IMG/VR virus record: IMGVR_UViG_3300005441_000015
Span: 1-38,913 of that record
DNA from: a virus
Length of the DNA: 38,913 nucleotides
Direction: 5' to 3' (one strand)
The position numbers and the translations under genes are program-made. How positions within the stretch are numbered: position 1 is the first letter of the stretch; every line of letters starts with the position of its first letter. The notes under the pieces were generated by a model. It was not told the DNA's origin and did not search any database. It worked only from the letters and a program-made list of their open reading frames with translations. Of this stretch, positions 1-38,913 are shown in pieces.

Positions 1-86
1 GAATGTAATTTATTCAAATTTTCTGTTGATTCTAGGTTTTCCCTTTCGAGAAATTCCCAGACGCTGATATGTTTTAGTGCAGACAT
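1..86 (-). CDS. Small ORF cut by the window start, first gene of the leftward recombination operon
   Basis: The ATG at 86 follows a GGAGATTCA ribosome-binding site, and 28 codons stay open to the window edge (begins MSALKHISVWEFLEREN). I do not recognise the peptide. If the sequence is circular, it continues into 38913 and ends after two more codons with TAA at 38909-38907, just ahead of the ribosome-binding site of the gene at 38896. That gives a 30-residue product. It would be the first cistron transcribed from the leftward promoter at 165-194. The circular joining is an inference. Confidence 0.5.
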   Translation of the reverse strand, partial: MSALKHISVWEFLERENLESTENLNKLH

Positions 87-124
87 TGAATCTCCATTCT
101 TGTCTATTTTCTAGGTTAAGACCG

Positions 125-153
125 CCTCCTGTGTAGTTGCAGGAGGTTTTTTT
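125..153 (+). terminator. Rho-independent terminator for rightward transcripts
   Basis: Stem CCTCCTG (125-131) pairs with CAGGAGG (140-146) around an 8-nt loop and is followed by seven T. On the plus strand this is a classic intrinsic terminator just upstream of the rightward promoter. It would stop read-through from beyond the window edge. On the minus strand the U-tract would precede the stem, so there it is only a hairpin in the 5' leader of the recombination operon. Confidence 0.75.
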
Positions 154-164
154 ATTCGTTTACG

Positions 165-194
165 AGTATACGAATTTGACTAAATTTAAGTCAA
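165..194 (-). promoter_or_regulatory. Leftward sigma70-type promoter for the recombination operon
   Basis: On the minus strand TTGACT (complement of 189-194) is 18 nt from TATACT (complement of 165-170). Both hexamers are 5/6 matches to consensus. The -35 box is the right arm of the palindrome at 176-194. It would drive the ORF at 86 and, across the junction, the small ORF, bet and the exonuclease. Confidence 0.6.
176..194. promoter_or_regulatory. Palindromic operator shared by both divergent promoters
   Basis: TTGACTAAATTTAAGTCAA is a 19-bp dyad with six perfect pairs in each arm and one mismatch pair inside. Each arm is the -35 box of one of the two divergent promoters, so a dimer bound here would block both. 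The adjacent 62-residue HTH protein is the obvious candidate ligand; that link is an inference. Confidence 0.6.
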
Positions 195-204
195 CATATA
201 CAAT
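176..204 (+). promoter_or_regulatory. Rightward sigma70-type promoter for the regulator and early genes
   Basis: TTGACT (176-181), a 17-nt spacer and TACAAT (199-204) give two 5/6 matches at ideal spacing. The predicted start is near 211, about 17 nt before the regulator's ATG at 228. The -35 box is the left arm of the palindrome. Confidence 0.75.
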
Positions 205-227
205 GAAGGATATGTACAAAGGAATTT

Positions 228-416
228 ATGAAGCTAAAAGAGTATTTTGCCAAACATACTGTCAACAAGACCAAATGGTGTGCCAAACACAACATCTCGC
301 GTGCCACCATCAATAATATATTGGGTGGAAAGAAGACGACCTTAGAGATGGCTGTTAAAATCTATAAGGCGACCAATAGAGAGGTCACCCCTATGGAATT
401 AGGTGTCTTGCCCTAG
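228..416 (+). CDS. Small XRE/Cro-like HTH regulator
   Basis: This 62-residue protein is almost entirely one helix-turn-helix domain. Residues about 14-28 (TKWCAKHNISRATINN) fit the paired helices, and the following LGGKKTTLEMAVKIYKAT matches the helix that follows the recognition helix in Cro/CI-type domains. There is no dimerisation or RecA-cleavage domain, so it resembles Cro or an antitoxin-type regulator more than a full CI repressor. The ATG follows AAGGAATTT, a good ribosome-binding site. It is the first gene of the rightward early operon and sits directly downstream of the palindromic operator, which suggests that it controls itself and the leftward operon. No other candidate repressor is visible in the window. 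Confidence 0.75.
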   Translation: MKLKEYFAKHTVNKTKWCAKHNISRATINNILGGKKTTLEMAVKIYKATNREVTPMELGVLP

Positions 417-459
417 ACAATATCTCTAGCCTCCTTTAAATAAAGATTTATGAGGCTAT

Positions 460-915
460 ATGTATCAGTTCTGGATCGACACTATTCCTGTATCTTGGTC
501 CGCTCCCATCAAGGGTAAGCATGGCTTCTTTGATAAGAAGTCTAAGCAAAAAGATCTTGTTCGTTATCAACTCAAAGCACTCTATAAAGATAAGCCCCTT
601 TCTGAGCCCGTTTCTTTAGAATTCACCTTCTATTTACCCATCCCTAAAAGTGCATCGAAAAAGAAAAAACAAATGATGCTCGATAATCTCATTTCACCCA
701 CTACCCCAGATACTACAAACATGCAAAAGCTCTATGAGGATTGCCTGCAAAACATCGTGATTGAAAATGACCGCTTGTCAAATAAAATCTCGTCGGTTAG
801 ATATTACTCAAATACGCCCGGAATTCTAATAACCGTTAGACCTTGGCGAGAAGAAAACCAACCAAAAAAGGAGATTTATGAACCAAGATCAACTCAAGCA
901 ACTCATCAACTTTGA
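460..915 (+). CDS. rusA: RusA-like Holliday junction resolvase
   Basis: This 151-residue protein fits the RusA endonuclease family, dimeric magnesium-dependent nucleases that cut four-way DNA junctions. The family signature is a proline/aspartate motif, a lysine and further acidic residues. It is seen at about residues 85-108 as PDTTNMQKLYEDCL and then IENDR. The N-terminal beta region (PVSWSAPIKGKHGF) and the LEFTFYLPIPKSASKKKK stretch are also typical. The last roughly 25 residues extend past the usual family end and overlap the next gene by 38 nt. The ATG follows GAGGCTAT. With Bet and YqaJ encoded elsewhere in the window, it probably resolves recombination or replication intermediates before packaging. 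Confidence 0.8.
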   Translation: MYQFWIDTIPVSWSAPIKGKHGFFDKKSKQKDLVRYQLKALYKDKPLSEPVSLEFTFYLPIPKSASKKKKQMMLDNLISPTTPDTTNMQKLYEDCLQNIVIENDRLSNKISSVRYYSNTPGILITVRPWREENQPKKEIYEPRSTQATHQL

Positions 916-1087
916 CTATCAACTTTCAACATTTGCTATTGGCATGCACCAATATCTTTTGCAAGTGAATGAAAAGGGCTCAAAACTTTCTGCTGATCTG
1001 ATCGACTTCTCTGAAAGATTTGGAGATTTCGTTCATGCAGCACGTAAAGAAGGTTTTACTGCTGTTCCTATTGAAGAGGTAAAGTAA
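878..1087 (+). CDS. Small hypothetical protein
   Basis: A 69-residue, probably helical, soluble protein with no family I recognise. The ATG follows a strong AAGGAG site and lies 38 nt inside the end of the RusA gene. The stop overlaps the start of the next gene (TAATG), so translation is probably coupled. It is reliable as a gene because of the ribosome-binding site and tight packing. Confidence 0.65.
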   Translation: MNQDQLKQLINFDYQLSTFAIGMHQYLLQVNEKGSKLSADLIDFSERFGDFVHAARKEGFTAVPIEEVK

Positions 1088-1251
1088 TGGCTAAAGGTAA
1101 AGTTAAAATTGAAAAAGTGATGAAGGAGTTCAAAAATGGAACACTTCATTCCGGTTCAAAGAAAGGACCGGTAGTCACTAGCCGGAAACAGGGGCTTGCA
1201 ATTGCCTTAAGTGAAGCGCGAAAAAAAGGCGCAAAGATTCCTAAAAAATAA
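1087..1251 (+). CDS. DUF6496-like small basic protein
   Basis: A 54-residue basic protein. The pattern VMKEFKNGTLHSGSKKGP followed by V-x-S-R-K-Q-G-L-A-I-A-L-S-E-A-R-K-K is what I know as the DUF6496 signature, common in phages and some bacteria. Its function is unknown; the charge suggests nucleic-acid binding. The start overlaps the preceding stop (TAATG), so it belongs to the same early operon. Confidence 0.75.
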   Translation: MAKGKVKIEKVMKEFKNGTLHSGSKKGPVVTSRKQGLAIALSEARKKGAKIPKK

Positions 1252-1336
1252 TAATATCTTTTAAGGCCACGTTAAGACTTGGCCAAAAAAAGAGCATATT
1301 TAGATAGATTTAAACTTTAAACTATACGTTTGAACA

Positions 1337-1372
1337 GAGTTGGATAGATTTAGCGTCTATTGCGCACAACTC
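1337..1372 (+). other. Stem-loop in the intergenic gap 1252-1406
   Basis: GAGTTG (1337-1342) pairs perfectly with CAACTC (1367-1372). Inside, ATAGA (1344-1348) pairs with TCTAT (1356-1360) around a 7-nt loop. There is no T-run, so it is not a simple terminator. It lies about 35 nt before a possible leader peptide and may be an RNA processing or translational control element. A further inverted repeat, GGCCA/TGGCC, lies just upstream at about 1266-1286. Confidence 0.4.
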
Positions 1373-1406
1373 AAGGGCTATTATCAGACCATCATGAAGG
1401 TGCCTT

Positions 1407-1451
1407 ATGAAACCTGAAATGTGGAAAGGAACCCAGGAAGAAAAATGTTAA
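1407..1451 (+). CDS. Possible 14-residue leader peptide
   Basis: The ATG at 1407 is preceded by AAGGTGCCTT. It opens 14 codons (MKPEMWKGTQEEKC) and stops at TAA overlapping the start ATG of the next gene. The arrangement suits translational coupling, but a peptide this short cannot be confirmed from sequence alone. Confidence 0.3.
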   Translation: MKPEMWKGTQEEKC

Positions 1452-1690
1452 AACCCAATGAAAACCATCTTTTATATTTAATAGGGATTACAGAAATTTA
1501 TAAAAATGAACTCATGTGGTTACAGAATCCCATCCGTGACGCAATGCAAGAAATAAATATGTGGAGAGCACGTTTCATTCGAGAAAATCCTCAATATGAA
1601 CCGGGATATCTTCATTCTTTGCTAAATTCAAGATTTATTTGTGACACCACACCCGAAGAATTTTTCCAAAAGATAAAGGAGCAAAAATGA
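1445..1690 (+). CDS. Hypothetical protein
   Basis: An 81-residue protein begins MLKPNENHLLYLIGITEIY; no family recognised. I chose the ATG at 1445 because AGGAAG sits just upstream. The longer in-frame start at 1421 has no such site. Its stop overlaps the start of the GroES-like gene in an ATGA, so the two are translationally coupled. Confidence 0.6.
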   Translation: MLKPNENHLLYLIGITEIYKNELMWLQNPIRDAMQEINMWRARFIRENPQYEPGYLHSLLNSRFICDTTPEEFFQKIKEQK

Positions 1691-1953
1691 GCCTTCAACC
1701 TATAGGACCAAGACTAGTAGTTCAATATAAAAAAATAGAGCAAAAGAAAGGGGCATTAATATTGCCGACTGAAGAAGCTCCACAATTCGCTACTGTGATT
1801 CAAATTGGCGAAAACAATTTAGACCTTCTTGAAGGAGATCTGGTTGCTCTAAATAGACATGCAGGTGTCGCTTTCAAAATTGAAGGTGAAGTTTACCTGG
1901 TTGTTGATGAAAAGGACGTAATTGCAATTATGGAGACCCACAATGAGACTTAA
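1687..1953 (+). CDS. GroES-like co-chaperonin (Cpn10)
   Basis: This 88-residue protein follows the Cpn10 pattern: N-terminal PIGPRLVVQYKKIE, a mobile-loop region KKGALILPTEEAP with the hydrophobic LIL that docks on GroEL, and a C-terminal strand set HAGVAFKIEGEVYLVVDEKDVIAIME. Host GroES caps the GroEL folding chamber; phage versions such as T4 gp31 help fold capsid proteins. Relative to bacterial GroES it is short in the middle: GENNLDLLEGD replaces the longer segment forming the roof hairpin, as in T4 gp31. AAGGAG precedes the ATG, which overlaps the previous stop. Acting on the phage capsid or fibres is inferred. Confidence 0.85.
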   Translation: MSLQPIGPRLVVQYKKIEQKKGALILPTEEAPQFATVIQIGENNLDLLEGDLVALNRHAGVAFKIEGEVYLVVDEKDVIAIMETHNET

Positions 1954-2119
1954 ATTTATCGATACCACACAAATTCATGCTCAATTCGAAAACCCTGCTG
2001 AAATGAAAAGCAGAGCACAACAAATTTCAAAAATAGCATCAAATGTAATTCGGAAATTGGAAGAACCCAAACTTTTTCGAAGACTTAAAGAAAGGGTCTT
2101 GGATATTTGGAAAGTTTAG
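1943..2119 (+). CDS. Small hypothetical protein
   Basis: A 58-residue basic, helical protein beginning MRLKFIDTTQIHAQFENP, not recognised. The ATG at 1943 is preferred over an in-frame ATG at 1922 because GGAG lies 8-9 nt upstream. It overlaps the end of the co-chaperonin gene by 11 nt in another frame. It is the last gene before a 64-nt gap. Confidence 0.5.
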   Translation: MRLKFIDTTQIHAQFENPAEMKSRAQQISKIASNVIRKLEEPKLFRRLKERVLDIWKV

Positions 2120-2183
2120 AATTCTTTAAAAATATAGACATAAAAATTATTTTAGTGTTACACCTGGTCATATAGGAGAATCT

Positions 2184-2411
2184 ATGCCAAAAAGAGATAA
2201 ATTAGGCCGTTTTGCTAAAAAGAAAGTTGTCAAAAAGAAAGCTAAAGTTGCTAAGAAATTAGCTAAAAAAGCTGCTCCAAAAGTAGTCAAGAAAGTCACA
2301 GTTCAAAAGCCTCGAAAAGTTCCAATTCCAAAACTTAGCGACTATACGCTATATGATCTTCAAGATATGATCCAAGCTGAAGTCATGTTCCAAATGAAGG
2401 AAATTTGGTAA
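2184..2411 (+). CDS. Lysine-rich, histone H1-like small protein
   Basis: A 75-residue protein in two parts. Residues 1-45 are Lys/Ala/Val/Pro-rich with repeated KKxAKK and AAPKVVKK units, like histone H1 tails or chlamydial Hc1/Hc2. Residues 46-75 (PIPKLSDYTLYDLQDM onward) are acidic to neutral. The start MPKRDKLGRF is common among small phage basic proteins. DNA binding is likely from charge; a role in packaging or genome condensation is a guess. TAGGAG precedes the ATG, and the next gene starts on the base after its stop. Confidence 0.6.
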   Translation: MPKRDKLGRFAKKKVVKKKAKVAKKLAKKAAPKVVKKVTVQKPRKVPIPKLSDYTLYDLQDMIQAEVMFQMKEIW

Positions 2412-2672
2412 ATGCCTACAAAGGATCCGATTGCTTTTGCTTATGAAGTCATTTTGAAAAGGAATTTAAAAGACTATGAGCAGAAATTAGCATATTTCGA
2501 ATCCTATTTGGAAGAAAGACTGATAGCATTTCAAAGTGAATGTCAAAACAAGATCGACGCAACCACATTCTATTTAGAGGGTGAATTCTTAAAACGGATG
2601 GCAGCCTTAGAATATAATGTTGAAAAGCAATGTGAAAAGCGGAAGCGTCTATTTCCGAAATGGTGGAAATAA
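2412..2672 (+). CDS. Hypothetical coiled-coil protein
   Basis: An 86-residue, charged, probably all-helical protein ending in a basic tail (KRKRLFPKWWK). It starts on the base after the previous stop, and its own stop overlaps the start of the small terminase. No family recognised. The position suggests an accessory packaging factor, but nothing in the sequence proves it. Confidence 0.55.
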   Translation: MPTKDPIAFAYEVILKRNLKDYEQKLAYFESYLEERLIAFQSECQNKIDATTFYLEGEFLKRMAALEYNVEKQCEKRKRLFPKWWK

Positions 2673-3085
2673 TGGCTGGTGCACCTAAAGGAAATAAGAA
2701 TGGAATCAAATTGAAAACGCCAGAACTTCGTAAAGAAGCCTATCGTCAATATTGTGAATTCATTGCGACAGGACATTCAAAAGAAGAGTGGTGTTTTGAA
2801 CATCCCGAAATTACTTTGACGCATAAAACTATGGAGAAATACATCCATAATGACCCAATTGAATTTCCTCCTATACACAAGGAAATAGCTGAGTCGAAAT
2901 CTTATCAGCATTGGTGTGAATTAGGTAAGAAAATGATGCTAGGCCAAATTGAGAAAAGTCAGCCAGCTATATTTCAAATGTTCATGCGAAATAAATTCGG
3001 ATGGGATAAAGAAGATGCTACAGAAGTTGCAGAATGCGCAGCTGATATCATTTTAAATTCAATTCGAAAAGGTAAAGCAATTTAA
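2672..3085 (+). CDS. terS: Terminase small subunit (probable)
   Basis: This 137-residue protein begins MAGAPKGNKNG and has an N-terminal helical, HTH-like region (RKEAYRQYCEFIATGHSKEEW). Its C-terminal segment PAIFQMFMRNKFGWDKEDATE matches the pattern of small terminases, where an 'A-x-F-x-x-x-N-x-x-G-W-x-D' block precedes the tail. Small terminase binds the packaging site and loads the large subunit. The ATG at 2672 overlaps the preceding TAA; I preferred it to 2660. It lies about 260 nt before terL, the usual order. Confidence 0.75.
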   Translation: MAGAPKGNKNGIKLKTPELRKEAYRQYCEFIATGHSKEEWCFEHPEITLTHKTMEKYIHNDPIEFPPIHKEIAESKSYQHWCELGKKMMLGQIEKSQPAIFQMFMRNKFGWDKEDATEVAECAADIILNSIRKGKAI

Positions 3086-3166
3086 ATGAAATCGAAATGG
3101 AGTGACATCTCACTTGGTCAAGAAATAATACCATTGAATAGCGTAAAGAAGAAGAGTTATGAATGA
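3086..3166 (+). CDS. Possible 26-residue ORF
   Basis: The ATG directly follows the terS stop. The peptide begins MKSKWSDISLGQEIIPLNS and ends just inside the next gene. It fills the terS-to-zinc-protein gap with coupled spacing, but there is no clear ribosome-binding site. Confidence 0.3.
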   Translation: MKSKWSDISLGQEIIPLNSVKKKSYE

Positions 3167-3360
3167 ATGGAACCGCTCAATGCGAAACATGTGGTCTCGA
3201 TTGGTTAGATTGTGAATCGTTACTCGGCGAAAGGTGTTGGAGATGTCTTTCTCGTCATTTCAACTCCACGTATGTCCCTTCTGTATATATAAACCATCCT
3301 ACTAAATTAGCTCTCTGGAAAGAAAACTTCAAAAAGGAATTAGATGAGCGCACTCTCTGA
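3163..3360 (+). CDS. Small zinc-ribbon protein
   Basis: A 65-residue protein with cysteines at positions 7, 10, 25 and 28 (CETC and CWRC) plus one at 17, the spacing of a zinc knuckle or ribbon. It probably binds zinc and perhaps DNA or a protein partner. It ends inside terL (17-nt overlap), so translation is probably coupled to the large terminase. Function unknown. Confidence 0.6.
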   Translation: MNGTAQCETCGLDWLDCESLLGERCWRCLSRHFNSTYVPSVYINHPTKLALWKENFKKELDERTL

Positions 3361-4651
3361 TTTCTTCTCTGAAAAGCAGCTTCTTTCAATTCGCGAATCC
3401 AACCTATCAATTAATATCTGGGAAGGATCGATTCGTTCTGGTAAAACACATGCTTCACTATGGAGGTTTGTTGATGAAGCGTCTCGCGGTCCTAATGGGG
3501 ATTTTGCTATTGTTACTCGTACTTATGACAGCTTTGAGCGCAATATTCTCCCTGAACTTCAGAAAATCATGGGAAACCATGTGCGGTATTTCAGAGGTAA
3601 ACGCCAGCTCTATATTAAGAATAGAAAGTGCCATGTAATCACTGCTGATGATGCTTCGGCTGAAGCTAAGATTAGAGGTTGTACCTTAGCCGGCGCTTAT
3701 GTCGACGAAGTCACAATCATCCCTGAAAACGTCTTTATCATGTTAATCGGACGTCTATCTATTGAAGGTTCTAAACTCTTTGGCACGACTAACCCAGATT
3801 CTCCTTATCATTGGTTCAAGATATGGATGGAAAACAACCCTGATCTTATAGCTTTTAAGTTCATCATGGATGACAACCCCTCGATGTCTCAAGAGAGAAA
3901 AGATTTCTATAAGCGTCAATTTAAGGGATTATGGTATCAAAGATTTATAGAAGGACGCTGGGTTCAAGCGGAAGGAGCGATCTATGATTTTTTCGATGAG
4001 AAGCTGCATGTTATTGATTTTCCTTTGTCTAGTGCCACTAGCTATGTGGTTGGTATTGATTATGGGACTACTAATCCTTGTGCATTCGTTCTGGTCGGCA
4101 TAAATAAACATCGATATCCTAATATTTGGGTGGAAGATGAATACTATTATAACTCACGGGTCACTCAAAGGCAAAAGACTGATGCTGAATATGCTGAAGA
4201 TCTCAAAACCTTTATCGAAAATAGAGGCGTTACGGCGATCTATCTCGATCCTTCGGCTGCGTCTTTTCGTGCAGAACTGATTAGAGCTGGCGTTGATAAT
4301 CTAATTGATGCTGAAAACGATGTGATTGATGGCATACGGTTTGTTGCTAAGCTTCTAAATCAAGGAACATTTAAAGTCTGCCGGAAATGCAGGAATCTAA
4401 TAGCTGAGTTTCAGTCTTATGTATGGGATGAGAAGAGCTTAAAGTCTGGGATTGATAAGCCTAAGAAAGAGAATGATCACGCCCTTGACAGTCTACGCTA
4501 CGCGCTTTATTCCCACTTCTTTTTATCAGAACAAGGCGGCTTAACTGCCAAAGACCTAGATCGAAACTTTAATCAGGCAAATGGGATTCAAGACGATCTT
4601 CCTGCCTTCTTTCAGCAGCCAAATCAGGGTCATCCTTTACCAAGATTTTAA
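3344..4651 (+). CDS. terL: Terminase large subunit
   Basis: This 435-residue protein is a two-domain packaging motor of the Terminase_3/PBSX type. The ATPase domain has Walker A GSIRSGKT (about residues 27-34), Walker B GAYVDEV (about 116-122) and coupling motif GTTNPDS. The C-terminal RNase H-fold nuclease shows GIDYGTTNP (about 238), YLDPSA and NDHALDSLRYAL, which carry the acidic metal ligands. It drives DNA into the prohead and cuts the concatemer. The ATG follows AAAGGAATTAG. Its stop abuts the stop of the leftward gene at 4652 with no terminator between. Confidence 0.95.
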   Translation: MSALSDFFSEKQLLSIRESNLSINIWEGSIRSGKTHASLWRFVDEASRGPNGDFAIVTRTYDSFERNILPELQKIMGNHVRYFRGKRQLYIKNRKCHVITADDASAEAKIRGCTLAGAYVDEVTIIPENVFIMLIGRLSIEGSKLFGTTNPDSPYHWFKIWMENNPDLIAFKFIMDDNPSMSQERKDFYKRQFKGLWYQRFIEGRWVQAEGAIYDFFDEKLHVIDFPLSSATSYVVGIDYGTTNPCAFVLVGINKHRYPNIWVEDEYYYNSRVTQRQKTDAEYAEDLKTFIENRGVTAIYLDPSAASFRAELIRAGVDNLIDAENDVIDGIRFVAKLLNQGTFKVCRKCRNLIAEFQSYVWDEKSLKSGIDKPKKENDHALDSLRYALYSHFFLSEQGGLTAKDLDRNFNQANGIQDDLPAFFQQPNQGHPLPRF

Positions 4652-4870
4652 CTACTTCCCTTTCATCTTCTTCAAAACATCTTCGATTTTAGTAAGACTT
4701 GCCAAATGACTGGTCGACGAGTGAGTCGAGCGCACTAATATCATAGCGAGCAAACTAGCGATTAGGATAAGGAGTAAAACGATGACGATGAGCATTATTG
4801 AACCTTGTAAAAGAGCCCCTACTTCCATTTCGGGGCCCAAACCGACAGATTTATTGCGATCGTAAACCAA
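4652..4870 (-). CDS. Single-pass membrane protein, possibly frameshifted
   Basis: With a TTG start this is a 72-residue protein. It has one strongly hydrophobic helix at about residues 24-46 (MLIVIVLLLILIASLLAMIL) and a short charged tail, VEDVLKKMKG-like (IEDVLKKMKGK). The size and topology would suit a holin or inner-membrane accessory protein, but no family is recognised. There is no ribosome-binding site at the TTG. The preceding gene's stop overlaps an ATG at 4904 that opens a different frame across a run of seven A, so the true product may need a +1 frameshift or the base run may be wrong. It is the last gene of the leftward block. Confidence 0.5.
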   Translation of the reverse strand: MVYDRNKSVGLGPEMEVGALLQGSIMLIVIVLLLILIASLLAMILVRSTHSSTSHLASLTKIEDVLKKMKGK

Positions 4871-4904
4871 ATTTTTTTGTTGGTTTAAGATACGTAGGCA
4901 TCAT
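4851..4904 (-). CDS. 17-residue ORF before the membrane protein, possible frameshift partner
   Basis: The ATG at 4904 overlaps the stop of the upstream gene as ATGA, the coupling seen throughout this block. The peptide reads MMPTYLKPTKKFGLRSQ and crosses a seven-A tract. Skipping one A would continue in frame into the membrane protein at 4652-4870. Confidence 0.35.
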   Translation of the reverse strand: MMPTYLKPTKKFGLRSQ

Positions 4905-5134
4905 CTCTGATTAGCCTTTTTTTTGTCTAGTCTCTCTAAAAAATCTTTAGCTTTCATGCAGTCATCTTTATCCCCTTTGAAAATAATAAAGGAGATGTTC
5001 TTCTTTATGTCACCACCGGCAACTATCGCTCTATCTGTCTCAGCGGGAGTATCGGCATTTTTGTCCCACCAATCGTAGTATTTGATGATTAAATTTATGA
5101 GATCTTGAAACTTTTTATCTTTGCCGAGTTTCAT
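4901..5134 (-). CDS. Hypothetical protein
   Basis: A 77-residue charged soluble protein beginning MKLGKDKKFQDLINLIIKYY, not recognised. It lies 10 nt after the phosphoesterase stop, without a strong ribosome-binding site, so it is probably translated by coupling. Its stop overlaps the next ATG. Confidence 0.55.
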   Translation of the reverse strand: MKLGKDKKFQDLINLIIKYYDWWDKNADTPAETDRAIVAGGDIKKNISFIIFKGDKDDCMKAKDFLERLDKKKANQR

Positions 5135-5144
5135 TTGGAATAAC

Positions 5145-5768
5145 TCACAAGATCACCCTTATCGGTTTATTGATTGGCTCGTAGCGTTCGTTGACGTGCG
5201 AGGCGTTCACCATCCATCCCCAATCTGTCTTCTTTCTTCCATAGCTTTCATGGATGTGGCCAAAAACATGTAGTTTTAGCTTAGATAATCTCAAAAGATT
5301 AACCATAAGATTTCCTGATCCCACATGAATAAAATGGTCGTGATAGTAAATATCATCCATAGTTCCGAATGGGGCGGTATGGGTCACCAATATATCAGTG
5401 TCTTCAGGTATTAAGTTAAACTTGACCGCCAGCTCCTGCTCACTATCCAATGTAAACGCCTTACATTTCGGATTCATCCCGGGGAAAGTCTTAGTCCAAG
5501 GAGATCCCCAGATTTTGAGACCTTCGAATTCGGTTCCGGAGTCGCAGAGATAGCCTTGGATGGCGGTGTTGAACTTCTCTAATCTGGTGTCATGATTGCC
5601 AGCTATAAATATCTTTTTAGTATATTCCTGTTTTCTCAGCCAATCTGTGAATTGATTAAACTCATATGGGGTATCACTCTTAGTCAAATCCCCCGCAACA
5701 ATCAAAAGATCACCCCCTTCTAATTCGGGATAATGACCATGAAGGTCGGAAACACAGTCTATGATCAT
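5145..5768 (-). CDS. Calcineurin-like metallophosphoesterase
   Basis: This 207-residue protein has all five metal-binding motifs of the family in order: SDLHG (residues 7-11), GDLT (about 26), GNHDTR (about 57), THTAPFG (about 130) and HVFGHIHESYG (about 168). These bind two metal ions and hydrolyse phosphomono- or diesters. The substrate cannot be read from the sequence; relatives act on proteins, nucleotides or nucleic acids, and phage lambda encodes one. AGGATTTGAA precedes the ATG, which overlaps the stop of the small zinc protein upstream. It is the only recognisable enzyme in the 4652-7843 block. Confidence 0.9.
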   Translation of the reverse strand: MIIDCVSDLHGHYPELEGGDLLIVAGDLTKSDTPYEFNQFTDWLRKQEYTKKIFIAGNHDTRLEKFNTAIQGYLCDSGTEFEGLKIWGSPWTKTFPGMNPKCKAFTLDSEQELAVKFNLIPEDTDILVTHTAPFGTMDDIYYHDHFIHVGSGNLMVNLLRLSKLKLHVFGHIHESYGRKKTDWGWMVNASHVNERYEPINKPIRVIL

Positions 5769-5932
5769 TTCAAATCCTGTGAAAGCTCATCCCAGCTAAA
5801 GTTCTTTCGACATTTAGGACATAGCACTAAATTATGCTCAGGAAGAATCAGCCACTCTCTTATCTGATTAGATGAGCTGTGGCATTCTTTAATCATGCAC
5901 TTAACTAAAACGTCTTGTTCTTGAAGTTTCAT
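5765..5932 (-). CDS. Small zinc-binding protein
   Basis: A 55-residue protein with CMIKECH near residue 12 and CPKCRKNF near residue 38. Two cysteine/histidine pairs about 25 apart suggest a zinc ribbon. GGAG precedes the ATG; the start and stop overlap the neighbouring genes by 4 nt each, so it is a well-supported operon member. Its function is unknown, perhaps nucleic-acid or protein binding. Confidence 0.65.
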   Translation of the reverse strand: MKLQEQDVLVKCMIKECHSSSNQIREWLILPEHNLVLCPKCRKNFSWDELSQDLK

Positions 5933-6054
5933 TGTCTCCAACCAATTAATATTTCTTTGATGTCTCTGATATCAGTCCAAGAATCCCAAATGAGAAACCA
6001 GGTCAACAGGAAGAAGAAAAGGATAGTGTAGAATTTAAGGGCAACCGTTTTCAA
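5929..6054 (-). CDS. 41-residue membrane protein with TTG start
   Basis: It begins at TTG 6054 after AAGGAATTGAA, overlapping the previous stop as TTGA, and ends overlapping the next ATG. Residues about 9-23 (YTILFFFLLTWFLIW) form one membrane helix; the rest is a short polar tail. The double overlap and ribosome-binding site support translation. A holin-like or membrane regulatory role is possible but unproven. Confidence 0.55.
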   Translation of the reverse strand: MKTVALKFYTILFFFLLTWFLIWDSWTDIRDIKEILIGWRQ

Positions 6055-6269
6055 TTCAATTCCTTCAATTTTTTTCTAGCAATTTTTACATTTCGTTTTA
6101 ACTGGTCTCCCAATCCATCTAAAACACCATCATATAATTCGTCTTGTGACGCAAGGAAGATGGTTACGGCTGTCATTAATATTGAAAACTGCGCTGTGCC
6201 TTCCGGGCTGTATTCAAAAACCAAATTCAAGATATTATTTGCGCATTCCTGTGTTTGTTTTTCGTTCAT
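6051..6269 (-). CDS. Hypothetical protein
   Basis: A 72-residue, probably helical protein beginning MNEKQTQECANNILNLVF, with a basic C-terminus (KIARKKLKELN). No family recognised. It is coupled by short overlaps to the genes on both sides. Confidence 0.55.
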   Translation of the reverse strand: MNEKQTQECANNILNLVFEYSPEGTAQFSILMTAVTIFLASQDELYDGVLDGLGDQLKRNVKIARKKLKELN

Positions 6270-6481
6270 TTCGGTGGCTCCTTAGGAGGAGGTGGTAAAG
6301 GCATCCAGTGGGTAATAGTTGAGATTCCAGTACATCCACAATTGGGCGGCCAATCATTAAAATGCTCTCCACACCAAAAAACAACGAAAAACCCATGAAA
6401 GTCATTATAAGATTCCGCTGTGTAAACTAAAAAAACCCCTTTCTGAGAGGGAAGACTATCTGTCACTCTTATCCACTCCAT
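6266..6481 (-). CDS. DUF551-like protein
   Basis: This 71-residue protein opens with MEWIRVTDSLPSQKGVFLVYT and closes with ITHWMPLPPPPKEPP. That is the DUF551 pattern: an N-terminal W-x-x-V-x-x-x-L-P and a C-terminal T-H-W-M-P-L-P. These short proteins are common in phage accessory regions and have no assigned function. The start overlaps the previous stop by one base (TGATG). Confidence 0.8.
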   Translation of the reverse strand: MEWIRVTDSLPSQKGVFLVYTAESYNDFHGFFVVFWCGEHFNDWPPNCGCTGISTITHWMPLPPPPKEPPK

Positions 6482-6918
6482 CAGCAGAATCCCGATGATG
6501 GCTGTGCTGCAAAAGTAGGAGGAAAGTCTCGATACATGGGAACTTTAGGGAAGGCAGTTTTAATATCTATAGGCTTTAAATTCCCAGCAGTTGTCTTAAT
6601 TGCCTCGTTTTCTAGCCGATTAGCTTGAGCAAGTCTAGAGGCTGCTGTTAACTCGCTTTTGACCATTTTGTCTAAGCCAAGGGCTCCATTAAATAACATC
6701 CCTTTTTTCAGGTTATTGACCACCTCGATCATCTGTTGCATTGACTTTTCTCTAAAGTGATCGCTAGACCTCTTTAGCGCATCAGCCACTTTTTTAGTTT
6801 CTCCAAATGACCCCCCTCTCCAGATATGATGAAAGACTTTAATCTCTTCATCCTTAGATAGCCCTTCATTGTTGGCTAGCTTTTCCCATGTTGCAGAGTC
6901 TACAGGTGTTGTTGTCAT
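6481..6918 (-). CDS. Hypothetical protein
   Basis: I take the ATG at 6918 because GAGGATCTT lies just upstream; a longer frame from a TTG at 6969 has no such site and would overlap the small membrane protein gene. The 145-residue product begins MTTTPVDSATWEKLANNEGL and is mainly helical, with a long amphipathic middle (residues about 50-110). No family recognised. Confidence 0.6.
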   Translation of the reverse strand: MTTTPVDSATWEKLANNEGLSKDEEIKVFHHIWRGGSFGETKKVADALKRSSDHFREKSMQQMIEVVNNLKKGMLFNGALGLDKMVKSELTAASRLAQANRLENEAIKTTAGNLKPIDIKTAFPKVPMYRDFPPTFAAQPSSGFC

Positions 6919-6934
6919 AAGATCCTCAATTTGG

Positions 6935-7072
6935 TTAATTGGAATTCCATTTGGCATCACAAAAAGCAATTAATAGGATAGTGCAGCCGATAAGTGAAGT
7001 GTGGATATTATCATTCACATATCCATAGTAGAGAGCGATAAATGAGGTAATCATCGTCAAGAAGGGAATCAT
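6935..7072 (-). CDS. 45-residue two-helix membrane protein
   Basis: It begins MIPFLTMITSFIALYYGYVN and has two short hydrophobic stretches (about residues 3-18 and 26-38) joined by a polar turn. The ATG overlaps the stop of the lipoprotein gene (ATGA) and the ORF ends 16 nt before the next start. Two short helices fit a class II (pinholin-like) holin in size, but this is only a size and topology argument. Confidence 0.55.
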   Translation of the reverse strand: MIPFLTMITSFIALYYGYVNDNIHTSLIGCTILLIAFCDAKWNSN

Positions 7073-7218
7073 TTTAAGACATTCGCCTCAAGATTCTGGT
7101 TCATTTTCGTGAACTTGCTATGATGTTTTTGGAAAGGTTCATCTTTAGGAGTACATGATCTAGAGCAAGAGGAGAGGACAATAAGAACGAGAAGAAAGGC
7201 GTATTTTATTTTTTTCAT
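7069..7218 (-). CDS. Small lipoprotein
   Basis: A 49-residue protein with MKKIKYAFLLVLIVLSSC at its start. There is a basic n-region, a hydrophobic core and the lipobox LSSC, so residue 18 would be the acylated cysteine. The mature part is about 32 residues, polar and basic. The length is in the range of outer-membrane spanins (Rz1-like), though Rz1 proteins are usually proline-rich, which this is not. Coupling to the two-helix protein suggests a shared membrane role. Confidence 0.65.
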   Translation of the reverse strand: MKKIKYAFLLVLIVLSSCSRSCTPKDEPFQKHHSKFTKMNQNLEANVLK

Positions 7219-7221
7219 CGC

Positions 7222-7554
7222 TTAAATAATCTCTCTTCCTTTGGCGTATTTTATGAGCTCCAGTAAGACTGTTCTAAAGCGAGCATCTATAGTCTTCGGG
7301 TCTAAAGATGGCAAATAAGGAAATTCAAAAACATCTCCTGATTTTGTTCGCTCTCCCCAAATTCCCATATATGCGTTCATTACAAGAGCGATGCGATACC
7401 AAATTTCAGATGGAACCTCGACAAGCTCAGACGTTTCTCTAATATATTCTGACAGAAAAAAGCAGTGTTTAGTCATGCTATCGGCATACATTAAAAGATC
7501 GTCGTGATTTGGAAAAATATCTAATAGTTTATGTCTAACGTCATCTTCGTTCAC
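7222..7554 (-). CDS. Hypothetical protein
   Basis: I favour the GTG at 7554, which follows TAAGGGTGATTTT and avoids a 53-nt overlap; an in-frame ATG at 7617 has no ribosome-binding site. The product is then 110 residues, acidic and aromatic-rich, with IWYRIALVMNAYMGIWGE in the middle and a helical end. The family is not recognised. Confidence 0.5.
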   Translation of the reverse strand: MNEDDVRHKLLDIFPNHDDLLMYADSMTKHCFFLSEYIRETSELVEVPSEIWYRIALVMNAYMGIWGERTKSGDVFEFPYLPSLDPKTIDARFRTVLLELIKYAKGREII

Positions 7555-7564
7555 AAAATCACCC

Positions 7565-7843
7565 TTAATCACTTTTGCTTTTTTCGTAAGGTTTGATGTA
7601 AAGCCTATAGAAATCATCGTCTGAATACCCAGATTTCCCTTTCTTAATCTTGGTATTCATGCGCTCAAATTCGATTAAGTTCTGGTCAGCAATGTTACAT
7701 TGATCCATCGCATAGGCTAAAGCTTCTTTGTCTACATTCCCATGCAAAGCTTCTAAAAAGATGCGGTCCCATTGCCTATCGACTGTCTTTTTCTTTAAAT
7801 AGAGTTCTGTCCAAACTTTATCCGATTTTTTGCACAGATTCAT
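7565..7843 (-). CDS. Hypothetical protein, first gene of the leftward accessory block
   Basis: A 92-residue, charged, mostly helical protein beginning MNLCKKSDKVWTELYLKKK. AAGGATAGGAT precedes the ATG. It faces away from the portal gene across an 80-nt region that holds the portal promoter. No family recognised. Confidence 0.55.
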   Translation of the reverse strand: MNLCKKSDKVWTELYLKKKTVDRQWDRIFLEALHGNVDKEALAYAMDQCNIADQNLIEFERMNTKIKKGKSGYSDDDFYRLYIKPYEKSKSD

Positions 7844-7858
7844 ATCCTATCCTTATCT

Positions 7859-7904
7859 TTGAAAACAAATTCAATATCGTTTAATGTAAAGTAAAATCTT
7901 TAAT
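7859..7904 (+). promoter_or_regulatory. Portal promoter with a shared downstream dyad element
   Basis: TTGAAA (7859-7864), a 17-nt spacer and TAATGT (7882-7887) form the promoter. The -10 runs into TGTAAAGTAAAATCTTTAA (7885-7903). That 19-mer differs by one base from the one at 25960-25978 ahead of the fibre operon, in the same position relative to the -10. TAAAG and CTTTA in it form a short dyad over the predicted start site. It probably binds a phage or host regulator. Confidence 0.6.
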
Positions 7905-7922
7905 CCACAGGGTTAGGTCATA

Positions 7923-9968
7923 ATGACGCTATTTCCGCAACTTTCCAATACCTTTTACACAGACAACGATCACGATGTCCTAAAGTTAATGGATTATACG
8001 TATGCCAAGAATATCCAAATTAATCAATCTTTTTGGTCTGAAGCTGAAATTGATCAACGTTTCAAAGCAGGGGATCAGACTCTTTGGAATGATATCTATG
8101 GGAACCTTCCTGCTTTTCGTCGTCGCCAATTCAATTTCAATCGAATTCGCCGAATCACGAATATGATTACAGGCTATCAACGCCAGCACCGAAAATCGAC
8201 TGTGTGTACCCCTATTGAGAATTCAGATGAAATGACCTCAAATCAATTTAGCAAAATTCTGATGTGGGATGATCAAAAGAATCATGTTTTGGAAACAATT
8301 TCAGATGCTTTTGATGGAGCAGTGACTACAGGGATGAATTTGCTTTCAGTTTGGATGGATTATCGAAATGACCCTGTAAATGGTGATCTTGCCGTCGATA
8401 ACGTCGCATTTAATGGCTACCTCATCGATCCCTATTTCAAAAAGATGGACCTTTCAGATTGTAATTCAATTTGGACTCGTAAATATTTGTCGCGAAATCA
8501 GGTGAAATCGCTTGTTCCTGGAAGGGAAGGTGAAATCTTAGAAATGCGTGGCTGGGGCAATCGGGATGGCAAATTCCAATTCATGCCTGAATCTTATAAC
8601 TACGGCATGCAAGATCTTTTAACTTATGATGAGTTTTGGTATTTAGATTCTCGAAAACAAAAGCTTCTTTGCGATGTGCAAACAGGCGAAACGATGGAGT
8701 GGAGAGGACAGGATGAAGATCTACAAGACTTTTTGCGAACTTATCCCCAAATTCATACTTTGGAGCAAGAAATCCAAACCGTCAAGCTTGCTATTGTTGT
8801 TCAGGGTAAGGTTATGTATCATGGTCCTAATCCTCTTGGTATTGATCGCTACCCTTTTGTGCCAGTATGGGCTTATTACGAGCCTCAAATGTCAGACTTC
8901 CCGTGGAGAGTCCAAGGAGTTGTTAGAGGACTTAGAGACGCGCAATATCTATATAATCGACGTCGAATAATTGAATTAGACATCTTAGAATCCCAAATCA
9001 CTTCAGGCTTTATGTATAAGGAGAACGCTTTAGTTAATCCTAAAGATGTGTTCTTGCAAGGTCAAGGAAGAGGACTCGCACTTAAAGCTAATGCCCAGCC
9101 TGGCGTAGACGTAATGAAGATCGAGGCTCCACAGATACCTCCCTCCATGATCCAGCTTTCAGAGCTTCTTGGTAAGGAGATCAGTGAGGTATCGGGAGTT
9201 AATGAAGAGCTTCTTGGGTCAGCCCAAGATGATAAAGCCGGTATCTTAGGAATGCTACGTCAGGGCGCGGGTTTAACTACACTTCAAGGCCTTTTTGATA
9301 ATTTAGATTACGCACAAAAAATGCTTGGCGATATCAGAATATCCCTTATTCAGTCGAACTGGACACCTGGAAAAGTTCAAAGAGTCATAGGAGAAGAGCC
9401 TTCTCCACAGTTTTATAATCGAGCTTTTGGTAAATACAAAGCTATCGTCGAAGATGGTTTAAATACCTCGACCCAGCGCCAGATGCAGTTTGCCCAACTT
9501 CTCCAATTAAGAGAGCTTGGCATTCCTGTTCCTGCCGAGATACTTGTCGAATCTTCTACATTACAAAATAAGGAGAAACTTACCAATGCCCTCGGTCAAC
9601 AAGAACAACAAGCAGCGCAAGCGGCCCAACTCCAGCAAGAAACGCAAATTGAACTCCTCAAAGCGCAAATTGAAGACCTCCACGCAAGAGCCGTTGCTAA
9701 CCAAGGACTCGGTCACGAACGTGCAAGCCGTATTCAGGAAAACCAAGCTCTTGCCGTTGAAAGACGCGCCGCCGCCCATAAAGATCTCGACCAAGGACTT
9801 CTCGATAAAGCAAAAGCAATTAAAGAGCTTACTTCAATCGATTTGGAGCAGGTTCACAGAGCAGTTGAGATTTTAAAACTGATTCAGGGAAATCCTGAAG
9901 AGAAAGAAAAGCCAGCGTCTTCTCCCGAGAAAAAGAAGAAAACGCCAGCTAAGAAAACAGCTGCTTAG
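7923..9968 (+). CDS. Portal protein, P22 gp1-like
   Basis: This 681-residue protein resembles the P22 portal family, in which twelve subunits form the vertex ring for DNA entry and exit. P22 gp1 has 725 residues. Typical features are the N-terminal FRRRQFNFNRIRRITNMITGYQRQHRKS, the FNGYLIDPYF and LSRNQVKSLVPG region, and the helical GLRDAQYLYNRRRIIELDILESQITSG stem. The SGVNEELLG segment is typical too. Residues about 555-640 are a Gln/Ala-rich coiled coil like the P22 barrel helix, and the last 20 residues are a Lys/Pro-rich tail. AGG precedes the ATG by about 7 nt. It is separated from terL by the leftward block, which is unusual. Confidence 0.9.
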   Translation: MTLFPQLSNTFYTDNDHDVLKLMDYTYAKNIQINQSFWSEAEIDQRFKAGDQTLWNDIYGNLPAFRRRQFNFNRIRRITNMITGYQRQHRKSTVCTPIENSDEMTSNQFSKILMWDDQKNHVLETISDAFDGAVTTGMNLLSVWMDYRNDPVNGDLAVDNVAFNGYLIDPYFKKMDLSDCNSIWTRKYLSRNQVKSLVPGREGEILEMRGWGNRDGKFQFMPESYNYGMQDLLTYDEFWYLDSRKQKLLCDVQTGETMEWRGQDEDLQDFLRTYPQIHTLEQEIQTVKLAIVVQGKVMYHGPNPLGIDRYPFVPVWAYYEPQMSDFPWRVQGVVRGLRDAQYLYNRRRIIELDILESQITSGFMYKENALVNPKDVFLQGQGRGLALKANAQPGVDVMKIEAPQIPPSMIQLSELLGKEISEVSGVNEELLGSAQDDKAGILGMLRQGAGLTTLQGLFDNLDYAQKMLGDIRISLIQSNWTPGKVQRVIGEEPSPQFYNRAFGKYKAIVEDGLNTSTQRQMQFAQLLQLRELGIPVPAEILVESSTLQNKEKLTNALGQQEQQAAQAAQLQQETQIELLKAQIEDLHARAVANQGLGHERASRIQENQALAVERRAAAHKDLDQGLLDKAKAIKELTSIDLEQVHRAVEILKLIQGNPEEKEKPASSPEKKKKTPAKKTAA

Positions 9969-10774
9969 AAACGGTATCCAAATGTCAGTCGAGATCCCAA
10001 CACATGGGTTGTCTCAACATTAGGGATTTGGAGATAATAAGGTTCAAATTGGATTTCCCAATTTTTCAAATCTCCTAAATGCCAAAGAAAGGGCATCCCA
10101 ATTTCACAAAGCCATCTTGTATCGTGAATTGAGACTGCTTTTGTCTTATACTTCACAGGATTCTTTACATTATGAAATTCAGTAGTCGGGTCTCCGATTG
10201 TTTGTGGTGGAGCATTTTCATGTCTGACAATCGTCAAATTGCGTTTATTATGGAGGTGAGGGACTCTTCTCATTTCATATCTTTTTTGACTCAGGCTTAA
10301 ATATCCTTTCACATGAAGACCTAATTCAAACATTTCACCAAATTGGTGCATATATTTCATACCCAAAGTTCCGTAGCTCCAATTCTTTAATTTCCCAATT
10401 TGCTTTTCAACTGAAAACATTGAGAAACCAGACCCTATATACCCTATGATATGGTCTTGAAATGATAAAGTGTGATGATAACCAAGACGCAATTCTCCAT
10501 TGACGAAATGATCAAGGTGGACATTGTTTTTGTCTTTCGTATGCCAAAGAGAAGCAACCTTCATTTCAAATCCTGTGTAAACTGAATCGGGCTTAATGCG
10601 CTCATATCCCAAATTCAAGAATCCAAAATTGAATCGATGTTCATATTCGGGAGTTTTCGGAATGTCTAAATGAATCAATGTTTGGGGGGTTATCTTTTGA
10701 GGGAGATCACCATCAGCACATAAAGAAACGAATGGGGTTAGCAAAGTTACACCAGAAAAAACCAGGGCTTTCAT
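9965..10774 (-). CDS. Predicted outer-membrane beta-barrel protein
   Basis: This 269-residue protein has a Sec signal peptide (MKALVFSGVTLLTPFVSLCA, cleavage near residue 20-21). Many alternating amphipathic strands follow, such as HRFNFGFLNLGYERI, GELRLGYHHTLSF and IIGYIGSGFSMF. It ends in SRLTFGYRF; a C-terminal phenylalanine in an alternating strand is the signal recognised by the BAM insertion machine. I do not recognise the exact family. AAAAGGA precedes the ATG. The stop interlocks with the portal stop on the other strand. A phage surface protein of this kind may block superinfection, as Lom-type or Cor-type proteins are thought to alter the cell surface, but this is an inference. Confidence 0.7.
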   Translation of the reverse strand: MKALVFSGVTLLTPFVSLCADGDLPQKITPQTLIHLDIPKTPEYEHRFNFGFLNLGYERIKPDSVYTGFEMKVASLWHTKDKNNVHLDHFVNGELRLGYHHTLSFQDHIIGYIGSGFSMFSVEKQIGKLKNWSYGTLGMKYMHQFGEMFELGLHVKGYLSLSQKRYEMRRVPHLHNKRNLTIVRHENAPPQTIGDPTTEFHNVKNPVKYKTKAVSIHDTRWLCEIGMPFLWHLGDLKNWEIQFEPYYLQIPNVETTHVLGSRLTFGYRF

Positions 10775-10854
10775 ATGCGTCCTTTTGTTTTGTTTTCAAA
10801 AATAACACGATAGCCGATCGCTGTTTCTAAAAAAAGAGTAAAAATATTTTTATA

Positions 10855-10887
10855 TATAATGTATAGTGAGGTTTAGAAAACCTATAC
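10855..10887 (+). promoter_or_regulatory. Possible promoter with palindrome at the start site
   Basis: TATAAT (10855-10860) lies in a very AT-rich stretch without a good -35. It is followed at once by GTATAG (10861-10866), which pairs perfectly with CTATAC (10882-10887). A competing hairpin, AGGTTT-AGA-AAACCT (10869-10883), shares two bases with that outer pair. The element spans the likely start of transcription for the genes from 10903 on. Confidence 0.45.
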
Positions 10888-10902
10888 TAAGGAGATACTC
10901 AT

Positions 10903-11118
10903 ATGGGTAAAGCACAAATGCACGGTGAATCAGAAAAAGAAGGCGCACCATGGGGACGTGGCAAGCACGCTAACATGCCTACAGAAGTGAAATTGGATAC
11001 ATATCCTAAAACACACGAAATGGGCCCAACTGTTGAAAATGATACGATGACTAGAGTTGATGCTGAAAATAAAAGAGCTCATTCTAAAACTCGTAGCTAC
11101 ATGTCTAACCAACACTAG
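10903..11118 (+). CDS. Small hydrophilic hypothetical protein
   Basis: A 71-residue Gly-, Lys- and His-containing protein beginning MGKAQMHGESEKEGAPWGRG, probably disordered. A strong AAGGAG lies 8 nt before the ATG. It heads a run of six small rightward genes. Not recognised; it could be a minor virion protein, but nothing shows it. Confidence 0.6.
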   Translation: MGKAQMHGESEKEGAPWGRGKHANMPTEVKLDTYPKTHEMGPTVENDTMTRVDAENKRAHSKTRSYMSNQH

Positions 11119-11126
11119 AGGTTTTT

Positions 11127-11408
11127 ATGGCTAAGTCCGGTAACGGCTACGTCAAACGGTATAACGTACAAAAAGAACATAAGGATTTCGGGAAGACCGA
11201 AAACTACAACTTTGAAGTACAAGAGCAGCCTACTCCTCGTATGGGAGATGCTAGCTTTGCCAACATGCCTGAAGCACCCATAATGAAGAACTTCTCTCGG
11301 TCTCACAATTATAGATCAGGGGTCGTTAACGATTTTAGCTGCGGTTTAGAAGAAGATTCTGGTATTCAAGAAAACAAGGTCTATAAGAATAAATTTCAGG
11401 CACCTTAA
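11127..11408 (+). CDS. Small hypothetical protein
   Basis: A 93-residue hydrophilic protein beginning MAKSGNGYVKRYNVQKEHKD. GAGG precedes the ATG. It shares an ANMP tetrapeptide with the neighbour at 10903 (KHANMPTE and SFANMPEA), hinting that the two interact with the same partner or are distantly related. Function unknown. Confidence 0.55.
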   Translation: MAKSGNGYVKRYNVQKEHKDFGKTENYNFEVQEQPTPRMGDASFANMPEAPIMKNFSRSHNYRSGVVNDFSCGLEEDSGIQENKVYKNKFQAP

Positions 11409-11410
11409 TT

Positions 11411-11545
11411 ATGGTTATGATAAAACCGGCTGGTAAAGCAGGAAAGATCGCTAAAGCTGTAATGAGAGGGAAGGGCGTTAAGTCTGCTCCCACCGGTGAT
11501 AAGCTTGAAAAGATTAAGAATAAAGGACCTTATCTTCAACATTAG
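11411..11545 (+). CDS. 44-residue basic protein
   Basis: It begins MVMIKPAGKAGKIAKAVMRGKG and is strongly basic, Gly/Lys-rich and ends KGPYLQH. It lies 2 nt after the previous stop, with spacing typical of this cluster. Nucleic-acid binding is plausible from charge only. Confidence 0.5.
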   Translation: MVMIKPAGKAGKIAKAVMRGKGVKSAPTGDKLEKIKNKGPYLQH

Positions 11546-11551
11546 GAATTT

Positions 11552-11686
11552 ATGGATAAGCTGATTAAGAAAGTGAAAAAGGATTTAGATAAAGGCCAAA
11601 AAGACGTAAAAGTCTTAAAAAAAGCCGATAAAAAATTCGATCGCAAAATAGCTAAATGCGATATGAAAATGAAGAAAAAGAAATGA
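11552..11686 (+). CDS. 44-residue lysine-rich protein
   Basis: Roughly 45% of the residues are lysine (MDKLIKKVKKDLDKGQKDVK...), with an Asp/Lys pattern suggesting a helix. AGGA precedes the ATG, and the stop overlaps the next ATG as ATGA. Function unknown. Confidence 0.55.
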   Translation: MDKLIKKVKKDLDKGQKDVKVLKKADKKFDRKIAKCDMKMKKKK

Positions 11687-11853
11687 CTACTTCATGGAAG
11701 TCCATACAGGAATCTCTAATTTTAGAGCCTGAATTTAGACTTTATGAAAGTGCTGCCAAAGAAGTCAGAGAAAATCTGGCCAAGCAGCTAGGCATGACAT
11801 TAGAGCAATATGACGAAAAGCTCCATTGGGGTTTTTCCGAATTTTACGATTAG
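11683..11853 (+). CDS. Small acidic hypothetical protein
   Basis: I use the ATG at 11683, which overlaps the preceding stop, rather than one at 11656 inside the upstream gene. The product is 56 residues, acidic and helical (MTTSWKSIQESLILEPEF...). It contrasts with its very basic neighbours, which might hint at a complex. Confidence 0.5.
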   Translation: MTTSWKSIQESLILEPEFRLYESAAKEVRENLAKQLGMTLEQYDEKLHWGFSEFYD

Positions 11854-11859
11854 GAATCT

Positions 11860-12036
11860 ATGGCAAAGAATTGGATTCAAAATGCGATTAAGAAACCGGA
11901 ATCACTTAGAAAAGAGCTACATATTAAAAAAGGTGAAAAGATTCCGGCAAAAAAGTTAAATGCAGCTGCTAAAAAAGGTGGAAAAGAAGGCCAAAGAGCG
12001 CGTTTAGCTAAGACACTAAAAGGATTTCACCATTAA
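11860..12036 (+). CDS. Conserved small basic phage protein
   Basis: This 58-residue protein carries WIQNAIKKPESLRKELHIKK, then GEKIPAKKLNAAAKKGGK and a closing LAKTLKGF. I know this block from many phage genomes as a conserved small basic protein without assigned function. AGGA precedes the ATG. Confidence 0.65.
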   Translation: MAKNWIQNAIKKPESLRKELHIKKGEKIPAKKLNAAAKKGGKEGQRARLAKTLKGFHH

Positions 12037-12046
12037 TAGGTAAAAA

Positions 12047-12913
12047 ATGAAAACATTAGCCGTATTATCAATTCTGAATTTAACATCTCTTTTTGCAGAT
12101 TACCATGATCCTGTAGCATCCTTCCATGTCGATGCAACCGATTATAAAGGTATGCCAGAAGCTCATTTAAGCTTTAATCATCAATCAACTTTCGAAGTCG
12201 AAGACAGTACAGCAATTATTTTACATGGTTTAATCAACCCCTATTCGCCTAAAACGTTCCACAATGAGCTAGGGATTGGCTTTCGAAGATTATACGAAAA
12301 TTTCGGCTTTGGAACGAATATTGTCTATGCCCATCGAAACAGCTTTGGGTTTTTTAATCATCATATTATTCCTGGTATTGAGCTTTTCTACGATCATTTC
12401 GGCCTAATCTACAATCGATATGTGCCTATTAAGTCTCGTGTTGAATTCGAAGATATGAAATACTTGTTCCATGATGTATCTGAGCTCTCCTTATTTTATC
12501 GGCCTTCGAAAAAATACGAATTTAGTGTTACTCCGCATTTCAATCACCAGACTAAACGGGTCGGAATCCGTGGAGACATTAGCGCATTTGTTCATGACAA
12601 CGTCCAGCTCTCTTTAACTCCATACTTTGAGTATAACGTACAAAAAGGACTAAAATTGTCTGTTGGATATCACTTCGGTGGTGTACCAAAACTTATCAAT
12701 CATAAGATTTCCAAATCTCACGATTTTTACTTCACAACGGATAAAAAAGAGATTGCCAAAATTGCTGCTCCGAATCCTGCTGTATTAGTACCTTCTCCAG
12801 CTCCAATCATTATTCATCCTCCTTCAGATGAAAACGAAAAGCCTAAAGAAAACAAGAATTGGTGGGATCGTATCATCACTTGGAGAGTATCAGAGCAAGC
12901 TGCTAGCAAATAA
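12047..12913 (+). CDS. Outer-membrane barrel protein, inverse-autotransporter-like
   Basis: This 288-residue protein has a signal peptide (MKTLAVLSILNLTSLFA, cleaved near residue 17). A series of beta strands follows: NELGIGFRRLYENFGFGTN, GIELFYDHFGLIYNRYVPI and KGLKLSVGYHFGG. The 'G-x-G-x-R-R-L' strand followed by NHH-x-x-P-G-x-E-x-F-Y-D-x-F-G is reminiscent of the inverse autotransporter beta-domain, as in intimin/invasin. After the barrel, about residues 240-288 are Pro/Lys-rich and end with WWDRIITW, with no passenger Ig domains. So it would be a barrel-only relative. It is an accessory gene on a phage; surface modification or receptor masking is inferred. Confidence 0.6.
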   Translation: MKTLAVLSILNLTSLFADYHDPVASFHVDATDYKGMPEAHLSFNHQSTFEVEDSTAIILHGLINPYSPKTFHNELGIGFRRLYENFGFGTNIVYAHRNSFGFFNHHIIPGIELFYDHFGLIYNRYVPIKSRVEFEDMKYLFHDVSELSLFYRPSKKYEFSVTPHFNHQTKRVGIRGDISAFVHDNVQLSLTPYFEYNVQKGLKLSVGYHFGGVPKLINHKISKSHDFYFTTDKKEIAKIAAPNPAVLVPSPAPIIIHPPSDENEKPKENKNWWDRIITWRVSEQAASK

Positions 12914-12938
12914 TAATTTGTTTTGATAGCTTGGGTTC

Positions 12939-13472
12939 ATGGTTATAAAAAGACTCCAAGATCAGCTCGTCGTTTCTAAAGACAAAATCAAAAAAGACCC
13001 ATCCAAGCTGGGTCAAGCTGTCTATGACATTCTAAACAAAGAACAGCAAGTGCAGACAGTCGAGCAGACTGTTGATGCTATGACTCCCAAGTATTTTGAG
13101 GAGCTTTCAAAAGCTGTAGATGAGGGGTGTAAGAAATTCGAATCCCCCTTTTATATCGTTGTACAAAGGAAAAAAGAAACGGTTGGTGGAGCTATCATGA
13201 ATGTATTACATCATAAATACGTTACTCGCCAAACCAAACCGCGCGCTGTCTTTTTAAGAACTGAATTCCCAAATGCCGATCATGATCTCTATGAAGTCAA
13301 TTCCGAAAAAGGAACAATGACGTTGGTCTATACTCTTCCTAATGCACAAGATTCAAAGACCATTCTGAAGAATTCCGAAATGTATGATCCAAAGCTCGTC
13401 GAATGGATTGTCGCTTATAATCAGGGCATCCTTGATCCGAAAGTGATTGACCCCGAAAATGTGACCATTTAA
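12939..13472 (+). CDS. Hypothetical protein
   Basis: A 177-residue mixed alpha/beta soluble protein beginning MVIKRLQDQLVVSKDKIKKDP. The middle has a basic strand region (FYIVVQRKKETVGGAIMNVLHHKYVTRQTKPRAV). No family recognised; I have seen similar proteins only as 'phage hypothetical'. The last 134 nt lie antisense to the leftward gene 13339-13605. Confidence 0.6.
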   Translation: MVIKRLQDQLVVSKDKIKKDPSKLGQAVYDILNKEQQVQTVEQTVDAMTPKYFEELSKAVDEGCKKFESPFYIVVQRKKETVGGAIMNVLHHKYVTRQTKPRAVFLRTEFPNADHDLYEVNSEKGTMTLVYTLPNAQDSKTILKNSEMYDPKLVEWIVAYNQGILDPKVIDPENVTI

Positions 13473-13605
13473 CCACCTCGAAATCTCTTTCGCCAAGTCC
13501 AAATGAATCATTTTGAAATAGCCTTACTATAGGCTTTTCGCCGGGTAATTTCACCCATACTAAAGATCCGTTTTCTGGTAATTCGTCTAAATTATTCCAA
13601 ATCAT
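13339..13605 (-). CDS. Hypothetical protein, antisense to its neighbour
   Basis: An 88-residue protein. Its first half (MIWNNLDELPENGSLVWVKL) follows the pattern W-x-x-x-x-x-L-P-x-x-G seen in DUF551-like proteins, including a later VVKW. The ATG overlaps the stop of the upstream leftward gene (ATGA), which supports it. The second half reads through the complement of the 12939-13472 gene, so its last 44 codons could be fortuitous extension. Confidence 0.5.
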   Translation of the reverse strand: MIWNNLDELPENGSLVWVKLPGEKPIVRLFQNDSFGLGERDFEVVKWSHFRGQSLSDQGCPDYKRQSIRRALDHTFRNSSEWSLNLVH

Positions 13606-13862
13606 GTATTAGTACCTGTTTTGTTGCCGAGTAAAAATCCTACTATTGTTTGAAGCATTCCTTCCAGATGATTGGTTCTGTTTTCAAGAGAGCCTAATTT
13701 CTCTTCAACTTTCGTCAATCGATTGCTGATTCCTTCCAATTTGGTTTCAATTCTTTCAAAGCGAGTGTCAATCTTATCAAATCTTTTATCAAATGAACTC
13801 TTAATAAGGAAAAAACTTCCTACAGCAGAGCCAATAGTAGTTACAATTGTTGCAATATCCAT
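13602..13862 (-). CDS. Membrane-anchored coiled-coil protein
   Basis: An 86-residue protein. One N-terminal hydrophobic helix (residues about 4-20, IATIVTTIGSAVGSFFL) is followed by a regular heptad coiled coil (about 22-72, with FDKIDTRFERIETKLEGI). A second weaker hydrophobic patch follows near the C-terminus (LQTIVGFLLG). GAGGT precedes the ATG. The layout resembles small phage membrane proteins of the holin or haemolysin type, but the family is uncertain. Confidence 0.6.
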   Translation of the reverse strand: MDIATIVTTIGSAVGSFFLIKSSFDKRFDKIDTRFERIETKLEGISNRLTKVEEKLGSLENRTNHLEGMLQTIVGFLLGNKTGTNT

Positions 13863-13921
13863 ATTTACCTCACTGCGATCTTAACTATTCTCCCGCATTC
13901 TTGAATATATGTAAAAATAAT

Positions 13922-13950
13922 TTGACATCTTATTACCCAGTGTATCAAAT
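13922..13950 (+). promoter_or_regulatory. Probable promoter for the scaffold-capsid operon
   Basis: A perfect TTGACA (13922-13927) is 17 nt from TCAAAT (13945-13950), a 4/6 -10 match. The predicted start is just before the 13959-13997 hairpin. Confidence 0.5.
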
Positions 13951-13958
13951 TAAAAATT

Positions 13959-13997
13959 GAAGTTGACATATCCTGAGGTGTGACGCCTCTCAACTTC
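13959..13997 (+). other. Long 5' leader hairpin ahead of scaffold
   Basis: GAAGTTGA (13959-13966) pairs perfectly with TCAACTTC (13990-13997). Inside, GAGG and CCTC form a second stem, with an 8-nt bulge on the 5' side. There is no T-run, so it is probably an mRNA 5' structure (stability or processing) or a protein-binding dyad rather than a terminator. Confidence 0.5.
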
Positions 13998-14040
13998 GCT
14001 TATAGGCAGAAAAGAGATTCGCCATCTCAAAGGAATGCAC

Positions 14041-14766
14041 ATGCCAGAAGATGAAAACATTGAGGGTGTAGAGCCAGAAGTGGCCGAGGTTGTCCCCCCA
14101 ACCGAATCTAAAGAAGGTGCAGAAGAAAAGCTGAAGGCCGAGTCCTTTGCGAGAAAGTCGGAAGACCAAGATCGTAACTGGAAAGAAACCCGACGCAAAA
14201 TGCAAGAACTTGAAAGAAAAGCTAAGGAACAAGAAGAGCTCATCGCTCAGTTAAAGACGCCTGCAAGGCCTCCAGAAGTAGATGAACTAGACAAGCTCGG
14301 CGACGAAGATATCGTCACTAAAGGCCAAGCACGAAAGCTGGCTGCAAAAATGGCCGAAGAAATTGCCTCAAGAGTCATCCGCGAGCGTGAAAACGCAACT
14401 GTAGAAGATAGGCTCAATCTTAAGTTCCAAGACTTCAATCAAGTGGTAACAAAAGAAAATATTGAACTTTTAAAAGAAACCGAACCAGAACTTGCAATGT
14501 CCTTAGCGCAAAATACCGACCAATACAGTCAGGGGATTGCGGCCTATAAGTTACTGAAAAGACTAGGAATAGGAGAACCAGAAATGCCAAAAGAGCCTCT
14601 GCGTGAAAAACAGAAAGCAATTGCCAATTCTCAAAAACCTGTTTCTGTTAACGCAGTCACAAAATCTAGTGCCATCGGCAATGCCCATATGTTTGAAAAT
14701 GGTCTCACAAAGGAACTTAAACAGTCTCTTTGGGAAGAAATGGAAAGAGCGCGCAAGGGTTACTAA
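14041..14766 (+). CDS. Scaffolding protein (probable)
   Basis: A 241-residue, very charged, mainly helical protein, acidic at the N-terminus (MPEDENIEGVEPEVAEVV). It has a long coiled coil at about residues 30-85 and a basic C-terminal helix (KELKQSLWEEMERARKGY), the usual capsid-binding end of scaffolds. The position between portal and capsid is that of a scaffold gene. AAAGGA lies 7 nt before the ATG at 14041, so I prefer this to 14035. Assignment rests on composition and place, not on a recognised domain. Confidence 0.75.
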   Translation: MPEDENIEGVEPEVAEVVPPTESKEGAEEKLKAESFARKSEDQDRNWKETRRKMQELERKAKEQEELIAQLKTPARPPEVDELDKLGDEDIVTKGQARKLAAKMAEEIASRVIRERENATVEDRLNLKFQDFNQVVTKENIELLKETEPELAMSLAQNTDQYSQGIAAYKLLKRLGIGEPEMPKEPLREKQKAIANSQKPVSVNAVTKSSAIGNAHMFENGLTKELKQSLWEEMERARKGY

Positions 14767-14797
14767 GTTCCGGTTCATAACAACGGAAAAATGACTT

Positions 14798-15748
14798 ATG
14801 TCAATTACGACAACAAGCGTTCTCCCAGCACCAGTTCAACAATCATTCAGCTTTAAGCTGTTGAGCGTGCCAGTTCCTTACATGATCCATAAAATCCCTG
14901 CGGATTTAAAGGCCATGCCAAGAAACGGCGGAACTACGCTGAGAATGAGACGCTATAATCCGCTGGCAACTTCGCCAGTACCGCTTGGGAACAGTGGAAT
15001 TACACCTCCTCCCCAACAACTTACATCTGTAAACATTGATGCACAGATGGACTTTTATGGAACTTACATACTTTTGAACGAACAAGTAACTCTTCAAAAC
15101 CAAGACCCAGTCTTGAATGAAGCCACTCAACGTTTAGGAGTAGCTCTTCGTCAAACAGAAGACCAATTGATGAGCTCTATGCTTGCATCAACTGCTTCCT
15201 TCATTAACTGCGTTGGTGGTACAAACGGAGACAATCCTACTGAAGTCACACGTTCAGACGTTGATACAGTGATCAGAACTCTCCGCGGAAACAATGCTTA
15301 TTCATTCCTTTCAGGAGTTGAAGGGCAAGATAAATTTGGAACAGCTCCAGTACGTGATGCTTATTTTGGTCTTGGTCATACAGACCTGATTGGCCAATTG
15401 GATAACGTTTCTGGATTTATCCAAAAATGGAACTACCCACAACAATCTTCTACTCTGGATTCAGAGTGGGGAACAGTGGCTAACATCCGTTTCCTTCTGT
15501 CTTCTATTGGAAGCATTACACCTAATGCTTCTTTATTAGGTGCTAACGTCTATAACATTTTCTGCGTCGGTCGTGAAGCTTATTGCTCAATCGAACAAGA
15601 TGGTTATAGCGCTCAGTTCATCTATCGTCCGCCTATTTATGATTCACCATTAGCTCTCAACGCTTCTGTTGGCTATAAATTTGCCGAAGTTCCACGCATC
15701 ACAAACGATACCTGGGTGTTCAATCTTCGTTGCACCCTGTCATCATAA
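14798..15748 (+). CDS. Major capsid protein, N4-gp56-like
   Basis: This 316-residue protein resembles the N4-gp56 family of HK97-fold capsid proteins. The early segment MPRNGGTTLRMRRYNPLATSPVPL is the family's 'K-x-x-G-x-T-x-x-F-x-R-Y-x-P-L' block. A YGTYILLNEQVTLQNQDP helix region, a LRGNNAYSFL segment and the late SVGYKFAEVPRITNDTW end complete it. It lies directly after the scaffold and before the head-decoration-type protein. HK97-fold capsids assemble the icosahedral head. Confidence 0.8.
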   Translation: MSITTTSVLPAPVQQSFSFKLLSVPVPYMIHKIPADLKAMPRNGGTTLRMRRYNPLATSPVPLGNSGITPPPQQLTSVNIDAQMDFYGTYILLNEQVTLQNQDPVLNEATQRLGVALRQTEDQLMSSMLASTASFINCVGGTNGDNPTEVTRSDVDTVIRTLRGNNAYSFLSGVEGQDKFGTAPVRDAYFGLGHTDLIGQLDNVSGFIQKWNYPQQSSTLDSEWGTVANIRFLLSSIGSITPNASLLGANVYNIFCVGREAYCSIEQDGYSAQFIYRPPIYDSPLALNASVGYKFAEVPRITNDTWVFNLRCTLSS

Positions 15749-15758
15749 GGAGATAACT

Positions 15759-16844
15759 ATGTCATACTCATACGCATCTGCCGTGACAGGAATTGTAACT
15801 CAAGGAACTACTGCTGCTACTCTTAATATCCCCGTACCTGGTTTTGGAGATATTTTGAAATTTGAAGTTTGGAATGAAACTCAATTTGGATCAGCAGCTG
15901 CTAATACTAATATGGTCGCGGCCTATTGGTATAAGGACATGTTAAATGGTTCTGCTTTTGTTAATAACAAAGCTTCAGGTTCTGCTGCTGGTGTAACCCT
16001 TAATATGGTTACAACTAACGGCTTCACATTGATCGACCCAAATGGTCCTCAATTACAAGCTGCTAAAACAGGAACTGCTATCACTGCTGCTAACCCTGCT
16101 GTAGTCACTATGACTTCACATGGATATAGCGTGGGCGATGTTGTTCGCTTAACAAACACTACTGGAATGCTCCAAATTGCTGGTCTTGATTTCACAGTCA
16201 CAGCAGTTGGAAGTGCTAACGCATTCACATTGGGTTATCTTAATGCTTCTGGTTTTGCTGCTCCTGCAACAGCTGTAACAGCAAGAAAATTGAACTTCCA
16301 ATCTCTTTATGTTCCTCGTAGAGCGCAGATTACCGCTGTCGGTACTGCTACTTCACTGGGCGTATCTGGAGCAGGAACTTCAACTATTTTGACTTTAGCG
16401 GTTGCTAACCAATTCACAGTTGGCCAAGCAGTTAGAATCTATGTTCCAACAAGCTTTATTACAGCAGGATCTAATCCTTTTGTAAATCCAGGCATTTTGG
16501 GCACAGCTTCTACATCTCAACAGATTGTTGCTGCTACTATTACAGCGATCGGCACTGCTGATGCTGGTGGTATCACCAACACTATTACTGTCAACATCGA
16601 CAGTACTGGTACAACTGTTGCGTTCCCAACATCAGCTGTAGCTGCAACGGGAATTCAGTTCCCATTTGTAGAACCAGTTGGTGAAGCTGCTACGACTTCT
16701 GCTGGTGTTGTCAACCCACAAAACTTGTTGGATGACAGAACTCAGAACGTAGGCAACTACATCATGCAGCTCGGATCAAGCGTATACGGTGTCGCTAGCG
16801 ATACTTTACGTTGGTTCTGCTGGCGCGGTGCAGTAAATAGTTAA
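15759..16844 (+). CDS. Head or decoration protein with FCCH-type module
   Basis: A 361-residue Ala/Thr/Gly-rich, mainly beta protein. I start it at the ATG 15759, which has AAGGAG upstream, not at 15669 inside the capsid gene. Residues about 109-164 (ANPAVVTMTSHGYSVGDVV... then FTVTAVGSANAFTL) are a short beta module common in phage structural proteins, often named FCCH-like. The same module occurs in the proteins at 17375 and 19511. The position next to the capsid suggests a decoration or minor head protein. Confidence 0.65.
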   Translation: MSYSYASAVTGIVTQGTTAATLNIPVPGFGDILKFEVWNETQFGSAAANTNMVAAYWYKDMLNGSAFVNNKASGSAAGVTLNMVTTNGFTLIDPNGPQLQAAKTGTAITAANPAVVTMTSHGYSVGDVVRLTNTTGMLQIAGLDFTVTAVGSANAFTLGYLNASGFAAPATAVTARKLNFQSLYVPRRAQITAVGTATSLGVSGAGTSTILTLAVANQFTVGQAVRIYVPTSFITAGSNPFVNPGILGTASTSQQIVAATITAIGTADAGGITNTITVNIDSTGTTVAFPTSAVAATGIQFPFVEPVGEAATTSAGVVNPQNLLDDRTQNVGNYIMQLGSSVYGVASDTLRWFCWRGAVNS

Positions 16845-16851
16845 TAAACTA

Positions 16852-16870
16852 GGGGGAGAAATCCCCCTTT
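16852..16870 (+). terminator. Intergenic hairpin, partial terminator
   Basis: GGGGGA (16852-16857), a GAAA tetraloop and TCCCCC (16862-16867) form a very stable stem followed by only TTT. In the middle of the structural operon it probably attenuates transcription or protects the upstream capsid and decoration mRNA 3' end. Confidence 0.6.
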
Positions 16871-16885
16871 AATTACGGAGAAATA

Positions 16886-17374
16886 ATGGCAAAAAATATC
16901 AATGTAGCTTCGACTGTAACACCTATAGTTACCGGATTACATGTCTCAAAAGAGACGAAAGAATTAGCTCGCGAAAAGATTAAAGATCTGATCGCAGAAG
17001 AAACAAAGCTTGTAAAAGGAATCTTCATTAATTATGAGACTCCTGGAGCTGCTGCAACAATCACAATTAGAAAATACCCTGGGGTTCCTACATTTACGAA
17101 ATCCATGAAAGATGGAGAGATGTATGAAGTACCTCTTTATGTTGCTCGATTTTTAAATGGAACTGACGTTTCTGTCGGCGCTGTTGACAATCCAAATAAA
17201 GGCTCACAACTCATCGGAACATGTCAATATGGTGTTCATGGGTGGAAAATGGATCATGCTAACGATCTCAAACCAGGTATTGATGTTGGCGGAACAGTTG
17301 TTCCTATTGCTGCGATAACTAAACGTGTAAAACGTTATGGATTCAATTCTGTCGATTTTGGTGGAGCACCTTAA
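16886..17374 (+). CDS. Virion-associated hypothetical protein
   Basis: A 162-residue protein with a helical N-terminus (HVSKETKELAREKIKDLIAEE) and a beta C-terminus. CGGAG precedes the ATG. It sits between the decoration-like protein and the adaptor, so a minor head role is likely. No family recognised. Confidence 0.55.
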   Translation: MAKNINVASTVTPIVTGLHVSKETKELAREKIKDLIAEETKLVKGIFINYETPGAAATITIRKYPGVPTFTKSMKDGEMYEVPLYVARFLNGTDVSVGAVDNPNKGSQLIGTCQYGVHGWKMDHANDLKPGIDVGGTVVPIAAITKRVKRYGFNSVDFGGAP

Positions 17375-17713
17375 GTGACCACTCCTCTTTGGCAACCTAA
17401 CTATACCGCCATCAGTTCGATTACGAACGGTAACCCGGGTGTAGTCACGACCGCAACGGATCATGGCTACTACTCTGGTTTGATAGTTCAGTTTTTCTTT
17501 GGACCGAGATTTGGAATGCAGCAATTGATTGGAAACACCTACACGATCGTAGTTCTGACTCCAACTGCCTTTTCAATTAATGCTAATACCATTGGATTTG
17601 ATCCTTTTGTCTTAGGAACTGCTCTACAAGTTCCTCAAGTAGTGCCTGTCGGTGAAGTGGCTTCTACTCTTAAAAACGTAGAAAAAAACTTACTCAATCC
17701 AACCCCCACATAA
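17375..17713 (+). CDS. Small virion protein with an FCCH-type module, GTG start
   Basis: A 112-residue protein that starts at GTG immediately after the previous stop. Residues about 12-68 (ITNGNPGVVTTATDHGYYSG... TYTIVVLTPTAFSI) are the FCCH-type beta module. The remaining tail ends EKNLLNPTPT. Probably a minor head-tail or decoration protein. Confidence 0.6.
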   Translation: MTTPLWQPNYTAISSITNGNPGVVTTATDHGYYSGLIVQFFFGPRFGMQQLIGNTYTIVVLTPTAFSINANTIGFDPFVLGTALQVPQVVPVGEVASTLKNVEKNLLNPTPT

Positions 17714-17717
17714 AATT

Positions 17718-18860
17718 ATGTCCATAGGATTACCTAATACACTTTCCGATATCATAACCAAGGTTAGAAGGGTCACTGGTCGTCCTTCTCAAGCTCAGCT
17801 CAGCGATACAGAGATCGTAAAATATATTAACACTTTCTATGTTTACGATATGCCTGAGCACCTCAAATTAGAATCTTTAAGATATAATTATGAGTTCCTC
17901 ACCTCTGCTAATCAGCCAGTTTATGACTTACCCACTGACACATATTTGACATGCATGCCTCCTGTTTTCATTGCAGGATATCAGTCTTATATGACCCAAA
18001 GTCGTGAGAATTTCTTCCGCATCAACCCAGAATTGAACTTTGTTCAAAATGCAATCGCTGTGGGCACCAATTCTACTGGCCCTTATACAGCTCAGTTAAC
18101 GGCCGCTTTCCCAAATACAAACACTAACCCACAAAACAGCCCAACAACAGCTATTCTTCAGGGAAATAAGCCGAACCCTCCAGGTGCTTACTCAACTTCT
18201 GTCGGGATATTCGATATTCCTGCTAAATTTCTTCAATGGAATGTTCTTATTTCAGCATTAGGAACACCTGACGCGACTTCAGGGATTGCTCCTTCAATTT
18301 CATTAATAGACGATGGGCAAGGAAATTTATTTGATGTGAACGATACCTCGACTGTCCCAGCTGCCAGACGAGGAACTGTGAATTACTTAACTGGCGCTGT
18401 GGCGATCAATGCTACCGGTTTTTCATCTCCGATTCCTACTGGAAATCAGATTAATGCCCAATATATTCCGTATGTTCCTTCTAGACCACAATCTGCGATT
18501 TTCTTCCAAGATCAAATCATGTTATATCCTATCCCTGATCAGGCATATACAGTGTCATTTGAGGTCTATAAATATCCTGCAAGTTTTACTGTAGCTGCTG
18601 ATGGAACTTTTAATGGAACACTGCAACCACAGCTGAATGAATGGTGGCAACTTCTGGCTTATGGAGCTGCTGATAAAATCTTTGCTGATAATGCCGATTT
18701 CGAAAATATGGCAAAATTTAGGCCTCTTTTAGATGAACAGATGAATCTAGTCTTAAGAAGAACGATAGTTCAACAGACATCAGAAAGAACCGCTTCAATT
18801 TATACAGAGCAACAGGGATTCGGGCAATTTGGTTTTGGAAACAATTTCTCAAGTTTCTAA
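17718..18860 (+). CDS. Head-tail adaptor protein (probable)
   Basis: A 380-residue protein. The N-terminus TLSDIITKVRRVTGRPSQAQLSDTEIVKYIN fits adaptor or connector proteins of podoviruses that have a helical bundle around the portal. The middle is a beta domain, with the strand FFQDQIMLYPIPDQAYTVSFEVYKYP, and the end is helical (NLVLRRTIVQQTSERT). Gene order (after capsid, before the gp10-like protein) supports this. P22 gp4 is shorter (166 residues), so here the beta insert is extra. Confidence 0.65.
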   Translation: MSIGLPNTLSDIITKVRRVTGRPSQAQLSDTEIVKYINTFYVYDMPEHLKLESLRYNYEFLTSANQPVYDLPTDTYLTCMPPVFIAGYQSYMTQSRENFFRINPELNFVQNAIAVGTNSTGPYTAQLTAAFPNTNTNPQNSPTTAILQGNKPNPPGAYSTSVGIFDIPAKFLQWNVLISALGTPDATSGIAPSISLIDDGQGNLFDVNDTSTVPAARRGTVNYLTGAVAINATGFSSPIPTGNQINAQYIPYVPSRPQSAIFFQDQIMLYPIPDQAYTVSFEVYKYPASFTVAADGTFNGTLQPQLNEWWQLLAYGAADKIFADNADFENMAKFRPLLDEQMNLVLRRTIVQQTSERTASIYTEQQGFGQFGFGNNFSSF

Positions 18861-18911
18861 AGATATTATTTGGTAGGATGAGGTTAACATATAAACTTTA
18901 TTTGAGGTCTC

Positions 18912-19514
18912 ATGCCTACATATCAACCAAATATACCCCAAGCTTCGAACCTAATCAGTATTAGCCAAAATGACATTCTCGAAAACTTCCAACAGTTGAA
19001 CACTGCATGGAATGTCGACCATTCAGCTTTCAATTTAGCAAGTCAAGGTCAACATACAAAGGTTACTTTAACAGCTCCAATAGCCAATCCCAATAAAGCA
19101 ACACCAATTGCTTCCCTTTATACTAAAGCTGCCCCTACAACGATTCTTTCAGATCTATATTATCAGAATAACTCTACATCGAATGATGTCGTTCAGTTAA
19201 CCGGCGGGGGAATAACTTCAGCCGCCTGGTGTTATTTTAATGGAGCTACAGGCGCATTAATCACAGGATATAATGTAACATCCACCTCTAGAACAGCATT
19301 AGGAAGTTATACAATAAACTTTACCCGTAGTTTTTCTAGCACAAATTATGCCGCTATTATTAGTCCCAATATGGCAGGGAATGGGGGATTTGCAATTAAA
19401 TTGGTAAATGCAGCACCAAATACCACCAATTATTCGTTTGGGATTCAAAATCAGACAAATGCATTTAGTGATGCTACAGTCGTTTCAGCTGTATTTTTTG
19501 GTGTTCTTTCATGA
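18912..19514 (+). CDS. Tail needle or short fibre protein
   Basis: A 200-residue protein. The N-terminus PQASNLISISQNDILENFQQLN followed by GQHTKVTL is a pattern I know from phage tail fibre and needle proteins. The C-terminal half (TSTSRTALGSYTINFTRSFSSTNYAAIIS) is a fibre-tip beta domain. GAGGT precedes the ATG. Its stop overlaps the start of the gp10-like gene by 4 nt. Confidence 0.65.
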   Translation: MPTYQPNIPQASNLISISQNDILENFQQLNTAWNVDHSAFNLASQGQHTKVTLTAPIANPNKATPIASLYTKAAPTTILSDLYYQNNSTSNDVVQLTGGGITSAAWCYFNGATGALITGYNVTSTSRTALGSYTINFTRSFSSTNYAAIISPNMAGNGGFAIKLVNAAPNTTNYSFGIQNQTNAFSDATVVSAVFFGVLS

Positions 19515-21520
19515 GTAACGTAGCTAAACCTTATCTTATAGCTACACCTAGGGTCGGTCTTGAAAGAGACATGGAACCTGAATGGATTCCAGAAGATGCA
19601 TTTCCGAATTTAGAAGATTGTTACATGTTTCGAGGGCGCGTTCAAAGAAGAAAAGGTCTACTTTCATTAGGGCGACTAGTCACTACAGTTGGCGGCGTCG
19701 ACACATTTAATAATCAGCCTGTGATGGGGCTTCGAAATCGCGAACTCACGACAATTAATGTTGAACAACTCATCGCATTTGACACCATCAAAGCCAATGC
19801 ATTTTCAAATACAACTCAGCTTTTCACAGACATTTCATTTTACAAAACGAGTGGGACGGCATTTTCGTGGACTGGAACAAATTCAGACTTCTTTTGGACA
19901 GTCAATTATTTGAATGCCTTTTGGGCTACTAATCATGTTAGAGGTTTCCAATCTACCCCGACAGCTACAATCCCTGGTAGTGGTGATGGCATTAGGTGGT
20001 ATGATGGGACTGGTTGGATCAATTTTTTACCTCAAGTTGATGGCACTAATTTCTTAATGGGATCACTTCTAATTGTTACATATCGTAATAGATTGGTGAT
20101 GCTTAACACGACTGAAGGGACCGCCATAGGAGCTTTTACCAATTTTCCTCAAAGAGCTCGTTGGTCTCAAAATGGAACTCCTTATTATGATGCTAATGTG
20201 CCAGCTGGTTATACTGGCGGGAATAATGCAGATGCATGGCGAAGTGATCTAGTTGGAAGAGGAGGATTCATTGATGCTCCAACATCTGAACAAATCATTT
20301 CGGCTGAATTTTATAAAGACACTTTAGTCGTATTTTTTGAACGATCGACTTGGCAACTGCGTTATACTGGGAATGAAACATTGCCTTTCATTTGGGAAAG
20401 AATCAATGTCGAATTAGGCGCTGAAAGCACATTTTCAATTGTTCCTTTCGATTCCGGAATGGTAGCTGTTGGAAATTACGGAATTGTTTCATGTGATGCA
20501 ACAGGCGTAAAACGAATTGATCAAATTATTCCCGATGAAGTTTTTGATTTTCATAATGGAAATGATGGACCCAAAAGAGTTTATGGAATTCGAGATTACT
20601 CACAGCAGCTGGTTTATTGGACGTTCCCAAATGCAGACAATAACCCCACATTCCCAAATAGAGTTTTGGTCTACAATTATATCGATGGCTCCTATGCTTT
20701 TTTCAATGATTCTTTGACATGTTTTGGAACCTATCAGTCATCGAATGATGTAACTTGGGCCAATCTTCCTGTTCCTTGGCAATCTTATATTCAGCCTTGG
20801 AATTCAGGCGAATTACAGTCCGATTTCCCTTTGATTGTGGCTGGAAATCAACAAGGATTCGTTTTCACCAATTATAACGCTGCTTTCATCATTAATCCCC
20901 CTTCTTTATTTTTAACCAATATCACACAAGCAAATCCTGCTGTTGTAACTTCGCCCAATCATAATTTAAAAAGTGGCCAAGTGATTTTGATTTCGGGTGT
21001 GGTTGGAATGACGCAGGTGAATGGTAATTTCTATCAAGTTAACTCACCCACTACAAATTCATTTTCACTTAAGCAATTAGTAAATGGAAATTGGGTGAAT
21101 GTCGATTCCACTACATTTACCCCCTATGCATCAGGGGGTTTCATCACAGTTCATAATAATTTCAATATCACGACGAAAAAATTCAATCCATTTCTCCAGG
21201 ATGGCGATCAATTGCGATTGCAGTCTGTTGACCTTTTCTTAGAAGAGGCGACAAGCACTGAATTCACAATGAATGTATTTCTCGATGATAATGATAACGA
21301 GGCAGTCCAAACCACAGTCGTTCCTTTTAGCTCTCAAGTTGGAAGTAAAGTTTGGTTTAGAAATTACACTTCAGTAATTGGTCAATTCGTTCAGCTTGAA
21401 ATGTTTTTCGATGATGAGCAAATGGTCGATACGAATTTATCATCAGGCGATGTAGTGATCCATGCTATGATGCTTTGGATGACTACTTCAGGCCGTTTGA
21501 CGTATGGGACATTTACATGA
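19511..21520 (+). CDS. P22 gp10-like tail/DNA-stabilisation protein
   Basis: A 669-residue beta-rich protein. The start (AKPYLIATPRVGLERDMEPEWIPEDAFPNLEDCYMFRGRVQRRKG) and repeated VYGIRDYSQQLVYWTF-type strands fit the packaged-DNA stabilisation protein that closes the portal channel in P22-like phages (P22 gp10, about 472 residues). It is longer because an FCCH-type module (residues about 468-520) and a C-terminal beta domain follow. Translation is coupled to the preceding gene by a 4-nt overlap. Confidence 0.7.
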   Translation: MSNVAKPYLIATPRVGLERDMEPEWIPEDAFPNLEDCYMFRGRVQRRKGLLSLGRLVTTVGGVDTFNNQPVMGLRNRELTTINVEQLIAFDTIKANAFSNTTQLFTDISFYKTSGTAFSWTGTNSDFFWTVNYLNAFWATNHVRGFQSTPTATIPGSGDGIRWYDGTGWINFLPQVDGTNFLMGSLLIVTYRNRLVMLNTTEGTAIGAFTNFPQRARWSQNGTPYYDANVPAGYTGGNNADAWRSDLVGRGGFIDAPTSEQIISAEFYKDTLVVFFERSTWQLRYTGNETLPFIWERINVELGAESTFSIVPFDSGMVAVGNYGIVSCDATGVKRIDQIIPDEVFDFHNGNDGPKRVYGIRDYSQQLVYWTFPNADNNPTFPNRVLVYNYIDGSYAFFNDSLTCFGTYQSSNDVTWANLPVPWQSYIQPWNSGELQSDFPLIVAGNQQGFVFTNYNAAFIINPPSLFLTNITQANPAVVTSPNHNLKSGQVILISGVVGMTQVNGNFYQVNSPTTNSFSLKQLVNGNWVNVDSTTFTPYASGGFITVHNNFNITTKKFNPFLQDGDQLRLQSVDLFLEEATSTEFTMNVFLDDNDNEAVQTTVVPFSSQVGSKVWFRNYTSVIGQFVQLEMFFDDEQMVDTNLSSGDVVIHAMMLWMTTSGRLTYGTFT

Positions 21521-22005
21521 CCACATTTCAACCAGCCAATTCAAATGCTATTTTCTTGCCTACAACCATTCAATATCCTGAAGATCCGAAAGAGCTTTTA
21601 GAGCGTTTGAATAAAGCCTATGAAGATACGGCTACGAGACTGAATTCAAAACAAATTGGAATATTTGATTTAGTTGAATTCTTGACTGGTGAACAGTGGC
21701 CTGTAATTGGGAATCCTCAACAAAAAAGACAGACATTTCGAAAAGTTTTCAATTTTGGTGCAATTGCTCCTGGAGCAACATTAACGATTGCTCATGGATT
21801 AACTGGAGTGACTGCTTACACCCATATTTATGGGACTGCAATCACGAACGTAGTAGATAACCGACCCATTCCTTATGCCTCAGCGACACTAGTTACAAAT
21901 CAAATTGAAATCAATGTGGATGGGACCAATATCAATATTATCAACGGCGCGACTGCCCCAGCGATAACTTCAGGATTCGTAATTTTAGAATATCTCAAGA
22001 ACTGA
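21517..22005 (+). CDS. Tail protein, fibre-attachment type
   Basis: A 162-residue protein. The ATG at 21517 overlaps the previous stop (ATGA), so I reject the upstream frame start at 21475. The helical N-terminus (YPEDPKELLERLNKAYEDTATRLN) precedes a C-terminal beta region with GATLTIAHGLTGVTAYTHIYGTA. That pattern occurs in small tail proteins of podophages. The function is inferred from this and position. Confidence 0.55.
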   Translation: MTTFQPANSNAIFLPTTIQYPEDPKELLERLNKAYEDTATRLNSKQIGIFDLVEFLTGEQWPVIGNPQQKRQTFRKVFNFGAIAPGATLTIAHGLTGVTAYTHIYGTAITNVVDNRPIPYASATLVTNQIEINVDGTNINIINGATAPAITSGFVILEYLKN

Positions 22006-22077
22006 CGCTTCATCCAAGGATCGAACTTGGGACAAACGGCTTAACAGGCCGCTGCTCTGCCGCTGAGCTAATGAAGC
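22006..22077 (-). tRNA. trnN: tRNA-Asn (GUU)
   Basis: A 72-nt cloverleaf. The seven-base acceptor stem GCTTCAT/ATGAAGC and T arm CCAAG-TTCGATC-CTTGG are perfect. The anticodon loop CTGTTAA contains GTT. The 3' CCA is not encoded. It lies on the minus strand immediately after a structural gene and upstream of no leftward gene. It is paired with tRNA-Thr. Confidence 0.95.
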
Positions 22078-22079
22078 AA

Positions 22080-22151
22080 TGCTAGCGAAAGGAATTGAAC
22101 CCTCAACCGACCGCTTACAAGGCGGTTGCTCTACCATTGAGCTACGCTAGC
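22080..22151 (-). tRNA. trnT: tRNA-Thr (UGU)
   Basis: A 72-nt cloverleaf. Acceptor stem GCTAGCG/CGCTAGC, anticodon stem ACCGC/GCGGT around CTTGTAA (anticodon TGT), T loop TTCAATT with a G-U-containing stem. The CCA is not encoded. It decodes ACA, and lies 2 nt upstream of tRNA-Asn in the same leftward transcript. No clear -35/-10 is visible. Confidence 0.95.
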
Positions 22152-22199
22152 GTTTCAAATAATAACTATAATGCTATAATACAGAAAAATAGGTACCTT

Positions 22200-22799
22200 A
22201 TGGCTGCTATTCTCGGCGCACTTCTTCCTGCTTTAATCTCCGGTGGTCTTGGAGCTGCCTCTGCTTTTACTTCAAAAAAGGGTGGATTAAAAAAAATCCC
22301 CAATATGTCTCCTCAGCAACAAGGACTGCAAAACCAAATTCTACAACTTCTCCAGGGGCAACTAGGACAAGGAGGATCTTTTGGTCAAGCCCAAGGATAC
22401 CTACAAAACTTATTATCTGGAAGTCCTCAAGCTATGCAATCTTTTGAAGCACCAGCTATGCGACAATTCAACGAACAAATAGTTCCTGCTCTAGCAGAGA
22501 GATTTTCAGGTCTAGGTGCAGGTTCTCAATCATCATCAGCCTTTCAGCAAGCATTAGGTCAAGCCGGAGCAGGATTAGCAGAAAACCTTCAATATCTGCG
22601 ATCAGGTCTACAAGGCGATGCTGCAAATTCTTTGCTAAATCTTCCTACCAATTTCTTAGGTTCAGCTTTCCAAAGCCCTTTTTCCTATATGCAGAAACGG
22701 GGTGGCGGAAGACTTTCTGACATCTTAGGATCTTTTGGTCAAGGTATGGCTCCTGGTTTAGGACAATTGAGCGGTTATAACGCATCTAAATTCTTTTAA
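22200..22799 (+). CDS. Ejection/internal virion protein, GQ-rich
   Basis: A 199-residue protein. I take the ATG at 22200 because the longer frame from 22095 would run through the tRNA-Thr gene. The N-terminus is a hydrophobic Gly/Ala helix (ILGALLPALISGGLGAASAF); the rest is Gln/Gly/Leu-rich. These features fit the small pilot proteins ejected with P22-like genomes (gp7/gp20/gp16 class). Its position just before the 832-residue protein supports this. Confidence 0.65.
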   Translation: MAAILGALLPALISGGLGAASAFTSKKGGLKKIPNMSPQQQGLQNQILQLLQGQLGQGGSFGQAQGYLQNLLSGSPQAMQSFEAPAMRQFNEQIVPALAERFSGLGAGSQSSSAFQQALGQAGAGLAENLQYLRSGLQGDAANSLLNLPTNFLGSAFQSPFSYMQKRGGGRLSDILGSFGQGMAPGLGQLSGYNASKFF

Positions 22800-22809
22800 T
22801 AGGTAAAAT

Positions 22810-25308
22810 ATGGTCCAATTCTTCGAAGAATTACCTGATGCGGGAATTCAATCTGCTCAAGCTATTGCTAAAGGTTTTGGCGGTGGGTTAAGTCAAGGTA
22901 TTAAGACTGGACTTGCTCAGCAGTTAAGTGGTTTTCTCCAACAAAAGAAAGAATTGGGTAAGGTCGCTTCTAATATTAATATGATGGCTAAGCGTTATGG
23001 GAAGGAAGCTTTCTTGCCTGAAAAATTAGCCGAACTTCAACAAAGAACATCCGAATTAGTTCAACAAGGGAATTTGTCAGCCCAAGATGCAGCTTTGCTC
23101 GCTTTTCAAGAAAATGATCAAAAGTCTGCATTAGATTCTTTAAAAGAAAAGTCTAGTCCATCAGGAATTAAAAAGTTTCTGCAACATCGTTTAGAAGATG
23201 TAAAAGGAGCTGCTTCTCAATTTCTTAATCCATTTGCAAATCTTTTAGATACTGCTTCAGACATTCAAGATTTGACTCAAACTCCTGAAAGATTTCTCCT
23301 CGATAAGATCCGAGGGGAGAGTGGAAATGATTTCTTTGAAAAAGAAAAGGAAAGAGCCGCTAAACGGACCAGTTTTCAAGATGAGTTAACTAAACTAACT
23401 AATGGAAGAAATCTTCCTCAGAATGAAGCTGATGCTCTTATTCAATCTTGGATAGGGGGTGGTTTTCCAGGTGCTGTGGTACATGGATATAATAAAGCCA
23501 AAGAATACCTGGGGATTGAAACACCTGAATGGGTACGCCCTGTTGAAGACGCATTATTGTTTACTTTAGCTATAAAGGGAGGCGGTAAACTCAAATTGCC
23601 AAATTTGAAAGCCAATCAATCTATATTCAAAAAGGCTGAAAATCTTGCTCAAAAGTCTGGTAAATCTCCTGAATTTGTTATTCAAGAAGCGGCAAATGAA
23701 GCAGGGGTCGATTTGAAAAAGGCAGCGGCGGGGGATGCGACTGAAATTAACAAATTGAATAAACGAATTTCGAAAGAAGCCATAGGCTCCGAAAAAGTTA
23801 CGGCTGCCGAAAAAGTTGTTTTCAACCCAAAAGAAGCTATAAAGCAACGAGAGTCCTTTGGTCGAAAATTACAATCCGAATCTTCACCTTTGTCTGAATA
23901 TTTCGAACCAGAAAAAACAGTAGAACATCGCCCTGAAACTTTAGAATCTCAAAAGAGAATTACTGAAGAACTTACACCTAAAGTAGAAAAATTAGAAAAG
24001 TCTATATCTCTAAAAAGAGACGAAATTCGAAAGTTGCAGGCGTCTAGAAAGTCGCATTCAGGGAATAATCTCGATAGAATTGATTCTGTTATTTATGGTG
24101 AAAACAAGATTTTAGATAAAAAGCTGAATGAATTGGAAGATTTGAAATATGAATTGCGGCATTTCAGAAAGCGACCAACTGAGGCTGAAATTGATTCGGC
24201 GATAAAGAAAAGCGGCGAATCTTTCCTTCAAGAAGCTCGAAATCCAACAGCTGATGGTTTAAAAAAAGCTCAAAGACAATTGGATTTAGATAAGCAATAT
24301 ATTGAGAAGGCTCAAAAGATTTTAAATCGAGGCGAATTGCCCGGTGAAATTCGACCTGATACCCATATCAAAATGAAACAGAAATATCTTGAGGGGTACA
24401 ATTCATTAATCAATACTATCAAGGAAGAAGTTAAGTCTTTAAAAATGGCAAAAGATGCTGACTCTTTACGACGTCTTTCGGAGAATCGTGAGGCTATTAA
24501 CCATCTTGAAAATCGCTCAAAAAGACTGAAATCAGACATCGTCAATCAAACAGATAAGATCAAAACCATGCGTGGATTAGAAGGTCCCTCGGGAGCCTTT
24601 TATAAGCATCAATTGAAAGACCTCCGAAAAGATGTTGCTCAATTTCAAAATGACTTTTTCAAACACGTTAAAGAACGTTCTATCAAGCAGCAAATAACTT
24701 CCAAAACTGGGGAAACTTCAATTAAAGAATCCGGAAAAGAATTTGAAAAGGCCATTAAATTGGGTGAAGATTTTGGGAAGAATCCCACAAAAGAAAACAT
24801 CCAAAAGATAGCTGATGAAACAGGAATAAAGCCTGAACAAATCAAAAAAGAAACTGGTGAATTGAAGGATATTTTGAAAGAGCGGGCGGAACGTTTGAAG
24901 GCTGGGAAAGGAACAGAACAGGATATTCAAAAGACTGGAAAGGGAATTAATAAGGCTTATCATTCATTGGAAGGTAGAACCAAGGCTGTTGCTAAAGGAA
25001 TAGCAAAGAGTTTTGCTATAGGCGTTCTTAAGGGAATAGTAGAAAATGAATTTGGAGAAAAAATTCCTTCTAAATATATAACTTTAGGATACACCATTTT
25101 AGGAAAACCAGGTACTTCTCGTTATGCCGGTCGTTTTATTGGAATTGGTTCAGGGACTTCTGTAGTCGATTGGATATATAATAAAATAGAATCTTCAAAG
25201 TTGAAAGAGCTCAGAAAAACACCTAACGAATATACGCAATATATACAAAGCTTAAAAAAAAGGTATGGTGCAAAAAGGGTTAGCAAAATTATAGAAGAAT
25301 CAAAATAA
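22810..25308 (+). CDS. Large coiled-coil ejection (pilot) protein
   Basis: An 832-residue protein. The N-terminal about 60 residues are Gly/Gln-rich with QAIAKGFGGGLSQGIKTGLAQQLSG, a segment seen in pilot proteins. Residues about 350-760 are Lys/Glu-rich coiled coil. The last 110 residues have a possible hydrophobic patch (GIAKSFAIGVLKGIV and YAGRFIGIGSGTSVVDWIY). No transglycosylase active site (a catalytic Glu in a lysozyme motif) can be seen. It probably forms part of the DNA ejection channel, an inference from position and composition. Its stop interlocks with the leftward gene at 25300. Confidence 0.6.
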   Translation: MVQFFEELPDAGIQSAQAIAKGFGGGLSQGIKTGLAQQLSGFLQQKKELGKVASNINMMAKRYGKEAFLPEKLAELQQRTSELVQQGNLSAQDAALLAFQENDQKSALDSLKEKSSPSGIKKFLQHRLEDVKGAASQFLNPFANLLDTASDIQDLTQTPERFLLDKIRGESGNDFFEKEKERAAKRTSFQDELTKLTNGRNLPQNEADALIQSWIGGGFPGAVVHGYNKAKEYLGIETPEWVRPVEDALLFTLAIKGGGKLKLPNLKANQSIFKKAENLAQKSGKSPEFVIQEAANEAGVDLKKAAAGDATEINKLNKRISKEAIGSEKVTAAEKVVFNPKEAIKQRESFGRKLQSESSPLSEYFEPEKTVEHRPETLESQKRITEELTPKVEKLEKSISLKRDEIRKLQASRKSHSGNNLDRIDSVIYGENKILDKKLNELEDLKYELRHFRKRPTEAEIDSAIKKSGESFLQEARNPTADGLKKAQRQLDLDKQYIEKAQKILNRGELPGEIRPDTHIKMKQKYLEGYNSLINTIKEEVKSLKMAKDADSLRRLSENREAINHLENRSKRLKSDIVNQTDKIKTMRGLEGPSGAFYKHQLKDLRKDVAQFQNDFFKHVKERSIKQQITSKTGETSIKESGKEFEKAIKLGEDFGKNPTKENIQKIADETGIKPEQIKKETGELKDILKERAERLKAGKGTEQDIQKTGKGINKAYHSLEGRTKAVAKGIAKSFAIGVLKGIVENEFGEKIPSKYITLGYTILGKPGTSRYAGRFIGIGSGTSVVDWIYNKIESSKLKELRKTPNEYTQYIQSLKKRYGAKRVSKIIEESK

Positions 25309-25434
25309 GAAAGCTGCACCCAACATAATTACAAGAATAATGGCGCCAGCTTGAAATTCGGTAGGATACCATTCATTGTAACCGCCTTCTTCAATTATCA
25401 AATCTAACTTTCTATTGATTTCTTCATTTTCCAT
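25300..25434 (-). CDS. 44-residue tail-anchored membrane protein
   Basis: It begins MENEEINRKLDLIIEEGGYN and has one hydrophobic helix at the C-terminus (AGAIILVIMLGAAFLF, residues 29-44). The ATG lies inside the end of the next gene upstream and is preceded by AGGATAAAATAT. The polar N-terminus and C-terminal helix suggest tail anchoring. Function unknown. Confidence 0.5.
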   Translation of the reverse strand: MENEEINRKLDLIIEEGGYNEWYPTEFQAGAIILVIMLGAAFLF

Positions 25435-25582
25435 ATATTTTATCCTGCTGATATTTCAGCTCTTGTTCCTCTGTTATAGTGAACTCTTTATTTATCCTGT
25501 CCTGAACCTCTTCGTAAGTGGGTTCACGTTTTAATTCGATACTCATCAATTCGTGAAAGTCCCAATAGAGAGGATCATCCAC
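25424..25582 (-). CDS. Small hypothetical protein
   Basis: I prefer the GTG at 25582, which overlaps the previous stop and follows GGAAAAGAAAG, over the TTG at 25615. The product is 52 residues, acidic and soluble (begins with VDDPLYWDFHELMSIEL). Not recognised. Confidence 0.5.
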   Translation of the reverse strand: MDDPLYWDFHELMSIELKREPTYEEVQDRINKEFTITEEQELKYQQDKIYGK

Positions 25583-25772
25583 CTTTCTTTTCCAATTGTT
25601 CAATTTTAATCTCAATTGCTCTAGTTCTTTCTTTGATATCTGACATATCTTTATGTATGTCGCGATATCCTTGCCAAAATGTAATTAGAAAAGAAACTAT
25701 ACCAAGATAAAGCATTATATTATTCAAATCAACTCTGAATTTTTCTTTTTCAGGCTTAATTTCTTTTTCCAT
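25575..25772 (-). CDS. Membrane-anchored coiled-coil protein, holin- or spanin-like
   Basis: A 65-residue protein starting at the ATG 25772, which follows AGGAGCTTCC; the in-frame start at 25811 lacks a site. A charged N-terminus is followed by one membrane helix (residues about 19-36, NIMLYLGIVSFLITFWQG), then a heptad coiled coil to the end. The organisation resembles the 13602-13862 protein, though that has a different sequence. Placed with three other tiny membrane or hypothetical genes in one leftward operon, so a lysis or superinfection role is possible. Confidence 0.55.
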   Translation of the reverse strand: MEKEIKPEKEKFRVDLNNIMLYLGIVSFLITFWQGYRDIHKDMSDIKERTRAIEIKIEQLEKKGG

Positions 25773-25851
25773 GGAAGCTCCTATAAATACCTGAAACCAG
25801 AATAACAGCACATGCTAAATAATAGGCTGTAGTTAAAGCTGTCCAGTTCAT
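25756..25851 (-). CDS. 31-residue single-helix membrane peptide
   Basis: It begins MNWTALTTAYYLACAVILVSG and has one helix at about residues 7-22. The ribosome-binding site AGGAGGAATTT is the best on the minus strand of this window, which argues for real and strong expression. It is the first gene of the small leftward operon, just downstream of the promoter at 25874-25902. Confidence 0.55.
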   Translation of the reverse strand: MNWTALTTAYYLACAVILVSGIYRSFHGKRN

Positions 25852-25873
25852 AAATTCCTCCTATTTCCTCTAT

Positions 25874-25902
25874 ATTATACCCTACCATTTCCTATAGAGC
25901 AA
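25874..25902 (-). promoter_or_regulatory. Leftward promoter for the small membrane-protein operon
   Basis: On the minus strand TTGCTC (complement of 25897-25902), a 17-nt spacer and a perfect TATAAT (complement of 25874-25879) precede the AGGAGG site of the 31-residue ORF. Confidence 0.55.
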
Positions 25903-25933
25903 GTCATACAAATTTATTTTCTTAAATAATCTT

Positions 25934-25980
25934 TTGACAAACATACCCACCCTTGATAGTGTAAAGTTAAATCTTTAACC
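25934..25980 (+). promoter_or_regulatory. Fibre-operon promoter with the shared dyad element
   Basis: A perfect TTGACA (25934-25939), a 17-nt spacer and TAGTGT (25957-25962) form the promoter. The -10 runs into TGTAAAGTTAAATCTTTAA (25960-25978), one base different from the portal copy at 7885-7903. The dyad TAAAG...CTTTA covers the predicted start. GGGTAAGG follows as ribosome-binding site in both cases. Confidence 0.65.
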
Positions 25981-25995
25981 ATGGGGTAAGGACTT

Positions 25996-26751
25996 ATGCC
26001 ACAAAAGCTAAGACCACAGGCTGAGAGCCTATACGGCTTCCCACAGCCTACGCAATCGAATCTTCTCGCACCAATCATCTCAAGACGAGCACCTGCAGCA
26101 TCCGATACTGGATACTCATTAGGTCAAGAATGGATCGATAAGGTTGCTGGAAACGCATACCAATTAGTTCAAGTTGCTGCCGGATCTGCCACTTGGGCAG
26201 TTTTAGGCGGAGTAACTTCAGCCCTCAATACAATCAATAGTTTATCTCCTACAGCTGGAAATATAAACATTGTTGGAACTGCTAACCAAATTTCAGTAGC
26301 TAATGCTAGCTCGACTGTTACATTAAGCCTTCCTTCTGCAATTACGACACCTGGTTCTTTAACTACAACGACAACTCTAGCTGCTGGAACCTCTTTTTCA
26401 GCTGCTACTACGATCACAGCTGGAACTGGAATTACTTCCACAACCGGTAACATTGCTGCTTCGTCAGGAAATGTTAGCGCAAGTGGTACGGTAACTGGCG
26501 GAACAGGCGTAACAGCAACAACAGGAAACGTTACTTCATCAGCTGGAGACTTAGTTGCTTCCACTGCTGCAAAAGGTGTGGTTCTTGGTGGCGGAGCTAA
26601 GGTTGTTTGCGGTACAGGAGATCCTAACGGAAGCGTTACAGCTCCTCAAGGATCATTATACCTTAACTTAACTGGAAATAGCACTTCTACAAGAGCTTTC
26701 ATAAATAGCGATTCAGGCACTACCTGGGTAGCTGTTACTACCGCTTCATAA
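25996..26751 (+). CDS. Tail fibre protein
   Basis: A 251-residue Thr/Ala/Gly/Ser-rich protein with repeated TT-G-x-x-x-(S/A) beta turns (residues 100-185, e.g. TTGNIAASSGNVSASGTVTGG), typical of a triple-beta fibre shaft. The end (PQGSLYLNLTGNSTSTRAFINSDSGTTWVAV) is a common trimerisation tip. TAAGG precedes the ATG. First gene of the fibre operon. Confidence 0.75.
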   Translation: MPQKLRPQAESLYGFPQPTQSNLLAPIISRRAPAASDTGYSLGQEWIDKVAGNAYQLVQVAAGSATWAVLGGVTSALNTINSLSPTAGNINIVGTANQISVANASSTVTLSLPSAITTPGSLTTTTTLAAGTSFSAATTITAGTGITSTTGNIAASSGNVSASGTVTGGTGVTATTGNVTSSAGDLVASTAAKGVVLGGGAKVVCGTGDPNGSVTAPQGSLYLNLTGNSTSTRAFINSDSGTTWVAVTTAS

Positions 26752-26760
26752 GGAGGGCCC

Positions 26761-27060
26761 ATGAGCTCCAATGTAAAAAATCGGCCCTTCAATCGGCTAG
26801 ATGCGCAGAACTATGTTATCTACGACTCGGTAGATGACTTAGCTTTCTTAGGTGATTATTTAGCGGGAACTAACCTTATTTATAAGGGATTTGCTAGACC
26901 AGGATCATCTACTGCTAATGCTGTTTGGCAGATCGCTAAACTTGCTTATGACGGCAATAACAACGTTATTTCGATTAAGTGGCCTTTAACGTCGGATGGA
27001 GTTGCATCTAACGATTACGAATTCATATGGGCAAATAGAGCGTCTTATACCTACGTCTGA
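26761..27060 (+). CDS. Hypothetical fibre-associated protein
   Basis: A 99-residue protein beginning MSSNVKNRPFNRLDAQNYVIYD, beta-rich, with an AAGGAG site. It sits between two fibre genes and may be an adaptor or tip protein. No family recognised. Confidence 0.55.
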   Translation: MSSNVKNRPFNRLDAQNYVIYDSVDDLAFLGDYLAGTNLIYKGFARPGSSTANAVWQIAKLAYDGNNNVISIKWPLTSDGVASNDYEFIWANRASYTYV

Positions 27061-27070
27061 AGGAGACTAA

Positions 27071-30000
27071 ATGACAACCTCACTGAAGTTTAATCCCTTT
27101 ACTAAGAAACTAGACTATGTAGGCAGTGGAGGTGGTCCAGGTTCTGGAATTCTCACCATTAACACTATCGGTCCTGATGGTGGTGGTGACTTTACATTAG
27201 AGTCTTTAGACGGTTCAATCACATTCGCACCTGTAGCTAATGGATTAAATCTTTCTGCAACAGCTACTGGAACTACTTCTTATGTTTTAGATGCAGGTGG
27301 ACCTGTCTCTCCGGTTGCTGGCGTTTTAACTTTAAATGGTATTGGCGGTAATACGACAGGCACTACGGGTGCTGGTGAAGTCTATGTTAATAACCTAAGA
27401 TGGCTCACTTCTTTTGTCGTCGATGCAAACGCAACGCCTGGACAAAATGCAACTTACCAAACCATCCAATCCGCTATTAATGCCGCTTTTACAGCTGGTG
27501 GTGGAGAAGTTGTTATTCGAGATTCTGCAACTCCTTATACAGAGAATTTAACTCTTAGAGCTAACGTAAACATTTCATCACTGACTCCTGAAGGAAGAAT
27601 CACGAATTTTGGTGGTTATGGAGTCACGATTGCGGGTAATCATACCCTATCTGGCAATGGTTTAGTCTCTTTTAAAGGGATTAATTTTACTTCGACTGCT
27701 GGAACAACCATTACAGCTACTGGGGCGACAGCCCTAGGGGGAATTGCTTTCATTAATTGCGGAGCAAACGTAACAGGAGATTTTTCTAATCTTTCTGCTT
27801 CTGGAGGATTCTCAGTTATTTCGGCTATCAGCACTGGTTTTACAGCTACAGGATCTGTTTGCGTAGTAGGAGCTGGCTGTGTATTTGCTTCATTTTCTTC
27901 TCAATTTACTAGTACTGGAGGAACAGCTTTTGTTGCTACAGGAAACTGTACGATTCAAGGTTCCACTGTTAGTGCTTTAAATACAGCCGTAGAAATTGTA
28001 GACGCTGGAGGATCTTTCCAATTCGACGATTGTCAAATTGGTTCGACAACAGGGGCTCTATTTACCGCTGCTGGTCAAGGAACTTCATATAATACCACCT
28101 GGAACTGTAATACTTTGACTGGTTTTTATGTTGATGGTCCTGCGGGAACTTATGCTTATAACAATGATACTGTAGTTGGCCCAGCTAGATTAATCGCATC
28201 AGGTCTTACTCAAAATCGATCTGTTTGGAGACCGAGAGCTCTAACTGCTGCTGCTGCAACCACAGATCCTATCTATGGGGTTTGTGCTTTTGATAGTTCA
28301 ACTTTTACAGCGACCGACGGATTTATCCAATTAGCTGGAGGATCGGGCCCTGCAATTCAGACTTTAACCCCTGATTCTGGCGGACCGATAGCACCGGTAG
28401 CAGGCAATATCAATCTACAAGGACTAGGCGGAAATGTTACTGGCTCTCTAGGTGCCGGAGAGGTCTATGTTGACAATGAATACTGGCACTCAGCTTATGT
28501 CGTAGACGTTGCAACCACACCAGGTTTACGCGGAAGTTATACAACCATCCAATCTGCGATTGACGCAGCATTTACAGCTGGCGGAGGCAACGTTTTTGTC
28601 CGTCCTTCATCTACACCTTATGTTGAAAATCTTACATTTAAAAATCAGGTCAACCTTTTTAGTACGGGTGGAGATGGCCGTCTAACACAATTCGGAGCCT
28701 TTACAGCAGCCGTACAAGGAAATCATACCGTTGGTGAAGGTGTTTTATGCACAATCGAAGGAATTGGATTTACTTCATCATCTGGCGATGTCTTTACTGT
28801 CACTGCCGGAGCGGCACCAGCAATCGTGGGTCTAAGGTCTTGCGGTATTGTAGCCGCAGGAGGAACAAGCTTTGTTATTTCGACAACAGGCGGTGCCCCT
28901 GCAATTGTCAGCACTGAATCTTCAACTGTTACAAGTAATTCCTTACTAGCTAGTGTGGGCTCAGGTTGCATTCTCGCATGTAATCTTTCTGGCTTGTCTA
29001 CAACAGATAGTATTGGTATTACCGCGGCAGCTAATGCTCAAATCAGTTTTAATAAGTCATCCCTTCAAGCCACAGATGTCGCCGTTGATCTAACCGGTTC
29101 TGGCGCAAATATTTCAGGTAGTTTCAACGATATCGGTGCTGGAATCGGCCTTAGAATGGTCGCAGGCGCGAGTGGAAGTTCCAGTAATAGCAATTGGTTC
29201 TGTAATGACGTTTCAGGTTTTTATATTACTGGTGCAGGTAGCTATCTCTATGCAAATGACAATATTCAAGGATCAGCTCAAGCTATTGATCCGGGTATTA
29301 CAGCAAGTAATGCACGTTGGAGACCTAGAGCTCAAGCAATAGCATCTCATTCTACAAACGCAGACTATGGAGTTTGCGCATTTGATAGCGCGTCCTTTAC
29401 TGTTAACGATGGTTTCGTTCAACTAGCTGGTGGTGGTTCACCTGTTACTGCATTTAATCTAGATACTGGAGGCCCAATTAATCCTGTTGCAGGGGTTATT
29501 ACCCTCAATGGTATCGGTGGAAATATTACTGGAACAACGGGTGCTGGCGAAATCTTTGTCGATAACGAATTCTGGTTATCTCCTTACGTTGTAGATCCTA
29601 ATACAACGCCTGGTTCTAGAGGAAGCTTTTCAACGATTCAAAGTGCTATTGATGCTGCTAACGGAGCTGGTGGCGGAACAGTCTATGTACGCCAAGGCAC
29701 CTATACAGAAAACCTTGTTCTTCATCCCAATATTAGCATTATTGGCGTATGCGTAGATGGAATACCTGGTCAATTAGGAGACACCAATGTTCCTAAAGTG
29801 GTCGGTAATATCACTTACTCGGAAGCGGGTGCCTGCCAAATCGAAAGAATGTACTTACAAGCCACAACGGGCACCGTTCTTGAGATCAATAATACAGCCG
29901 GCCAAGGCTTTGTTTTAATTAGAGATTGTACAGTCGAAGCTTTATCGGGAGATGATTTTAACTTAGCCACAACAGGTGGTGGAACAGGCGTACTCTTCGG

Positions 30001-30850
30001 CTTAAATTCTCTCTTCTTAGCTACAGGATTTGTAGGTCAAGTCAATGCCGATGGTTCAGTTCAATTAGAGGAATCAACCCTAAACACTTCAGGAAACGTA
30101 GCCTTCGATGTAAAAGGCTTCTGCACTATTGTTCGATCTGTAATTGCTGCCACAAACGTAGGGCTTGATATTACGGCCACAACGGGCGTTGCAGGCATTA
30201 CCTATTCAACAATATCATCCGCAATCGGCGCTAGTTTTACAACCACAGGAACTATCTCTTCCCAATGGAATAACTGGCAATGTAACGACCTAGGCGGCTT
30301 CTATATTACGGGAGCTGGAACATATCAATATAACGATGACAAATTGTATGGAACTGCGACCGATATTGATCCAGCCACTAGCGTAACCAACCCTCAATGG
30401 AGACCTAGAGCTACTGCGGCAGCTAATGCTACTTTAGCTTATGCAGGTACCGCAAGCTTTGATTCGGGTGACTTTACAGTTACCGATGGATTCGTCCAGC
30501 TCAATGGATCAGGCAATGGAACTACGACTACAGTTGGTGCTGTAACAGGCAATGTGATCACTATTCCTTTGGGAGCCACTCCAGGTACTTATCAATTTGA
30601 AGCTAGAGTCGCTGGCTTCGAAGCAACCACACCTGCATCTGCTGGTTATAACATCTATGCGACCATCCGAACTGATGGTGCAACAGCCACTTTAGTTGGC
30701 AACCAAGACATCTTCAATGAAGACACAGCCTTAGCGGCTGCGGATGCTTACTTTACAGTATCTGGAAATAACGCAGTCCTTCAGGTTCTCGGTGTCACTG
30801 CATTGACAATAGACTGGTCTGGTGAATCTAAATTGACCTTTGTAAGTTGA
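27071..30850 (+). CDS. Giant tail spike with three tandem beta-helix modules
   Basis: This 1259-residue protein has a short N-terminal head (residues 1-70). Three similar modules of about 355 residues follow: about 71-430, 431-793 and 794-1148. Each opens with GGP-(V/I)-x-PVAG, then GAGE-(V/I)-(Y/F)-V and an S-AI-(N/D)-AA helix. Each contains TPYxENL or TYTENL strands of a pectate-lyase-like right-handed beta helix and closes with WRPRA and DGF-(V/I)-QL. The last roughly 110 residues form a different tip. Tail spikes bind or cut surface polysaccharide; no catalytic residues can be assigned here. Single-chain triplication is unusual because spikes are normally homotrimers. Confidence 0.8.
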   Translation: MTTSLKFNPFTKKLDYVGSGGGPGSGILTINTIGPDGGGDFTLESLDGSITFAPVANGLNLSATATGTTSYVLDAGGPVSPVAGVLTLNGIGGNTTGTTGAGEVYVNNLRWLTSFVVDANATPGQNATYQTIQSAINAAFTAGGGEVVIRDSATPYTENLTLRANVNISSLTPEGRITNFGGYGVTIAGNHTLSGNGLVSFKGINFTSTAGTTITATGATALGGIAFINCGANVTGDFSNLSASGGFSVISAISTGFTATGSVCVVGAGCVFASFSSQFTSTGGTAFVATGNCTIQGSTVSALNTAVEIVDAGGSFQFDDCQIGSTTGALFTAAGQGTSYNTTWNCNTLTGFYVDGPAGTYAYNNDTVVGPARLIASGLTQNRSVWRPRALTAAAATTDPIYGVCAFDSSTFTATDGFIQLAGGSGPAIQTLTPDSGGPIAPVAGNINLQGLGGNVTGSLGAGEVYVDNEYWHSAYVVDVATTPGLRGSYTTIQSAIDAAFTAGGGNVFVRPSSTPYVENLTFKNQVNLFSTGGDGRLTQFGAFTAAVQGNHTVGEGVLCTIEGIGFTSSSGDVFTVTAGAAPAIVGLRSCGIVAAGGTSFVISTTGGAPAIVSTESSTVTSNSLLASVGSGCILACNLSGLSTTDSIGITAAANAQISFNKSSLQATDVAVDLTGSGANISGSFNDIGAGIGLRMVAGASGSSSNSNWFCNDVSGFYITGAGSYLYANDNIQGSAQAIDPGITASNARWRPRAQAIASHSTNADYGVCAFDSASFTVNDGFVQLAGGGSPVTAFNLDTGGPINPVAGVITLNGIGGNITGTTGAGEIFVDNEFWLSPYVVDPNTTPGSRGSFSTIQSAIDAANGAGGGTVYVRQGTYTENLVLHPNISIIGVCVDGIPGQLGDTNVPKVVGNITYSEAGACQIERMYLQATTGTVLEINNTAGQGFVLIRDCTVEALSGDDFNLATTGGGTGVLFGLNSLFLATGFVGQVNADGSVQLEESTLNTSGNVAFDVKGFCTIVRSVIAATNVGLDITATTGVAGITYSTISSAIGASFTTTGTISSQWNNWQCNDLGGFYITGAGTYQYNDDKLYGTATDIDPATSVTNPQWRPRATAAANATLAYAGTASFDSGDFTVTDGFVQLNGSGNGTTTTVGAVTGNVITIPLGATPGTYQFEARVAGFEATTPASAGYNIYATIRTDGATATLVGNQDIFNEDTALAAADAYFTVSGNNAVLQVLGVTALTIDWSGESKLTFVS
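27281..30510 (+). repeat. Three tandem spike-module repeats (about 1.07 kb each)
   Basis: Module 1 spans about 27281-28360, module 2 about 28361-29448, module 3 about 29449-30510. The module starts line up on a GGxCC-type glycine block encoding GGP-x-x-PVAG and the module ends on YGVCAFDS/DGFxQL. Similarity is clear at protein level (near-identical starts and ends, variable middles); the DNA has diverged, so the duplication is not recent. Confidence 0.8.
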
Positions 30851-30856
30851 GGAAAT

Positions 30857-31393
30857 ATGGCTGGCTTTAATAAGACAATAATGTTCGCTGACAACGTAGA
30901 CTTCACTGGTGGTGATGGAACCGTTGGGCAAGTTCTATTAGACGGTCAATTACTCATTGGTGCGACATCCCCTCCTCACATTAGAACTTCGACATTAACA
31001 GCCGGAACAGGAATTTCTGTTTCAAACGGAACAGGAACTATCACAATTTCTGCGACAGGAAGTGGACTGACTTGGAATTTACTTTCAAGTAACAACCCAA
31101 CTGTTGCCAATAACGGATATTTCTTGGTTTCTCCAGGAGGTGTCATTTCTCTTTCTTTGCCTGCTTCTTCTGCTTTAGGAGATGTGGTAGAGATCGTTGT
31201 TCGAGGAGCTACAGGCTTTGTTTTAAATCAAGCGGCAGGTCAAAAGGTTTACATCGGGGCTAACTCCACTACAACCGGTGTAACAGGAACCATCACAAGT
31301 ACAGCTCAAGGCGATTCTCTTAGACTCGTTTGTTCAGTTGCCAATCTTGAATGGAGTGTCGTTTCTTCAATCGGAAGTTTCACAATAGTATAG
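30857..31393 (+). CDS. Tail fibre protein with shared C-terminal domain
   Basis: A 178-residue protein. The N-terminal half has fibre-shaft motifs (LLIGATSPPHIRTSTLTAGTG). The C-terminal about 100 residues (from NNGYFLVSPGGVISLSLPASSALGD to SIGSFTIV) recur in the proteins at 31402 and 33316. This domain is probably the trimerised fibre tip. Confidence 0.7.
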   Translation: MAGFNKTIMFADNVDFTGGDGTVGQVLLDGQLLIGATSPPHIRTSTLTAGTGISVSNGTGTITISATGSGLTWNLLSSNNPTVANNGYFLVSPGGVISLSLPASSALGDVVEIVVRGATGFVLNQAAGQKVYIGANSTTTGVTGTITSTAQGDSLRLVCSVANLEWSVVSSIGSFTIV

Positions 31394-31401
31394 GATAAAA
31401 A

Positions 31402-32001
31402 ATGGTCACAACAAACAGTCTAAATATCACCGCAACTGGAATCGTAAAGTATGATGGAGCAGGTAGCTTCACAGCTGATACCGTTACCAATCATGCCGTA
31501 TTAGTAGGTGGTGCATCAAATGCTATCACTAGCGTCGGACCTCTTACCAATGGTCAACTTGCTATTGGATCTACAGGAGCTGATCCTGTTGCCGCAACAC
31601 TCACTGCCGGAACTGGTATCAGTATTGGTACTGGAGCAGGTTCTATTACCATCACAAATACTGGCGCATCAGCAATGCCTTGGGTTGTTGTTACTGGCAC
31701 TACACAAGCGATTGCAGTTAATACAGGATATACATCCAATAATGCTGGCGCAGTAACTTTAACACTTCCTGCAACCGCTGCTGTTGGTGATACTACAGTT
31801 ATTACAGGTCTTGGAGCTGGTGGATGGGTTCTTGCACAAAACGCTTCACAACTTATTCATGTTGGATCAACTGTTACTACAACTGGTACTGGTGGATCTG
31901 TAGCTTCAACAAATGCTTTTGACTCTATTACCATCACTTGTGTAGTCGCTAATACGACATGGGTAACAAGATCAGAAGTTGGAAATTTAACAATCGTTTA
32001 A
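31402..32001 (+). CDS. Tail fibre protein, paralogue
   Basis: A 199-residue Thr/Gly/Ala-rich protein. It has fibre-shaft beta repeats (TAGTGISIGTGAGSITITNTG) and the same C-terminal domain as its neighbours (NNAGAVTLTLPATAAVGDTT to VGNLTIV). AGGATAAAAA precedes the ATG. A likely duplication product of 30857-31393. Confidence 0.7.
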   Translation: MVTTNSLNITATGIVKYDGAGSFTADTVTNHAVLVGGASNAITSVGPLTNGQLAIGSTGADPVAATLTAGTGISIGTGAGSITITNTGASAMPWVVVTGTTQAIAVNTGYTSNNAGAVTLTLPATAAVGDTTVITGLGAGGWVLAQNASQLIHVGSTVTTTGTGGSVASTNAFDSITITCVVANTTWVTRSEVGNLTIV

Positions 32002-32011
32002 AGGATAAAAT

Positions 32012-33313
32012 ATGGCCTTCAATAATGCTGTAAACGCAAAACAACAAGGTACGCAATATCTATCTACCACTGGTACGTGGACTGGCGTTGACGGGGGTAG
32101 TGCGGGTAATGTTCTTACTTCAAATGGAACAGGTGTAGCTCCTAGTTTTCAGGCTGCTTCTGCTGGCACGTATTATTCATTAACACCGTATATTGTCGGT
32201 GCGGATGTCCATAGTCAATTTACAACGATTACTGCTGCGATTGCTCAGGCTGTTACTGACGGAGCTTCTGCAACAACTCCTGCCAATATTTACATTAAGC
32301 CAGGAGTTTATACTGAGAACCCTGCATTAGCAGATGGTATTAATCTTATAGGGTTTTCATCAGATGCTAGAGTTGCAGGATCTCATTTTTCTCAACCACC
32401 TCCTTCGCCTACCACTCGTCCTGTTGTAAGAATTACAGGACAATTGACTTATTCACCGACTACTGGAGCGGATTCTGCTGCGAGCGTAACTAACATTACA
32501 GTTCATCCTACAGCTTCTAATACTCATGCTGTCATCTTTACGGCTGATCCTGCTGGATTAGGAACGGATTATTTTTCGATGAATAATTGTGAAATGATAA
32601 GCACAGGAACAGGATCAGGATTAAATTTAGCGAGCGGCGGGAATCCCAATACTTATATAAATAATTGCTATTTGAACAAGCTTCTCGACAATAGCAACGG
32701 TATTTTTGCAGCTAACTTATGTTTTGTTAATGGCGTATCTGCTCTTAATGATTCTCTCGGAAGGGTTTTTAATTTCTGTACGTTGGTCGGGGCTGTCACA
32801 ATTGTCAATACTAATGGACCTACCGAATTTTATAATTGTCAGCTTCAATCCACTATCAGTGTTGGAGCAGGAGCCGGGTTTGCTATCTATGACTGCCAAT
32901 TAAAAGGAGCTCTTACATCTTCGACTCTTGTTAATTATGGCAATGTAAGTTTCTTGGGCGATGCAGGAATTGCTTCAGCAAGTGGAGGATGCGTAGGTCT
33001 CAATCAGCAATTTGGAAATACGATTCTTCAACAAACCCGGGCTGGAAGTGGAACTACTTCTATTAGCAATCAAGATTTTTACATCGGGAATAATAACACA
33101 GCAGTAGGAACATTTAGCCTTCCAAACACGAGTGTAGCCCAAGGCCAAGTATTCATTCTTAAAGATGAAGCAGGCAATGCCGGAACCAATAACCTAACTT
33201 TGAACGTAACTGGCGGTGTAAAAACCATCGACGGAGCTGCTTCTAAGACTATCACCACCAATTATGGCGTTCTTCGTGTGATGTATGACGGAACAAACTA
33301 CTTTACCTGGTAA
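32012..33313 (+). CDS. Tail spike or fibre protein with a single beta-helix
   Basis: A 433-residue protein. The early part includes a shaft (GNVLTSNGTGVAPSF). Residues about 65-310 begin with TPYIVGADVHSQFTTITAAI and IYIKPGVYTENPAL, a pectate-lyase-type fold similar to the spike modules at 27071. The C-terminal domain (FSLPNTSVAQGQVFILKDEAGNAG) is a tip seen in many fibres. AAAGGATAAAAT precedes the ATG. Confidence 0.7.
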   Translation: MAFNNAVNAKQQGTQYLSTTGTWTGVDGGSAGNVLTSNGTGVAPSFQAASAGTYYSLTPYIVGADVHSQFTTITAAIAQAVTDGASATTPANIYIKPGVYTENPALADGINLIGFSSDARVAGSHFSQPPPSPTTRPVVRITGQLTYSPTTGADSAASVTNITVHPTASNTHAVIFTADPAGLGTDYFSMNNCEMISTGTGSGLNLASGGNPNTYINNCYLNKLLDNSNGIFAANLCFVNGVSALNDSLGRVFNFCTLVGAVTIVNTNGPTEFYNCQLQSTISVGAGAGFAIYDCQLKGALTSSTLVNYGNVSFLGDAGIASASGGCVGLNQQFGNTILQQTRAGSGTTSISNQDFYIGNNNTAVGTFSLPNTSVAQGQVFILKDEAGNAGTNNLTLNVTGGVKTIDGAASKTITTNYGVLRVMYDGTNYFTW

Positions 33314-33315
33314 AA

Positions 33316-34389
33316 ATGGTATTTCTAGATAAAAGCACTTTAACTTACCCCGCTACGAGTTCATTTCCAGGACGTTTCTGGTTAGATACTCGTGACCCTG
33401 TATCAGGAGTCAACGGCGATTATCGGCAGTTTAAGATTTCAGATATCTGGATTAATGAAAATACCAATGCTTGGCTGATGATTGCTAAAACAGCAACTTC
33501 TGGCACATGGATAGAAATCGCCACGACTTTAATGGGACTGGATACCTTAACGGGTAATACCGGTGGAGCTGTGGGTGTCGACGCTTCAAATAATATTAAC
33601 ATCATCGGAGCAGGGGATTTAACTGTTACTGGTAATCCTGGAACAAATACGCTGACTATATCCCAAAGTGGAGTAGTCGCTACTTCTTATGTTGAAAATT
33701 CTGGAACAGCTATTCCTGCCGGAGGAATTCTAAATGTACTTGGTGGAACTGGAATTTCTACAGTCGGTTCTGGTAATACAGTAACTATTAATGCAACTGG
33801 TGCTGTCCCTTTGACGTTCACAGAGAATGCAGGAAGCGCAACTCCAGCATTAAATAATCTCAACATTCTTGGGACTGGTGGTGTTACTACATCTGGCGCA
33901 GGATCTACGGTAACCATTACAACAACGGGTAGCGTAGCCACTCTTTATACTGAAAATTCTGGAACTGCAACTCCTTCTGGTGGAAACTTAAATATTGTAG
34001 GTGGAACAGGCATTACAACATCTGGGGCTGGCAGTACAGTTACTATCACAGCTACTGGTGTTAGTATTACTTGGTCTGTGATTTCAGCAAGTCAAACATT
34101 AGCTGTTAATCATGGATATGTTTGCGGTAGTGGAGGCACTCTTTCTCTAGCTCTTCCTGCCACTTCAGCTGTGGGTGATATTATTGAAGTAACGTTGGAT
34201 GGATCAACTGGGTGGATTATAACTCAAGCAGCAGGACAGCAAATTAGACTGGGTAACAGCACTTCTACATTAGGTGTAGGCGGAAGTCTTGCTTCAACTG
34301 ATCAAGGTGACACTCTTCGTATGGTATGCCGGACAGCGAATACTCTGTGGGTCGTTCTGAGTACAATGGGAAATATTACGGTCGTATAA
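33316..34389 (+). CDS. Tail fibre protein, paralogue with long shaft
   Basis: A 357-residue protein. An N-terminal domain (STLTYPATSSFPGRFWLDTRDP) is followed by repeated 'ENSGTA-x-P-x-G-x-L-N-I-x-G-G-T-G-I-T-T-S-G-A-G' shaft units at about 118-250. The C-terminal domain shared with 30857 and 31402 follows (residues 258-357). Three shaft repeats of about 40 residues can be seen. It starts 2 nt after the previous stop. Confidence 0.7.
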   Translation: MVFLDKSTLTYPATSSFPGRFWLDTRDPVSGVNGDYRQFKISDIWINENTNAWLMIAKTATSGTWIEIATTLMGLDTLTGNTGGAVGVDASNNINIIGAGDLTVTGNPGTNTLTISQSGVVATSYVENSGTAIPAGGILNVLGGTGISTVGSGNTVTINATGAVPLTFTENAGSATPALNNLNILGTGGVTTSGAGSTVTITTTGSVATLYTENSGTATPSGGNLNIVGGTGITTSGAGSTVTITATGVSITWSVISASQTLAVNHGYVCGSGGTLSLALPATSAVGDIIEVTLDGSTGWIITQAAGQQIRLGNSTSTLGVGGSLASTDQGDTLRMVCRTANTLWVVLSTMGNITVV

Positions 34390-34475
34390 TGAACGGATTC
34401 ATCTATATCACTTTAGGCTTCATTCTCTCATTCGTCGGCGATGTGATCATCTGGTCTAGAAAAAACTGCGACTAG
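34389..34475 (+). CDS. 28-residue membrane peptide
   Basis: It starts at the ATG overlapping the fibre stop (TAATG), reads MNGFIYITLGFILSFVGDVI and ends SRKNCD. One membrane helix covers most of the peptide. Its end interlocks with the stop of the leftward gene at 34472. It would be the last product of the fibre operon; a small holin-like or regulatory role is possible. Confidence 0.4.
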   Translation: MNGFIYITLGFILSFVGDVIIWSRKNCD

Positions 34476-34789
34476 CTAAACTTCAAGTTATCATCTAAGA
34501 GATCTTGAGTTCCTCTATACTTCTTCACGAAAGCTGATAAGACACTTCCTGCTTCCTGAGTATTGACCTCAACAGTGACTCGATTGATGATGTCTTTATG
34601 AATGGTCTCGATAAACTCAATCATTAATGCTCGAGAAACTTCTTCTGCCATCTCAGGAGCAAATGCTTTACACCACAACGTCCAAATGAATACTGAATTC
34701 TCAATTTTCTCATATGCGAATTCGAGCATATCAGCTTCATCTTCGAAACATGTATTTGAAAATTCTTCAAGATCGGGATTTTCGGACAT
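34472..34789 (-). CDS. Hypothetical protein
   Basis: A 105-residue acidic, helical, soluble protein beginning MSENPDLEEFSNTCFEDEADM. GAGG precedes the ATG. Not recognised. It belongs to the leftward replication operon. Confidence 0.6.
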   Translation of the reverse strand: MSENPDLEEFSNTCFEDEADMLEFAYEKIENSVFIWTLWCKAFAPEMAEEVSRALMIEFIETIHKDIINRVTVEVNTQEAGSVLSAFVKKYRGTQDLLDDNLKFS

Positions 34790-34821
34790 TCTGGCCTCTT
34801 ATACATTTGCATACCTAACCC

Positions 34822-35163
34822 CTACATTTTGTTAAAGGGTATCTTTGGATCGTGATATCTACAAGCTTCTTCATAAATAGAGTCATAAGCATTTTGGAGC
34901 TCATTCAAGAAAGTCCTTTTATCCTGCTGCGTCGATACAGGATAAGCAATCTTACTTAGCTTCGATTCAACTGGAGGTGTCCACCAAACCCAGATCAAAA
35001 CATTGTCTTTTGAGTCATTCTTAGTCATTGCTAAGTTCCATTCCTTCGAAAAGAAATGGGTCTTATAAAAATCTCTAGCTTCATTTAAGTTGATCAAAGC
35101 GTCTGGGTGAGCAGTGCGTTTAGGTTCTCCTTCTCTAGGGGACCAAATAACTTCAGCGGACAT
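34822..35163 (-). CDS. Hypothetical protein of the replication operon
   Basis: A 113-residue protein. I start at the ATG 35163, which follows GGAGGTAGTT; the longer frame from 35208 lies inside the initiator gene. It begins MSAEVIWSPREGEPKRTAHP and has a LIWVWWTPPVESK strand and a helical end. It overlaps the initiator gene by 11 nt, so the two are probably co-translated. No family recognised. Confidence 0.6.
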   Translation of the reverse strand: MSAEVIWSPREGEPKRTAHPDALINLNEARDFYKTHFFSKEWNLAMTKNDSKDNVLIWVWWTPPVESKLSKIAYPVSTQQDKRTFLNELQNAYDSIYEEACRYHDPKIPFNKM

Positions 35164-36100
35164 AACTACCTCCAAAGAGTGATATAAATAACTCTTTAAA
35201 CTGTTCATGAGGTAATTTGAAAGGAATTTCTTTACCTGAGCTTCGATTTCCTACGAAATTCTTATCAAAAGTCAACGCCTTGAGCTGTTCCGGATATTTT
35301 TCTTTCAGATTTAACGCGAACTGACGATTTTTAAAGATCATCTCTTCTTCTCTACCCGCTTCCATTTGCATGAGCATAGAGTCATAATCCTTCCTCAGCT
35401 TACCAGGACTTAGGCATGCCGTTTTGAACCATTTATGTGTGGAAGCCCAGATGATGATTTCACGAGTCTTTTCGACTGACCTCTTATCGATTCTAAGTAA
35501 CTTATCCATTTCACTAAGCCATATCGCTCGATTGGGGTCTTTGAACTCCGGATTTCTTTCTTTTATTTTTGTTAAAAAAAGTTCTAATAAACCCTCGGCG
35601 TCAGCCGATGGGGGGGTCGAAGACCCTTTCTTATGTATTTCTTTATCTGTAGTTTTAGGATCTGAGGATTTAGGATCTGGTATTGCTTTGGGGTTTTCAC
35701 CACATGGATTGGGGTTTTCCCCACCTCGATTGGGGTTTTCCCCTTTCGTAAACTTTTCTTCAATTTCGGGGTCTAGAAAAGCCTCTTCATCTACAAATGC
35801 ATACCACAGAGTTTTGTCAATTTTCAGTTTATTGAAGTTGCCTGTCTTCAAAACCCCCTCTTCAACTAATCCTTCACAATGGTGACGTATGCTGTCTTCA
35901 GACAAATAAGGTAAAGCTGCATTCATCTCAGATCTTTTTTGATACATCCACCAATGGCCATTTCTAAAATGAGTAGATGATTTTTTTCTTTTATTTAAAT
36001 TTATCCAATGCTGGAAGTGATGAATGAGAGCAGCTTTTTCCATTCCATATTTTATTGCTAAATGAACGCCGAATGAGTGAGTTTCTTTTGAGTACGACAT
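35153..36100 (-). CDS. Replication initiator protein (lambda O-type)
   Basis: This 315-residue protein has an N-terminal winged-helix-like region (residues about 1-105: EKAALIHHFQHWINLNKR... SEDSIRHHCEGLVEEGVLKTGN). A Pro/Asn/Gly linker follows with three GENPN-type repeats (about 119-140). The C-terminal helical domain contains KTREIIIWASTHKWFKTACLSPGKLRKDYDSMLMQ, the pattern of phage replication and helicase-loader proteins. The linker is encoded by the iteron array, exactly the lambda O arrangement. AGGAG precedes the ATG and is part of a hairpin. Function by analogy: binds the iterons and loads the host helicase. Confidence 0.75.
   Translation of the reverse strand: MSYSKETHSFGVHLAIKYGMEKAALIHHFQHWINLNKRKKSSTHFRNGHWWMYQKRSEMNAALPYLSEDSIRHHCEGLVEEGVLKTGNFNKLKIDKTLWYAFVDEEAFLDPEIEEKFTKGENPNRGGENPNPCGENPKAIPDPKSSDPKTTDKEIHKKGSSTPPSADAEGLLELFLTKIKERNPEFKDPNRAIWLSEMDKLLRIDKRSVEKTREIIIWASTHKWFKTACLSPGKLRKDYDSMLMQMEAGREEEMIFKNRQFALNLKEKYPEQLKALTFDKNFVGNRSSGKEIPFKLPHEQFKELFISLFGGSYVR
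35560..35743 (-). other. Putative replication origin with iterons
   Basis: Three 12-bp inverted-repeat iterons (GGGGAAAACCCC on the minus strand, the third with one change) start 21 bp apart at 35690, 35711 and 35732. The spacer GGAGGT/CATGT differs. A second set, TTTAGGATCTG (35654-35664 and 35669-35679), repeats at 15 bp. An AT-rich stretch lies at about 35560-35590. Lambda's origin also lies inside its initiator gene, with imperfect dyad iterons having AAAA at the centre and an AT-rich stretch next. Assignment as an origin is inferred. Confidence 0.6.
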
Positions 36101-36253
36101 GGAGTCTCCTAGTTAATTTAGGAGGCCCGGCAATAAACTATTTCTTTGAAGAAATTTCCCTTTTGGGATATCTTGAAGTTTAGTAAGATCTCAGACATTC
36201 GCTGATCTAAGACCTGAAATGGGGGCTCTACCGGGCCTCCTTTTCCATTTCTA
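36101..36253 (-). ncRNA. Structured 5' leader of the initiator gene (riboswitch-like candidate)
   Basis: The minus-strand leader holds a perfect 10-bp closing stem, GGAGGCCCGG (36231-36240) with CCGGGCCTCC (36121-36130). Inside are AGATC/GATCT (36186-36208), and TAAAC/GTTTA (36134-36182) enclosing two hairpins, TCCC-AAAA-GGGA and ATTTCT-TCAA-AGAAAT. Just 3' to the closing stem, CTCCTA (36116-36125 region) can pair with the ribosome-binding site TAGGAG, using bases that also belong to the closing stem. The two states exclude each other, which would control translation. Ligand or function unknown; no known riboswitch recognised. Confidence 0.6.
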
Positions 36254-36259
36254 GACCCT

Positions 36260-36289
36260 ATCCTAACTAACCAACCAAAATCTTGTCTA
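36260..36289 (-). promoter_or_regulatory. Promoter of the initiator operon
   Basis: On the minus strand TAGACA (complement of 36284-36289) is 18 nt from TAGGAT (complement of 36260-36265). Predicted start near 36253, so the structured leader begins about 12 nt into the transcript. Confidence 0.5.
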
Positions 36290-36373
36290 TTGATGTTTTC
36301 AAGTGTAATTTCTACTTGATCAAATTATAATTTCTTCATAAGATATTAAATGCCAACAAACCAAAGGCATCTT

Positions 36374-36772
36374 ATGCAAGATAATCTTGAAAGCAAAATT
36401 AAAACATACAATGAGCGCAGTTTTCAACATGCGCAGAACTGGAAGAAGATTCGTGCGCTAGTTAACTATTCAAAAACCATAGACGATTTCCAGGAGTGGG
36501 AGGCCCTGGAATTTATTATTCGTTATTTTGAGAAAGATTATCTGGATGATGCCCAAGAATCGTTTTTAAATTATGTTTTGTCAAAATACGGCATCGATTA
36601 TGACAAATGGTGCTATAAGACCTACTGGGTTAAGAAACAGCTTAAAAAGCCCGAAGCGCAACTTGAATTCTTCTTTCCTGATCTTGTAAAAGACCAAATT
36701 GAAGCTAGATCTAAAATGCCCCTATTCTCTAAGATCGAACGCTTCAAACTTTATCAGAATGAGGCAATGTGA
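36374..36772 (+). CDS. Hypothetical protein
   Basis: A 132-residue charged, aromatic-rich helical protein beginning MQDNLESKIKTYNERSF. I prefer the ATG at 36374, with AAAGG 7 nt upstream, over 36350, which lacks a site. A TATAAT at 36326-36331 may be its -10, without a clear -35. Its stop overlaps the next gene. No family recognised. Confidence 0.6.
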   Translation: MQDNLESKIKTYNERSFQHAQNWKKIRALVNYSKTIDDFQEWEALEFIIRYFEKDYLDDAQESFLNYVLSKYGIDYDKWCYKTYWVKKQLKKPEAQLEFFFPDLVKDQIEARSKMPLFSKIERFKLYQNEAM

Positions 36773-37122
36773 CTTTACTTGAACTGGTTCTTATTTGTAG
36801 CTTGGCATTTTTCGTTCTATGTCAAATCTTCAACGGCATCGTTAATCTATGTACTGCCAGATATATGAGGAAAAAATCCGAACTACAGGAAAAGATTAGA
36901 GAAGATGAAGCTAGATCGCACTATGAACAATCGGAAAGAATGATCATGAGGTTTAATCATATCTCAGATCGTCTGAATGAGGCAGAAGATATAGCAACGT
37001 TTCGATTTGAAGAAATCATGCAGGCTTTAGAAGAGATGCCACAACAACCCATAGGGATTAAGAAAAGAGGAAAATATAAGCCTCGAAAGCCCAAGGCTAT
37101 TGAACATAAAGAGATCCAATAA
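36769..37122 (+). CDS. Membrane-anchored coiled-coil protein, inner-spanin-like
   Basis: A 117-residue protein starting at GTG 36769 after GAGGCAAT. One N-terminal membrane helix (residues about 2-22, LLELVLICSLAFFVLCQIFNG) is followed by a coiled coil (about 35-90) and a Lys/Arg-rich C-terminus. Size and layout match inner-membrane spanins (Rz class), but no nested or adjacent outer spanin is seen; the lipoprotein at 7069-7218 could be one far away. Speculative. Confidence 0.5.
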   Translation: MTLLELVLICSLAFFVLCQIFNGIVNLCTARYMRKKSELQEKIREDEARSHYEQSERMIMRFNHISDRLNEAEDIATFRFEEIMQALEEMPQQPIGIKKRGKYKPRKPKAIEHKEIQ

Positions 37123-37150
37123 AAAACCCCACCAGAAAACCGATGGGGTT
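37119..37150 (-). terminator. Rho-independent terminator of the recombination operon
   Basis: On the minus strand AACCCCA (37150-37144) pairs with TGGGGTT (37131-37125), followed by a T-run (37124-37119). It lies about 30 nt after the exonuclease stop and just beyond the end of the rightward gene at 37122. Confidence 0.85.
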
Positions 37151-37180
37151 AACAAGAAGGATTGGTATGAACGAGCTTTT

Positions 37181-38035
37181 TTACGCTCCATCTCTTGAAA
37201 TAACAGAAATGCGCCATTTCTCGCAAGGTGGTTTTCGATACGCTTCGAGATCAATTCCGATGAGTTCAGGAACTAATTTGTAATCGACTTGACCTTTACA
37301 AACTGAGCGCGTCATCTTACCTTTAGAGCACATTGTGTTTTTGCCAGCAGCCATTTCGATGAGCTTCTCTTTAATCCCATCTTGAGCAGACTTCAATACA
37401 TCAATTTCATCAGAGACTTCTTTGTATTCGTCCATCAGCTCTAAAAAGGTTTTCTCTTCTTTGACTACATAGTCTTTGTCAGTCAGCTCAGGGGCCTCTT
37501 TTTTTACCATCAGATCATAGAACTTCTCTTCTTCTTTGATCATCTTGGCGATGAACTTGTCATCAGGAAATACCTCAACTAAGACACCTTGTTTGCCATT
37601 ATATGAGAAGTAATAACCCTTAACGGCTCCCGTCACAGAGAATTGATGTTGAACTTGAGCCATATAGTGCTCAGGGATGACACCTTTTTCAGCTAAAGAG
37701 TGGACTTCTTTGTTTGGGCATTTGATCTCGACGATCGTAGTCCCATCAAAGCTAATGCCATCTAAAGAAGCCATTTGCCAGTCACGTTCTTTATGAATCA
37801 CAACTTTTGGAAGAACAGGCATTCCGGTTAGTCTCTCGAAGCAATCACGAGCTTCTGATTCCATGGCAGTCCCTCTAGCCATCGCTCCATTTTGTTCTTG
37901 TTCAGTCCCGAAGACTTTTTCAAGCCATAGCTCATACTTTGTGCGATAGGGAGAAAGGCCTAAAATAACCCCTGCATCGGATGCCCCTATCTTGGACCTA
38001 CGCAGATCTTTCCACTCTTGTGTGCCTTGTTCCAT
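37181..38035 (-). CDS. YqaJ-type viral recombinase exonuclease
   Basis: A 284-residue protein with the YqaJ (lambda-exonuclease-like) fold. The signature RRSKIGASDAGVILGLSPYRTKYELW (residues 12-37), the E-rich helix ARGTAMESEARDCFERLTG, and LDGISFDGTTIVEIKCPNKEVH, the D...EIKCP catalytic block, are present. QVQHQFSVTGAVKGYYFSY follows. It degrades 5' strands to give 3' single-stranded tails for Bet. The C-terminal about 80 residues are a helical extension. The ATG overlaps the bet stop (TAATG), so the pair is coupled. Confidence 0.95.
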   Translation of the reverse strand: MEQGTQEWKDLRRSKIGASDAGVILGLSPYRTKYELWLEKVFGTEQEQNGAMARGTAMESEARDCFERLTGMPVLPKVVIHKERDWQMASLDGISFDGTTIVEIKCPNKEVHSLAEKGVIPEHYMAQVQHQFSVTGAVKGYYFSYNGKQGVLVEVFPDDKFIAKMIKEEEKFYDLMVKKEAPELTDKDYVVKEEKTFLELMDEYKEVSDEIDVLKSAQDGIKEKLIEMAAGKNTMCSKGKMTRSVCKGQVDYKLVPELIGIDLEAYRKPPCEKWRISVISRDGA

Positions 38036-38787
38036 TATGTGCTCTCAATGGTTGCAAGCTGCTTGGAGACAGACTTCATGATGCTGGCGTACTTAGTTGC
38101 CGGAAGCTTCTCAAAGCTATCCAAAGCTGCCCAATCTAGTAACTTGATTCTGAATTCAGGGATGTCTTTTAGACTCTTCTCAAGCTCTTCAAGCTGATAG
38201 GCGGTGATGTATTCAGGAAGTTTAGGCTTGTCTTCCTCAACTGTGGCTTGAGCCATCTCTTCTTGGGTATAGAGGCCGCTTAATTCAGCGGGAAACGCTT
38301 TTCTTAATGCGAGCGACTCAGCACACTTCGCAAGCATGACATGCGGCATACGATCCCAGAATTGAGTCGGATGGCCATCCTTAGTCTTTTGGACGTATTC
38401 ATCATAAAAGGCTGTGACAGCCACTTCATGCCATGTTCCATCTTGAGTGCACTTCTTGACATAAGCAGTCGCAGAAACGATTTCATTCTTATCGTTGTAA
38501 ACATAATCCGCTTGTTTTCCAGGGGCATAACGGCCGGTTCTTTCAGCGATTAATCTAAAACCATCAATAGAGGTCTGGAAGCTAAAGACGTTCTTCCCAA
38601 GCTTTGAATCCCATCTAGGAACTGGATGGATCTGTTTCATCTCAGGACTTAAACCAGTTCTTCGGCACACATTGCCAAAAAGAACCACCTCATCCGGAGA
38701 TGCCCCTTTCATGTATGTTCTCGTCCAAAGCTCGAATTGCTTTGCAAAATCATCACTCTCTTCATAGTGTTGCAATGTATTGGTCAT
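38035..38787 (-). CDS. bet: Single-strand annealing protein, Bet/Red-beta type
   Basis: This 250-residue protein belongs to the Bet/RecT annealing proteins. LFGNVCRRTGLSPEMKQIHPVPRWD, then FQTSIDGFRLIAERTGRYAPG and WDRMPHVMLAKCAESLALRKAFPAELSGLYTQEEM are characteristic. It anneals complementary single strands made by the partner exonuclease, for recombination and for repair of replicating phage DNA. I start at the ATG 38787, which follows GAGAGGGAAT; the long frame from 38859 overlaps another gene. It overlaps the exonuclease start by one base. Confidence 0.92.
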   Translation of the reverse strand: MTNTLQHYEESDDFAKQFELWTRTYMKGASPDEVVLFGNVCRRTGLSPEMKQIHPVPRWDSKLGKNVFSFQTSIDGFRLIAERTGRYAPGKQADYVYNDKNEIVSATAYVKKCTQDGTWHEVAVTAFYDEYVQKTKDGHPTQFWDRMPHVMLAKCAESLALRKAFPAELSGLYTQEEMAQATVEEDKPKLPEYITAYQLEELEKSLKDIPEFRIKLLDWAALDSFEKLPATKYASIMKSVSKQLATIEST

Positions 38788-38896
38788 ATTCCCTCTCTTC
38801 TTGGTTACTAGCGTTAAAGTATGCGTCCTCGCCGTCATCGATTCCCTCATTGGTTTCATCTAACCATTCCTCATATTCCCAACCATAAGCATTCAT
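38762..38896 (-). CDS. Small acidic hypothetical protein
   Basis: A 44-residue very acidic protein (MNAYGWEYEEWLDETNEGID...). AAGGATGTCCTT precedes the ATG, and the end overlaps the start of bet by 26 nt. The acidic, DNA-mimic-like charge is notable, but the peptide is short and not recognised. It would be the second cistron of the leftward operon, after the gene at 1-86. Confidence 0.6.
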   Translation of the reverse strand: MNAYGWEYEEWLDETNEGIDDGEDAYFNASNQEEREYDQYIATL

Positions 38897-38913
38897 AAGG
38901 ACATCCTTATCTG

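Follow-up and report, generated by a model that had tools for sequence, protein, structure and literature searches.

Back-to-back promoters between a YdaS/Cro-like gene and recombination genes in a new phage lineage

In prophage CP-933P of E. coli O157:H7, the small HTH protein YdaS, a functional equivalent of Cro, binds DNA lying between divergent promoters, and the YdaS/PaaR2-YdaS region of this prophage combines it with a short intergenic region and divergent sigma70 promoters (PMC8630535). PY54, one of the telomere phages, has a Cro-type protein, PY54 Cro, whose single palindromic operator is flanked by divergent genes (PMC4488713), and the HTH regulator YdaT has as its operator the inverted repeat TTGATT-N6-AATCAA with a -35-like half-site (PMC9986795). 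In the Pc/Pr region of plasmid pLS20, divergent promoters lie on shared DNA and polymerase uses one of them at a time (PMC4207663). We compared with these systems an intergenic region in a viral contig of 38,913 nucleotides (IMG/VR record IMGVR_UViG_3300005441_000015, analysed over its whole length and called the window below), which lies between recombination genes and the gene for a 62-aa HTH protein. The divergent partner in CP-933P is a repressor/toxin-antitoxin operon and the operators are multiple, whereas in the window recombination genes take that place and a repressor partner was not found. Across from Cro, PY54 carries the cI prophage repressor, and its operator has been shown experimentally, whereas the operator in the window is putative. 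The -10 and -35 boxes of pLS20 fall on the same positions and a DNA loop plays a part, whereas in the window the close packing is confined to the -35 boxes. YdaT, a tetrameric equivalent of CII, has an additional long helix for which the 62-aa protein has no counterpart. Judged by its sequence, the region is real and conserved; it is a phage control region of an ordinary kind, found in a lineage that is new.

The initial annotation of this DNA had proposed two divergent promoters whose -35 boxes are the arms of a single palindrome, with a small HTH ORF starting 33 nt beyond. Both proposals were confirmed. Near-consensus -35 and -10 boxes occur twice within 165-204, pointing apart and with spacers of 17 and 18 nt, inside the 16-18 nt range of a divergent sigma70 pair (Table 1), and the 62-aa ORF starts at 228, 33 nt after position 194. 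The two -35 boxes are 7 bp apart and together span 19 bp, each promoter scores 10/12, and transcription starts are predicted near 211 (rightward) and 158 (leftward). A pair of such quality and packing is far from chance: the window has one where 0.017 would be expected, and for the intergenic region P is about 0.0003. Immediately past the predicted start of leftward transcription lies an intrinsic terminator for rightward transcription, also present in related contigs with different stem sequences, which would insulate the rightward promoter and put a hairpin in the leftward leader.

Table 1. Features of the control region and of the flanking gene units (positions in the window)
Feature	Position	Strand	Details
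82-aa ORF, start of first leftward gene	1..86	-	Starts at 86, crosses window end
Rightward intrinsic terminator	124..154	+	Hairpin 124-147 plus T-run
Leftward sigma70-type promoter (predicted)	165..194	-	-35 TTGACT 194-189, 18-nt spacer, -10 TATACT 170-165
Rightward sigma70-type promoter (predicted)	176..204	+	-35 TTGACT 176-181, 17-nt spacer, -10 TACAAT 199-204
Imperfect 19-bp palindrome TTGACTAAATTTAAGTCAA	176..194		Mainly two back-to-back -35 boxes; 8/9 pairs
62-aa Cro/YdaS-like HTH protein	228..416	+	First gene of rightward unit; presumed autoregulator
RusA-type Holliday junction resolvase	460..915	+	Second rightward gene; Pfam PF05866, E 4.2e-19
Intrinsic terminator closing leftward unit	37125..37150	-	11-pair stem, T-run; just after exonuclease gene
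YqaJ/RecE-like exonuclease	37181..38035	-	Third leftward gene; Pfam PF09588, E 1.4e-30; PHROG 434, E 5.6e-60
RecT-family single-strand annealing protein	38035..38859	-	Second leftward gene; Pfam PF03837, E 1.8e-31; PHROG 2780

The leftward unit reads across the ends of the window. Contig IMGVR_UViG_3300025934_000729 (L002/L003, 5.6 kb) carries both sides together with the entire join, and both window ends fall inside one 82-aa ORF, so the ends join; 11 bp of L003 between the last base (38913) and the first base (1) are absent from the window. A recombination operon had been proposed on this side and is borne out by the succession of 82-aa ORF, RecT and YqaJ exonuclease genes. Since a terminator follows the exonuclease gene and a scan of 36900-38913 found no promoter-like site, the leftward promoter most likely drives all three genes as one recombination unit. 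Rightward, the Cro/YdaS-like gene is followed by the RusA resolvase gene, small ORFs, a GroES-like ORF and the large terminase gene. The description of this side as a regulatory/early operon is apt in that a Cro-like gene comes first, but the label is loose for a series of genes that runs via RusA and the GroES-like ORF to the terminase. The window's terminase has matches in many phages, all below 60% identity.

Against the Pfam YdaS and Cro/C1 HTH families the 62-aa protein gives weak matches that stay below the curated cut-offs (PF13443, 17.4 bits against 22; PF15943, 15.3 against 30), and we therefore term it YdaS/Cro-like without filing it as a family member. A single-sequence search of the PDB returned chance matches only. 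A profile built from seven relatives has YdaS chains as its top match (E 5.6e-4), and an AlphaFold2 model (pLDDT 88) places the YdaS N-terminal domain of CP-933P first as the closest solved structure, both with VIA-align (Z 8.4, rmsd 2.2, 62 residues aligned; next Z 6.8) and with Foldseek (probability 1.00, with an E of 0.11 as for any protein so short). By these predictions the protein has the small-HTH fold of YdaS and Cro. Searches by tblastn found no relative of it among 50,697 phage records, so that the control region documented here belongs to a little-known phage group, and a search of a genome collection gave a single distant match, in an alphaproteobacterial assembly (32% identity).

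Related contigs (L004 (=L018, L019), L006 (=L016), L017, L007 (=L021) and L008 (=L020), with L017 spanning the promoter core and the HTH side only) share the divergent arrangement, in which the promoter pair lies between the 62-aa YdaS/Cro-like gene and the operon of the 82-aa ORF, RecT and YqaJ. Their HTH proteins are 55-69% identical to that of the window, and at four-fold degenerate positions the HTH gene shows only 8-50% identity with that of the window's lineage, on the few sites (12-14) available per comparison. About 60 bp around the promoters nevertheless align without gaps. All relatives keep the leftward -35 core TTGAC and the leftward -10 TA[TA]A[CT]T at 18 nt, and all keep the rightward -10 TAC[AT]AT; the rightward -35 is variable among lineages (TTGACT, TTGTCA, TTGGTA), and an extended -10 TG occurs in relatives with a weaker rightward -35, while the window, which has the best -35, has none. 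Independent promoter scans recovered the pair in L018, where it was the sole match, and in L021; in L020 the rightward promoter fell under the threshold. The L016 and L018 cores are nearly identical, but so is their left flank, and this likeness was therefore not taken to prove constraint; the upstream regions of two more distant HTH relatives (L022 and L023, 34-35% identity) do not align with the window core. Sequence comparison with the relatives is good evidence for both promoters.

We interpret the region, with a probability of roughly 70%, as a compact tailed-phage divergent control region with mutually exclusive back-to-back promoters, of which at least one is repressed from nearby by the 62-aa protein. 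The leftward promoter would direct transcription of the short recombination unit up to its terminator, and the rightward promoter that of the 62-aa protein and the genes downstream. As the boxes share 19 bp, RNA polymerase bound at one promoter would probably keep the other from being occupied, as on the overlapping promoters of pLS20 (PMC4207663). The binding site of the 62-aa protein is most likely within the core or next to it, from where the protein would repress one or both promoters, its own included, in the manner of Cro. Within this interpretation it is possible, though we hold it only tentatively, that the protein binds one or more core sites other than the palindrome, for example 154-183 over the leftward -10 and rightward -35, and that operator and recognition helix have changed together, lineage by lineage, leaving the palindrome with no role. 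Such drift is consistent with the variation among lineages of the recognition-helix residues (SRAT, SRQT, DKTT/DKMT), of the best dyads and of the dyad centres, and YdaS for its part binds over two stretches that contain several repeats (PMC8630535), but no alternative dyad is significant across lineages.

The initial annotation had instead placed the operator on the palindrome at 176-194. On this proposal a single dimer of the 62-aa protein would take the two -35 boxes as its half-sites and shut both promoters, silencing both directions through one 19-bp element. The palindrome has a single A/A mismatch and is the top dyad of the intergenic region, it adjoins a Cro/YdaS-like partner gene, and both the single palindromic operator of PY54 Cro (PMC4488713) and the site bound by YdaT (PMC9986795) offer precedents. 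As a palindrome, however, it is marginal against chance, with P=0.06 over all lengths and 0.02 at its own length in dinucleotide shuffles, and P=0.027 by column permutation; it occurs once in the whole window, where neither further copies nor half-sites beyond chance were found. The palindrome and the promoter pair are moreover not independent, since two TTGACT boxes facing apart automatically yield six of the nine pairs, so that only two of the three inner pairs are extra; these, together with the identical sixth base of the boxes, make slightly more symmetry than the promoters require. A second dyad, ATTCGTTTACGAGTATACGAAT (154-175, nine of 11 pairs), overlies the leftward -10 and is not conserved; it is about as strong as the first in the window, which also counts against singling out the palindrome.

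The relatives offer a clean comparison on this point: the promoter elements are kept and the symmetry is not. Around the window's centre (185), 8/9 pairs are symmetric in the window, 5/9 in L018, 3/9 in L021 and 3/9 in L020, even though the HTH gene and the promoters persist in these lineages, and no dyad centre common to all of them, the best being 174.5, goes beyond chance (P=0.24-0.37). The palindrome is thus unsupported as an operator conserved alongside its regulator, and its symmetry arises mostly as a side effect of two near-consensus -35 boxes that point in opposite directions, a warning that two good back-to-back -35 boxes will always resemble an operator. We consider binding of one dimer at 176-194 a reasonable idea but doubtful, and the stricter claim that the -35 boxes are the regulator's half-sites, with repressor and RNA polymerase competing for exactly the same bases, slightly more doubtful still. 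In L021, a perfect 12-bp palindrome, GTAAATATTTAC, upstream of the HTH gene at 1648 and a TACCA-TT-TGGTA dyad were also seen, both with centres that differ from the window's. That the 62-aa protein acts elsewhere, in phage or host, and that the region runs on polymerase competition alone would fit with conservation having identified no operator, but is improbable given that its gene lies first beside the region in every relative of the phage group, the usual place of an autoregulator.

The initial annotation had also called the region a minimal one-operator switch. A search of the window and the related records, all of them possibly incomplete, turned up neither an integrase (PF00589) nor a serine recombinase (PF00239), and an S24-type repressor (PF00717) was absent from all six records, a search that a repressor without an S24 domain would escape. 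A lambda-type lysogeny switch is therefore unsupported, and no lysogeny switch is recognisable; the leftward genes, where such a switch would have an S24 CI-type repressor, are the 82-aa ORF, RecT and the exonuclease.

Several other genes were recorded in passing. In the L007 record, the small genes of the rightward unit include another HTH gene (L031:1429-1692, 87 aa) whose HTH_3 match passes the cut-off; neither the window nor any of the other four records has such a match. The GroES-like (Cpn10) ORF of the phage lies at 1687-1953 (Pfam E 2.5e-11), and a similar ORF is found at L031:2079-2351. Two further ORFs of the window, at 9965-10774 (-) and 12047-12913 (+), neither with a Pfam match and the former also with no match among phage records, have signal-peptide-like starts and the look of outer-membrane proteins.

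Follow-up and report, generated by a model that had tools for sequence, protein, structure and literature searches.

Does the RNA that precedes a phage replication initiator gene decide whether the initiator is translated, and what would set that decision? The question is raised by a structured leader in the window, the whole 38.9-kb stretch (38,913 nucleotides) of a virus record, which encodes a P22-like portal and terminase and RecE/RecT. The leader is read on the minus strand, as is the initiator gene, and is placed between a weak promoter (36289–36260) and the initiator ATG (36100). Its fold of −48.9 kcal/mol compares with −33.75 ± 3.75 kcal/mol for dinucleotide shuffles (z = −4.0), none of 200 shuffles being as good. 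The closing stem, hairpins, promoter and ribosome-binding site of the original prediction are all present, on the minus strand. The promoter before the leader is retained with a qualification: TAGACA-18-TAGGAT is a weak match to the consensus, yet it occupies the same position in all five leader sequences described below. The downstream open reading frame, predicted to encode a replication initiator, does match phrog_11233 (E = 4e-25) and the helicase loader phrog_2514 (3e-19). The features of this region are as follows.

36260–36289, minus strand: initiator promoter TAGACA-18-TAGGAT, from a consensus scan; transcription start predicted near 36252
36101–36252, minus strand: structured leader of about 152 nt, from its fold (z = −4.0) and homologous leaders
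35153–36100, minus strand: replication initiator gene (315 aa), from PHROG matches
35688–35743, plus strand: iteron-like 21-nt tandem repeats inside the initiator gene, a probable origin

Elsewhere in the window, a GroES-like co-chaperonin is encoded at 1687–1953 (phrog_3188), and genes for tRNA-Asn and tRNA-Thr lie on the minus strand at 22004–22151, inside a tail gene block of the plus strand.

Two helices of the leader compete for the same bases around the Shine-Dalgarno (SD) motif.

36229–36241, minus strand: 5′ arm of helix P1 ('pre-emptor'), AGGAGGCCCGGUA, forming a 13-bp helix with 36120–36132; compensatory changes
36120–36132, minus strand: 3′ arm of P1, pairing with 36229–36241 and overlapping the anti-SD arm
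36119–36124, minus strand: anti-SD arm CUCCUA, 6 bp with the SD
36106–36111, minus strand: SD arm UAGGAG, ending 5 nt upstream of the ATG
36134–36182, minus strand: hairpin domain P3, one extended hairpin or two hairpins, from folding
36186–36215, minus strand: hairpin P2, formed in all five sequences with changed pairs

The closing stem first described at 36231–36240 and 36121–36130 is perfect and extends to the 13 pairs of P1, including one U·G. CTCCTA (36119–36124) is the perfect complement of TAGGAG (36106–36111), as had been proposed, and CTCCT is common to this pairing and P1. The distance from TAGGAG to the ATG is 5 nt, not 8 nt as previously given. P1 encloses P2 and P3. The 'third hairpin' of the earlier description is P2, paired in all five sequences. 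The 5-bp helix around two adjacent hairpins is found in one of two near-equal folds of the window (−8.8 vs −8.1 kcal/mol) and is not unique; a single extended P3 hairpin is favoured in the relative L027. The internal loop of P3 (CAAAGAAA) is largely kept, except in L030, and P2 and the junctions vary strongly among close phages.

Relatives were gathered by portal and neighbour searches, as records of one phage group. Homologous leaders of 140–159 nt were present in four other phage sequences, providing four further distinct leaders: L027 (also L028), L029, L030 and L035/L038. The check for compensatory substitutions in homologues was run and these were found in both helices, which backs the predicted mutual exclusion of closing stem and ribosome-site sequestration. 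Over the eight columns shared by the five sequences, P1 comprises 40 standard pairs out of 40, and five columns carry double-sided changes. The five pairs of P1 arms are AGGAGGCCCGGTA/TGCCGGGCCTCCT, GGAGGCCCCGC/GCGGGGTCTCC, GGGGCCCGTA/TGCGGGCCTC, GAGAAGGG/CCCTTCTC and AGGGGCCCGGCA/TGCCGGGCTCCT. Within this sample of five distinct sequences, which are related to one another, the covariation score of P1 was reached by none of 500 shuffles, all slid registers scored worse, and the matching of arms to their own partners ranked first among 120 permutations. The SD-hiding hairpin is paired at 30 of 30 positions, with two columns changed on both sides (variants CTCCTA/TAGGAG, CTCCAT/ATGGAG and CTCCTG/CAGGAG). 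As MAFFT alignments misplace the 3′ arms of P1, pairs were counted on extracted arms; these were taken by hand, and the same helices were recovered automatically in the scan of SD sites described below. The 112 pairs listed for P1 and P2 on the sense strand consist of 100 Watson-Crick and 12 G·U pairs, with no non-standard pair. The G·U pairs fit the sense RNA only, because they become A·C on the opposite strand.

The SD-site scan covered loci totalling 1.2 Mb and, in them, 3,789 SD-bearing start sites, overlapping loci and SD words being counted repeatedly. A 6-bp SD hairpin was found at 44 of them. At 28 of these 44 sites the hairpin was overlapped by a long-range helix of 8 bp or more, and all 28 were copies of the five leaders. 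Judged from these sequence comparisons, the leader is very probably a two-state translational switch with mutually exclusive helices. The gating of initiator synthesis, as originally proposed, would agree with this anatomy. A second, unrelated hairpin embedding an SD precedes the major head protein gene (window 14766–14800; L003 16648–16673; L005 17123–17148), with TTCCG/CGGAA in the window and GTTCC/GGAAC in the relatives.

The balance between the two states was examined with a folding model. Energies of the open and closed states in the five leaders were −51.7/−48.6, −45.0/−44.4, −44.5/−45.3, −40.2/−43.3 and −49.8/−47.6 kcal/mol. The difference is at most about 3 kcal/mol, which suggests nearly isoenergetic states. 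The SD was shut upon in silico deletion of the P1 5′ arm, so that removal of this arm is predicted to close the site. With the 5′ part blocked, modelled SD accessibility fell from 0.55 to 0.0 in the window and from 0.68 to 0.02 in L035; in L027, L029 and L030 the SD was modelled as already closed without antisense RNA.

A feature that the original prediction omitted lies on the opposite strand, exactly at the P1 5′ arm. It is a terminator-like hairpin, conserved at the homologous place in all five sequences, and it points to control by an antisense RNA.

36221–36250, plus strand: antisense intrinsic-terminator-like hairpin (36221–36240) with T-rich tail, at the P1 5′ arm
36146–36174, plus strand: candidate antisense promoter TTGAAG-17-TATCTT (tentative), the best site by position weight matrix
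36182–36245, plus strand: putative antisense RNA (about 64 nt) that would run from the candidate promoter to the terminator

The window hairpin has an energy of −14.2 kcal/mol on the antisense strand vs −7.6 on the sense strand. Across the five sequences the values are −13.4 to −16.3 vs −7.6 to −10.9 kcal/mol, the antisense version being stronger by 2.5–6.7 kcal/mol in each, and the G·U pairs of the hairpin fit the antisense strand. In L029 and L030 the T-rich tail is of mediocre quality. By its sequence, the hairpin looks like the terminator of a counter-transcript. The sense version of the same hairpin (P0) was not counted as a main sense state on account of A·C mismatches in three relatives. 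Candidate antisense promoters are located in P3, with scores that shuffles reach in 9–37% of cases, and a consensus scan near the leader in the window returned no antisense promoter site of at least 9/12. The putative window RNA would cover the P1 5′ arm. On this sequence evidence, antisense-RNA control of the leader is plausible, at slightly below an even chance.

The leader is not coupled to one initiator family. Promoter and leader are conserved, as are the divergent gene and the gene that follows the initiator, but the initiator between them is not: four dissimilar types stand behind homologous leaders. The window type matches phrog_11233/2514, that of L027 is HTH_36-like and that of L030 is a Phage_rep_O protein; the initiators of L029 and L035 are 31% identical, and those of L027 and L030 share 37% over 70 residues, part of the C-terminus. 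The swap came to light after a tblastn search with the window initiator against the leader-bearing phages, which found no relative. Autoregulation by the initiator is unlikely because the initiators behind the leader are exchanged, and the initiator was excluded as a general regulator. Direct repeats spaced by 21–23 nt were found inside the initiator genes of the window (35688–35743), L029 (1131–1174), L030 (1825–1867) and L035 (2358–2411). They differ in sequence between phages, which would be expected of initiators that each carry an origin of their own, in the manner of lambda O, and they are probably origin iterons that travel with the initiator. It is possible, if somewhat speculative, that a portable antisense/pre-emptor cassette has been retained while dissimilar initiators with their own origins were exchanged behind it.

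The searches delimit the distribution of the leader. The switch was found in one small phage group only (five distinct sequences), and a DNA search of annotated phages with the leader gave no match. A 16-mer from the P1 arm gave matches that were judged to be at chance level and were set aside. One metagenome-assembled contig (Methylococcaceae) carries a portal relative (55%); nhmmer detected no leader in the examined part of this contig or in the examined regions of G011 and G012, which are distant portal relatives. The proteins scanned included no recognisable integrase or partition protein; a need for copy-number control is therefore not obvious.

Upstream of the initiator promoter, an inverted repeat (TCAAGT-N9-ACTTGA, 36299–36319) lies between the divergent promoters; it is largely retained in the relatives and is a possible operator. 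The divergent gene (36374–36769) encodes a 132-aa protein, 83–86% identical in the relatives and better conserved than RecT or RecE. No host copy was found in scans of genome contigs, and a structural search with the AlphaFold model of the protein was discarded, the model being too poor.

There is an even chance that the leader is a plasmid-style translational switch set by an antisense RNA that captures the P1 5′ arm. In the open state, this arm (GGAGGCCCGG, the 'pre-emptor') would pair with the P1 3′ arm that holds CTCC, leaving TAGGAG free; in the closed state, CTCC(TA) would be paired with TAGGAG. The controller would be a short RNA of about 50–70 nt, transcribed antisense to the leader and stopping at the terminator that is conserved on the opposite strand. 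By capturing the P1 5′ arm it would free CTCC and shut off initiator translation. A rising phage copy number would provide more antisense template, and replication would be damped as in pSK41 and pT181.

The controllers suggested originally were a riboswitch, a thermosensor or a protein, and the set is weakened by the small temperature effect in silico, the confinement of the switch to one small phage group and the swap of the initiator. An RNA-binding protein of the phage or its host, such as the divergent 132-aa gene product, could set the same two states by stabilising either P1-P2-P3 or the SD hairpin, and the opposite-strand hairpin may then be a mere terminator that insulates the divergent promoter. 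The divergent gene is syntenic with the leader in every relative at 83–86% identity, and the P3 internal loop is largely conserved except in L030. The protein, however, has no family or structural match, its AlphaFold model is unreliable (pLDDT 47), and the initiator, being swapped, is excluded as general regulator; a protein controller is thus somewhat unlikely. Co-transcriptional folding could also act without any effector, delaying or tuning initiator translation, a role proposed for metastable hairpins of the aapA3 mRNA; P1 would then form and open the site when transcription of the leader has finished. The near-isoenergetic states fit such a kinetic switch, as does the failure to recognise a ligand domain, but the conserved antisense terminator, with G·U pairs that fit the antisense strand only, is left unexplained, and this reading is distinctly unlikely.

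A riboswitch for a metabolite or an ion, belonging to a class not yet described, would account for the anatomy, in which a P1/P2/P3 junction is combined with competition between P1 and SD sequestration, as in translational riboswitches. The original prediction recognised no known riboswitch class, and indeed none of the Rfam 15 covariance models matched the leader at the gathering threshold; up to E = 10, one 13-bit chance match (E = 9.7) was obtained and nothing beyond noise. With P2 and the junctions varying strongly among close phages, and an occurrence limited to five distinct sequences from a single phage group, a riboswitch is very improbable. An origin or operator acting as DNA, with the inverted repeats as protein or replication sites, would suit a position adjoining the initiator and the divergent promoters. 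It is more improbable still, given that the G·U pairs of P1 and P2 fit the sense RNA only, with 0 of 112 pairs non-standard, and that iteron-like repeats sit inside the initiator genes instead. The SD does lie within a short hairpin, as in a thermosensor, but modelled GGAG accessibility is nearly flat between 10 and 50 °C, changing by at most 0.06 in the window, L030 and L035 and rising only to 0.11 in L027 and 0.24 in L029, which makes temperature sensing scarcely credible. A leader-peptide attenuator was rejected, no conserved leader peptide being found: L027 and L029 have the 26-aa open reading frame of the window only in truncated or frameshifted form.

Plasmids classically use antisense RNA to control their initiator leaders. 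Among the known systems closest to the antisense-set switch proposed here is RNAI/rep in pSK41 and the staphylococcal RepA_N plasmids, where an initiator leader with an RBS-hiding stem-loop is opposed by a short antisense RNA; in pSK41 this RNA of ~83 nt is proposed to induce sequestration of the RBS ~100 nt downstream (PMC5703833). Likewise, the phage leader has two mutually exclusive helices, one of which hides the SD, and a counter-transcript terminator-like hairpin inside the leader in five of five sequences. The antisense RNA is demonstrated for the plasmid and only inferred for the phage, and the comparison is one of anatomy, the phage initiator matching phage O/DnaD-like families instead. 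In RNAI/repC of pT181, a leader pre-emptor similarly competes with the 5′ arm of the start-proximal hairpin, and the antisense RNA tips the balance (PMC5703833). The main output of pT181 is transcription termination, whereas the phage hairpin has no sense terminator tail and holds the SD. By anatomy, the phage leader would work like those of pSK41 and pT181; membership in that class is not claimed because the antisense RNA of the phage is putative.

Lambda OOP is likewise a short self-terminating antisense RNA beside an O-type initiator and origin module, with iterons inside the initiator gene, but it opposes cII, and switching of an O SD hairpin by OOP is not described in PMC3349717. The type I toxin mRNAs of aapA/IsoA and hok/Sok share mutually exclusive SD-sequestering folds under antisense control (PMC6733600). 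They differ in that the genes encode toxins and that sequestration depends on long-distance 5′–3′ pairing in the full-length mRNA (PMC6733600).

In the literature searched, no leader built in this way was found before a phage initiator gene. The leaders form a small covarying family in environmental phages, without an Rfam entry. If the proposed control is true, RNA-mediated gene-dosage feedback would act on phage replication, and the occurrence of the leader before dissimilar initiators would provide a natural experiment on the uncoupling of a regulator from its target.
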